NCBI GenBank assembly: GCA_963969595.1
Contig: OZ018417.1
Span: 16,370,501-16,434,500 of the forward strand
DNA length: 64,000 nucleotides
Source of the DNA: Neckera pumila
Lineage: Eukaryota; Streptophyta; Bryopsida; Hypnales; Neckeraceae
Direction: 5' to 3'
Positions 1-64,000 of the stretch are shown piece by piece. A model generated the notes under the pieces. That model saw only the letters and a program-made list of their open reading frames with translations. It had not been told where the DNA came from and did no database searches. Position 1 is the first letter of the stretch. Each line of letters begins with the position of its first letter. Made by a program: the position numbers and the translations under genes.

Positions 1-842
1 CCATTGGATCCCCATCTCCGAGATCAGGAATTCCTGCCATGCATTGTGTAAGCCTTGGATCCGTTCCGTCAAGCAATGGTCAATTGCAAGTTGGACTTCC
101 TCTCCCTCCCAATTTCCGCCAACTTGAACTTTGTCTCCCTCCCAATTTTTGCCATCGACAATGTCTGGCATCTGTCTCGCCATGTCTCGCCGCGCCCTCT
201 TCTTCTTCCGCCATTTTTTCTCGTAGAACTTCAATGTATGCTGGAGCTCTTGCGGCCAGCTGAATCCTTTTGTGTAGTATCCAACATCATGATTATCATC
301 TTTTGATTCTTCTGAATTAGATCCCTCTCTACTAGACTCTTATGGTGGTGCCAAAATTTCCTGTAGCGGCTCCTAGCTTTCGTTTAGATTTGGATCAGGT
401 GACCCGATCCACATGTCGTCAAGGACATTGGAGTTGTGCTGTGGACTAGTAGGTGGTGTCAAGATTGTGTTGTTGTTACTAGAAGTGTCACTAGATGAGA
501 GCTCAGAACTAGTGCTACCTTCCTCTACAAGCAGGATGTTCTTCCACAGAATTTGTAGCCTTGCGCTGCGTCGTGGAGGTACATCATCTGAAGCGAGCTG
601 AAGCATCAGAAAAAGAAGTAAGTCATTCTACTCAACATGAAAGTGTGAGCCATACTTTGAGATTGTACATTCACTTGAAATTTTGAGGACAAAGAAAATA
701 GCTTATCCATTTTTCCTTATGGAATTGAGGGATCCTTGGCATTGTGCGTCAAGCTAGATGTACAAGTTGTAATGTCGATATCAGGCCAGACTTGTTTGTT
801 TATGAGTAGAAGAATAGCAGGATGAAACAATCTGTGTTTGCA
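1..842. other. left edge, no gene recognised
   Basis: Only short open frames occur here on either strand and none resembles a known protein. The stretch has no obvious repeat or inverted repeat. It may be intergenic DNA or part of the transposon debris that follows. Confidence 0.5.
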
Positions 843-1739
843 CTAGCCTAGGCAACGTGCCGCTTGTCTATAGAAATGGTGACAAAAGTTTTTTGGTTGT
901 GGATGGGCCGGCCACTTGGAACTACCTCTTCTCACAGGTAACGAACACAAGTGAAAAATGTCTAACAAAGCCACAACTGCATTGGCTTGCGATGAAGTGT
1001 CTCCATCCTTTTCAAAAAGAATATGCAATAGTTGATCTTGAACTTGCCTTGCTTGTACAGGTACTGGTAGTGCCTCCCCAGATTTGATTGGGGTCGAATC
1101 ACGGGCGCAGTGGTGGATCGACAGTCCCTTGTTTGTTGCCTTGCTGGTGCCTCGTAGGCGAGACGATGTTATTTGCGCCCTTCCTCCGTCTTTGAATTGC
1201 AGCGCACCACCAGTAAATGTTTCCATCCCTGCTTTGCTGCAACCCTTCGTTTGCTTGCAGGTCCCGACTCTATGAACCCGCTCCAGTTGCTTTTGCAAAT
1301 TTTGAGGCCCCTTTAGAACAAACTCTCTTCCAATGTCGACTGCTTGCAGGATCTTGTTGTCAACGGCCGACTGGTCCTCTGGTTGCAGGAGCCGCTTGTC
1401 GATGCTCCCCGCTTGGCCTTCCAATAGTTCAAGCTCTCTGTCCGACTAGTCCTCTGATTGCAAGAGCCGCTTGTCGATGCTCCCCGCCTGGCCTTCCAAT
1501 AGTTCGAGCTCTCTGTTGATGCTCCTCCGGGCGCAGCAGCTCCCTCTCAATGGTCGCTGCCTGTGCAGTTGTCCTTCGGTTGTCTGTAGTGTTTCCCTCT
1601 TCAACGGGTGAATTGATATCAACGTGGTTGTAGCCCTCCATGTTGAAAAATCTGCGTTTTTTATTCTCCTTTGTATGGTGTGAATGGCATTGTCATGATC
1701 AAAGCAGCCGCCAAAGAAAGGAGGACATGGTTTTTTCAC
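843..1739 (-). pseudogene. broken minus-strand ORF with a 25-residue internal duplication
   Basis: Two adjoining minus-strand frames (1739-1446 and 1424-843) read in the same frame and are separated by an in-frame TAG. The encoded peptide is charged and contains a tandemly duplicated segment around EGQAGSIDKRLLQ. The duplication is a 75-bp DNA repeat (about 1366-1440 and 1441-1515). In one copy the codon after the acidic PED is CAG; in the other the matching codon is TAG, which is the nonsense site. I do not recognise a domain. It could be a decayed transposon ORF or simply a chance open frame. Confidence 0.25.
1366..1515. repeat. 75-bp tandem duplication
   Basis: Two adjacent copies of a 75-bp unit share the core GAGCCGCTTGTCGATGCTCC, starting near 1390 and 1465. 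They differ at only a few bases, so the duplication is fairly recent. The unit length is a multiple of three and so preserves the minus-strand reading frame. Confidence 0.8.
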
Positions 1740-3802
1740 TATATTTTTTTGAACTTTTTGAATGTTGTAGATGTCATTATTAGTTCATAGCTTTTGATGG
1801 TTGATCAATGGTACATGACACTTGATTTGTGTTTGAGATTAGTGCAAATCTATGATTTCTGGCATGAAATTTACGCTCAGGAGCACAGATCTAAGCCATG
1901 GTCTAATTGGTGTCATGATGCATTGAAAGATGGCACACAAAAATTTGTGAATGTGAAGTTGCAAAGTTTGGTTGCACCTATCTCATGAGTTTGATTGCAG
2001 ACTTGTACCTTCATTGAGGAGAACATTCAAAATTTGCAGTACAAGCACTGAAATTGCATATTTTTATTCTTGAAATTTCAATTTTTGCATGTTTGGAATC
2101 AAGCTCCAAAGAATTTGTTCCTGTAGCTATCATTGTCCCTAGCCGTTTCTAATAGTAGCCCATTGTTAGCAGACTTCCTAGGGTCATTCTCGTCCCTTGC
2201 ATTCTCCAGGTTCTATCAATCCTCGAACCCTCCCAATGCCAGCTTTGATACAGGCTTTACTAGAATGGAAACCCACTTTCAAGTCCTCCAGGACCCCTAC
2301 CTTCAGCTCTGCCCCTCCACTTTGGACAAGACTCGAAATTTTCAGCCCTAGTGTTAATTCCTCTACCTGTCCTGCCCTTCTAGCAATGAAAACTACTTCA
2401 ACCCTAATATCTTTTTTTCCATGAGTCCAATAGGCTTGAAATTTTTTGTCCCTCAAAGGTACACCTCGTCCCCCCTTCCTCAGAAAATTTCACCACTAAA
2501 TATCCATTATTCCACAAATGGTGACTTGACCAAAAACGCTATGTTATCAAAAAACGCTGTTTGGTCCTTTAGGGGTTAAATCCATCTTATGAAGTGGGAC
2601 CAATAGGGTGAAAACGTTGGAATTCTACCCCGGGAGAAAATACAGAAATTTTTTATTTACCACACACGTTAAAATTTTCAAATTTGAAGTTCATATTTGC
2701 AATCAGACCCCAAATTAGCTAGGAGAGGCCTAAATCAAACCCTAGAAACGACACAAGATAGGGTTTTTTTTATTACTTTTACCCCGGATTCCTCCTGCTG
2801 GTCTCCCTCGTGGGACGGATTTAAAGTTACGTGGTACAAAAGCTACTTTTGACTTTAATGACAGGAGAGTGTATTCACAGCAAAGCAGGACCTTTACTGG
2901 AAAAGCGAGCCAGCAGGAATACAGGAACAGAGTCTCTCTCACAGAGAGTACGACCTTGTTCTGTTCACCCCGAATCCCCCTGGCACCCGCCCGCAGATCT
3001 CCGCCTTCGTAGGCTGCCACCATCTCCACATCCGGAGCCACAATCGACGGATAAAACTCAACTTGCATAGCCATTCGAGGCGGGGAATTGAGTTTTTTTT
3101 TAAGCTCAAATCCTCCTGCATTTACGAGTCCAATTCGAGCTGAGCTTAGTATTATTAGTCCATGATTTGTTGCGCTTCGGTGACATAAATTCTGTAAAAT
3201 CTTTGTCACACTCTGTCTGGTAAACCTGTTCGGGGCGAGTTGCGCAGCAGTTGTACGTGTTGCATCCCGTGAAGGAGAGGAGTAATCTGCATTTGACGGA
3301 TCCGGTGATGAGTTTGGTTTGGTTTGCATTATTGGAGGACAGCAGTGCTGGCGGCATTTATTTTTCGGCGGTTTGTCGTGCTTGGGAGGGAGTACGATTA
3401 TGAGATGAACTGTCGAGTAGTACGCATTTTGTAATTAGGGATTATAGACTTGTTCGAGTGTTTTCTTTCGGCAGGGGGATGAGGGATTGGATTGAAGGGA
3501 ATGTGAATCTTGAATTTTAGGCGTTGTTTGAGCTCTGGTGCTCTTTTGTGTGAAGCTGGTGAATAAGGATGATGAGAGGGAGCGTGGAGTGATTTGGAAT
3601 CCATTCTATTGGATTTTAGCTACGGATACTGTTCATTGCGGAATTGCTAGGGTTTCAGGTGCAAGCATTGTTCGTTGCTGCTGATTTGGTTGTCACTCGA
3701 CTGAGCTGTTTTACCTAGCTGGTGAGAACACCTTGGAGCCTACTGCCATCGTCTCATGCTCCACGAACCCGTATCTGGCGAGTTTTTTGCAATTTCGCAG
3801 TC
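1740..3802. other. intergenic region with the probable promoter and 5' leader of the ARF-GAP gene
   Basis: No conserved protein was recognised. At 2561-2578 lies one copy of a terminus (TGGTCCTTTAGGGGTTAA) shared with elements near 28.6, 29.5 and 31.0 kb, so an old insertion end is present. The 600-800 bases just before 3803 are richer in G and C than the surroundings and probably hold the promoter and 5' UTR, but no TATA box or start site can be assigned with confidence. Confidence 0.4.
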
Positions 3803-6800
3803 ATGCATTTCACAAAGCTGGACGATTCGCCCATGTTCAGGAAGCAGGTACACGCACTGTTTCTTCTTCTTCTTAAAATCGAAATTGTTCCTATAATATC
3901 TAGTTAGTGTGGGACGAAATTTATTGATGAATGTCGAAGTGTGGCCTAGCTGCCGAAAAGTACCCGTCTTTTGTAGCCCTTCGGGAGTAATGCACTAGAC
4001 ATACGACTGGTGCGGTGTTTGTGCTCGAAAATTTCATTCTCAACCGTTGGAGTTTGAGGATATTCAGGCTTTACACATAAATCCACTTAAAGGATAGATT
4101 TACAGTCACTTTCAATAAGTTTACACACTTTCTTGTGTGCATCCTTCTTGCAGCTGACAACTTCACTTAATTACTGACAACTTCACTTAATTATATCAAT
4201 TAGAATATTGGAGCTCTTTCCTTGAAACTACTTGCAATTAAGAGATTCTAATCTTGGCAAGAGAGTGCACAATAATTACTGGGTATGAAGAACTTAACAT
4301 GTCCAACAAACTTTCTTGATCCTTAAGCCTATCGAAAACTAATAAACCCTATAGAAACCTTGTCCCAAGTATTGAAAAAACATATTTAGAATTATTCTAT
4401 ACCTAATAATAGGGAAGAACTTATTGAATTGGTGCAAAGAAAATGGGAAGGGATATCTATGGACATGCTTGAAGTTCTCATTCATCAATACCTCATAGAA
4501 TGAATGTTGTGATTTGTGCTGAAGTGGAAGTACGAGGTGGTAGACATGTAGCAATAAATAGCCAAATTCTTGTATTCTTTCAAAAAATTTAGCATGCAAA
4601 TGTTAGAACTTGAAAATAGACTACTGGATCTTTCCAATGCACTTTATAATTGTTGATTTGATGGATTTCTGAACTACTGTGGTAACAACAATTTCAAATC
4701 TTTGGTTTGCGTGAGTTTTCAGCTTAAAAAATTGAAAGTGTATAAAATATTGAAGGTGACTGTACATTCAATTCGTCACACTTTCCAATCTATAATACTA
4801 CCGCATTGTCCGAAACAGCTCACTAGGTACGGGAACTTGGTTGAATCGAAAGAGTATGTAGTGGAGTCGTTCTCAGTCTTAATGCTCGATGGCCCTAACT
4901 AGTATTGACTCGAGATGGATTTTTGGAAAGATTTATGGTTGTCTCGAACAGTGGCGTTTGTTGTGCGTGCACCTAGCATTCTTGATTGAGTACGTGAATG
5001 AATGGTTTCGTTGAGAACTACAGCTGCAGGCTCTTGAGGAGAGCGCGGAAGCTTTGAGGGAGAGATGTACACGCTTCCACAAAGGGTGCCGAAAATACAC
5101 GTACGTATTTGAATATGAATGCTGAGTGCTTGAAATTCTTCAGCAGTGGATAAAGGAAAGCTGAGGTCGTACTGTGATCTTACAAGAATGTTTCTTTTCG
5201 TTAAGTTGATATATCCATTATAATACTGCAGTGAGGGCCTTGACGAATCATATGCTGGCGACACTGCTTTCGCGAATGCAGTGGAGACTTTTGGTGGAGG
5301 CCACGACGATCCAATCAGTGTTGCTGTTGGAGGTTCCTGTTCTGCAATACTATCTCTATTGTCTGTTGCTGTGGGCCAGTGTCCTATTTGGTTTTTAAGA
5401 TGTCTTGTATGCTCGTGCAGCTCATTACTTGGCTTTCATTTACGGTTTTACTGCTGGTTAAGTTTGAGGATTATTCACTTACTCGTCAACACTGGAACAG
5501 GACCTGTGATGACAAAGTTTACTATTGCCCTGAGGGAGATAGGGACATACAAGGAAGTCCTCCGGTCGCAGGTTGGTAGTGCTTAGGTTTTGAATTATTT
5601 CCGTTTCTGGCAAAGGGTCTTACCGGAATTTTTCTAGAGTCGCAGCAGGTTGTTATTTTAGGTTATTGCAGATGATAAGGATCTTGTAGTTTGTCGGGCT
5701 CAGAGTCACACAATTTAAGCGTGCTTGTATGATGTAGGTGGAGCACATGCTGAATGACCGCCTAACGCAATTTGTGAGCATCGATCTCCAAGACGTCAAG
5801 GTCTGTCCCATTCTTGTTGAAGACCCTTCCATCTGCTGCTTTTGGGCACGACCATTATGGTTGTAAAGTAACCCCACAGATTTTACCTGACTCCTGCAAG
5901 TTCATTATTAAGATCTTCCATTCTAACCTTCCCTTCCGAGCGGATTGGGCAAGAAACTAAATGTCAACTCACTTGAAATTCACATTTGAATTTCATGTTT
6001 GCAGGAAGTTAGGAAACGATTTGACAAAGCCAATTTGCATTATGACCAGGTATTGATCAATTATCTTCTCCCGCTCACTGGACAAAGCTGTTGTGACTCT
6101 ATTGTAATGCCTTCTTTTCCCTCTTCGTTCTCAAAGTAGAGTGACTGACGTTTTGCTACAAATATCTGCTGAAATACTGTGGTACGATTTTGTAAGCGTA
6201 TGCAGTATCGCAGCCGCATGTTGAAATTTGGTCATTCCTGTTTAGGCAAACTGCACGATTAGAGGAACAGGTGGCTTTCTGAAATGGTTCAGTGAGTTGA
6301 TTTAATACACGACCATTATTATTATGGCTGGTTCGAACAGGTGCGAGAGAAGTATTTAGCTTTGAAGAAGGATACTAAACCAGAAGTCGTGGCGGAGTCT
6401 GAGGAGGTTTGTTTCCTATCAGAACATTCTGAACTCATCTATAGTACGCTTTCAGAGACATGATCATACTTCTTAGAGGAACTAATGAAAGTGTTCGTTC
6501 ATTCTAATGCATATACTAATATAGATTCACCGTTTTGCATTAAGGATTAATTAGATTACTGAAGGTGTATTTTATTCAGACCTCAAACCAGCTTTAGATG
6601 CCTCTGTTTTCAGCTTTGTTGGGACACTCACTTTGTCTATTCGTTAAAGTTTACCTTATGGCTATGGATATCTGCCTTCTGTTGTTGGAGTATTTAAGTC
6701 CGCTACATTCTTATAGTGCCATCGTTTCACAGGATTTACGGAATGCCAAATCACAATTTGAACAGGCTCGATTCAACTTGGTAACTGATTCAACTGATGA

Positions 6801-9800
6801 CCGCGAACTTGTTATTACATACCAGTGAAATCGAAACGTTGCTAGATGGTATTAGTATGTTATCACATGATCTTTGTGATGCAGCTGTATGGTTGGCCTT
6901 CCAATGTCGTGTTGAAGGGTCAAGATACTGGCTCAGTATAGGATTGGGTGTTTTGTATACAACATGCTTGAGAAGTATGAAAGTAAAACATGGGGTTTGT
7001 AGGTCTAACCCGCAATCTAACACTGCAGATGACCGCACTTACCAATAGTGAGGCGAAAAAAAAGTTTGAGTTCCTTGAATCCGTGAGCGGTACCATGGAT
7101 GCGCATCTCAGGTACTTCAAGCAGGTAATCAAATATCAGTTTTCTCTGGTTTAGGAAATGTCTCCTTGTAATGTTTTTCCTCGTTGCCGCTCATTGTAAA
7201 CTCTGTAGGTTCCTGAGGTTTGTAGTGCCATCTACTCTACATTTTCAGTTTGAGATTTTATTTGTTGAGCATGATAGATAATACTGTGGTGACTCAGACA
7301 GTTCATACGAGAATGTAGTTGGCTTGCTAACACTTAGCGGTACGAATTTGCTAACTTAGTTCCGCCGAGCGTGATGCAGGGATATGAGTTGTTACATGAA
7401 ATGGAACCCTACATTCATCAGGTGAGAGACTATGCAAAAATTTTGATTCCTTCTAGAGACTTAATGTACCAGCCACCAATACTGTTTGACTGTACTTTTG
7501 ACATACATTTTGTACTTTTTGTATAAAGTTGCAAAGGAACCTCTATGAACCTTCAGTATCTGGGGAGTTTAGCGTTATGTGTTGGTGTTGCGTGCAGTTG
7601 TTTTGCTTCAAAATTGTTTCATGGTTGAGTGGTTTGTTTTGGGGGTAAGATGCTGCAGTTTTTAACATTCATTGGTACCACTCTTAAGATGGACTTCAAT
7701 CAAAGTAGGAATTTTGGGTGATGAATTGGGGCAGGTGTTAACTTACGCGCAACAATCCAGAGAGAGAGCCAACTACGAGCAGGCAGCACTTGCAGACCGC
7801 ATGCAGGAGTACAGGCAGGAGGTGGAGAGAGAGAGTCAACGGTCAATTGATTATGACACCTCCTCGGCTGGAGATGGTATTCAGGGTGCCGGCCGCAGTT
7901 CGCACAAGATGATCGAGGCTGTCATGCAGTCAACCCCGAAAGGGCAGGTGCATTTAATGTTACTCCAGAGAAACACTACGATCAGATACCAATGGGGCTG
8001 CATCTGGAATTTGGGATTACTAAACAGTTTTAGAAGTGTGCGTTGAATTGATTTTAAGATGGCTTTGCAGATTCAAACCCTTAAGCAAGGATATCTCTTG
8101 AAACGTTCAACAAATTTACGAGGTGACTGGAAGCGAAGGTTTTTTGTTCTGGATAGCAGAGGGATGCTATATTATTATCGAAAGCAGTGGGGCAAAGCTA
8201 CGGTAAGCTACTTTACCCTTAGAATTAGTTACTTTTCTTAAATGACCACTCCTGCCTGATTTCCCTGATCTCACTAGCGTGTAGCATGCTAGTTCTGTTC
8301 TATCTTGGACTCAGTCTCTTCATTTGAGGAAGCTGGTGCACTTTTTTCCTCTTGCTGTGATAGTGACATTCTTTTTGTCTTGTGTACAGGAAGAGAAAAA
8401 TATTGCACATCACACTGTTAATCTGCTGACGTCTACTATCAAGATAGACTCAGAACAGTCAGATCTTCGGTTCTGCTTCCGGATTATATCTCCGTCTAAA
8501 AGTTACACTCTTCAGGTTCTTGTGTACCCTCAGCTTGCACTTTGTCTTTCTTAATTAGGAAGATACTCTGCTGAAGTTGATACGGGTTGTGTTCTGATTG
8601 TGCATGTTTGTTTGCAGGCAGAAAATGCCATTGACAGAATGGACTGGATGGACAAAATCACAGGAGTCATTTCGTCGCTTTTAAACAATCAAGTACATGA
8701 GCAGGTAAAATTAACAGTCTGATTATGGTCGTTGTGATTCCTCTGTGCATGATACGATGTCATTGTACCTAGTACATATCAAGACACTGACAAAATCACT
8801 TGGTTTTGTTTGAAGATGTAATATTTGTTCTTCTTTTACATATTTAGACAGGGTTGAAGTCAAACAGAGAATCTCCAACAAAAACAGCATATGCATCATT
8901 GAATGTAATATCCTTGCAGGTTGATGAAGATGCAGCATTAGCACGAGATGGCTCTAGTAATGCCCAGCGTGACCACTCTGGACTGGAAAGACCTCTTGAT
9001 GTTTTGCGTAGAGTCCCGGGAAATGACGCTTGTGCTGATTGTGGTGCTGCTGACCCCGATTGGGCTTCCCTGAATCTTGGTATTCTACTTTGCATCGAGT
9101 GCTCAGGAGTACACAGAAACATGAGCGTACAAATTTCTAAGGTAAGCAACACGCTCTTGTTATCCTAAAGTTAACCTTTGATTTTTCTAGCTTGGGAATC
9201 TTATTTTCCTTAATATGGATTGTATATGTGAAGGTTTGTAGTGAATTTGAAGTTATGAATTTATTCTACTCACTTGACGCCCTCCTTGAGCACCAGGATC
9301 TATCTTAGCAGAATCTTGTTGGTTTGCTCTAGTTCTATGTGTACCGATAACATTCTGCGTCATTCTATCTCTAATTTAACTGAAATTTGTTGCAGGTTCG
9401 ATCCTTGACTTTAGATGTCAAAGTTTGGGAGCCCTCGGTAATAGGCTATTTTCAATCAATCGGAAATTCGTATGCCAACAGCATATGGGAAGAGCTTTTG
9501 AACGTTGAGGAGTCGATTGAAAGGTTGTATTTGTGATTGCAATCATTTCCATGGATAACTGTTGACAGGTTGAATGCCTGTTGATGAACCGTATTTTAAC
9601 TAATGGAGATGGGAAATTGACTTTGCAGAGTCGGTCAGGAGGGACAATTGACTAGCGCAAGTGTTACTAGAGCAAGGCCTGGCCCCAGAGATCCTACACC
9701 CATTAAGGAGCGATTTATTCAAGCAAAGGTTTCGTTCCAGCCCTTTGTTTAATAAACGAACCTAATGAGTATAGTAAGCACAATCTTTCAGCTAATGTGA

Positions 9801-10997
9801 GAGACTTTGGACTCCTCGATACGCAAAGTATTTCACTAGTTAGAAGCGAAATGATAGGGTCTGTGTGCTGGTTCTTAATACCCACTCCCGTCTGGAATGC
9901 TCCGCTGATGGCTGCCATTGCTTCACGTGCAGTATATGGAGAAAAAGTTTGTGCAGAAGTTGAAGCTAGATCCTCGCGGTGCATCATGGGCACGCCAGAT
10001 ATGGGATGCTGTTCAGATGAACAAAGTGAAGCTCATTCTTCGTCTTCTTATAACTGCTGATGCTAATGCCAACACAACCTTCGAGCAAGTAATGGGTGCT
10101 ACGGAATCTTCTTGGTCACCTTTGGCAAGCCTCGCTGGAGCTCTCTTGCGGAAGAACTCTCTTAGTGGCACTCAGAGTGGCCGGAGGAATCGGAGCGCGT
10201 CTTCGCGACTACTTTCACAGGACGAGTCGGGGTCCCATTCAGGTCCTTCAAGCCCTGGGAGCGTAACTTCTGATGACTCATCTGCAAGTTTGAAAGATTT
10301 CCGGGGGTGCACATTACTGCATATTGCGTGCCAAATTGGGGATCTCATCCTGGTCGAACTACTACTGCAACACGGGGCTCAAGTCAATGTTGTCGATTAT
10401 TTTGGCCGAACACCTCTTCACCACTGTGTTTTGTGTGGTAATAACTCCTGTGCTAAGCTTCTACTTACGAGGTATGTTTCTCAGGCGCATTCGCAAAAAC
10501 TATACGTCACCTCATCATTCTTAAACTGACAAGTCAAAGAATCAAATTTAGTAATCTTGATACTATGAAATCTAAGATCTGTTTTAGATAATGTTTTGAA
10601 GCTACTCCTAAAACATGAGCGCTAATTTTCAAACACTTCTTATGAGCCTCTCAATTAGTGGATCTTGGAGTAGTGAGTAATTGGCTCAGCTATTACTGCA
10701 TTGATAAAGTTTGAGTTCTGAACTGGATTGCTCACATTGCGCACATCAAAGATTCAAGGGCAAGTCGTCAAGTGAACGTTAACTTGTAGGAATGGACAGG
10801 TGGTGGATGTCTCAAACTTCAGCTTTTTTATTTGTGTTTGTGTAGTTCTGTTACTGATCTGTTCATTGATCTGCAGAGGATCAAAGCCCGGTGCTGTGAA
10901 CAACGCGGGTAAAACTCCTTTGGAATGTGCAGTGGAGAGGGGAGGAGCTATCACGGATGAAGAACTATTTATTATGCTTTCTGAAACTAGCAGGTGA
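3803..10997 (+). CDS. AGD3-like: BAR-PH-ArfGAP-ankyrin protein, ACAP-type ARF GTPase-activating protein (AGD1-4 class)
   Basis: Nineteen coding exons join without a frame break: 3803-3847, 5024-5100, 5232-5332, 5501-5571, 5738-5800, 6005-6049, 6341-6406, 6733-6780, 7029-7124, 7380-7421, 7735-7947, 8071-8202, 8390-8515, 8618-8704, 8920-9141, 9396-9523, 9629-9728, 9933-10471 and 10877-10997. The product is about 773 residues. It starts MHFTKLDDSPMFRKQ, the usual start of this family. Order: BAR domain (about 1-235), PH domain (about 293-395; GDWKRRFFVLDSRG), ArfGAP zinc finger (CADC-x16-CIEC near 442-465, with the catalytic arginine in GVHR near 470), then ankyrin repeats (about 675-770). Family members activate GTP hydrolysis by ARF on trans-Golgi/endosomal membranes; SFC/VAN3 of Arabidopsis acts in auxin-linked vesicle traffic and vein patterning. 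As I recall, angiosperm proteins have a longer Ser/Gly-rich loop in the PH domain, reduced here. Two points stay open: exon 15 could begin at 8848, adding 24 residues, and the last exon ends in TGA right at a possible donor. Orthology within AGD1-4 cannot be settled here. Confidence 0.95.
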
Positions 10998-13525
10998 CAT
11001 CACATATAAGTGCACGTTGTTTAGTGTATCATTATCAACATTAGCTTTTTGTGTAGCATTTCATAACAGGGCAGCTCGCTATGCTGTTCTACTGTATATC
11101 TTCCTATTGCTCTAGCATATGTGTACTGACTGGAAGTAGATAGCGTTTTGTTGCCTAAATGTTAACAAATATTGATGGTAGGATTCGAGTGAAGGCGTCA
11201 CACGTTCTCCACTACTCTTGTAACATTTTGATAGTCCTTTAGATATCTCAAGATTCAGAATTCATTGCAGTGAAGTACTTGCCTAGTGAAGATCTGCACC
11301 GACTTGTACCATGCTTACAAATGCAACGGAAATGGTTTTAATTACTTTCTGGGTAATTAAGCTGATTACACAGAGCGTACTTGGGGTTAGTGAAGAACCT
11401 TCCGAGCAATCAAGAATAGAACAATTCGCCAACAACCGCAGCAAATTCATCGCAGTCATCGCTTCCACTTTTCCCAAGCGTTTTATTGGAACAGTGAACT
11501 CGGCTTTGGGTTCCTTAGAGCTTCTTCGAGGGAAACGGCACTTGTTACTGGAATGTTAACTTGTTGCTGAGCGATTCTCACTAGCACCAACTCCAAATTT
11601 ACCTCCAGCCAATGCAAGTTTGCTATGGGAAGAGTCCACCCAATGGCATCAAGGGCAATGGAGCAACGAGAAATGAAACAAGTTTTTTAAAGGCCTAAGC
11701 AGCTACGATAAATGCCAACCAGTGTGCTCCATCATTGCCTGTGTCGTGGCACTCGGCAAGTGTGTCTCCACGTACTGTTATTATGGCTTAGTTGTTGTGC
11801 CGATGGATGGAGTAGCTCCTAAGGATCTTGTGCCCTGTGCATTATTGGACTCCATTGGGCTCCGTGGGCTCCCACGGTTTCGTTTCTTTGTGTTTCCACT
11901 GCAAGCTCAACCGAGGAACTCTGTCCCTGTTCTCAATTTGGGCCCAATTTCCGGTGAAGTCTTGAGCTCTGTGTCGGTGTGTCCCTCTTGCAAGTAGCCT
12001 TTAGCGATTAGCCAAGATTTCATAGAATCCCTTAACTTCAGGGTGAAATTGACTAGTGCTGAAGTCCCTTGGTATCACTAAAAATTAGTATCGAGTAACC
12101 CGGGCCTGCAACAGTGACAAAAGAGAGAAAAAAAAGACTCCAAAAAAGAAACGTCTATCTAGTTTCTGTCGTTCGGTCCTGTTTGATAGTAACACACTGT
12201 GCTTTCATTTCATAGTGCGAAATTATTCCCCTCGTCGCTGTGGCGGGTGCTCATAGGGTTGCAAGAGATTCTGTTACTTCTATTGGAGTAGCATTTGTGT
12301 CGGTACACGACATGGTGTGGTAGTGACTGGTCAGCTGCTTTTTGCAGACAAATGTTGCTATTACAGACAACTTTGTAGTTACGTCGGAGACTTGGAGTTG
12401 ATTGAAGAACTGAAGTACTGGACCCACTCTTGAGAACAGCACGACAAAGCCACGGGTGATCAGATTCCACACTTTCGGGAACAGTGCATTCTATTTACAG
12501 ACAGCGCCCATATTAGCCAGGGCGGGCCCGACTCCAAATTTTTCACCTTGCTGGATAATGTAAATATCTGCTCCCCTTCTTTGTGGTAGTCGTTTGTGTA
12601 TTTCTCGACCGCTGGAAGCTAATTCGGGGTCTCTGTTTCCAAAGATGAATTCAAATATTCCAAATTTGATTATTGGTAGAAATAATAATTTCGACAGTTT
12701 TCCCCAAGTTGAAAATTTTGGACTCGGGCCAGCCCTTGCACGAAATTATAGGGTGCCATGTGGAACTCGCCTACCGGGGTTCTGTTTTGGGTTGGACTCG
12801 TTCTGTCGGCATTGACAAATGAAGCATTTTTGTCGGTAAATAATGTGGAATGGCGCGTTCCGTGTAGAACCCTTCGGCCACTTGGAGTTGTTGGGTTACA
12901 TTACGATTTCTCTATACAAGGTGCTACACCTCTCTGCCACGCTTTTCCTAGATTGCCGTTCTCGTGGATTGCTGCTCTTTTGCCTGCTCTTTCAAGTCTG
13001 TATCTTTGAACTCCCGTTTTCCGTGAATCCATATCCAATGTTTCTTGTTTCCAGCATCACGACGTAGATGAACCGTGAGCGTGGTTAAGAGTTCCAGTGT
13101 TATCTAGTTTAGGGTTTGTTATGTGTCACGTCACGCCTTGCAAGTCTTTCATCGTGGTGATATATGCTCACGCAGAAAGTCGAGTGATAGAGCGAGAAAA
13201 GGCGGAGTCTGAGCAGATGAGGCCGTGACTGTTTGGGATTTGAGTACTCCAGTTCCTTCCGTACTGGAATGGATACCAACTATTTTACCATTAGTTGTCG
13301 TTAGCGCGACGTCTGAGCAGCACCGGTTGAAAGCAGGCCGGCTAGGACAAGGCGATTCTTTTTCTGCTGAAGAATTAGTTTGCGCATTTACGGGTTTTCT
13401 TTTTCTTTTTAAATTTTGATTTAGTTTTCAGTATAGAATTCGTTTACCTGTTAGATTCATTTACATCCGCATCCGGTTTTGCAGTCTTATACTCAATTTA
13501 GAGTCCGGAGTAAGAGCTTGGAACG
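10998..13525. other. 3' UTR and intergenic spacer between the two intact genes
   Basis: About 2.5 kb separate the ARF-GAP stop codon from the first open exon of the caspase-NLR gene. The early part is probably 3' UTR. No protein domain, transposon terminus or strong repeat was seen. The last few hundred bases are the likely promoter and leader of the next gene. Confidence 0.5.
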
Positions 13526-13695
13526 GTGACTGAGCGAAGAATTAGTCACGACTCGGCAGATTACCTGGAGGCTACGATTGATCCTCCTTGTGCGCCGAAT
13601 GAGCGACGAGCGTTTGAAGCGGGAGAGTTTCGTTCATTTCATCAGAGCAGACTGTTGCTGGTTGTGGAAGCTTTATACAGTTTGGTAAGAACATG
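13526..13695 (+). other. possible upstream exon (5' UTR or N-terminal coding) of the caspase-NLR gene
   Basis: This stretch is open for 56 codons. It ends at a GTACGT donor in phase 2, which matches exactly the phase needed by the acceptor before 13820. There is no ATG in this frame and an in-frame TAA lies at 13511, so coding use would need a further 5' exon or a short acceptor just upstream. It may instead be leader sequence. Confidence 0.35.
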
Positions 13696-13823
13696 GTACG
13701 TATTCTCTCCTTTTTCTATGTTGTTCATGAAGACCTTGACTTGTTCCATAACGAATTTGAACGTATTTCTTTGGTTTTATGAATTTTTAACACATTATTT
13801 GATTTTTGTTATTTTTTAGGTTG

Positions 13824-16800
13824 ATGTATCATTTCCTGTATTCGAGGTTCATTATGATCATGAGGATGCTCAAAGAAACCTTCAGACAAGAGGTTCCAGC
13901 GTTAGAAGTCATCCTATTTTCTTCAGTGCACTGGATTAACTCGTCCTCATGGTGGTTTGTTTGTGCTGTGCTCTAGGCGTCATCATGTGAATACCCATCC
14001 CGATTCTTGGAGCAAAGTGCAGCTGGGAACACTAAAGTGAAGCGAGGCGATGCAATCCTCATCAGTATGGTGAATTACCCCCAAAAAGGCAAGGAGCGCT
14101 CTGGAGCGGCAGAAGACTTGGGAAGGTTGGAGACTCTTTTCAGTACACTTTGCTTTGACGTAACTAAATATGTGGATAAGGAAGCAAAAGTCTTGATGAA
14201 AAATGTGAGAAACATATCGACGACCAAACCTGAGGAAGCCTTAGATTGTTTTGTATGCTTCGTAAGCGCACATGGTAACACCGACGAGCGTGGCCATTAC
14301 ATTGAAGCTATTGATGACAATTCGGATAACAAGGTGTACATTTATGATGACATCCTCAAGCCGTTGATGACCTGTGATGCATTGGAGGGAATCCCAAAAG
14401 TATTCTTTATTGACTCCTGTCGGGGAGAATACTCAAAACATCAGAATCAATCTCGAGTGAGTGTTGTGGAGTATATTAAAAATCCCGGGAAGGACTCGTT
14501 GGTGGTATTTTCCACAGAGGAAGGAAACGAGTCTTGGCGAGACCCAAATTCTGGAACATACTTTGTTCAAGCACTCTGCAATGTGATTATTCGGAACCAT
14601 GAAAAAGAAGATGTTATAGCTATGGCAACGATGGCGAACAAAATGCTTATCAGGAATACTGCGGCTATTTTGAAAGGCAAGAAAAAGGAGCTCAAGTATC
14701 AGGTGGCACAAACCCACTTCAACCTGACTGGCAAGCTCTTCTGGAGAACAAAAGATCCCTCGGAGAGTTCAGCTGGTAAGCAAATTCTCTGCTGAGTGCT
14801 TTCAACCAAAGTGAAGAGAAGGCCATGATTATATTGAGATTATGGAGCTACTCATTAAATATCATATGATCTGTACTTCTAACCTTGGTAGTTATCTATC
14901 CCTCTAGGAGTTGACACGGACAGAAGTTCGTCTCATTGTCAATTCCAAAAAGTATTGCGAAATTGTTCCTTGGGGGTCTAAATTTTCTTTCGGAGTGGTC
15001 ATTAAAAATTCTTCACTTAGCTTGCGTGCGAGTACTTAGTGACTTTGTGAACTGTTTCGTTGCAGGTCAGGCGAAAAATGCGGGCAACGGTATCGTTGGG
15101 CAAGACCTCCATCGAGAGAAACTCAAAAATTGGTTGTTGTCAAGAGAAACGAAGGGGAATACAGTTGCAGGTGGACTTAAAAGCCAGAGCTTTGGAATTT
15201 CAGGGACGGGCGGCATAGGTAAAACCACGTTGGCTAAGTCCCTGTTTGAGGATGAGTATATCAAATATTTTTTTGATCATCGAGTGTACTGGGTAACATT
15301 AAAAAGGAACCCGAACATTGTCAAGCGCCAGAGGCGATTGATCTCAAAAATTTGCAATGAGATGCCTTCGATGAAGTTTGACACTCAGGCGCTTTTGCTA
15401 GAGGAGCTCAAGCAAAAACTATCAAAAATGAGAAGCATATTTCTAATTTTAGACGATGTCTGGGAGAAGGAGGATGTGGACAACTTGCTTGGAGACCCAT
15501 TTTTGGGTACGTTACCTCCCGGGAGTAAGTGTATTATAACTAGTCGGAAACCTGCGGAGTTGGAGAAGCTCGATACAAATATTCAAGTTGAAAAACTGGA
15601 TGTACTGAACGAGATGGATGCAAGGAAGTTATTCTGTTGCAAGGCATTCTTGAATGAAACCTTGCCTACGGAACAACCCTTGAGAACTGCTGTGGAGGAA
15701 GTGATTGATGCTTGCGGCAAAATGCCAATCCTTCTCGCGACTATTGGTGCTGGTCTATGGGGCGTCGAATATATTGAGTCCTGGGAAGAGGCTCGAGATC
15801 GGTTGAAGCACATCACGGACGATATACCAGGAGTTGATGAAACAATATACCAGAAGTTGATGAAGCAACTGATGATCAGCTATGATGATCTCCCTGAGTG
15901 GCACTTCGGATCTGGCGATAAAATCAGCCTCAAAGACTGCTTTTTGGACTTTGCAGCATTTGCTGAGCAGGAGGAAATTGAAATTTCTGTGCTCATGGAC
16001 CTGTGGGCTAAACCAGGGTTGACTGAAGATGAGATGTACAAGATACTTGAGGAACTGGACCAGAGGTGCTTGGTAAAGATGGATGGCTACTGTTGCCGTG
16101 TGCACGACATCTTCAGAACCCTTGCTGTGCGGAGAGTTCAAGCGCCACCTCCGAAGGAGAGGAAGAGACTGTTCGCATGGGGGATGAGCAATAGCAGGCT
16201 ACCAGAGGGGTGGGGAATTTCTCAGAATGTGGGATCAGGAGATTTTGAGACCGAGAAGATGGTGATAGCGAAGAGTGAGATAAAGACATTCCACCCGAGC
16301 GATGCCATCCTTTTCAGATATTTGACGCATTTACGCATGCTATTTTTGACGTCGAATCTGAATCTGGTGTCACTACCTCTAGAAATCGGATACATGAAGT
16401 GTTTGGAGAAGCTGGATTTAAGTTGGTGTTTAGGCCTGAAGCGATTGCCACGAGAGATCGGTGAGCTGAAGAGCCTTGAGAAGCTGAACATGGCCGGGTG
16501 TTCCTCTCTGACTGCAATTCCGGCTGAGGTTGGCAAACTGAAGAAGTTGCTGGAAATGAACATGCAAAGCTGCGGGATAGTGGAGTTGCCTGTTGAGATT
16601 GGAGAGCTGACGAGTCTGACTTATCTATGCCTGAATGACTGCAACCAGCTTAGAGCTCTTCCTGAAGCGATTGGAAAGCTGAGCAGTTTGGAGAGGCTGG
16701 AATGTGACATGCTGAATATAATGGAGATACCGAAGGCTTTGGGTGATTTGAGTAAGTTGAAGTATCTTTCGTTCGCTGCATGTGGTGCTATCACCAAGAT

Positions 16801-17614
16801 CCCTGCAGAATTTGTGAAGCTGGATAAAGTCAACTCCTTCTGCTTCGCAGCTTGCCATCAACTGGTAACTGTACCGAACGAGCTGGACAAGTTGGTGACA
16901 GAGGGCAGCCTGACATTGTTCGATGTAAGTAATACAAGAGTGATGAACCTGCCGCCATCCCTTCGTGAACTGCAAGATCGTTTTGAGAGCAATTCTCGAG
17001 ATGCCAACGGTGAACCTGAGGCGGAAGGCAATCTGAAGATGCAGAGCTTGCAAATGCGAGGTATGCTCGTGGATCCCACTTCTGTGTTTCACCCAAATAA
17101 CAAGGAGGAGAGACGTGCCTCTTTCGGGCTGGCACGAATTATTTCTATGGTGAAGACTGAGCCATTTTTGAGCCCGCGGTTTGATATGGCCATTCGACTC
17201 ATGTACACTATGGCTAACCTCGACGGCACAAAGCATGCCATCGTGAGATCTGGCGGCCTTCCTGTCCTCCTTCGTTGCATTGACAAAGGTGACCCCAACC
17301 GTTGTGGTCTCCACGCAGCGGCAACACTTCGCAACATTTGTATGACATACTCCACGCACAAAGCTGTTGTTGACGCTGGAGCTCTTTCGGTTCTCACCCG
17401 TGTTTTGAATCGCGAGAATGACATTCGATTTTATGCTCACCAAGCTTTGGAACTGGTTACCAATGGAGATGTCGTAGAGGGTGACTACATGTTCACAACC
17501 GAAATCTATGAACGGTGCGGCCATATTTTTTGGGGATGCAATCTCCGTTGCATTTACTGCAAGGTCGAACAACAATTAGAGAATCCATATGTCAAGGCAC
17601 GCTTGAAGAGCTAG
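13824..17614 (+). CDS. caspase-NB-ARC-LRR-ARM fusion protein (caspase-type NLR)
   Basis: Predicted exons 13824-13892, 13977-14775 and 15066-17614 join in frame (about 1138 residues from the first in-frame ATG). A caspase domain comes first. It has RSG with the predicted Asp-binding Arg at 64, catalytic His in SAHG at 122, catalytic Cys in DSCRG at 171, and a small-subunit signature SWRDPNSGTYFVQAL with the second Asp-binding Arg at 211. Next is NB-ARC: P-loop GTGGIGKTT near 336, kinase-2 LILDDVW near 419, GKMPILLA in the GLPL place, and VHD near 635 in the MHD place. About seven or eight leucine-rich repeats follow (about 707-935), then two armadillo-like repeats (about 1002-1092) and a tail CGHIFWGCNLRCIYC. 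Plants are known for metacaspases, whose catalytic box is normally DCCHSG-like, so a CRG-type caspase is unexpected. The likely role is a cytosolic immune or cell-death receptor with its own Asp-directed protease (inference). The 290-bp intron 14776-15065 has a strong GTAAGC donor and a pyrimidine-rich TTGCAG acceptor. The N-terminus is the weakest part of the model. Confidence 0.88.
14776..15065 (+). other. intron joining the caspase exon to the NB-ARC exon
   Basis: The donor G|GTAAGC follows SSA and leaves one base of a glycine codon. The acceptor ..GTTTCGTTGCAG|GT supplies the other two, giving an uninterrupted frame from the caspase exon into QAKNAGNGIVGQ of the NB-ARC linker. If unspliced, the caspase frame stops at 14795, giving a short caspase-only product. 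This junction is what makes the two domains one protein. Confidence 0.8.
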
Positions 17615-18446
17615 ACATGGGCTGGACATTTGGTTGCTGAAATCGACTTACATGTTTTGAAATGTTTCTCTGCGGAGTCGAAACGTACGTACTAACATAC
17701 AGGTATTGCGTTGTTGACACGGGCCACACCATTGTTTTTTTATGCTTGAAATTGGTGCCCCCAATCTGGCTTAGAATGAGAAGAAAGACTAGAGAAAGAT
17801 AACGAAATTGGGAGCGTCTGCTCTTGTGAAGCAGTAGGTGCTCACATCCATTATCTTTCTGCCACACGGATTGGTTTTTTATTTTTGAACCTACCTACAA
17901 TACTGGTTAGATTGGTTATAGATAGGCACGTTGATTCTATAGTGTTGCAAACCGTTATGCGAACCTGTTATATGACACATATTGGACAAGATTGTGATTA
18001 CTGGCAGTCAATCGGTTGGAGGTTGAGCTGCTGGTACAATTTCTGTTTGGTGCAATTACGTTTGTTGCAGGTGCTGCATGTTATACTAGAAGGATTTCCA
18101 CAGTTTCTTTGAGGCCAAGGTTTTGTACTGGACATCATTCAAATTTCTCGACAGGGTTAGCCAAGGGTTTCTAGAATCCTTCGAAGTAGATTATTTTTAT
18201 ATTCACATGTATTTCTACTAAAGTATATGCACAGTATCACAAAGTGACAATTTTATCCATCACATGAATACTCTTGTTTTCATCCCATCTTTTCATCCAT
18301 GTTTTGCATTCAAAAGTTGATGCACTTCATGTATGTATGTGTGCATTCACACGCACATACATATGTATACTACTTTGTATACAATATGTCTAAATACCAC
18401 ATATTAACAATTGAATATGTACAAGTCAAGTATGTACATATTTATA
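17615..18446. other. 3' flank of the caspase-NLR gene
   Basis: The first few hundred bases probably hold the 3' UTR. No further exon was recognised and no clear terminator or polyadenylation context stands out. The DNA becomes strongly AT-rich after about 18.2 kb, at the edge of the transposon desert. Confidence 0.45.
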
Positions 18447-19611
18447 TACTCGCTCCGTCCCAAAATGATCTTGTTGGCCTTAATTTTGTGTCCCAAAATG
18501 ATCTTCCTAATGTAGTGTGGAAGAAGGGCCCCACACTTTCTTAGAATGTCAAGAGTAGTGAGATGCTTGTACAATAAGGTCTACTTCATTTATAAACTGT
18601 CGATGTGAGCCATTCCATTTTTTATTGCATAGTATAGAAAAGAAATGGAATTTTTCGTCTTGCATAATTAAAATCCAATTCTTATGCAATTCCAATAAAG
18701 CATACCAAATTTCAATTTCAAAAAAGAAGAATTCCATTTTTGATCAATTTGTAAAGTCAATTTTGATTGTTTTACATAATATTTCATTGAAAACAATTGG
18801 TGATGAATTTTTTTAATTTGATTGCATAGATGTGTAGGGAACCTGCATATGCACATCTTTCATATTAAAAAAACACCCATTTAGTAACAAAAAGAGAAGC
18901 TCCTGGTAAAGATTCAATATAAAGTGTTATATGACCAAATTTTGTGAAATAGGTATTTCTATATTTTAACTAGATTTTGTCATAATAATTGTACCACATG
19001 CTCAAATGTGGAAAATTGGTTACCATATGAAGGGAAAATAGAAAAATCTCATCATAATAAAGCAATATCTATTTTTACAACATTTGGACATTGTCACCTC
19101 AACATTGAAGTCTCTATAGAAGGAATTGCAAGACTTTTTGGAAGATGCTTGCGCAGAAATGTTCCCTACAAATATCTACAATCAAACTTTAAAACTTTAT
19201 CATCAATTCTTTTCAGTAAAACATTATGTAAAACCATAAAAATTTATTTCAAAAATTCACCAAAAATGGCATTTTTCTTTTTGGAAGCTAAAATTTGGTA
19301 TGCTTGGTTGGGATTGCATAAGGATGCAATAATAATTATTCTTACCAAAATATAACAATTATACTACATGTAGATAAGCTTTGGTCATCAAATTATATTT
19401 AAACAAAACCCAAGGCTAATAGTAAAGTTCGTTCCAAGGGAGGCTATTAAATAGGAATACTTCTAATTACCAAATGAGCCATTGCAATTATAGAAAATAT
19501 AGAGAAAATTTGTTCCTTAACCACAAGCATAAATGTTTTTCTTCACATGGTGAATCTAATTGCTAAATTTCACACTCCACTCTTAAAGGCCACAAGGGTT
19601 AAGATAATCTC

Positions 19612-21093
19612 CCAAATTGGTATTTAATCTTTTCTATCTTTAATTTCTTTTCATCTTTTACTTTAAACTCCTTTTATCTTTCCAACTTGGACTCTTTAAC
19701 CAGCCTTGCAGTCTGATTGCAACAACTTCCGATTCGGACTATATAGCTTCAGCAATCCTTTTCCAATTCGGACCAGTCTTATCAAAATTATAACTAGGAA
19801 TTGACTGTTTTCTAGTCAGATTAGCCTTGCCTCCGATTCGGGAACCACACATTCCTTTCTACCCACTTGGGCTTTTCAACTTCCGCGTCCCATTTGGCCT
19901 TTCAGCATATAATCTCATTCACAAATCACAAACCAAATTGGATACAGCAAACAGCATTCAAGCTCTAAATAATTCCAACTTGGACACAGCATCACTCTTA
20001 TGTTCCGATTTGGATTTAACATACACCAACTTATCAAACAGGCTCACATAAATTATTTCATGACTCATCTGACTGACTTACAATTTGGATTTTTAATTTA
20101 TACTACAATGACATTCACAAACCCAACTTGGATCAAACAAACAAACAAATAAGTATAAATAATTTCCACATTGGTCATCACTAATCTTAATAACACTGGA
20201 ATTCCATACATTCATACAATTAGGATTTAACATTAAGAAATTCACAATCACTCAAACATCACACCAATTAGGCTAAAAATGTACTCATATTAATTTCCAA
20301 AATTGGGTGATTAAATCACCATTACAGATTTAACAATACCGCTCAACATCAACTTTAGGATCTAGCAACTAAACTCTACTTTTAATCTCCAATTACTACA
20401 CTTCATTGCCATCATTCTATAATTTCCAAATTGGGCTTGCTAAACTTATCAGCTTCAACTACCCATTTGGAAAACTTCACATCGCTCCATCTCCACTCTT
20501 CTGCACATCACACTGCCATACACTGGCACGCAAGCATTCCGACTAGGACACAGACACATTCAAACACAGTTCCGACTTGGAATTCAAAACCGACACCGAC
20601 ACACACACCCGACTAGGAAATCACGCCCGTAACACCCCATTCGGACTCGACTCTCCTCCATGACAAATCAACAATCAATTAGCACAAACAAACTTCCACA
20701 ATTCACTCACACACACACACAATCACACACACACATAAACACAAAGGAAATACGCAGCACTCTCTGGGCTGGGACTCACAGCATTCACTCGACACTGGGT
20801 CCCTTCCAATTCGGAAAGACAGACCAAATAGGAACCAAGCCGGCTGACAGTTAGCAAACCGACTCGGAATTCAACCGCAACAACCATCCATTCGGAAAAC
20901 TCACCAACTCTCTAAATCACAACTTGGATTTACCACACAACCTACCAACTTTGACCAACCAACTAGGAAATCCGCAAGACAATGCACCCATCAACTCACC
21001 CCAAGTAACTCCTAATTGGGCTGACTTAAGTAAAATCATACTTACAACTACACTCCAACTTGGTAAAAACATATACAAAAAACCCCAAATTGG
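19612..21093. repeat. array of 25 copies of a palindromic 9-bp motif CCNANTNGG in G-poor DNA
   Basis: Reading by eye, I find 25 exact matches to CCNANTNGG. Examples are CCAACTTGG at 19682, CCGATTCGG at 19729 and 19833, CCAAATTGG at 19612, 19933, 20426 and 21085, CCGACTAGG at 20539 and 20609, and CCGACTCGG at 20859. Most are 25-50 bp apart. Several near-matches lack only the first C (ACAATTTGG, ACAACTTGG). Between motifs the plus strand is rich in A, C and T and very poor in G, so most GG dinucleotides belong to the motif. Fewer than one copy is expected by chance in 1.5 kb. It could be a cluster of protein-binding sites, such as subterminal sites of a transposase, or a very diverged satellite. 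Confidence 0.8.
20702..20745. repeat. AC-rich microsatellite
   Basis: An interrupted run of CA dinucleotides (CACTCACACACACACAC, then CACACACACACAC) lies inside the CCNANTNGG array and shares its G-poor strand bias. Confidence 0.8.
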
Positions 21094-21388
21094 TCCGCAA
21101 AGATGATAAAAACTCAACAATCACACTCAAAAACCATCAAATATATACCAAAAAAGTAAACATTTAAAGAACAACTAGGCTATCTACACTACATATTGTA
21201 CAATAAAAATTGAATGCCTTAAATCGGCTATTTGTAAATGAAATAGACTCTACTATACAATGATAAACTTGAGAGAATTTTCTTGTAGCCATTAATGAGT
21301 CACTGAATTTCCATTTAGCTATTAAATTTAGATGCAGTTGTAGCAAGTATGCACTGTAGTTTACTTTGGATCAATAATTTGGAGCATT

Positions 21389-22237
21389 GGGTGATTGCAA
21401 GAAATACTTATATTATTTGTTGCATTTTTTATTTTCAGCCTTTAAGTATTATTTGTACTACAAGTCATCTTCAGTACTATTGGGTCAATGGATTATAAAA
21501 TCTGGATGGTCAATTGGATTTCAAATCTACTATTTTAATAACACTTGATGTTCATTATTGGATGGCAAGGATAGATGGCAATACATAATTTTCCATAGAA
21601 ACAATCTATGGATTGCCAGATTGGAGGCAATACAAGCCCCTACAAGTACTATTGAGTCTTTATGTGTACCCTGCAATACTATTTTGAGCCATAGGTTGTA
21701 GTTTATGCTAAAAAATGGGACTTTCACATTTCACATTTCTAAAATTAGAACATGCACTTGAAAAATGTACTTAAAAAGTGGCCATTGTTGCCAACTTAGT
21801 GCAAAAAAGGAAGATCAGAGCTAAAACTAAAAAACTATTTTTTATTTCTACATAAATTCAATCTGAATATAGCACACTTTAGATCAGTGCAAAATACATT
21901 TGGAACATGCTTTTGGAAATGCCTCTCCTGAAAAAATATTTCTATTAGAAGTGCTAGCCTCCAAAATTTGACTCCGTAACTCTTCAAAAAAGGTACTATG
22001 TATATGATAGTTTAAAAAAACACCCACACTGTATGTGACATATATTCAAAATTCAGTCTCACTTATTGAATTAATTTTGAACAAATTGAAATAATTCAAG
22101 TACATTTTCTATTGCTATAGAAAGCTTATTTTAGAATTTTACGTTCATTCAATCATTTTTTCAATACTTATGGCACAAATCAACTTCTGCATTGAATGTG
22201 TGACGGAAAATAGGAGAGGTGTTTCTTGCAATCACCC
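21389..22237. mobile_element. 849-bp nested element with 19-bp terminal inverted repeats
   Basis: The left end GGGTGATTGCAAGAAATAC and the right end, read on the minus strand, GGGTGATTGCAAGAAACAC match at 18 of 19 bases. The interior is AT-rich and has no recognisable protein. The sequence TTGGATCAATANTTTGGAGCAT flanks it on both sides (about 21367-21388 and 22245-22266). The left copy abuts the terminus; the right copy is about 7 bases away. A related terminus with 50-60 matching bases occurs near 59672. Confidence 0.6.
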
Positions 22238-23148
22238 CATCCTATTTTGGATCAATACTTTGGAGCATCCAGATTGCTCTACCTATGCTTAAAGCCTAGG
22301 ATTTGTTATTGTTGAAATTTTAACAACTATGCCATACCTAGTTTGATTAATCTCTAAGTGGTTTGGGGAACACATTGTGTCCTCTGGATTCATATGCAAC
22401 CCTTATGTGCCAACTTCCATGAAGTATTGGCCAAATATACAAGCTATAAAATTGAAGGTGCAGTAGTCATTGCTTTTCATATTTTTTTAGAAAAATATTG
22501 TGATGCTCGATGTTGAAATGAAATACTGCCAAACATGATGAAGTGTGTATTTTTAGATAAATATGTGTACTAGAGATACAACTTCACAATATTTACAAAG
22601 TTGATAACATGTCCAATGCAACCAAGAAGTGTGCAGTTTCAATAGAAGACTTCAGTGTATATTCATCAAAAAAATAAAAACAAATTAAATGGACAGTAAA
22701 TTATTCACTTGCAAGGCTGTGAATATTGCACTCACATTAAGTACAATATTGTATAGATGTATTGAAAGACACTCAAAACCACTTAGGGATTAATATATTG
22801 TACAATGTTTTTTGCTTTTCAACTTCTTGCATTAAAGGTAGAAGACAAAATGACACGGCATAGAGAAGCTGGAATATTATACATGCGGAAAGGCAAGAGG
22901 CAACAAGTTTTGTGGGAACTCACAAAATGATTGGCTAGTGATGCTCCTCCAAAATGGCCAAAAAATTTCGACTCTTCACTATTGCATAACTAAATTTTGA
23001 TAACTAATCCAAAACTGAAATTTCTAGAAGGATAGGAGTGCATCAAACTCTACTTATAGCTCCAATAAAGATTTAAAATTGTTATTTTTAAGCCCTAATC
23101 TAGAATATTTTTGTCTCACAAAAAGATCATTTTGGGATGGAGGGAATA

Positions 23149-25540
23149 TATCATACATAGATACCATATAAATGTCACATATATATATGTGTATAATACA
23201 TGTAAATCAAGTATATCCATATTCATATTTACCATATATTAATATTGTATAAGTCATGTGCAATACCACAAACCCTTATAAAACCCTTGAAGTCATAGTC
23301 AGCCTTCAAACGAATACCACAATTGCATAAAAAATTTAAATCAAGCATGTTTTAGCTTTTGGGAGAGCTAACAAAATATTGTACAATCTATATTTTATAG
23401 CGTGTCAAAGTTGACACTTTCAATTTTAGAGGTAGCTGTACATCCCTCTACTTTAGAGCACGTTTTGGTCTCATAAAAGCTCCAAATTAATCATATCATA
23501 TCTTTATGGAAAGCAAATTATGTTATTTACATCCTTTTAAAATCTCAGCTTTAAAAACTAAAAAAAATATTCTTTACTTTTCATCAAAGTTGAGACTCTC
23601 TCAAAGTCCTAGATTTGGCTACAGCTCTACATTTTTTCACTTCCTCACTCCAAAATTTGAATGTGATAACTTTTCACAAAGCTAAAATAAATTTCTATAA
23701 ATCTTCTAAATTTTAAGCCAAAATCTTTTATTTTCCAATTTTAATAGCCGTTCAAAGTACGCTCACTTGAATTCAAAGGTAGCTCACCACTATTTTACTT
23801 CCAAGCCTACAACTTTCTCTTACTAACTTCAAATTAAGAGTTCTATAACTTCATTAAAATTAGTATCTTTATATGCAATTTGACCAAATTGCTTGAACCA
23901 AAAATATTGACATCCAAATTTTATACGCCCTCAAAGTTACTGCCCTCAAAGTTACTGCCCTCAAATCTTGTTGGTACACTACAAGGATCTAGTGTCCTTT
24001 ATGACAAAAAATTGACAAGTTTTTGTCCAAACCAATGGATTGGCATGTGTAGAGTACTAGTTTTGTTGATTTGGGCATTTATTCCAGTTCAATCAATTTT
24101 TTGTCAATTTTTGACAATTTCCTTATTTTAGATCAATTCTGTATGGAGGATTTAAAGATTTGTAGAGTAATCTTCACGGTAATCTTCAACTCTTCATCCA
24201 CCACTTTTCATTCCAACTTAGTCTCATTTAGCAATGCAATGGGCACTTTTGTGATTTGGTTCTCACATTCTAGAAGACTTCTAAAGTGCTTCTTCAATAC
24301 AATACTTTGTGCTTCATACCCAATGCTTTTGATAAATGAGCAAGCATTTCAATGATAGTATCATCAATTGGACAACTTCCTTCTCATTTGTGCAAGGGCT
24401 TCTTGGGCTTCATATGTAGTTCAATGTTTAGCAGTTCTAATCTCTCTTTTTTTCTTACCAAGAAGTCCGAGATGTGGAGTGATGAATTCAAAAAGAATGA
24501 AAGAGTGCAATGAACATGTGTTATTCCTGGATGTGAGATTGAGTGAAGTGTTCTCTGTTTTTGATGTGAATGACATGCATTTAATAGTAAGGTCGCGTTG
24601 GCTATCTAATCTTCAAACCATGGCTTTGTTGGTCTTATTTAGTTCCGTCAATTATCCACATGATATATATATATACGTAGTCCTCTTTGAAGTTAGGTGC
24701 AGAAGGAGAAGATTCCCAACATGGTGGACTTTGCGTTGATAGGGATGAGCTTTTGAAGGAAGACAATACCCATCAAAGGTTAAAGACAAACTAAGTTTTC
24801 ACACAAAGTCAAACAAAAGCAGTAAGGATTTTCTGAATGTGAACTATTAGACTAAAAATAAAACAAGTTTCTGTTGAAATCAATAAAACAGTGACCGAGA
24901 CAATGCGATCAAATCAACAAAATTCTGTTAAAATTCCTGCGTTTTCTACTAGTGAGAGTGCCGCTCCGTAGCCCTCCTAGGACCCCAAAGTTTATTATTT
25001 TTTTGGCTTAGGAGTTTCTTTCCCCTATACTAGCTTAGCTTTTGTTGGTTTGACTATCACTGGTTCAAAATCCAAATACAAGTGTTTAATAATCAGAGTT
25101 AAAGTCTTTTAAATCACCTTAACCATTATTTCTAAATAACTTAAACTTGGATGCTCCTTGCAAACTAAATAAGTTGTGGAAAAACAAGTAAATGTCCAAA
25201 ATATTCCAATGACCGTCTACTTTAAGAAAAAAAAATTGATGCCAATGTGAGACACTTATTTTATGGACATTTGGTGAGATTGAATACAAAAAGAGAAACA
25301 CTTTATTCAAGTTGGATATTTCTAGTTAATCCCTAAAATTCCATGACTATGGTTTCATCAAAAACACTCCAAAACTGCCATTTTTAGAACAAGTACCAAA
25401 TTTTTGAATTTATTTCTTGAGGCATGTAACCGTAGGATCTTATAGTAAACTAATTTTAGAAGATATGGAAAAACTTTCAAAATTTTCCACCATGCGGATA
25501 GGAAGATATTAGCATTTGAATTGGCAAAAATCCTTTCTTT
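23149..25540. other. AT-rich intergenic DNA
   Basis: No conserved protein was recognised. Short open frames at 23880-24739 show no motif. A 15-bp unit (GCCCTCAAAGTTACT) is repeated nearly three times at about 23927-23965. TTTTCTACTAGTG at 24942-24954 equals the right end of the small CACTA-type element at 47764-47891, and may be a solitary transposon end. Confidence 0.45.
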
Positions 25541-25811
25541 ATCAGGGCTGTCCGGACGTCCGGGCGTCCGTGGCTGCGTCGGGACGTCCAACGTCCAACG
25601 TCCGCTACCCCTCGAACGTCCCGTGACATCTGAATTTTACATTTATAGAGTGAACGGTAAATTTTGTGCATCACCAGCGGCCACCCGGCTCGTCAGTCCT
25701 ACTTATCTGCCCCCGATCGACACCCCATCCGCCACCCCAACTGACCCAACCGACGCCCCGTCCACCATCCGTCCGCCAGTTCGTCTGCCGTCCATCCGCT
25801 AATGTACATCT

Positions 25812-26420
25812 TATAATATACCATTGGAAAGGTATTGTCAAGAGCTTTCCAATGGTATATTATGTGTCCGATTTGGCCAAAAACTCCAACGCTGGGATCC
25901 TTCTAAAGATTGGGGTCCGTGAAGCCGTCCGCCAATTTGTAGTCCACCCAGCCGTCCACTTGTGTGCTTGTCCGTCCGCTGTTATGTGCTTTATAATATA
26001 CCGTTGGAAAGGTATTGTCAAGAGGTTTTCAATGGTGTAGTATGCGTCCGATTTGGCCAAAAACTCCAACGGTGGGATCCTTCCAAAGATTGGGGTCCGC
26101 CAAGCCGTCTGCCAATTTATAGTCCGCCCAGCCATCCGACTAGCCGTCCGCCTATGTGCTCGTCCGTCCGCTATTATGTGCTTCATAGTATACCATTGGA
26201 AAGGTATTGTCAAGAGCTTTCCAATGGTATATTATGCATCCAATTTGGCCACTAACTCCGGCGGTGGGACCCTTTCAAAGATTGGGGTCCACTAAGTCGT
26301 CCGACTATCTACCTATCCGCCTAGCCGTCTATCTATTATTGTATGCTTCATAATATACCAATAGAAAGATATCATTGAGAGCTTTCCAATGGTATATCAT
26401 ACGTCTAATTTGGACAAACT
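25812..26420 (+). repeat. tandem repeat array, about 165-190 bp, left arm
   Basis: Units begin with TTATAATATACC or its variants near 25811, 25991, 26182 and 26347. The first three copies are close to each other; the fourth is shorter and more diverged. Each contains the 13-bp inverted pair ATACCATTGGAAA/TTTCCAATGGTAT. Confidence 0.85.
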
Positions 26421-28599
26421 TCAGCAAGGGGACCACTCCAAAGTTTGGGTGCTAGCCATTATTCTAATTCTTGTAATCTTCAACACTCTTGGAGTTCTTA
26501 TCTTCACCTAAAAAGATCAAATTGGTCATTATTCAAAAAACACAAGTGGCTTGCTTACAATTGTATTATTAAATTCTTAGTATGCTTGATTAATAAATAT
26601 TACTAAGAGTCTAACCATATAGTTTTCCTTCTTTCAATTCAATCAATATTGTAATCTCCAAATTTGTAGATTGATTATATAACTTTCTATAAAATGATTT
26701 GTATATGCACAATTTCTTATCGTTACTACATTTCTTAGATTATCAAATTGTAGCATACATTTAAAATTCTCTTTATGTTAATGCCTTTGGTCATATTTAG
26801 TTGATATTTATAGTAGTATTGAAATTTTCTTGTGAAGTTAATAAAACTATTTTTTGTGATTATATCTAGTTGTAATCATTAAAGTACAATTGTTGGTTTC
26901 AAGGTACCTATACTACAAAGTGATATTGTGTAAAATTAGGAGTGATGACATTAATACATGTTAAAACATATGTCGTAAAATTTTGAAAAAATCCACAATG
27001 CATATTCATTGCCTAAGGTAGAATGAGTCTTTTATTGTGGTGGGTAATATATGTCCGGCATACCCACCCTTGATTCTTAGAATGATTCACAATCCAAAAA
27101 GTTGTAAACTAGTTTAGGACCAAGAATCACCCAATATTTTTAAGAGTCCTTATCACAAATCTAATGTCCTATCCGGAACTTTGAATAGATTCATAAGATT
27201 CACTATAATAATATATTCTAAAATACAAATATTAATTATTTATTTAATTGATATTCAATGCCATCATATTTAGATCACAAGCATGCAAGTATTTTTCTTT
27301 ATTCAATGAAAATCTATTGATTTACTCCAGTGAAATCCATATCTCCCTTTGAAGCTCTAAAACGCAATTATTTTGAAAAACCAATGAATATTACATAATA
27401 TACATGTTTGGTCTTGAAAAGATTAACGAGCTCACGTGGACATGGGTGATTATTCATTTTTCCAATATAGCACCATCTAAGAAAATTATAAACTTGCTTG
27501 TATAGTTGTAATATAATAATACTAATCCCTTGAATTTGGCATGTACCCAAAGGCCTAAGTTCAAATCCTCTTCAAATCAGGATTGCATGTTTCACACTTT
27601 TGCATTTGCATATTACAACAATATGAATTAATGATATCATTTATAATGTAGAAGTACATAAATGAGGTCCATAATTGTTGTATATGAGGGGTCATCGTAT
27701 TTGAGATCAATCACCTTCTTGACTACCAAAGCACCAATATTTTTGGTATGGGATACATTGTTGATGGTTTGTAAATTAAGATGCAAATATATATGTGTGT
27801 GTAAATATATATATAAAGGATATAGGAAAATAACATTAATTATTTTTTTGTCGTGTGAATGCAATATTTATTCTTGAGCTACATTAAACTACGTACATTA
27901 AATTTCATTGAAGTGCTTAATGCATTTTAGTAGCATCTTTTAATAGAATAATAAGTTAATACAATTGCTTGTACTATGTATACTTTGGTGTTTCAGACTA
28001 TCAATGTATTTTACAATAAAACTTAAGGGAATACTTGAAGTTATAGTTGCATGTTCCACATTGTACATTGGCACATAATAATTGATAAAGAAATCAAGGA
28101 CCACATTGAAAACATAAATGAATAAGTTTGTGAGGTTTATATATAGTATATTTTGATAATGACATTCAAAAAGGATTGAAGGTCAAGCATATTCCGCACA
28201 TTGCGCCAATGTTTTTGGTCACTATTGTAAGATTCAAAATTTTGGATTTAGGATATAGGGTTTAGGGTATAGAGTTCAAGGTATAGGATTTAGATTGTAC
28301 ACAAAATAGTGAAATTAGGTAATCTCATACCAATTTCTTGACAATCCACACTATAAAAATATTCACAGCTTTTGTGCTATGATGCATTCAATTTAAAGCC
28401 ATGTATATGGCATAGATTTGTGCACCAATTCAAGATTTAGTTCAGAGAGTAGCATGCACCTCCATATGGAACAAGCATTGATCAATGAGGTAAATTATCT
28501 CAGATAAGGCAACCTAATTAACAAAGCAACCTAGTTTCACTATTTTGTGTAGGTTTTAATTTGTTGAAAAATAAATTCAAGGACCCTTTCTTGCATACA

Positions 28600-29499
28600 T
28601 TAACCCCTAAAGGACCATTTGTCCCCTTACTATCTCAATTTTTAATAATATTTTTTTGGAATTTTTTGGAATTGTGAATTTTTGCGAGAGCTTTGTGAAT
28701 ATATATTTTTTAATTTAATTGCTGCTCGGGAGCAAAAGTTATGGCACAATAAGCAAAATTGGAGTTCGGCGGGCAGCACAAAAAAAATCACAGAAAGTCA
28801 AACTAAGTTTTTTTCAAATTTTTTCTCAAAGATTATCTTTTTGTCAAAATGTGAAGCTTTGTTTTTTTCAATTTGGACTAGTAATGAGAAAGTTATGGAC
28901 AATCTTAGTTTTTTGGGCAATTTAAGCATTTTCTTGAAAAAATAACTTATAGAATTTGTTTCTCAATGCAGTTTTTAGAATTTTTCACAAAAAATTATTA
29001 GACAAGGTTAGATTTTCTTGCTAGAACAATCTCACCGTTGGGATTATTGTGATTCAATTCCATCAAAAAGCTATTAACAATTTAGTTATTTCATCAATCT
29101 TGAACCCATTTCTACTTAACAATTTTTTAATGAGTGAAAATTAATTTCTTTTTATCTTGAATTTTTTTAAGAGATTCCTAACTCAATTGCTTAACATAAA
29201 AAATTAGAAAATCAAAGTCTATAGTGCAAAAAATTTGAACTAAAAAGATTCAAAGCCAAAAAATCTAGTCAAGCAAGGTGCAAAAAACTTGTATTCTTCA
29301 CTTTAAATTCATATATCTTGCAATCTAAATGGTGAAAGTTTCTGAAATTTCTTCTACATGTTCATATACTAGTTAAGTATAACATCTTACAATTGAATAT
29401 GCAAGAAAAACAACTTTTAAACTCTTTTCTCTTTGCAATAGAAATGACAATTTTGAGTGGTTTTTGATAGGAAAAACACCTTGGTCCTTTAGGGGTTAA
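28600..29499. mobile_element. 900-bp element with perfect 18-bp terminal inverted repeats
   Basis: The left end TTAACCCCTAAAGGACCA and the right end TGGTCCTTTAGGGGTTAA are exact reverse complements. It sits inside the central part of the Foldback-like element, so it is nested. The interior is AT-rich and non-coding as far as I can see. Its bases from about 28680 to 29230 recur, diverged, at 32220-32750. The same terminus occurs at 2561-2578 and, with one change, at 31038-31055, so this is a repeated family in this genome. Confidence 0.7.
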
Positions 29500-29639
29500 T
29501 GTTGCATTGGATGCTTGTAGCATTGAATAGCAATCTTTGGAAGCAAATATATGCTTTTTAAAATCCAATGTTTTAGTTGAAGCGGACGGCTAGGTGGACA
29601 AGCAAGTGGTCATTGAGCGGACGGGGCGGACGGGGCGGA

Positions 29640-30150
29640 CAACTAGCAGACTCCAATCTTTGAAAGGGTCCCACCGTTGGACTTTTTGGCCAAATTGGAC
29701 GCATAATATACCATTGAAAAGCTCTTGACAATACCTTTTCAATGGTGTTTTATGAAGCACATAATAGTGGACGGACGGGCACACAGGCGAACGGCTAGTC
29801 GGATGGCTGGGCGGACTACAAATTGGCGGACGGCTTGGCGGACCCCAATCTTAGGAAGGATCCCACTGTTGGAGTTTTTGGCCAAATTGGACGCATAATA
29901 TACCATTGGAAAGCTCTTGACAACACCTTTTCAGTGGTATATTGTAAAGCACATAATAGTGGACGGACGGGCATACAAGCGGACAGCTAGTCGGACGGCT
30001 GGGCGGACTACAAATTGGCGGACGGCTTGGTGGACCCCAATCTTTAGAAGGATTCCACCGTTGGAGTTTTTGGCCAAATTGGACGCATAATATACCATTG
30101 GAAAGCTCTTGACAATACCTTTCCAATAGTATATTATAAGATATACACCA
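29640..30150 (-). repeat. tandem repeat array, about 191 bp, right arm (inverted copy)
   Basis: Three units, spaced about 191-192 bp, read on the minus strand as the same repeat found at 25.8-26.4 kb. A minus-strand frame stays open across neighbouring units (for example 30126-29851), because a 192-bp unit is 64 codons. Confidence 0.85.
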
Positions 30151-30310
30151 GCGGACGGCCTAGCAGACGGGGCGTCAGTCGGGTCGGATGGGGTGATTGT
30201 ATACCGTCGTCCGCTTTAGTAAGCCGTCCGCTCGTTAAAATTATCCGATGGCAAATGCAACGTCTGGACGTCCAAATGTCCGGACGTCCCAAAAATGGAC
30301 GTAATTTTGC

Positions 30311-31037
30311 TTAGGACGTAGAGTCTCGTCAACCTTGTTCTTTATCCCTGCAAAAAACAGGCAGCTGCACTTCACAAGGTCACATTTGTATGAAAAAATG
30401 TCCAAAATGGTGGTGTATCTTTGAATTCTTTTTCCTAAACAAGTTGGCTACATGCCTAAAATTTTTCAAATCATTTGATATTGTACAACATATACAATAA
30501 AAATTAGTAAGTAGAAAAAAGTAGAGAATGATCCAAAATACTAAATTGTTAAGAATTTAATTATAGAATTGAAAAATGTCAATTCCAATGGTCGTAATGT
30601 TGTAATAAACAACTTACATCCTATGAATTTTTTTTTTTCAAAAGAAATAAAAAATTGAGTTAAATAAACAACCTCAAAGTTTATTTTAGAATAGAGAATC
30701 TATAACTACCCGCAAACTAAAAACCCTCATAACTTTTGACTCATTGGTCGAAATGGAATGATTCAAAGCTTTCCACGTGTATATAACTCTAGAAAACCAA
30801 TTTCAAATTTTTATTTTTGAAAAAAGTGATTTTTTTTATCTACCCAGATTGCCTAGTTACAAAAAAAGTAACATATTTGGCCATAACTTTTGACTCCTAT
30901 TTCCAAATGTCATGAAATTTAGTGCTTATGAAAGATACTCCTTGCGTCCATCTGCTATTAAAATTTCAGCTTAAAATATGGAAACCTCTAATCATACGTA
31001 CCTGCCCAAAATTTTTATGTTGCCCCAAAGCGCATGT
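30311..31037. other. AT-rich spacer, nothing recognised
   Basis: No open frame of note, no inverted repeat and no conserved motif was seen between the right arm of the Foldback-like element and the next repeat terminus. Confidence 0.5.
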
Positions 31038-31563
31038 TGGTCCTTTAGGAGTTAACACAATCCATGAGGGATAAGTGAATTAGGCTTAATAGGAGCTCAA
31101 TTGCTCATAAGTAAGTTAAAATAAGAGTTGTGCTTAAAGTCAAATTTCAAACCTCATTTAGACATAGTAGAATAGATTTTTTGAAAAAAAATTGAACTAA
31201 AAAAAGTTGGGGAATTAAACTGAATTTTATTTTTTTTAAATTGGCTTGAGGTTTAGAGTCTCTAACTAAAGTTATGGACAAAATTCAAAGAGGGTGTTTG
31301 AAAATGTCCAAAAAATTGCCCTTCTAACTCCTCTATAAAATTTGGCCATAACTTTTGATTGGAGTCTCTAAATCTCAAACGGATTTTTGGAAAGGAAAGT
31401 TAACTTAATTCTTGACATTAATTTGGTTCAAAATTGTTTAAAAGAAATGATTCTACTATGCTCATTGAGGTTTAAAATTCAACTTTAAGCACAATTCTTG
31501 CATTTGACTTAACTATAAGAAGTTGAGTTCCTATAAATCCTAATTTACATATCCTATATGGAT
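31038..31563. repeat. inverted repeat with ~115-bp diverged arms
   Basis: The left arm (about 31056-31175) and the right arm (about 31450-31563) are inverted copies with roughly 75-80% identity by eye. The best-kept block is TTGTGCTTAAAG. The left arm begins directly after the terminus TGGTCCTTTAGGAGTTAA, so the structure may be a separate MITE-like member of the 28600 family. Confidence 0.55.
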
Positions 31564-31637
31564 TGTTTGACCTACCACTAACTCCTTTTGCATAAAGAAC
31601 TTCTCTTCTCATCTTCTAATTCACAAAATTAGCAAAG

Positions 31638-31682
31638 TGGCTATTGAAGCTAGTTGATGTAGGCAACTAGCTTCAATAGCCA
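31638..31682. repeat. perfect 19-bp hairpin with 7-base loop
   Basis: TGGCTATTGAAGCTAGTTG (31638-31656), loop ATGTAGG, then the exact reverse complement at 31664-31682. There are no mismatches in the stem. It stands out in this AT-rich stretch and is not followed by a T-run on either strand that would suggest a simple terminator. Confidence 0.85.
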
Positions 31683-32100
31683 TTTATTTTGGTTTAATTG
31701 GACATAAGTGGAACAAATAAGTTTAAATTGCCAATTCAACGCCTTGTAGCTGTACTTTGTACCGTGCTATGTATCGTGATTAGTACATCAATAACTTTTA
31801 CAAAAGTTAGATAGTTTTCGCAAAAATCAAATTGTAGGACAATGCACTTTGGACACTTTAGATAGGCTCCTTAGTAGACCTTAATAGCTTGGTTGGTCAC
31901 TCTAGAGCGGCCTTCTAGAGGCCATAGAATTTTTCTAATGAATATTATAAATCATGGATCACGGGATTACCTTAGGACCCCCTTTAGATTATGATTTTAT
32001 TATTAATGTTGTTTTAATTTTTAATTTTTTGAATATTTGTATAAATGAATAATGATTTTCATTCCTGTAGAAATTCCAAATTTTTTCTAAAGATAGATCC

Positions 32101-32750
32101 TCAAACCCTTAAAGTCCCATTGTTTCCTCAGGGAACATATTAGATTTTAGGCAAGCTCATATGGTTTCAATATTTGTCATCATTTTCTAAATTTTTTGTG
32201 AAGGTAAAAAAACACATTAGATATTGTGATATATAATTTTTATTTCAATTGGTGCACAAGAGCAAAAGGTATGGTACAATAAGCCCATTTTTAGTTTAGT
32301 GGCAAGCCAAAGAAAAATAAACCCCCACAAACACTTAAAATAAAAAAATTAAATTTTTTTCTCACCAGTTGTATTTTTGTCTACATGATGGGAGGCTTTG
32401 ATTCATTCCATATGGACTAGTTATGGACAATCTTATTTATTAGACAATCAGAGCATCTTCTTGATAAAATAACTTGTAGAATTTATTTTTGAATTCAATT
32501 TTCACAATTTTTCTAAAAAAGATTCACAAAGATAAGATCTCTTGCTAGAACAATCTCACTGTTGAGAGTAATGTGTTTAAATTTTGTTTTAGACTTATTA
32601 ACATTTCAGTTTTTTCTTCAACCTTGAACCTACTTCCACTTAATAATTTTTTTCGTGAGTGAAAACTAAGTGTTGTTTTTATAAGAAAATCTTAGACCCT
32701 CAATTTAATATTTCAACATGAAAAATTAGAAATTCAAAATGATTAGTGAG
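32101..32750. repeat. diverged second copy of the 28600 element (left part)
   Basis: The order of matching blocks (GAGCAAAAGNTATGG, TATGGACAATCTTA, CTTGCTAGAACAATCTCAC, TTGAACC, GTGAAAA) is the same as at 28680-29230. The left end TCAAACCCTTAAAGTCCCAT corresponds to TTAACCCCTAAAGGACCAT. No right terminus was found, so the copy seems truncated or too diverged. Confidence 0.65.
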
Positions 32751-34746
32751 TCATTGCAAGAAAGAGTGGTACTAGAACATTGTCACAAAACATGTGCGGA
32801 AGCTTTCTTTTGAGATAACTTTTAAAGCATGACTTGCATGAAGTTGAAATTTCTAGTGGAGATATCTATCTTGAAGATAATCATACCTCATGTTTTTCAA
32901 AAAATAAAAAAAATAATTTTATGCTTAAAAAACAATTAAATAATATGTCACGTTTTGAATTTAGGATTTTTGAATACTATAGTCTCCAAATTTAAAGATT
33001 TAGAGCTAAAATTTCTATGGTCTATTTCCATATTAGGAAGTCATATTTCTTCCAAGGGAAATTTATATGTATTTTATTTCACATCTTCTACATCCATGCA
33101 AAAAGGGCTCCCTGCACGTGCAATTCTGAACATTAAAAATGATTTCAAGATCATTCTTTTAGTGAAATCTCTTTAAGATGAAGTCTTTCCAAGTGTTCTT
33201 TTTTTTTATTTCTTTGAAAATTCTTTTTCCTATTTTTTACAAATTGAAAAGTCAAAATACCTGGTTACTTGCAATTCTGCACTTTTCTAGTTCTTCTACT
33301 TCGAGATTTTTTTTGCTTTTCCTTCATAGGATATTGATACAAAGAATTTTGGACTTGAGTGTTCATTGTCATTAGTACCTCTTTATGATAATATTTAACT
33401 ACAGTATATCTAGGTGAATGCACGGTTGGATGGCTCACTTTTTCTAGTCACACTGCTATTTTCATGAAGTACATTGTATTGCAAGATGAAATATACATAG
33501 TAAACTTACATGGTTGCATGTAAAAATTTGTACATACATAGGTAACTTAATTTTATTGAAGACTGTGCTTTATTTTTTTGAAGATCATCTTAAATTGTTG
33601 AAGTTAGGGACTTTTGAAGTTTCAATATAGACTCTGGCAAACAGTAAATGTAATTTTGTTTAGGGGTTTTATATAAAGAAGAAGAACATATTTTTGAAAT
33701 ATCAACTTACCATATGTTGTGTCTTAGGTTTAGAGTCCTAGAATTCATTTCCTTTCAAGTAGAATCATTTGTAGAAGTGCAGTTATGGACTTTTAATGGG
33801 TTTGGTTTCAGCCTTTGTTTCCAAAGTCCATACAAGGGTCAAAAAAAGGTCTTCTTCCAATTTTTTTTGGAGAACCTTGCATGAGAGGGAAATCTCCAGG
33901 TGGGCGTGATATCAAAAATAGAAATTGCAATGTTTCAGCAGAGTCTTCCAGAGTGGGCAGGCATGGTAGGGTAACGTCACCTGTCCGTTTGATAAATTCC
34001 ATTTGTTAGGGTTAGGGTTGTCGTGAGGGAGCAATCCCACAACAGCTTCTGTGAGCACTTGTGTCTTTGGCGATGGAATTTTGGTCAAGTGTCCAACAGT
34101 GTTCACGTATCCTGTTGTGACTGCTTTGGGCTATGGCAGATTCAGCCTGGGAAGTGTTAGTTTAGGGTACAGATTACTCCCGGTGTTGCTTGAGATTGTT
34201 TCACCCTTTTTTAGGGTTCATTGTTTTAAGTCATTGCTGTTGGTCTGTCAGTGCTTTGGCAATTGCATATTGAGTTTTGTTTCTTTGTGCATTGGTTGTT
34301 TAGTGTAGGAGTGTCTAGCAATTTTGCTTTATTGCCCTTCTTGATGTGGAGGGTTTATAGTTTTAGGGTTAGGTGGTCTCAGGGTTAGTGCTTTTGGAGA
34401 TTGTAGATTGAGTTTTTGTCTTTGGTGCACTTGTCTTGTGAGGTGTTTGATTCAAGCCAGGTACAATTGTCTTCCTATCTGCGTGAGAATGTGTTGGCCA
34501 GCGCTGTTTCCGTTAGTGGTTTAGGGTTTGTTGATGGAGTTGTGTTCGTGGTTGCATTGGGACTCTGAAATGTTAGATTTAGGAATAAAAGTGTCCAATG
34601 TTCTTGCTTGAGTGTGGATAGCAATCTGTAGGGTTTATAGGGTATGTCACTTGGTCTTTGGTTACCATCAAAATCTGTAGGTTTAATCAGATTAGGGTAG
34701 GCAGGGATTTCATTCTTTGGGCAACATCTGTATTGTTTCAGAAGGA
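32751..34746. other. AT-rich desert grading into transposon flank
   Basis: Up to about 33.8 kb no gene is recognised. From 33.9 kb base composition becomes more balanced, and TTAGGG-containing words are scattered but not in tandem, so this is not telomeric. The stretch may include the 5' part of the transposase-like gene that follows. Confidence 0.4.
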
Positions 34747-37700
34747 ATGGGAAGTGCCAGAGCAGTCACAAGAAGAAGTGGGATCATACGTCCTGGTCCT
34801 GACAAAAGGGATTGTAGGGAGAGGGAGCAAGAATGGCAACAAGATTGTAGAAATAGAAAAAGGACTATGGCAGCGTTGCAGAAACGGGTTGTTGAGGAAG
34901 AGATCAGGGAGAGGCAAAACTCCTTTGCAACTGGGGCAAGATTGAATCAAAGACATGTTTGTCGAATGCACAAGTCATCATTGATGTTGTGTCTTCCACT
35001 TTAAGTAAATCTAGAGACTTAGTGCACCAAGAAGCCGTTTTGCAGGCAGTGTGGTCAAATGGACTTGCAACCATTGTTTTGCCAAAATCTTGAAGGCTTG
35101 TAACTCAGCTTCAGGCTCAGAAGGAAATTATAGCCGGTTTGATGCAGTCACTGTCGGAGGTAAAGAATGCAAGATGTAGGGCCGACCTTGTGACAAAGCA
35201 TGTGATCTTAACAGCAACAGACAGCGCAGGCGCTTCCACATCGAAGAGACAGAAGGCGCGTTTGTTGGGAGTTCACCCTCGCAACGTACGATCGGCAACG
35301 CAATGGCGGAGTTCAATGGAGAGTGCATAGCAGATTGTGTGGGCACTCTCAGTGAGAAAAATGAGAAGAGATGCCACCAGCAACTTTGTGAAGGCAGCAA
35401 TGATCACCTGGTGGATTGCTGAAACTCGAGCAAGTCCAAATCGCAAAGAAGTTGTGAAGCATTGGATTGCCCCCGGTGTTTGAGAGAGACACCACTGCCA
35501 GTACTTGCTTGAATCAGGGGTATGTTTTTCAAAGTGCACGGAACCCTATTTGTTTGTCATTGTGTTGAACTTTGTAGACTTGTAATGTCAGGAGAAATTT
35601 TGGGTGTATAGGTACAGTTGCTTGGAAGTATCAAGGAGTTAGAGATGGCTTAGGGTTTATACGGAATCATACAAAAATGGTTGGAGGAACTTGGGGGCTA
35701 TAGTTAGGGTCAAGGAGAAAGAACAGGGAGTTAGATCTATTATAGAGTTCAGACAGAATTATAAGGAGAATGTCATGGCACTGTAATGGAGTCCTCTTGA
35801 TTTCTAAAGTTATTTGGTAGCACATATGTATCTAAGGGGTGAAGCATGAACTCATATGTATTTTCAGGGTCCGTTATGAAGTCAGATGCAGGATTGGATA
35901 GGGGAAGTGAAAGTGATGGAGTTTGTCCACAATCATAGAGGGTATTACAATCTTGCAGGCACAACAATGGAATCTTGTTGGTTTAGGAAGTCATAGTGTA
36001 TTATGAATGTATTGTAGGTATAGTAGTGAACTTGTATGCTGTTTAGGTTGGTTCATGTTGACTTAAGGTGCATGCCATGGTCTTCATATACTTTACAAAC
36101 AAAATTTCAACTTCAGTCTAGAGAATTTTTTTGAAACCGTAGTGGCTAAGGGTACGTGCTAGAACTGGCTAAGTACTTGCATGGGCTATAATAACTTAGC
36201 GAGATGTCGGGATGCAGTATGAGTGACTATGATTGGGTGGGTTTAGGGTTTAGGTAGTCAAAGTTCATTAACCATAGTGTGTGCTGTCTGTCTGGTAGAT
36301 GGAGTTCTATTTACAATTCCAAGAAGCGAATCCAAGGGTAATCATAGGCAAGCACATGTTTGATTCCTTTCAACCTTGGTTTGTCAAGAAACTAAAAGAA
36401 CAAAATGTTTGTTGTTGTATATATCACGTGGAGATGGAAGAGTTGAGGGTGGCTTTTAATTATGTGAGAATGAAGATTGGGTTGCATCCTTTGGAGGGTT
36501 GTTTCTGAGATTTTGAGGACGTCTGCCAATTTACAGCTGAGGGGCACTGCTGTGCTAGTGTGTGCACCTTTTCTGGAGTGACAGCCATACTTGAGGCCAT
36601 ACTGTGCCCTAAAAATGATGACAGCGAGTGGCATGCAAGGGAATGTGTTTTTGGAGAGTGTGTTAATTGTGGTGTAGATTTTTTATCCATTTGCCCAATG
36701 GAAGAGGAGGGATCAAACGTTGAACTTGTGAAGTGGAGGCATTTCTCGCTTGAGACTATCATCACTAAGAAAGGACTAGAGAGAAAGAAGTTGCAATTGG
36801 TTTTGCAAGGAAACAACCTCGGATGAGCTAGTAAGCTACTTGAAACCAAAGCTGCAAGCATTTGCACGACACACTTTTGTGGCAAAATGGAAAGATGTCC
36901 AGTTCAAGACATGCCTTGCCAATTTCCCAGATGATACCATGATTTCTATCATAGATTTTGCTAAAAACTATTCCTTTGAGGTCCATAATGAAGTTCAATC
37001 CATGCATTGGCATAGTTATCAAGTGAGTATTCTTGTGCAAATCTCTTGGATCAAAAATCCACACCCTAATCTTGAGGACAAGAGTACTTGGAATATCATA
37101 TAGTATTACTTCTACATCAGTGATGATAAAAAACATGACAGCTATTCTGTACAGCACTATCTACAAATGCATTGGGACTTAGTTTTGGAGGGAGACTTCA
37201 CTCCAAAAAATCATTGGATATGGAGTGACGGATGTGCTGGGCAATTCAATAGCCAAATTCCATGGTACTTTGTCAGTGGATATCCAGAGATTACTAATGG
37301 CTGCAATTGTGTTTGGTCGTTCTTTGGGTCTGGTCATGGAAAAGGACCTCATAATGGCGTAGGGGCTGTATTGAAGTGGTACTTGCACAATGCTCAACTT
37401 GATGTACACGGCCCTAAACTAGAGGATGCCAAGACTGTAGTGCGGTTCTTGCGGGAGAAGTTGAGCGTGAGGCCCAAATCTTGCTACTCAGGTGAGAGAA
37501 CACTGGTACAAGGAATGTTTTGGCATGTCCTAGAAGAGGATGTTGACAAAGAGACCGAGTACGACTGTGAACCCATTAAGGGATGCCGAGATGTGCATCA
37601 AATTTGGTCTGTAGGTAAGTTGGATGTGCACAAGCTCCTGAAAAGAAGTTTGGCATGCTTTTGCCCTGCTTGTATTGAGTCAAATTGGGAGGCTTGTGAA

Positions 37701-38193
37701 AAGTTGGCCTGGACTGGGTCATAGGAAGTGGAGGTTCTAGCCTGGCTATATTTGAGGGGTTATTAGTGTTGAATTTGACGAGGAAAATTGGAACGAGTTT
37801 GATGTCAATGGTGCATATTTTGGATCCTTACTTGAATTAGGGGACAATTTTGTTGTTTCGGCTGCTTCTGATAACGAGGAAAAAGTTAATTTTCATGTGC
37901 TTGTTTGTACTAGAAAGATATTTATCTGTACTAAGCCATTTGAATGCAAGTGGGGCGAGTCCTTTGCCGTTGGTGACAAGGTAATTCAAGGAAGGTACTA
38001 TCAAAGGTATAGATCTGGGGCTCAGTCCTATGTTTTTTTGAGAAAATTGCATTTGGCTCATCACAATGTTGAGAACATTAGAGCTATAAAGTTCCCCATG
38101 CTTCAATGTAACCACTGTGTTTCTAGGAATGATGTTGTTTACAAGTTGCCTCTCATAGTTGAGCAAGCACTTGACAAATATGCACAGTTTTGA
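34747..38193 (+). pseudogene. decayed transposase-like gene with C-rich box and HGKGP motif
   Basis: Conserved blocks lie in order on the plus strand. They are a charged N-terminal frame (34747-35004), a block with SPNRKEVVKHWI (about 35340-35519), a block with CCCIYHVEM (36299-36508), CVFGECVNCG (about 36640-36680), DFAKNYSFEVHNEVQSMHW (about 36950-37020), YISDDKKHDSY then SDGCAGQF and GSGHGKGPHNGVG (37100-37370), and a C-terminal block with WGESFAVGD and GRYYQRY (to 38193). I recognise the block order from transposon-like hypothetical proteins in several eukaryotes but cannot name the superfamily. The SDG and D-rich blocks could be part of a DDE core (inference). Breaks: in-frame TGA near 36506, a frame change near 36800, TAG near 37101, and others in the first third. 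The 35520-36298 gap has GTATGT and GGTAG borders and could be an intron. Confidence 0.6.
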
Positions 38194-39360
38194 ATAGAAT
38201 TCAGCATTGTGGTTTGGGGCTTACTGATACTGTGAGTTGACAGCTCTTTGCCCATCAGGTTACATCAATTCTGTTTTGTTGGATTTTTTATTGGATTCTT
38301 GGATTCCAGCATTCATTGCAAGGGATTCTCAAATAAGAATGATTACTTGAGAAGGATTATGAAGAAGGATTTATAAATTAGCATGATTAGCAAAGTAATG
38401 ATAATGTCGGAATGTAATTATGTGCCATCAATCGCAGCCAAGCTGGCTCTTGAGTGCTCATTACAATACAAAGGCACAGTCTTGCCAAGCGCCCTGGACT
38501 GGAGCATGGCTGCCATTGTTTTACCCCGAGGCTTGCACATGAATCGCATTAGTGCTCCAGTTCTTTGTCAATTGTGTTTGGAGATGCTGCGGCTGGTTTC
38601 ACTATTTGAATGAGGTGGGCGGGGTAGACCACTGTGCATTCATCGTCCAGGCTGCAGCTCGGGAAGTGGTGGGTGGGGCGCGCCATTGCGGATCTAATTG
38701 TGGCACGTTCTGGAGTTTGAAGAGAGGAGGCGTTGGATTGCCTGGGAAGGAGCAGGCGCCGGATTGCAAGGCAGGTGCACATGAGAGCTAATTGGCTGGC
38801 GGCGGGTGCTTCCAAATTGATGAAAAAGAATTGCGGATCCTGCACTAACACGACAATGGTAGGTTTCTCTGTTTCCTTGCGCCTGCTTTGCTGAGTGCTT
38901 CCATGAGCGCGTGCTTATTGTAGACTTCTAGAATGGGCTGGTTGCATGCAAGATGGATAATTCTACGGTGGATTTTAGGCGGGTGTTCTTTGGTGGGTTT
39001 TGGGAGGGAGAAGTTGAACTTGAGCTGGTTTTTGGGCTACTATTTGGGTGTTAAGGTTGGGCGGGATTTAGGATTTTGGGCGGGGTGTTTTCGGGCACAG
39101 GCTCACTGCAGGTCGCATGGCCGTCAATTGCCTTTGAACTTGCTGGGTGGACGAATGGTTTAGAGGTTGGGATAATGTATTGGGTTGGGGTATGATCAAA
39201 TGGGTCCGGTGGGCAGTTCTACTTGATGCAAATGCTTTTAGCTGGTTCATATTTGTGTTTTGGGTTGCCGTGCTCTTCCCATCTCACCGCTCCGTTTTGA
39301 TATTAGGGTGCAGTGAACAATGAATTGGTTCACCAGAATGAAGCTTCGGTAGAAGTCTAG
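38194..39360. other. spacer, no gene recognised
   Basis: Balanced base composition, several short open frames, no motif. It may be 3' flank of the transposase-like gene and 5' flank of the next open frame. Confidence 0.4.
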
Positions 39361-39858
39361 GAGTCCATACTTGTTGGAGTGCTAGACACTGTTTTTGTTT
39401 CCAACATTTGGCCCCGCATTGCCTTAAACCTATGGGATTTATATCCCAGCACTCCACTGAGGGATGCCAGATTACTTGTGGGCAGCATGTTGGCAATGAG
39501 GCGTGTGAACCACAAATGGAGGATTGTAGCTAATGCTTGTTTAGAGGGTGCAGCTCTCCGTGCTTGCATGATTTATGCTCTTCAATTTTGCCGTGCCAAT
39601 TGCATGCACTACTTGCAACTGCACATGCACAACATGATCTCTATTCTTGGGCACTCCATAGTGCTCACGGTGGAGCACAACCAGGCCCTACTTGGCAACA
39701 TTGGCAGCCTCTCAAACCGCCAATTATATGACTTGGTGCGGCTGCTCAAACAAGTCAGGCGTGACATCCGATATTTCAGAGGTTTTGGCCTCACAGCTCC
39801 TAGCTTTGGGTTCTATGCGGCTCTACGAATGGCAGCTAGTTCTTTGGAGCTTATATAG
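39361..39858 (+). CDS. hypothetical protein or exon with a possible F-box-like start
   Basis: The frame is open for about 160 codons and ends at TAG 39856-39858. It lacks an upstream ATG but could start at the acceptor TCTAG before 39361. The segment IWPRIALNLWDL...AMRRVNHKWR looks loosely like an F-box (hydrophobic positions, then a basic W), and the rest is helix-rich with several Arg residues. I do not recognise a family. It could be a fragment of a larger gene or of a transposon. Confidence 0.3.
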   Translation, partial: ESILVGVLDTVFVSNIWPRIALNLWDLYPSTPLRDARLLVGSMLAMRRVNHKWRIVANACLEGAALRACMIYALQFCRANCMHYLQLHMHNMISILGHSIVLTVEHNQALLGNIGSLSNRQLYDLVRLLKQVRRDIRYFRGFGLTAPSFGFYAALRMAASSLELI

Positions 39859-40657
39859 TTCTAGTGATTGTGGATTTGCTCCATTTTGTACAAGGCAGCC
39901 TAAGGTACAAAGGTAGTATAGGCAAAATAGGTAGAATATGGTACATAGGTTGAAATGGGTACAATAGGCACAATAGGGCCAATCTTTGGAAGGCAGAATG
40001 TAGACTACTATGAGAATGTAGACTATTGTGTATAGGTTGTCTAAAAACTTTGAGGTAGAACTTTCTAGACTTTGACATGATGCACTGAATTTTGGAAAGC
40101 AAATTTTGAATCATCCTAAACCAGTGCACCATTTTGGACATAGCACAGTTCTCTTGGAAGTCAAAACTTTCAACAGATTATGCTTCCAATATTTTTATTA
40201 AAATAATTTTGCAGAAGCCAGCCTTGCAGTATTTCTAGTCAGCTAATTGAATTATGTAGTGGAGCTTCTTAGAAGCAACAGCTGTTCCCTGGAGGTAACT
40301 TAAAAAAATATATCCCACACGTTTGAAGGCATATCTGAAATTCGGGGGTGGGAATCTATGGCCGGCAATGAAGGTGCAGATTTTGAAAGGCTTGCAATTA
40401 ATTTGCTTCTGCATAGAGTTTTGAACTAGCCTTAAATGCTTAGTGGCGGCTCAGTTTAAAATTGCCATGATATAGCTAGCAATTCTCCTTAAAGGCAGGT
40501 GCTGAGATTTAGGGTCTACCATGATACAGCTAGCAATCTTCCTTGAAGGCAAATGCTGTGCATTTTTTTTCAGTATTCAAGGCATTATGTGGAGGCCCTC
40601 AAGCGTGGTTTATTCTGAACTGTGAAAGCTGAATTCTGGAATTTGTATGCAAATTGG
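39859..40657. repeat. spacer with a two-copy 54-bp direct repeat
   Basis: CCATGATANAGCTAGCAAT followed by CCTTNAAGGCA occurs near 40465 and 40519. Nothing else in this stretch is recognisable. Short repeated words (GGCACAATAG, TAGACTACTATG-like) suggest low complexity near 39.9-40.0 kb. Confidence 0.5.
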
Positions 40658-40745
40658 ATTACAAATCCCTTTGTAAGTTGTATTACAAATCCCTTTGTAA
40701 GTCGAATTACAAATCCTTTTGTAAGTCAAATTACAAATCCCTATT
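40658..40745. repeat. 24-bp tandem repeat, each unit a small palindrome
   Basis: Units start at 40658, 40682, 40706 and 40730. Each contains TTACAAA-TCCC-TTTGTAA or a close variant, so every copy could fold as a 7-bp hairpin with a 4-base loop. The fourth copy is incomplete. Confidence 0.85.
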
Positions 40746-41028
40746 AGATTTTGTATTCCAACAATAGCAGGCGCAAGATTCAAATTGATAAAATGATGTG
40801 CACATTAGTATTTAAAGTTTATTAGTCTAGTACCATAATCCAAAATCAAACTAAGTCTAGTTTGTTCCAATCTTTTCTTATTTTCATAGCCCTTTTAATC
40901 ATAAAATCATTTTAGAGATTTATTCTACCTTGAAATAATGGTAACATCATTTTAACAAGAAAACCCTTACAAGGGATAAGAAATATTAGGTCCAAATACT
41001 TCTAATTTGACTTTTGTAGTTCATAGTC

Positions 41029-41480
41029 CTGTACTTCCCTGGAACTCATTTTCATTTAGAAAATGAAATTGAGTGTTAAGAATGAAAAAGAGGGGGACTA
41101 CTTGTATTATATTTTTTTTTTCACCAACTCTGTATTTCTCTGGAACTCATTTTCATTTAGAAAATGAAATTGAGTGTTGTAGAATGAAAAAGAGGGGAAC
41201 CACTTGTATTATTTTTTTTTTTCACCAACTCTGTATTTCCCTGGAACTCATTTTCATTTAGAAAATGAAATTGAGTATTGTAGAATGAAAAAGAAGGGGA
41301 CCACTTGTATTATATTTGTTTTTTCACCAACTCTGTATTTCTCTGGAACTCATTTTCATTTAGAAAATGAAATTGAGTATTGTAGAATGAAAAAGAGGGG
41401 GACCACTTGTATTATATATTTTTTTTCACCAACTCTGTATTTCCCTAGAACTCATTTTTATTTAGAAAATGAAATTGAGT
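41029..41480. repeat. five-copy tandem repeat, 101-102 bp
   Basis: GGAACTCATTTTCATTTAG recurs at 41041, 41142, 41243, 41345 and, with one change, 41447. Each unit has the inverted pair CATTTTC-ATTTA-GAAAATG and a T-run followed by CACCAACTCTGTATTT. Differences are few, so the array is recent. Open frames through it are a product of the repeat. Confidence 0.9.
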
Positions 41481-41526
41481 GTAAGAAAATTAATTGGAGG
41501 TATATGTGTCTATTTTTATTTTTTTG

Positions 41527-41775
41527 GCGGTTTGGATAATGATCATTTTGGTTTAGAAAATCAAAATGATTGGAAGAAATTTATTTGGGGTATATATATA
41601 TATATATTTATTTTATTTTTTCAGTTTGGATAGCAATCATTTTGGTTTAGAAAATCAAAATGATTAGTAGAAATTTATTTGGGGGTATATATACACTTTT
41701 TATTTTTATTTTTCAGTTTGGATAACAATCATTTTGATTTAGAAAATCAAAATGATTGGAAGAAATTTACTTGGG
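41527..41775. repeat. three-copy tandem repeat, 92-94 bp, related to the preceding array
   Basis: TTTGGATA followed by ATCATTTTGGTTTAGAAAATCAAAATGAT recurs at 41531, 41625 and 41717, each with inverted halves ATCATTTTG/CAAAATGAT. A (TA)n tract lies at about 41590-41610. The core TTTAGAAAAT is shared with the 101-bp array, so the two arrays probably have one origin. Confidence 0.9.
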
Positions 41776-42900
41776 GGATGTCTTGTTTCGTTCCTCAACC
41801 ATCATTGTTTTCTAAATCAATATCACTAAACTGTACAACAAGACAAGAAGCCTGAATTCACTGGTATGCATTAAATAGTGTTCCTAAATATAAATACTCT
41901 ACATTTTTTGTCCACTTGTTTCAAAAAAATAATAATGTTGGTATTGTAGAATTTTCAAGGTTTTCAAGGTTACAGTGTACAACTTACAACTTTCACAATT
42001 TAGGGTGTGGTTTTACAGATTAAGGTATTTTTAGAGTTAGGGTTTATGATTTCAAGGTTAGGGTTTGTAGAGTTTAGGGCGTAGGGCTTTGTTGGTTTGC
42101 TTCCTTCTTCTAGATGTACTCTGTTAATTCTTACAGATATAATTACTGAGGGTACCCTCAGTTGACAGTCTCTGAAGTCCACCCTGCCCTTTCCGATTTC
42201 ACCAAAGTGGTTCAATTTAATGCTTGCATTTTTGGGGAGGACTCTCAAGGTACCATTGCACTTCAAAGTGCCAAACATGCAGCTAAGTTTCCAAAATACA
42301 GTCCATACCCCTCACTGTCAAGAATGCCTTTGTCATCCTGAGCCTCACGTAATACTCGGAAAAATGGCACCCTCAACCTCGAAGCTTTGGCAGAATACTC
42401 ACGGTACCAAATATTGGCACCCTACAGTCCCAAAGACATGCACAATATTTGGAATATAAGAATATTGAGAATACCAGCAAGCACTCATTGCTAAGCACTC
42501 ATTGCTAAGCACACAGAAAAGCCTCAAATGAACAGAAGCCTAATGTTCTCTACCCTCGTACAATCCTCACACTGCCAACACAGTATCCACACAATTTTGA
42601 ACAAGTTCCAATTATCATCCACAATGAAGTTGCAATATTAGTGGGGTGTTACAAATATGAATTCTAGAAAGTTGCTCCCTGCAATTCCGCCAAGTGGCAG
42701 TGAACTTGGAATTCAAAATCCCTGAATTTCAGGCCTTTCTACAACTACAATACCTCCAGAGCTATGGAAGATCATAGGAGTCTCCTAAAATAATGTACAA
42801 TCCCTGAATAAACTAAAAGAAAAAAAAAAAAACTTTCCTATACATTGCACATCTACTTAGGTGTGGCACCCTTTCCGGCTCTAGTCACCCTAGAGAGGCT
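41776..42900. other. spacer, no gene recognised
   Basis: Scattered TTAGGG words at 42.0-42.1 kb are not tandem. No conserved protein was seen on either strand. Confidence 0.4.
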
Positions 42901-42903
42901 CAC

Positions 42904-43656
42904 TCATTCGGCAACAGGCTTCTTGCCACCTCTTCCAGCACGCCCTTTCTTTCCTGCAATTTTTGTGGATGCAGGGCTTCTATTGTCACCTTTGCCTTCA
43001 CTGTGCTGCTCACCCTCCTCAAATCCTTCCGCCCTTGGGTTGTCGCTCCCTGAGCCCTTTTCATTGCTGCCATCCTCAAATTCGTCCATCTTTTTAAAGT
43101 CTTGTGGGTTAACTTCTATCTCCTCCCTAGGCTACGTTTTCTAACCATCCCGCCTGCGTTTTGGCGAAGGCCTCTCCACCCTAGTTTCTGTGACCATGCC
43201 TCTTCTATGCTTTGGAGAGCGAGATCCCTTTGGAGCTCCCCCGTCAGTGCTCTTCCCCTTGCTACGTTGATTGCTGCCTCTCACAGTCACAATCACGGCC
43301 TCTGTCCCCAATCCCTCTACTGATGTCTTGGCATTGCCAAAATTCTTCTTCAAATTCTCTACAGATCTAGGTGTGAAAGCCTGCTCTTCCATGCTTTCAG
43401 GATCTGCCTCGTCTTCAAGGAGTTTCTTGCGCTTGGGAGAATTGTGTCTTCCTACGTCCATGCCATTGTCTTTCCTTGGTTCTTGCCCTTGCTTGTTGGT
43501 ATGAGTCAATATATGAAGCCTGGGGTCCATTGTCAGTTCTAATTGCCGTGAAAAATCTTGGAAGCTTCCGACTGAAGGACTCTGTGCGTGAGAATGTGTT
43601 GGCTGGTAGTCGTTTGTTGATAATGACCTAGAATTTCGACCTAAATTTACATTCAA
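42904..43656 (-). CDS. hypothetical basic, disordered protein or exons
   Basis: A 171-residue minus-strand frame (43656-43141) starts with ATG and is rich in Ser, Lys and Arg, with SPKRKK, SPKHRR and SPKRRR clusters that look like nuclear localisation signals. A second frame (43089-42904) is acidic, then basic (KKGRAGRGGKK). They may be exons of one gene or of the open frames further right on the same strand. I recognise no domain; nuclear location is an inference from composition. Confidence 0.35.
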
Positions 43657-43698
43657 CGAAAAAATAACTCAAGTTAGCATTAATGAACTACTCATATG

Positions 43699-43817
43699 AA
43701 ATACACACGCACTTGTATGAACATAGTGAACTGCAATGAAACACACACGTACTTGTATCAATATGGTGAATTGCAATGAAACACACACGCACTTATATCA
43801 ACATGTTGAACTGCAAA
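43699..43817. repeat. three-copy ~40-bp tandem repeat
   Basis: ACACACGCACTTGTAT...GTGAACTGCAATGAA is repeated with few changes starting near 43703, 43743 and 43783. Confidence 0.75.
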
Positions 43818-44189
43818 TATTTCTTAATACAGAACATGAACTCCCACAGACACATGTACAAACTCATTTGATATCCCTTGACTTTCTCAAAACCTATATG
43901 AACAAATCTGCACGTCCACCAATGCACAATGAATTCAAGGAACTCGAAGTAAGGTATAGTGAAGAATCGTAACTGCTTCAGAACTACAATGTATTCATAT
44001 GAATTCATTATAAATGATAATGACAAAATATAAACATCTGTATTGCATAGTGACTCTACTATAGTACCCACCAACATACATGACCTTCTCGTCAATTAAC
44101 TTGGACTTATGACCATCTTTGTGAACCTTCATTGACAATGGTTTTGGATCTATGCACCTCTAAGACACGTTTGGCCATTAGACACATCA

Positions 44190-44520
44190 AAACCCCTAAA
44201 TACTACCTACAGATCCAGAAATACTCCAAATGCACACACCAAAACCCTAAATACTACCTACAGCTCGAAAAATACTCCAAATTCAGCATAGACATTTATT
44301 CCATACCCTAAGTTGATCCGTATGACCATTGCATACACTAAGTACCCTAAATACTACCTACAACTCACCCTGAACTCCTAAATCTTCACAGACATTCATT
44401 GCATACCCTAAGCTCACCCGTATGACCACTGCACACACTACGTCCCCCAAATATTTCCTACAGAGTCCGGAACAATGAAACATCTCCAAAGCCGTTCATT
44501 GCATAGACTAAGCCCTGCCA
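44190..44520. repeat. imperfect repeats around ACCCTAAATACTACCTACA
   Basis: The core recurs near 44191, 44245 and 44345, with a weaker copy near 44453. CATTCATTGCATACCCTAAG-like segments lie between. Spacing varies between 54 and 110 bp, so this is a degenerate array. Confidence 0.6.
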
Positions 44521-45133
44521 AACAATTCTCGCATCCTAAGACCCTAAACCCTAGAATTCAAGAGCCCAGCTAAAAAATTGTATAGGTCATTGCAATTGCA
44601 GAATCTTACCTTCGCAAAGTGCGCCCACATTCACGGACTTGCATAGGTCCTAGGACTCCACTGGAGGTTTGTTCTTTTCTCCTTGAGGTTTTGAGTCCCG
44701 GCCATAACCAACCAATTTTCATGGGGCTCTGCATAGCAACCCTCAACCAGGCACTCTGGATCTCTTGAGAAATGAATATACGCACACCATGTGTGGTAAG
44801 CATAGCGGCATGACGAGAGCCTACAGTCCTACACATGGTCGAATCCTTGCGTGCAAAACGGACAAGCACCAAGTTCTATCCCTACAATTGATACATCAAT
44901 CAACTCAGTATAACCATAAAAAAAGGGAGAGGGGATGGGTGAAGGGTTGGGCGTTGATAGCTGGTCTTCATTCCCTTCAGTTGCTCACTCAAAGCAACTC
45001 TGTGCAACTTCCACAGCATCTATTTCTTCATTGCTGTGGTCCACAAAAACTCTACCTCCTGGCTTTGCAAAGCAGACCACTCCTCATCCATACTCCCTGG
45101 TCCAAACAAATCCTACAATTGCTCACTAAACCC

Positions 45134-46578
45134 TCATTGGGACTCTACCTTCTTAACCATACCTGCAAGCTCTGTAGACGCAGCATTGATCTGGACTTCA
45201 CAGCTTGGCTCAGCACTCTTCAGTGCCGCCAATTTTTCCACACACCTCCTACGTTCTTCCTGCAATGCAACTAGCTTGGACAAAGAATTCTTCAGAAGTA
45301 TTTCCCCATATTGCACTTGCAAAGATATCCTCACCAGCTCCATCCTTGCAGCATCCTTTTTGTACACAAGCAAGAAACAAGCGCATCCAATGAGGGAGCT
45401 TCTCTTTCCAAAATGGACAAATACTCCTCCCACTTCCCAATTGCCATACCTCTCATGTCTACAGCAGACTCCAACTCAATGCCACTAGGGTATTGGAATT
45501 TTGAAGAGGCCAGCCTTCTCTGACCTACACTAGCGGCAATGGTGCCCTCTTTGTCTTGGTCATCGCCGCTCACCTCCAGCACATTCTTGTTGCCAATTTT
45601 GATGGCGTCCTTCTCTTGGTTTATCCTCCGCAGTTGATCGCGGCAAGTCCACTTTGCATGGACACACCAGTTGACGGATTTCTTGCCTTTCTTCTTCTTG
45701 TATGCGAGGCTCTTTACTTTGACAAGGTTGATCAATCTTGTATTTGGCACATGAGTGCGCTGATGAGTGACCATCCACAACGTTTCCACCCTTTTCACAA
45801 AGTCAATATCCTCTGAGTACGAGTAACTGTAGCCATTGCTGCCCACCCTTTGCCCAAACAACACATCTACTTCCAATTTGTCTAAGTGTACTCCAAATTT
45901 CAAGCGCTTTGGTGCTATCCCCTGGTTAGACAAACCATAAGCTTTCTCAAACGTTGATTGTGCGATTGCATCTGATATGTTCCAACAAAGAGAAGGTTGC
46001 CCCGCATACAATGGTTCAACCCACAAGAGAGAGCCAGCACCTTCTAGCTTCACCTTCTTCCTCTTGTCTAACCCAAGCTTGCCACTCCCTAATTCTAAAC
46101 CTTCCATAATACTCATTGTATAAAGCATGTACTTGAGTATAAGCACGGAGATTGCTACAGTACTTAAGACATAAGCAAAACATGTAGCAACAAATGTTGA
46201 ACTTGGTATCCCGAAGGCCTTCAGCATGACGTTGAAATGGCCACGACCTTGGAGGTGCCAGGCCAAAACAAGCTCAATAGTGAACCTCCAATATCAGCCG
46301 TCCAAATCAAGAAGGAACCTATGGACGTCCCAGATCCGGCGCGCCTGGCCGTTAATCAACCTTGCGGCAGCGTAATTTCTGCAGTTAAAGGCCTTGCATC
46401 GCACCAACCGGAGCTCCTGCACACACGCTCTAGCATTTAGGGCTGCCCAGCTCCCCAATTTATCATCCCTATCCGATATAGACATAGGAACAATGTTGAA
46501 CTCTTGAATTGTCGTCCGTGAGCCACTCAACCATGCATTCATCCATCTACAGGGCATTACAATTTTCTGACAATTCAA
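45134..46578 (-). pseudogene. hypothetical minus-strand gene with one nonsense codon and one frame change
   Basis: Frames 46578-46294 and 46266-45331 are in the same register and separated only by a TGA near 46294; together they give about 415 codons. Near 45360 the sensible frame moves to 45433-45134, which reads as a charged probable coiled coil (VALQEERRRCVEKLAAL). The long frame has a hydrophobic segment near its start (VLSTVAISVLILKYML), then a basic stretch (KKKKGKKSVNWCVHAKWTCR) and an acidic one (EVSGDDQDKEG). I recognise no family. The small frame at 44872-44606 on the same strand may belong to it. It could be a host gene that has decayed or a transposon ORF. Confidence 0.4.
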
Positions 46579-47264
46579 GAACTAAACTAGCGTGACCAAG
46601 AGGTAGAAGTAGGAGAAGATCAAGTTAGTGAATGAGGAGACGAGGGACACAAGAAGAGGCTCAAGCGTGCCTCAATAGGGCACAGTGTAAAGGTCTTAGT
46701 TGATCTGATCAATAGAAGATCAATTCCAGATTCAGTCACCAACATTTGATCTATGTCTAAATGAGTTCATTGATTCTTTGGTCCCGTGTGATTCCTCTAC
46801 TATCATTTGGTTCCATTGCTAGGGACACAAGGACTGTTGAGAAGGGTGAGAGCCAACAAGTTGTGTTTTTAAGTAAATGTGATAATCGGAATGTAAGCTT
46901 ATAGGTAAGAGCAACAACCATGTGCCAGACTTGTTCTTCTAATGAAGAAAGTTTACAATTAGTAGATTTGTTCACCAGTGTTTCTTTGGGGCCTATAGAA
47001 GTAGAACCTCAATCACTAGAGGAAAGTGAACAGCTAGCAATAATCGAAACAAATTCCTATGGACCTATTAACGCACCAGAGAGCTATCTTGAAGCTTTAG
47101 TGCAATAAAATGAAGTAAACCTACAGTTCTTTGCAGAAGCTGACTCATATGCCAAACCTTCCTTTGTTTATCAAGAATTATGAGTTGCTCGGTTGATTGA
47201 AAAAAAGAAAAGAAAAGAAAGTTGGGCATTTTTTATGATTTGTTGGTCGCTCAAGGAAGATGAA

Positions 47265-47640
47265 ACCATGGAAGTTAAACTTCAATGCTTCATATTCTAA
47301 GCAACTGGATTTGGGTGTTGGTGTAATTTTAGAAAGTCCAAAAGGAATAAAAGAAGTTTATCATCGTGATCTTGGGTAAGGATTAACTTGCAACCAATTG
47401 GAATACACTGCTTTAGTCGCGGGTTTGGAGAGAAGAATGTGTGTCACGTCTAGATTAGAGGTGATTCTCAATTAATTTGTAACCAAGTTTCCATAAATTG
47501 GGAGGTTAAATTTGAAAAGCTTCAATCTTTCTATCGAGTTGTAAAAGAATTGACACGGAAATTTAAAACTGTAGAAATCTTACATATACCATAGAAATGT
47601 AATTATGAAGCAGACACTGCAGCGAAGAATGTGTAGAAAA
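47265..47640 (+). pseudogene. decayed RNase H-like fragment
   Basis: Translation from about 47270 shows WKLNF, then GVGVILESPKG and NQLEYTALVAGL. This spacing is typical of type I RNase H domains found in plant Ty3 elements. The first catalytic Asp (usual FDGS/FDGA) reads as Asn here, and stop codons interrupt the frame. It lies upstream of the gag-like region rather than after the polymerase, so it probably comes from another, nested or rearranged element. Confidence 0.5.
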
Positions 47641-47763
47641 TATAAATTTGACACTACCGATAGAAGAATCCTTGATACATTGTGATTTCTTTTCCTTGAT
47701 TGGCAAAGTAGGTGACCATACTGTGATCGACTAAAGATTTATTTGCACCCTTGCCTTAACATG

Positions 47764-47891
47764 CACTAGTAGAAAACCGGGCCAATCTGTTGTTTTGGTG
47801 GCGCTGATCATCAACAGATTTTTGTTAATAAAAAATTTGTTGATGATCAACGCAACCAAAACAATAGATCAGGCCCGGTTTTCTACTAGTG
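47764..47891. mobile_element. 128-bp CACTA-type MITE (near-perfect hairpin) with ATG target duplication
   Basis: Both ends read inward as CACTAGTAGAAAACCGGGCC, and most of the rest of the two halves also pairs, so the element is one long hairpin. It is flanked by ATG on both sides (47761-47763 and 47892-47894). A CACTA terminus with a 3-bp duplication is typical of CACTA (En/Spm) elements. It has no coding capacity. It sits just before the gag-like region of the retrotransposon. Confidence 0.9.
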
Positions 47892-47894
47892 ATG

Positions 47895-48750
47895 GTAACA
47901 ATACCAGTCTTTACTAGACGTGAGAAAAAAGATCCAGAGAGGTTCTTAAAACAGTATAAGCAAGATTGTATAGCAAATGGAGACCGAAACGAGGAAAGCT
48001 GTCTCAAACTTTTACCCATCCATCTTGATGATATCATTGTTTTTTGATACAAAACACAATCTCTAATAACAAAATCTTCATGGAATATACTTATTGCAGC
48101 TTTAATAACAAAACTCCAAGCACTGAAAAGTTATCAGAGTCTCTTGGAAACACTAAGTTTAATCAAAAAACTACTGGATGAAAGCGTACGCCAGTTTAGT
48201 GAACGTGTTTGGGAGCTACAATCCTGAATTCAAAGGAGTCTCAACGGTGTAGCAACAACACAGGGAGAAACCATCTCCAGTCCACAAGATAATATGTCAG
48301 ACAACTATCGGAGTATTGATGCTTTGGCATTAAGGAGTTTTATCAGCTGATTAAAACCAAACATATAAGAAATTGTATCTTTCAATGCACCAAATACTTT
48401 TGAAGCAACGTTGATACTTGCGCAATGTAAAGAACTAAATTTGATCAGCTTGTCACAACCTCAAGTTGTTACAGTCGCAACTACACCGATTATCAATTTG
48501 ATGCAAACAACCATCTCCACACCTGTAACCAAATTGCGTACTGAGATGGTTATTAAGAATCCAAATATTTTTCAACTAGTATCAGATATGCGTGATTGTA
48601 AGCTTTTCCTACTTCAAAGACAAGGCAATACACAATCAAAAAGCCTATTGACAGAGAATCGACAAAATGCTATTCAAAATGTACAATTTGTCACTTGTCA
48701 TGGTTGTGGACTCAAAGAACATTATAAAAGCGATTGTCCTAACTAAGATA
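47895..48750 (+). pseudogene. Ty3-type retrotransposon gag remnant with zinc knuckle
   Basis: The translated region has a gag-like pattern (DPERFLKQYKQDC; later FISxLKP and NTFEATLILAQ) and ends in a CCHC zinc knuckle, CHGCGLKEHYKSDC, near 48700-48741. Gag packages element RNA in family members. Several in-frame stops interrupt it, so it is not functional. Confidence 0.7.
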
Positions 48751-49199
48751 AAGCAGGGACTAATACCGTGAAACTTGTAGAAGTAAACCAAGTACAATTA
48801 GCACCTAATAAACGTACTTAAGAAGAAGAAATAAAGGTCATGGTTACAAAATGCGGTAGACCATCCAAGGAGCGAGAAAATTGTGACTTACATAGAGACA
48901 AGAGACCGAAGAGCGACAGGTGCGAGCAACCTTGTCATCCTTGAAGGCGCATAGGGATTGATGATATGCTCCTTGTCGGGGCCAAAATGAATATTCTATC
49001 ATCCAAGACTTAAACCAACAAACAACAAACATTACTATGGGACAATTAGTGGCAAAATGCCCATCACTGGGCAGAGAGTTGAGACAAGGCATAAATATTA
49101 GACGGCATAAATTGACTGTTGAAGTGCATATAGCTGAAAAATCGTGTGGAGATTTGAAATCACCTCAGGTGGAAGCCATAATCAATTAATGGGAAAGAA

Positions 49200-49535
49200 A
49201 TTGGAGGATGTTTAATTGATGGTGGTGTTGCTATAAATGTAATGGCATCCTTGTTCATGAACGCAGCTAATTTAACAATTACTAGATCACCAAGCGCAAA
49301 ACTCAAAGTCGTTAATCAACAATGTGTTTGTTTTCAAGGAAAAATCAATCAAATTCCAATTACTATAAACGGAATTATAGTAAATGTTGATTTTGAAATA
49401 CTTGATATATCTTGTGCTAAAGGAGGTTATCCCATGATATTAGGACGGCCATGGTTGAGACAGGTTTGTGCTGTGAACTACTGGGATAAGAGAAGGATGA
49501 AAATTGGAACCGCAACAAATAGGGTAAGTATCTAG
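49200..49535 (+). pseudogene. retropepsin-like aspartic protease remnant
   Basis: CLIDGGVAINVM near 49209-49245 has the active-site pattern of plant Ty3 proteases (DGG variant), and PMILGRPWL near 49440 is the typical C-terminal block. This enzyme cleaves the element polyprotein. It lies between gag and reverse transcriptase, as expected. Confidence 0.7.
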
Positions 49536-49807
49536 GTTGTACCTAATGTACGTTCCCCTAGCAGCTCTTCTAACGCAGAGGTTACTGAAGATTCTTCTTG
49601 GGATTCAGATACTAGTGGTGGCACAAGTTACGACACAAATGACTTTGAAGTGGAAGTATATGCAATTGAAGATCTACCGCAAGTATTAATTTCATCTATG
49701 CGTCACCTAGAAGACTTGGATGTCACAAGTATAAGGAAAATAAAACTTTAAAATTAAAAAAGTTTGGCCCAACACTATCAAGTCAAGAACAGACTGACTT
49801 TGAGCAA

Positions 49808-50404
49808 GTGGTATACAACTATTTAGATCTTTTTGTTTCAAAACACTCAAAGTTACTTGCAATTAACGTTGAAGAACATAAAATAGAACTAACACCTGAC
49901 ACAAAGCCGATAAGAGCCAAACAAAAGAGAATGGCACCCCAAAAGATGGCCATCTTGCGTGCGGAATTGAATCGACTTCTAGAGGGCGGTTTTGTAACCA
50001 AAGTAAAGAACACCGAGTGGATATCTCCTGTGGTCATTGTACCTAAGAAGGGAGGTAAATGTCGGGTTTGTGTAAATTATAAAGTCTTAAATAAGTTCAT
50101 AAAAAAGGATTGTCAACAAGTATCAGGACATGAGATGTACGCGTTTTGCGATGGGTATTCCGGCTATCATCAAATTCATATATACGAAGACAGTATTTTG
50201 TACACCACCTTCACAACTCCGTGGGGCACATATGCATGGCTTTGTATGCCTTTCGATTTGTGTAATGCTAGGAGAACTTTTCAAAGAGTCCAGATCAAGA
50301 TATTTGGTTCATACATTGGGAAATTCATACGCGTTTATCTTGATGATTTTTTAGTCTACAAAGAACGCATATGTCACATTAAACAGGTGAGAGTTGCATT
50401 TTAA
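49808..50404 (+). pseudogene. Ty3-type reverse transcriptase remnant
   Basis: Conserved blocks include ISPVVIVPKKGGKCRVCVNY, MYAFCDGYSGYHQI and the catalytic YLDDF (usual YVDD). About a dozen residues normally found between NKFIKKD and SGHEMY are missing, so there is an internal deletion near 50115. The same frame continues after stop codons into the next block. Confidence 0.85.
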
Positions 50405-51100
50405 AAGTGAAAAGAATATGGATGCTCTTTAAGCCCCAAAAAATGATGTTTAGGACTTGAAGAAGAACCTCTCTTGGGACATATCGTGTGTCAAGAAGAG
50501 ATGAAAATTGACCCTGATAAAGCGCAAAGAACCTTGGAAATGAAACAACCTATTTTGGGTAAGCAGGTGTTGCGGTTATGGGGGACTACATTATACCACA
50601 ACCAATTTATACCAAATTTAGCAGGAATATGGCGACCAATTAGTTTGCTTATAAATAAATCCAGTCCATTTGAATGGAAGGATGAACACAATCAAGCTTT
50701 CTCTTATATAAAAACAAGAATGGCAAGCAATCCAATAGTTCAAGGCCTTGATTGGAATAGGTGTTTTATTATAAATCCCTCTGCTACTGATCTTGCAATG
50801 GCATCAATTCTTATACAGAATGATGATATAGGTTGTGCCCATCCGGTTCATTATGCAAGCAAATGACTTATTCCTTGTAAACAGAAGTATTTGTCATTAG
50901 AGAAACTTGGGATAGCACTTTTGTTTGCGTGCACTAAGTATAAGCATTATTTACTTTCCAGCTCACAGTCAACATTGATCTAGTGTGACACTGAAGGATT
51001 AAAACAACTCATTCAACAATCGCATCCCAAAGGAAGAGCTGCCCGCTTAGTGGCGCCATTACAAACATATGATTTAGAAATAAAGTGACAAAAGGTACAC
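50405..51100 (+). pseudogene. reverse transcriptase connection and RNase H remnant
   Basis: The same frame as the upstream block, broken by TAA, two TGA and later TGA and TAG codons. LLGHIV, FEWKDEHNQAFSYIK and IINPSATDLAMASIL followed by HPVHYASK match the connection and RNase H region of Ty3 elements. Confidence 0.75.
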
Positions 51101-51104
51101 AAGC

Positions 51105-51700
51105 ATTGCATGCTAAATTATTATTGGAGTTAGGTGATCCCCCTCAAGATGAACTTGGCATGCTCTCTGACAAATTAGAGTGTTATGCACTAGATCACGA
51201 ACAGCGTTTGACAAACTTCGGCTACCTCGAGATCATAAATTTTCTTCAAGAACTCACATTGCCACAAGGATTGAATATACAACAACGTAAAAATGTACGT
51301 CGTAAAAGTTTGACTTATATTCTCATCAAAGAGGATTTGTATAAGAAAAGAAAAGACGATGTCCTCAGGAGAGCTCTGGAACGGGAGGAAGCAAATAGGA
51401 TATTGTAGCAATGTCATGAGGGAGCTTGCGACGGCCACTTTGCATCGGATGGCATCGCGAAAAAGATATTACAAGCTGGATTTCATTGGCCTACTCTATT
51501 CACGGACAACAATGAATATTGTTGGAGTTGTCTTCAGTATCAAATCTATGCAAAGAAAACTTTACCATATACTGAATTACATCCTATTTTTCCCACGGGA
51601 GTTTTTGAAAAATGGGGTGTAGATTTCATTGGTCCACTTCTGATCACGGCAAAACAAAATGAGTATATGATTGTGGCAACAAATTATAGGCTCTCTACTA
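51105..51700 (+). pseudogene. integrase remnant, truncated after the first core block
   Basis: The zinc-binding HHCC part is visible (CHEGACDGHFASDGIAKKI, then HWPTLF and CWSCLQY), followed by WGVDFIGPL and EYMIVATNY, which begin the catalytic core. Homology stops abruptly near 51690, in a short run of GAGCATGGAGC-type repeats. The other catalytic residues and the downstream end of the element are missing. Confidence 0.75.
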
Positions 51701-52786
51701 CGACGCTAACGTGTGAGCTTGGAGTCGTGAGCCTATGAGCATGGAGCATGGAGCCTGTGAGCCTAGAGTCTGGAAAAAAAAAATGTCATTTTTATGCCAA
51801 ATTTTTTTTTTTGTTAAAAAATTCAAAAAATTGAATTATTTTTTGCTATTAATGGTATAATTTGGGACCTATGACCATATATCCTATGATCATGGATTAA
51901 TAAATATTTGATGTGGTGTTCAAATTCTTTGTAGTAGAAAAGAATCCTCCACATGGTGAGACCGAGAGTCATTTCTTATGAAGGCTAAGGTTTTGAAGAA
52001 ACCTTGGCTCCAAATGAGATAGGGAAGTCCGGTGGTGACCATGACATTGTCCCAAAAAATTTAGAAAAATAAATGACGATGTCGTGTTGAGACTGGGAGT
52101 CATTTTTCATTGAGTCTAACTTAAGGTTCTAGGATATGAATGGATTTCAAAAGCAAATGAAGAAAGCCCAAAAACCAATTGGGGCAAAGTCTATATATGC
52201 TTTGTTTTTTATTCTATACGTGCTTTATGTATACATGCTTCAGCTAGTATTTTCAACAAAATGCCAGAGAACTGGGGGGAATATAATTCTCCACATAATG
52301 ACAGAGAAAGGCTATTCCGCCCAGCGTTTCTCTTGCATATATGACCATTGAACATGACACCTCTTATAGTGGCGCGTTCTAGAATGCCAATCATTATGGG
52401 ACATATGAATAGGAACCCTGGAACTTTGATCTTGTCACTCTTCTTCATTTTTAGCACTTATCACCACTCTGCGCTCACATACTAGCATTGTGGTAATTGA
52501 AGCAAAAAAATAGGAAAAAAATGATGTAAATGAAATGGGAAAGAAAAAAAGAAAAAAATAAACAAAATTCATTTCATATTCATACATTCACTGTTGGATT
52601 GAAGGTCAATATTGTAGTTTTGGGCCATTCATACCTTCTTTTTCAAAACATTTGACGTGTGACACATATTTTCGTATTTCATGAATGCATGAACATTTTT
52701 CATTCCACATGCTTTAAATCATTTCAATTGTACCAAATGTAAACTAAAACAATACAAATGAAAGCATCAATTGAATGTGGTCACTT
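51701..52786. other. spacer beginning with short GAGCATGGAGC-type repeats
   Basis: At 51715-51768, GAGC(C/T)TNNGAG words repeat (GAGCCTATGAGCATGGAGCATGGAGCCTGTGAGCC). A-rich and T-rich runs follow. No protein was recognised. Confidence 0.5.
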
Positions 52787-55700
52787 CTACTCTAGAATAG
52801 TGATGATCCCTGCTTGAAGTAGAAGACGCTTTAATTCATTGAAGCCATAACTAGGTGCGTGGATGAATTGGTCATCATTGATGTCCATCTTGCAGAAGTA
52901 ACGGTACAGGTAGTATAAGTGCTTGCAATTCATGTATGCTTGACGCCCTCTAATAGCGGAAACAGACATTTGAACAAAATCCGGGCATGTACATGTGGGA
53001 AACATGCCCAATATAATTTGGTACACGTTTTTGTTAGGATCTGCTCCGGTTCCAATGACACTATTGCACCTAAGTCCGAAAAAGGAAGCAAGGTCACTCC
53101 CAAAATTTGTCCCCTAATGTTGCCAGCATTCTCCCACTTGTTTTAATGTCCTATAGTTAGTGCATTTGCATTTTGCCGTATGACTCGGTTGTTCCTAACC
53201 GTTGGATATACATCTGCATTTTTTGGTGGTTGTTGATTGTAGAAGACACTTTTGAAAATGTTTGACATGTTGAACAGTTGTCGTGGTGACAATGTAGGGC
53301 GCTCTTAGAGACGGAAGCTAGCGTGTTGCAGATACAATGTCTCTTCTCGACTAAGGTTGGTCCTAGTCAAATAGGCCAAATCTCCGGCACCTTAGGCCTA
53401 TCTATAACGGAGCTTTGCTTTGTACCTTTTACACATCGTTCAATGTCATCCCAACAGAACCAAAAGTCTGCCACCACCTCTTGCTTAGTCCCATAATCTT
53501 ACTTTCTACCACGATAGATTGGAGCTGGGATTCCCTTCCGTCCTCTTGCTATTTTAGCAGTGCACTTGATATTTGATGCTTGCTGTTGAGCTTGACATTT
53601 CACGTTCGATTTGTGGTTGACTCTAGCAATGTGCCACTTCGATGTGTCGCAGTCACTTTCAGATGCAATCGTAACATGTTGGGATGGTTGCACCTCAACT
53701 TGTTTTCCTTTGCTCTGAAAAGATTCTAAAGAAGCCGTAGTGGACCTTGTTCGAACACGCGGTTGAGAGAAGTTGACTTTATCAGGTCGATGTGATCAAG
53801 TCTCTTGCATTGCCAATAGGGACATCCAACTACCTCTTCGTGCTTCTAAAGATCTCTTCTCCTTCTAAATGCGGTATGGGAGTTCCCACACCCTCAGCTC
53901 CAGGTAATGTATTGAGTGCCTCCACCATTTTCTTTGTGTCTCCGCTTCTTCTTGCAGCTCTCAACTTCAACTCCCACTTTGATGGACCAGATCTAGACGC
54001 GTATCCTCTTAAGTACGCACGGTAGTTTGTCATTTGTGTCCATGCTCAGATACTGTCATTGCAAGTGGCATCAAATAAATTGTTACCTTGGTTGCTAGAC
54101 ATTTGAAGCCATTTGTTATGAATTATTTCTAACAAGTTGTAGGAAGACATGTCCACTAGCTCTTCCAAATTCAAATCCTACAAAGACATCCCCAAAAAAT
54201 ATGACTTTAGTCGTTAAATTCCAAACATCCAAATTCAAAACCACTGTGAATTGAACCACTAAAGTTTGCAGATCATTGTATTTTTACATACAATTCAAAA
54301 ATATATGAAGGATATCCCAATGCTCAAATATACAAGATATATATAATTTTTCTACATTGGAACATTGCAACTATACTCAACTTCATTTGTAGAACAACAA
54401 GCAACCAATTTTGAATGCTGCCCTATTTTTTTTGTTTTTTAGTAGGCATCTGTCCAAAATCGTGGATACCGGAAGGCAGCCCAAAAATTACCGTCGGATC
54501 CGACAGCAGTTTTTGGTTTGTCTCTAGGTACCCACAATTTTGGTCAGATGCCCACAAATAAATAAAAAAATAATAATAGAATAGCCACTTCTAAAAATTT
54601 ACTTCAAATTCATGCATGTATACTTGAAACCAATTATGAATAAAATGTTTTCACACACTTAAATTTCAAAGAATAGATTTTAATGTTGAACGGAGAAGTA
54701 GCCATGTACTTACCATTTGCATAAAACTACCTCACTGCTGGTATCCAAAATGCCAAAATGCAAGCCAATGGTCAAGGTGATGAATTGCGTCTGAGGTGGC
54801 AGCTCCAGATGATAACCACCATGACCAAATCGCAAGGAAATGTGTCTTTGCCTCTTCCATAGTCTTTGCATCTTTGTATTGTTTGCACAACATAATGTGT
54901 TGCTGTTGGAATGCTTCCTTGATGTGCTTCTGAGTATGCTTTTGAAGAGAAGTACTCCAATGCAATAACCATGTTCTCTCACAATTATCCATGTTTTCAT
55001 TGGCAAAACCAGATCCGTAAACAATCCGCACTGCATTCTAATTGGCCATTGCGCTATCTGCCATGAATCTCTTGAAATTTGGGTGATCTAATCCGTGTCG
55101 TGACATTACAACGTTCAAGCACCTCCAAAATATCACCTGGATCTCTGTATCTTCAGATTGCGTGTCGCATGTTGAAATGGTCATCACCTTTTTGTATTCT
55201 GCATCATACACGTGGCAAGCCATTGTGGTCTACTTGTTCACCCATTTCACGTGGTTGAACATCATCCATGCATTCTACAAATTTTCTCCGGTTTGCATGC
55301 GCCTGATAAGGTCCACTCCACTTCCATGTCCTTCTGTCAGCATTTTAAAAATGTACACCTTTTTCTTCCCTTAGTCAAGAAAGACATTTTTTTGAATTTC
55401 ATTGAAACCTTGGCTCTTTCTTGAAGGTCATGATAGTGTTGATAATACCTCCCCGGTTGTTTGAGCGGAATGAAGATATCACATTCCTTATATTTAGATT
55501 GCTCAAATATTGGAAGCAATCCATGACCTCCTCCATTTCCTCCTCCTTCAACATCTCCTTCTTTTCCTCTCCGTTGTGAAAAAGATAGTTTGTAAGGAAG
55601 TCCTTGCTAGCAAAGAGAGCAATGGCTGAATTGGTGGCCATCGATGTATTTGCCACTTGCTCTGCAATGAGTCCAAAAATTTGTTCTGCAGAATCTCTAT

Positions 55701-56780
55701 GTATGCCCTTTGCAATAGGGTGAGCATGCGTACCAAAGTAAATTGTGGCCTTGCTCATTTTTGGATTATCACTATAGGAATAGTAAATCCTACCATCGCA
55801 TGTCTCTAAACACATAGGAGACTTTTTGCATAGCTTGCAAACTAGAGTACACTCTTTGGAAGGATTGTCTCCTATTGTAAGAGGGAACTAGGTGTAACTA
55901 GTCCACTCTGTTTCATTGTGTTTGGAAGCACTTTTTAAGTATTCACAATCTGGGTTCACACAAACAAGATGACCAGCGCAATATGACTTACAGAACTTTA
56001 CATTGTCGGAGTTGTGAATGTTTGTCGTCACCAATTTGCACCAAGGATGTCCGTTGGAACGCTTGTCCATTTCCTCTAAGTTTCAAGCCGCTAACAAAGA
56101 CAAGGACAAGCAATACGGAGGCGATTCAAAGATGACATTCCCATTGAATAGTGCTGGAAGATATTGCATGCGATGATGCTTCACGTTGTTCAGATCCATT
56201 GTGGACAACTTATTCCTAGAACAATGCATACTAGATAGTCTCTTTAAACATTCCACTATGATAACCCTATCGACGGGACTCGGATGCAACAGTGGATGTG
56301 ATGATACAAATTACACAAGACTATTGGATGGGTGCCACATTCCAAGTTCACAAGAGTCTTTCTATGTGATCCAGTTTGCACACACCTCTGTTGCTTAAGT
56401 AGCGCCAAATCTGTAGACTCTCCTTCAGATTTGCTAGACAACTCTATGACAGGATCCAACCTCTCAACCTTTACTACTCGGAGAAAAGTAGTCTCACAAA
56501 GGACTAGAAGAACTTCACGAGGTGGACTAGGTGAAATAGTGTGCGTGATGTATGGCATATCCACTGATGACGCATCTGATTGGCAACTCAATATCTCGGT
56601 AGATGCACCTAGAATGGATAGTGGAAGCTGGTAAGCTTTGTAATTTCCAGATGTGAGGTACCAACAGTGACCATCCACTTCTACAGACTCAACTACAGGA
56701 TTAGATTGTTCTAGTTCTCCGGATTGCAACCTCCTCTCTTCTTCAACATAGATTGAAGACTCCAAGAATCTGAAACGCAC
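52787..56780 (-). pseudogene. decayed MULE-like transposase gene with SWIM zinc finger
   Basis: On the minus strand, in order: an unrecognised N-terminal frame (56780-56256), a Cys-rich block CAGHLVCVNPDCEYL (about 55950-56000), YFGTHAHPIAKGIHRDSAEQ (about 55690-55750), FMADSAMAN then NAVRIVYGSG (about 55000-55060), ERTWLLHW and WWLSSGAATSD (about 54790-55000), FWHFGYQQ, and finally a SWIM finger CTCPDF...CKHLYYLY with FIHAPSYG (53026-52787). A SWIM domain at the C-terminus and this transposase pattern fit Mutator-like elements (family knowledge). A TAG replaces what I expect to be Trp between FMADSAMAN and NAVRIVYGSG (55038-55040), and other gaps and stops break the frame. No terminal repeats were found. 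Confidence 0.65.
54442..54555. mobile_element. 114-bp hairpin MITE inside the MULE-like gene
   Basis: The left half GTAGGCATCTGTCCAAAAT... and the reversed right half GTGGGCATCTGACCAAAAT... match at roughly three of four bases over the whole length, meeting at GTCGGATCC-GAC. It lies in a non-coding gap of the decayed transposase gene and is flanked by A/T runs, so a target duplication cannot be read with confidence. Confidence 0.65.
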
Positions 56781-57314
56781 ATGAAGAAGATGGCTCTATA
56801 CTCTTGCATGTCTTCCTTCATTGATCAGAAATACAAGGGGAACCTCATGAGCATCTACCCAAATGAAAGCCATGATTCATACTTTGCAATTAGAGAGAAG
56901 TGAAAAGAACAGAATTGGGAACTTAGTAAGAGAGAGGGACTATTGAACTTTGTGGAAGTACTTCAGCCTATGTACAATTCTAAGCCATCCATTTTAGAAG
57001 GAGCTAGCACAATGAACGCAAGAGGATGAACATTTAGTGTCCATGAAGAGCGCAATTGTCTGGACACCTACCTATTTAACAAAAAAATTCTCCCTTCCTT
57101 ATAGAAATACATTGAGTGAAGAAGGCGGCTGTATTAGGCGCAATTGAAGTGGCTGCATTTGAAATTTTGGCGCACCAATATTAATTGGCGTACACTGTTA
57201 ATTGTGACTGCGGAAAAAAGAGTCCAGTCTGTGTCAGAGTGCTTTGTGGATTTGCTAGATTAGTATCCTTCCGACTGCCGGAGCATTTAACAAGAAGTTG
57301 ACTAGCAATTTTAA

Positions 57315-57814
57315 ATGCCGGCAATTGTCATTTACCTACTCTTTGTACTCTATGATAGGGCCATGGAAGCTTCTTCTTCAAAGCTGATAAGCGAGTATAA
57401 GTTCTGTCCACTTCTACAAATTAGACACAATCTTTTCCGATGCTTTACAAGAGGAATACCATGTGCATTTTACCTTGATAGTTCAGATATAGTGTATTCT
57501 CACCTCATGCTTGTAGAGGACCATAGCTTTCCATTGGTTATTCCTAAACAAACTAGGAAGCGTAAGAAGTATAGATCTTTGTACTTTTCATCTTCAAGGC
57601 CCTTGCAGAGATCTTGGATGACTTGTGGAAAGAAAGTAGTGCCGAAGACAAGTTAGTCCATATGGAAACCTCAAAAAAGTCCATTGCTTTGGAGGAAGCA
57701 GTAGCGCTGAAGAAGAGGCCGTTGGAGTTCAAAACTTGGATTCATCGCAAGCAATGTCAGAGGATACCAAGAGCGTACAAAGAAAGACGGGAGAAGATAG
57801 AGTCCCAATCATAA
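57315..57814 (+). other. open frames of unknown nature
   Basis: Two overlapping plus-strand frames (57315-57656 and 57614-57814) are moderately long and charged (KKSIALEEAVALKKRPLEF). I recognise no domain. They could be exons of a decayed gene or chance frames. Confidence 0.2.
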
Positions 57815-58935
57815 GAATCTCTTCACTCTATGTCTCTGCTTTGAATTGTGATGCAGTCAGTGAACTTGTATTTAGGGTCTAGAGTATGCCCACAGCCCCA
57901 CAATGAGGTTTTGCTTCCTTTTAGTCCTTGTACGCATGTATTCAACATATACTATTCAAACCCTTACAATAATAGTAGAATGATATGAAATGCACATGCA
58001 GAGTAAGGTAAAGTTGTACAAAGTCAAAAAACAATTGCTATGAGCAACATTTGAATTTTGAAGTAGCTTCTCTAGAGTCAAAGGAAATGGGTACCATGTG
58101 ACGTTGTACCAACTCAAATAGTGTACACTGGAAGGAGAGAAGTGTGGGGTGGTTAATTAGTATTAGAGACTTGACTTTAGATTAGTTTAGTAGCTGGGGA
58201 TTGTAGATCGTATGGGGTGTTTTACTCCAGACTAATGTGTTTATTGATTGGGAGATTTGGATCCGTCGTAAATTACGTGTGTAGAATGAAAATTTGTATA
58301 TGTAGTTGCTTATATCCTAGAAATGGATATTTTTGGTGAAGGGAACCCTATAACGCAGGAAATGCAACATCACAAATAAATTTTCCAGTTTAGGGTCAAT
58401 CAAAATCTCCATTGCAGAATGCTTACCTTGGGTTGAATAAGACTAACATAGTCATTGAACATTCTAAATAAATCTCAAAGTAGGAAGACCACGACTCAAA
58501 TTACTTTGTAAGATTAAAATCAACCACTAGGCAGAAATAATAATACGATGTGCTTTACAAAGGATGCGGAGTTTGTAGTCTCCACGTGCATGTGGGATTC
58601 TGCTTATCTTCAATTTAGAGGGATTTTTGTTTTTTTTCTCTCCATTTGACTCCTATTAGTATCAAATAAGACAAATGAAACTGGTCAATATAAACCAACG
58701 TCAAAAAAACAGAAGGTTTATAGAGTTGTAGTCCACCTTAGAAGGCCCTTTTTGTAGAAGGAGACAATGTATGATCAAAGTCAAACTGAGTAGCTGAATC
58801 ATTGGCTTCGTAATTAAGCACTGGCAGGATCACATGAAATCTGTTGCACCAAAACTTTATAAAAGAATCAGAAAATGATAAAAGCAATTTTGTCTTCATT
58901 CAAGGTAAAACCGCCAATTACCTCCTAAAGTTTAG
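57815..58935. other. spacer, nothing recognised
   Basis: No open frame of note and no clear repeat was seen. Confidence 0.5.
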
Positions 58936-59271
58936 GTGGCACTGCCAGAATCCTCGGATTATAGTTGTGAAGGTCTCGATGCAGTTAACCTAGCTTCTTT
59001 TGGCAAGGTGGACACCCTTCAAATTCTTGCCCTCTCCAGTGCACCAAACTCTAGTTCTCAATTTTCTCTCTTTGTCTATGTCGTGCTCACTCTGGAATTT
59101 ATGACAAAACAGTCGGAAGAAGGAGAAAATAGTACCAAGATGACCACTCGGAGACATGCGCGGGAAGAGAATCCAACTGCAATGGAGGTTCATGCAAAGG
59201 GAGCTGAAGAGCCAAACCTGCATCAACAGCTTCCCGACATCAGCGAGGTTCACCTAAAACTCTCTTTCTAA
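58936..59271 (+). other. unrecognised open frame
   Basis: A 111-codon frame with a polar C-terminal half (KQSEEGENSTKMTTRRHAR). It does not begin with ATG at its first listed codon and has no recognised motif. It may be chance. Confidence 0.2.
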
Positions 59272-62200
59272 TCTTGAAATGTTTGCAGGTTTTGTTTGTT
59301 TTTCTATTTTTGAACTAGTGCACGCAAAGAATCTGTAGAAAGAGACATGTTGAAGACATACCTGGGTAAGCTCGTGGAAGAACTTGAACATTGTCTGCCA
59401 AATTCAGCTTGTTGCAAATAATCTTTTTGTTGTTGACATATCTCGGAAAGAAGATTAGGCCCTGTTTTGCATTGAAACTGAAGGCACTGCAAAAGAGAAA
59501 CACCACCATCAACCAAACCAAACAGTAGTTCCCCTTATCTATGTTTGCATTATTCTCCTGTTCAACCGAGAAGCCAGAGCAGTTGAAACATAGAAAATGT
59601 GAGTTTATGCTAGGGAGCTGTGAGCTAAAATTTCTTTTTGACTTCCATTAGTTCAATTTCTCAACAACAGAGGGGTAATTGCAAGAAACACTTGTACTAT
59701 TTGTTGCGTTTTTGATTTTTTGAGTTTGTGTACTTTTTGTACTACGAGTACTATGAGTACTATGAGGGATATGGCAAAAGAAAAGTGGGCCGTCAATGAA
59801 AATTGAGATTTCTCCTTGTACTGACATGTGCATGCTTGCCGCTTGGCAATGGATGACGGGCTGGATGTTGGTCGTGGATGAATTGCCTACAGTGATGTCC
59901 ATTTGTTGACCTTGTTTCTTCTTCGTCACTCCATTTTGGTTTCATGCGCCGCCGCCCGCAAGTCCTCCTTGCGAGTGCGGAAGCACTACATTTTTGAATT
60001 AGTCGGTGTGCAAGACTAAGAACTAAATCAGTCATTGTTGACATCCGGAGAGTGTGGTGTCATTTATTGAATTATTGGATCATTTGTTGAATTAGGATTT
60101 AGGCAGCTCCGCGCGAGATAGCAGCCCTGCTGATTGTAGAAGCGGTAGTGAGTTGGGCTTATAAGAACGCTTGCACGTTGACATGGAAGTGACAAAGGTT
60201 GTGTGTTTGTTTGGCAAGGTGAAAGAGCAACGTTGGTGGTCTGGGATTGTGCTAATTCTTTGTTTTGGAGGAGGGCACCATGGGGATAGAAATTGCTCGG
60301 CAATGTCTTCCGACGACGACGTATTTTGAGCTACCAACGGAATTGTGTTATGGTGGGGCGCACATGACGCTTCAGGGGAGCTAGGTGCCTTTCTTTTAGT
60401 AGGTGAGTTCTTTCAATTCTGTTACTTCTGTGTAGAGAGTTACTTCTGAGTTACTTCTGAGTTACTTCTGTGCAGAGAGGACTTATCGATCGGCTACCTG
60501 ATTTTCTTTACCTTTATATGCTTTGGAATTGTATGCGGCAAGCTCTCTGCTGCACATGTGCGAAGCTTCTCAATATAGTCGTAATGTTGGCTTAGGTTTC
60601 TATGTCAGGGATTTTTTGTCTCCCTTTCTGTTGCATGCCTTATTGTACTACGGCCAAGTGAGCGCCGTAGTAGGTGCTGCAATTGTGAACTAGTTCTACA
60701 GTACTTCAAATTGGGGAAGGTAGAAGAACACTTTCTTCAATTGTCGACGGAGGGACTCCGTCATATAGTCATTCCCGGTGTCCACTGCACATACTATTGT
60801 GGGCTCTTCTTATTATTCTTTTATCGATGTCTTAGGTCTGCTTAAAGTGCATAAAACCTATATAGGTGGTTCTGTTTCCTCCCGCTCCCTACTAGTTTCG
60901 TCCATGTCGCTCATATATAGTTTCACCGACATTGCTATCTAGCATTACTTTTCAGCATCATTGAGTATGTCTTCTTTCAAGTTTGCCGTTGTATAGATAC
61001 AGTCATATAGCAAACACTCCTAAACTTCACATGCATAGTTTTCTAGTACTGTCTACTTATCTCAGCTCAACTCTTTGTTGTCATGAGGACTTGTGATGCT
61101 CTATCAATCTATCGTTGTAGCACGTATACCTTCTCTTTGTACTACTCTTCATCTTTGGTGTTTCCTTCTACATTGTTGGCGGTCAATGTATTACACTGTG
61201 TACGTAGTCGGGTTGAGAGGAGCGCGCTTTGGAAATACACAGGGTATTTAGCTGCAACTGGGATAAGTTAGCCAGGAACTTCAAACAACCTTCGTGTCTT
61301 CTGATCTTCAGTCTTCAGTCTTCAATCTTCAAACTCCTCCCCGTTGGTCTATCCTGTGTTGGCTCTAAACAGATCAGAGTTTGGTCAGATAGATAATAAG
61401 AAACCACGAGCCTTGGACGGATAAATCGGGATAGCATAACACGAGATGCCGTCCAGATGATGGGCTCCTAAACTTCAAACCCACGGTGACCAACAATTGT
61501 GCCTCACCAGTGGGAACAACATATAAGATCGACCATGTGGGTGATCAATCCTACTTCGTCGCCACAAACACAAAATGGGGCTACTCTTGAATTCCCACAG
61601 AGCCCGCAACAAGTTTACAATACAGAAAAGAAAAACAACTAGCCTCCAAAACCGACTGGGAATAACAAATAAACAAATTGGGCCACAAACCACAACACAA
61701 AAGGATCTTCAAGTTTTTATCTCTTCATTTCTCCTTGTCTTGTATTCTTGAAGTGTTCAAAAACAACAAAAAACCCGAAAACTAACTCCAAAATACCTCT
61801 GAACTTCAAACTAATGCTACAAATGCTTCACAACTCCAAATGTTAAGTATCTTAGTTTTTTGGAAAGCTAACAAAATTTACTAACATTCCTTCAAAATTC
61901 AGCTCATTCTAAGCGACTGTCCAGACACTATAGACAGAACAAGTTTCGACCTTCATTCTCTAAAGGCAGTAGACCTCTCCACCTTCAAATCTCTATATCT
62001 CCCTCAAAAATACTTCAATTATGAAGTATAATAAGTTTTTGAAAAGCTAGTCACATAATCTTCAATCTCACAAAATCTCATACAAATTCAAACTACAGCT
62101 CATTCGTTGTAGGCCTCAAGAGTCTCAGCTCCTCTTAGTTGGGTAACCGCAAACTTTCTACCTTCAAATTATCACAACTCTCTCAATAATCCTTTAAATC

Positions 62201-63433
62201 AAGCTTGCAATTTCATTTTGAAAAACGAATTTCACAAAGAACAAACTCACAAATTTTCATTTCAAAAACTTTCATACATATCGAGATATCTCTCCTTGAA
62301 ATTCGGTTTTCTCCCCCAAAACAAAAACTACACACACACATCTTTTCACACCCCTCCACATACACAAGGAATCTCTTTATCTTTCTTTTTCTTTCCCCTT
62401 TCTAAAGTGAGAGTAGAGCACATCAGCTCATACTCTTATCCCTAAAGTCCATCCAAAAGATAAGTATATTTTCTTGCCCTCTTCACACTATCATATATCT
62501 GCATTCCCTAGCCATTTTATTTAATCAGAAAGTCAATATTTAAATCATCTCCAATCTGAACCTAATAAAATAAAACTAAGGGATTATTAAAAATCTCTAT
62601 CAAAGGCCTCTATATGTCGTAAAGTTGTACTAAAGATTCTAAATAAATCTCCAATCATGAAGTCGTGGACTTGGTTGGCTGGAGAAGCAATGGTCAAAGG
62701 TTGCGAGCTAGTCCGGGCCCGAAATCCATCAATTCGGGTTCGAATCTCGATGGCTCGTTGATTGGCTTGGGCGGCGCACGGCTTGGCACGCTAGTGAGGC
62801 AAGAAAGTTGTACCAGCCAATCTGCTACCTACCCCCCTGAGCTGTGCATGTGACAAGAATAGTGAGCACCTATAAGGTGCAAATTGCCCTTAATAACCGT
62901 GGTTCTCACCACGACCAAACCACTTTTATTCAATATTGTATATAGAGTTAATAAAGATTAAATCTAATATTTCCATGATGGAAGAATTTCCATCAGGACA
63001 ACATCTGCACTTCAATGTTATTATTGCTTTCTCTATCTGTACTACATATACTGTGCGGCACACGCAACATTACATGTAGTACAGCAAAGTACTATTAGTA
63101 TTCTGCACAATCCTTTGTAAAGAGTGGTTGCTAGTCCCTACGTTGCACATAGTCTCCTACTGGACAACATAGTAAAGCGCACACTCCAGAGAGTCTTCTT
63201 TTGACAGTCTTAGTCCTTCGTAGTACTTAGCGCATGTAGAATAGTGCCATGACTTACTCTTCCTATACTCCATAGTAGTAGTGCTGATTGCCTTATGTTT
63301 TGCAGTACTACTCAGTATTGATTACAATGAGAGAAAGTACTATAGGGTTCTAAAGAGTACTATAGTAGTACTCTGTGCACTACCATCATTGATCCATTGC
63401 TTCTCCACGTTGTCTGTTGCTGTAGTTATAGCC
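59272..63433. other. gene-poor stretch with one transposon end and a tRNA-like B box
   Basis: GGGTAATTGCAAGAAACACT at 59673 matches the end of the 849-bp element at 21389; no partner end was found nearby. GAGTTACTTCT is repeated near 60437-60470. TCTTCAGTCTTCAGTCTTCAA lies near 61307. Nothing else is recognisable apart from the tRNA-like stretch near 62.7 kb. Confidence 0.45.
62703..62762 (+). other. tRNA-like fragment with a B-box (possible SINE head)
   Basis: TCGGGTTCGAATCTCGA near 62735-62751 forms a good T-arm (five pairs, one G-T) and contains the RNA polymerase III B-box GGTTCGAATC. The following TGGCTCG can pair with CGAGCTA upstream, but only 23 bases lie between that arm and the T-arm, too few for D and anticodon arms. 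It is therefore not a normal tRNA gene; a SINE or tRNA pseudogene is more likely. Confidence 0.35.
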
Positions 63434-64000
63434 AATGGCAAAGATGAAAAGTACGATTTTGGATGGTCGACCAAGGCCTTGTACTAAGGATGCTGTGCAC
63501 TCCCAGGAGCTCACTAGGGACAAGGCTGATGCTGTAGAAACCACAACCAAAACTTATGAGAAGAAGGGGAAACAAAGGGTTCAACCTCCATAGTTGTCAC
63601 TGAACACAAAAAAAAGGTGGACAAGAGACAGCACGTATTAGTGGAGAAGGTGGGAGCAACACCAAGCGTAGAGCTGGGAAATTGTCAACATCATTGCCGT
63701 GGACCAGTAGCCCAGCAAAGAAGAGGGCAGGCTACACTGCTTCGAAGAAGATCAAGCGCACAACGTTTGCATCAGCTGCCAGTCTGGCACTATCTGCATC
63801 AGCGGAAGATGAATCTTTTGAGGATGAGGACTCCGAAGAGCAGTGCATCAGTGAGCCTTCAAAGAATAAGAAAACTGCGGCTTCTGTTAAGAACTATATA
63901 GAAGAAGAGTGTAGGCGGCAATTACATGGTTTGAATCAGCCCTCCAAAAGGCCTCCCACTGCCATGTCCGAAGACATTTTCGCAACCGCTTGCAAGCTTG
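63434..64000 (+). pseudogene. partial charged ORF running off the right edge, probably broken
   Basis: A frame starting MAKMKSTILDGRPRPCTKD at 63434 stops at TAG near 63590. A second frame, open from 63604 to the end of the window, reads as a Lys/Ser-rich then acidic protein (KKRAGYTASKKIKRTTF; EDESFEDEDSEEQ) and shows natural codon use. The two are in different registers, so either an intron or a frameshift separates them. The charged, low-complexity character suggests a nuclear or DNA-associated protein; no family was recognised. Confidence 0.35.

Follow-up and report, generated by a model that had tools for sequence, protein, structure and literature searches.

The locus described here raises the question of whether a plant NLR gene can carry a caspase of the animal type as its own N-terminal domain. 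It lies in a window of 64,000 nucleotides (the whole stretch of DNA that was analysed, from contig OZ018417.1 of the moss Neckera pumila), along which positions are numbered. The original prediction had placed a caspase domain in front of an NB-ARC domain, leucine-rich repeats (LRRs) and armadillo (ARM) repeats in one gene, and this was borne out by the Pfam scores and by the in-frame exons. In a gene model derived from the sequence, exons 13977-14775 and 15066-17614 are spliced in frame to encode caspase, NB-ARC, LRR and ARM parts, and the predicted length of the caspase-NLR protein is 1,116 aa. Peptidase_C14 scored 114.2 bits (cut-off 21.4) on exon 13977-14775, and the open reading frame 3' of this exon matched NB-ARC (93.7 bits), LRR_14 (77.9 bits) and Arm (24.4 bits, cut-off 20.6). 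The motifs previously read from the sequence (SAHG, DSCRG, SWRDPNSGTYFVQAL, GTGGIGKTT, LILDDVW and VHD) were all found, the codon given for the catalytic cysteine (14418-14420) was right, and the GT-AG intron was confirmed at 14776-15065 as phase-matched, in phase 1. The traits of a plant NLR, namely an NB-ARC domain with a P-loop and an MHD-type motif together with LRRs, were all present. The caspase plus NB-ARC-LRR-ARM architecture is near certain, and its parts are as follows.

13693..13695, + strand: probable start codon, the final codon of coding exon 1 (ATG followed by the donor GTACGT; splicing to 13977 gives MASSCEYPS, with M from exon 1 and ASSCEYPS from exon 2, compared with MASPGEYPS in Ceratodon)
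13696..13976, + strand: probable intron 1, phase 0 (GT...TAG; deduced from homology of the N-terminus)
13977..14775, + strand: exon 2, caspase domain (Pfam stretch 14046-14693; PF00656, 114.2 bits; predicted fold nearest to animal caspases)
14776..15065, + strand: intron 2, phase 1, GT-AG, separating caspase from NB-ARC (in the sister gene, too, the NB-ARC exon is directly preceded by a phase 1 intron)
15066..17614, + strand: exon 3 with NB-ARC, LRR and ARM, stop codon at 17612-17614 (open reading frame and Pfam)
15182..15886, + strand: NB-ARC domain, Pfam stretch (PF00931, 93.7 bits)
15203..15229, + strand: P-loop GTGGIGKTT (sequence motif)
16100..16108, + strand: VHD, MHD-type motif (sequence motif)
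16199..16798, + strand: tract nearly identical to the sister receptor, attributed to gene conversion (residues 646-845, DNA identity 91-98%)
16310..16981, + strand: leucine-rich repeats, limits approximate (PF23598, 77.9 bits; PF13855; others)
17231..17341, + strand: armadillo repeat, Pfam stretch (PF00514, 24.4 bits, cut-off 20.6)
17516..17560, + strand: C-terminal CGH-x4-C-x3-CIYC (C[GD]H...C[IV]xC in 15/15 receptor bodies compared)

The extent of the gene had to be corrected. It had been drawn from 13824, where coding does not begin; judging from the sequence, the coding region most likely starts at the ATG 13693-13695, before an added intron. A start at 14068 (the ATG of MVNYP) was dismissed because Ceratodon and several relatives share the conserved stretch preceding it. 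At the other end of the protein, the Cys/His stretch 17516..17560 (CGH-x4-C-x3-CIYC) resembles a metal site, and no Pfam match was obtained for it except a chance-level Radical_SAM row.

The identity of the head was judged from the following residues and from its fold.

14097..14099, + strand: Arg42, aligned with the first S1-pocket arginine of caspases (alignment with caspase-6 ERRG; RxGA in 14/14 class A sequences, defined below)
14271..14273, + strand: catalytic His100 of SAHG (caspase-6 alignment; kept in 14/14 class A)
14418..14420, + strand: catalytic Cys149 of DSCRG (caspase-6 alignment; CRG in 14/14 class A)
14538..14540, + strand: Arg189 of SWR, aligned with the p10 S1-pocket arginine of caspases (SxR in the 13/13 class A sequences that hold this stretch; P0143 is without it)

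By sequence and by predicted-structure comparison alike, the head was nearest to animal caspases, and its predicted model contains the p20+p10 caspase fold. No metacaspase was found among the best 60 of 186 matches by sequence or the best 50 of 1,375 by structure. As a control, one metacaspase of the same genome was used, and it matched metacaspase structures. Both kinds of protein fall under Pfam Peptidase_C14, but the head has the motifs SAHG and SCRG, whereas the metacaspases of this genome have SGHG and CHSG. On these grounds, a metacaspase identity was dismissed. The earlier claim of a caspase rather than a metacaspase thus held as to the fold. The refuting outcome named with it did not occur, as the caspase exon did not score better to metacaspases, and structure prediction placed its fold nearest to animal caspases. 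Against the prokaryotic models of NCBIfam, the head reached only 20.8 bits (cut-off 140) to a bacterial caspase family, and the metacaspase control reached 27.9 bits to the same family.

The usual pentapeptide of animal caspases is QACxG, which is not invariant even in animals, as Dronc has PFCRG. It was not found in this head, which has DSCRG, or in the relatives, which have NACRG or NSCRG. Because QACxG is absent, the head is termed a caspase-type domain and not a proven C14A member. Two S1 arginines are present, as judged by alignment (RxGA in 14/14, SxR in 13/13); Arg42 and Arg189 presumably occupy the positions of the S1-pocket arginines of caspases. This pair would point to an acidic P1 residue, but since DSCRG, NACRG or NSCRG replaces QACxG, with Asp or Asn in place of Gln, such a preference is not guaranteed. 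No Asp occurs in the intersubunit linker of the N. pumila caspase-NLR, an absence that may agree with activation in which the linker stays uncut; this argument is weak because 12 of the 14 class A sequences carry one or two Asp in the linker. Neither a CARD nor a DED was found in the caspase-NLR. The head is likely to be an active, self-triggered protease.

Among relatives, the same fusion was found in a second moss. The caspase region was compared with those of 5.8 billion proteins that are of similar length, and 1,087 candidates yielded a single match, KC19_5G008800 of Ceratodon purpureus. This protein of 1,147 aa contains C14, NB-ARC, LRR and Arm domains and aligns end to end with 737/1161 positions identical (63%), so that the predicted single-gene fusion is conserved. 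For the receptor body, scoring of 7,979 candidates gave 1,741 matches. Within the best 120 of these 1,741, 13 proteins showed 55-68% identity, and the next ones, mainly flowering-plant NLRs and LRR proteins, showed 22-38%. Two of these 13 come from Ceratodon and 11 from environmental or raw assemblies. Open reading frame calls in the latter apparently end at introns. The closest named relatives of both N. pumila genes, the caspase-NLR and its sister described below, are Ceratodon proteins, as expected from the claim that the host is a plant. Among named genomes, the full architecture was found in Ceratodon only; the remaining relatives are contigs of environmental or raw assemblies. On four contigs, of 116,872, 20,170, 7,172 and 6,889 bases, the caspase reading frame and the receptor body apparently stand together, as suggested by equal contig sizes.

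A profile built from four caspase domains gave 2,721 candidates, from which 24 further proteins were obtained: 12 of class A (the caspase-NLR type), 11 of class B (the sister type) and P0144, which belongs to neither. P0144, which is 26-28% identical and unlike the others, was excluded from all class counts. With one N. pumila and one Ceratodon gene included in each, class A comprises 14 and class B 13 sequences, which are counts of sequences and not of species. The catalytic His was kept in 14/14 class A members and replaced by Tyr in 13/13 class B members, and the catalytic Cys was kept in 14/14 and 10/13, respectively. Class A members at identities down to 41-46% still have the His, the Cys and the first S1 arginine. 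In a tree of 26 heads, built without P0143 and P0144, the two classes were split by a branch with 100/100 support. P0143, which by eye is P0138 minus 31 residues around p10, was scored for His, Cys and RxGA only. No named animal caspase was among the 24 profile matches, which says little because the search method requires exact shared words. No prokaryotic relative of the head was found by tblastn in one pattern scan of limited reach (84,980 genomes, 77 stretches), and no viral relative was found by tblastn in a pattern scan of viral contigs (51 stretches).

The sister gene lies 87 kb from the caspase-NLR gene on the same contig, tail to tail with it, and encodes a diverged copy of the receptor. 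Tyr replaces the catalytic His of its caspase domain, as in all class B members, and the fold is kept. As in the caspase-NLR gene, a caspase-type exon is followed by an NB-ARC exon, with a phase 1 intron between them. The Ceratodon protein of the sister type, KC19_5G008700, also joins a caspase-type head to NB-ARC, and its gene and that of KC19_5G008800 have neighbouring locus tags on one contig. The database name of this protein begins 'Caspase family p20 domain-conta' and looks automatic. Stable linkage of two distinct NLR types, a trait of paired NLRs, was thus found for classes A and B in N. pumila and Ceratodon, and equal contig sizes suggest two further cases. In the N. pumila genome (339.5 Mb, 18 contigs), the caspase-type C14 domains found are those of the linked pair; of the other eight C14 matches, seven were read, and all of these were metacaspase-like or a metacaspase remnant. 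The sister carries an added segment between its pseudocaspase domain and NB-ARC, which NCBIfam matched weakly (E 0.0041) and of which the predicted model had low confidence (mean pLDDT 60.7). No convincing match of this segment to a Pfam family or a PDB chain was found; only its HG and AHGLGG motifs may resemble those of an alpha/beta-hydrolase, the domain that precedes NB-ARC in hydrolase-NLRs. It is plausible that the caspase-NLR and the pseudocaspase-NLR function as a pair. The original prediction had envisaged a single-chain receptor: the fusion in one gene stands, and it is conserved in Ceratodon, but given the linked pseudocaspase sister receptor, the single-chain picture gives way to a probable pair.

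Two artefacts could imitate such a gene. A stand-alone caspase reading frame and a separate NLR gene might have been linked by prediction alone, since the caspase reading frame would have its own stop at 14793-14795 if intron 2 were retained. This is very improbable: intron 2 has phase-matched GT-AG borders, an annotated Ceratodon protein, itself a gene model, unites the same parts, exon order and phase are repeated in the sister gene, KC19_5G008700 joins both parts, and equal contig sizes hint at this arrangement on four more contigs. Fusion of animal DNA to plant DNA in a chimeric or contaminated contig might be supposed because caspases have been described as confined, or mostly confined, to animals (PMC10896300, in its abstract and introduction). 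Because Ceratodon purpureus has the same fusion, the contig is not a chimera; the fusion probably recurs on separate contigs too, and a diverged sister copy lies on the same contig 87 kb away. The chance of this artefact is negligible.

Other readings accept the gene and deny its head a protease role. The extra domains of plant NLRs are frequently interpreted as baits, and the caspase domain might be an integrated decoy for an effector aimed at a host caspase, with signalling elsewhere in the protein; the loss of the catalytic His in class B, with the fold retained, would fit this. However, among the C14 domains read in the genome, none is a free-standing caspase that could be mimicked, the domain occupies the usual position of a signalling domain with no other N-terminal domain ahead of NB-ARC, and the dyad kept in 14/14 class A members would be needless for a bait. 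A decoy is therefore considered unlikely. It is also rather improbable that the head is a caspase by fold only, serving as a scaffold or oligomerization module. Tolerance of His loss in class B with the fold kept and the substitution of the Gln of QACxG by Asp or Asn speak for such a module, while His, Cys and the first S1 arginine are retained throughout class A, even in its most distant members, and the His is lost in class B. This contrast is expected under selection for an active class A head.

The preferred reading, which is considered probable, is that this moss NLR with its predicted animal-type caspase head would be a one-piece inducer of cell death, tuned by a co-assembling pseudocaspase sister. 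In the known NLR and apoptosome scheme, a ligand causes nucleotide exchange at NB-ARC and assembly, which brings N-terminal heads into proximity, and initiator caspases are known to be activated in this way. Following that scheme, the LRR-ARM part would sense a ligand, nucleotide exchange at the NB-ARC switch would lead to oligomerization, and the caspase heads thus brought together would be activated by proximity, without a CARD adaptor, and would cleave at acidic P1 residues. The sister NLR, which is linked to the caspase-NLR and nearly matches it in the LRR, might co-assemble with it and tune it through a heterodimer, in the style of c-FLIP and caspase-8. The analysis establishes the architecture, the in-frame gene model and its conservation, the residues, the predicted fold, the linkage and the homogenized LRRs; that the receptor is expressed, has protease activity, prefers an acidic P1 residue, oligomerizes, acts in a pair and has an immune role is presumed.

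The receptor shares features with several known systems. With animal caspases (C14A; caspase-7, -6 and -9), the head has in common the predicted p20/p10 fold, the His-Cys dyad and two aligned S1 arginines; it differs in being found in a plant, in its fusion to NB-ARC-LRR-ARM and in having DSCRG, NACRG or NSCRG for QACxG. In the Apaf-1/caspase-9 and CED-4/CED-3 apoptosomes, ATPase and protease are separate proteins that make CARD contacts. An NB-ARC ATPase that serves a caspase by proximity would be common to both, a likeness in working that is presumed here, whereas the caspase-NLR is one chain with LRR-ARM as the sensor. c-FLIP regulates caspase-8; in the moss pair, unlike there, both of the proposed partners are NLRs. 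Other plant NLR classes share NB-ARC with P-loop and VHD, LRRs and a variable N-terminal head, but the head here is a caspase, and an ARM repeat follows the LRR. The plant NLR heads named in the available text of PMC11218826 and PMC10952240 are CC, RPW8, TIR, hydrolase, kinase and Cbl-N, with no caspase. Bacterial STAND proteins that are related to NLRs and carry a caspase at the N-terminus are noted in part of PMC10952240 (citing Kibby et al. 2023), and cyanobacterial STAND proteins with metacaspase heads in part of PMC4986451. These are likewise all-in-one combinations of a caspase-type protease and a STAND ATPase; unlike them, the moss NB-ARC-LRR is of the plant type, and no tblastn relative was found in the prokaryote scan, the reach of which was limited.

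As had been claimed, no plant NLR class with a caspase head was found described in the open-licence PMC literature, among the matches listed; such genes might be present in the data published by Chia et al. (PMC11218826). In the main text of that article, as far as available, the word caspase occurs once, in explaining CARD. No word beginning with caspase occurs in PMC7145615, PMC12512272, PMC4773052, PMC11126693 or PMC11850516, and 'metacaspase' occurs once in the available text of PMC4773052. According to the available part of the review PMC11850516, mosses are without canonical NLRs, in conflict with the many moss NLRs counted in PMC11218826. As far as found, then, all-in-one caspase-type STAND fusions are known in bacteria, and the plant counterpart is visible in databases and apparently undescribed. 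It is generally held that plants have no caspases. The abstract of PMC10896300 states that 'Caspases are restricted to animals', and its introduction has 'mostly animal-specific'. As to gene content, the strict animals-only statement is contradicted by a plant gene whose head is a caspase of the animal type, found in N. pumila, Ceratodon and further contigs. With this gene, plant NLRs would gain one more N-terminal class, with an output measurable with ordinary caspase reagents, and it would offer a direct test of NLR-driven caspase killing outside animals and bacteria. The conserved His-to-Tyr sister makes pseudocaspase regulation testable in a plant.

The LRRs of the two receptors were compared within and between genomes. 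Between the N. pumila caspase-NLR and its sister, DNA for residues 646-845 was 91-98% identical, with 72/77 fourfold sites identical; for residues 286-645, 45/82 fourfold sites were identical. In alignment columns 500-650, the two classes within one genome were 82-100% alike, and one class between genomes was 68-88% alike. This likeness within a genome was found in three cases: N. pumila, Ceratodon and P0004/P0009, the last two sequences being probably on one contig. In columns 300-400, the end of NB-ARC, the classes were 93-100% alike in Ceratodon and P0004/P0009 and 50-76% alike in N. pumila. Past column 650, they were 32-71% alike, with 82-88% at the border block only, and the heads were far apart. 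Paired LRRs more alike within than between genomes are, at the level of sequence, a mark of gene conversion, and since the likeness is limited mainly to the LRRs while the heads are distant, conversion homogenizes mainly the LRR and spares the heads. Such homogenization would be expected if both receptors sensed one ligand; linkage and conversion can also be a neutral outcome of tandem duplication. A fuller picture, in which some mosses possess an apoptosome, is possible but doubtful. Here the caspase-NLR would be active and linked to a pseudocaspase-NLR, gene conversion would keep their LRRs alike for the same ligand, and the two would co-assemble when activated and fire a caspase through heterodimers, in the manner of caspase-8 and c-FLIP. 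If this were true, plants would have the logic of the animal apoptosome in the form of two self-contained receptors, and caspases would occur beyond animals. One further sequence, P0005, appeared by eye to join a class B start to a class A end, through either gene conversion or assembly collapse.

The sister NLR was located outside the window, on the same contig (C10 of genome G000), within a stretch designated L013, where it is adjoined by a helicase reading frame.

Contig 16474894-16479794 (L013:394-5294), minus strand: sister NLR
L013:7820-9730, minus strand: DEAD-box helicase ORF

The head of the sister NLR was found to be a pseudocaspase in which His was replaced by Tyr and Cys by Arg; it was followed by an unassigned stretch of approximately 260 residues that carries the motifs HG and AHGLGG, by NB-ARC-LRR and by an ARM-like end. 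The zinc-knuckle match in the helicase ORF was weak and under the cut-off.

Judged by eye, the related protein P0005 (jgi, 896 aa) has a class B start (catalytic His replaced by Tyr) fused to a class A end, and its two halves look like P0007 and P0002. On this visual comparison of sequences, the mosaic may reflect either recombination or assembly collapse. A second between-class stretch was observed in columns 300-400 of the alignment of receptor bodies (NB-ARC-LRR-ARM without the head), close to where the NB-ARC part ends, where class A and class B were 93-100% alike in the Ceratodon pair P0001/P0008 and likewise in P0004/P0009. In the same alignment, this likeness was absent from the window's genome.

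At the C-terminus, the pattern C[GD]H ... C[IV]xC, which resembles a metal site, was conserved in all 15 of 15 bodies (the window protein and 14 related ones). This motif and the remaining features are as follows.

Window 17516-17560: C[GD]H ... C[IV]xC at the C-terminus
Window 49670-50866, plus strand: retrotransposon fragments (reverse transcriptase and RNase H domains)
Contig 3728033-3728311 (L016, outside the window): metacaspase-like remnant, interrupted by stop codons
Window 9909-10529, plus strand: ankyrin-repeat ORF, which probably belongs to a neighbouring gene
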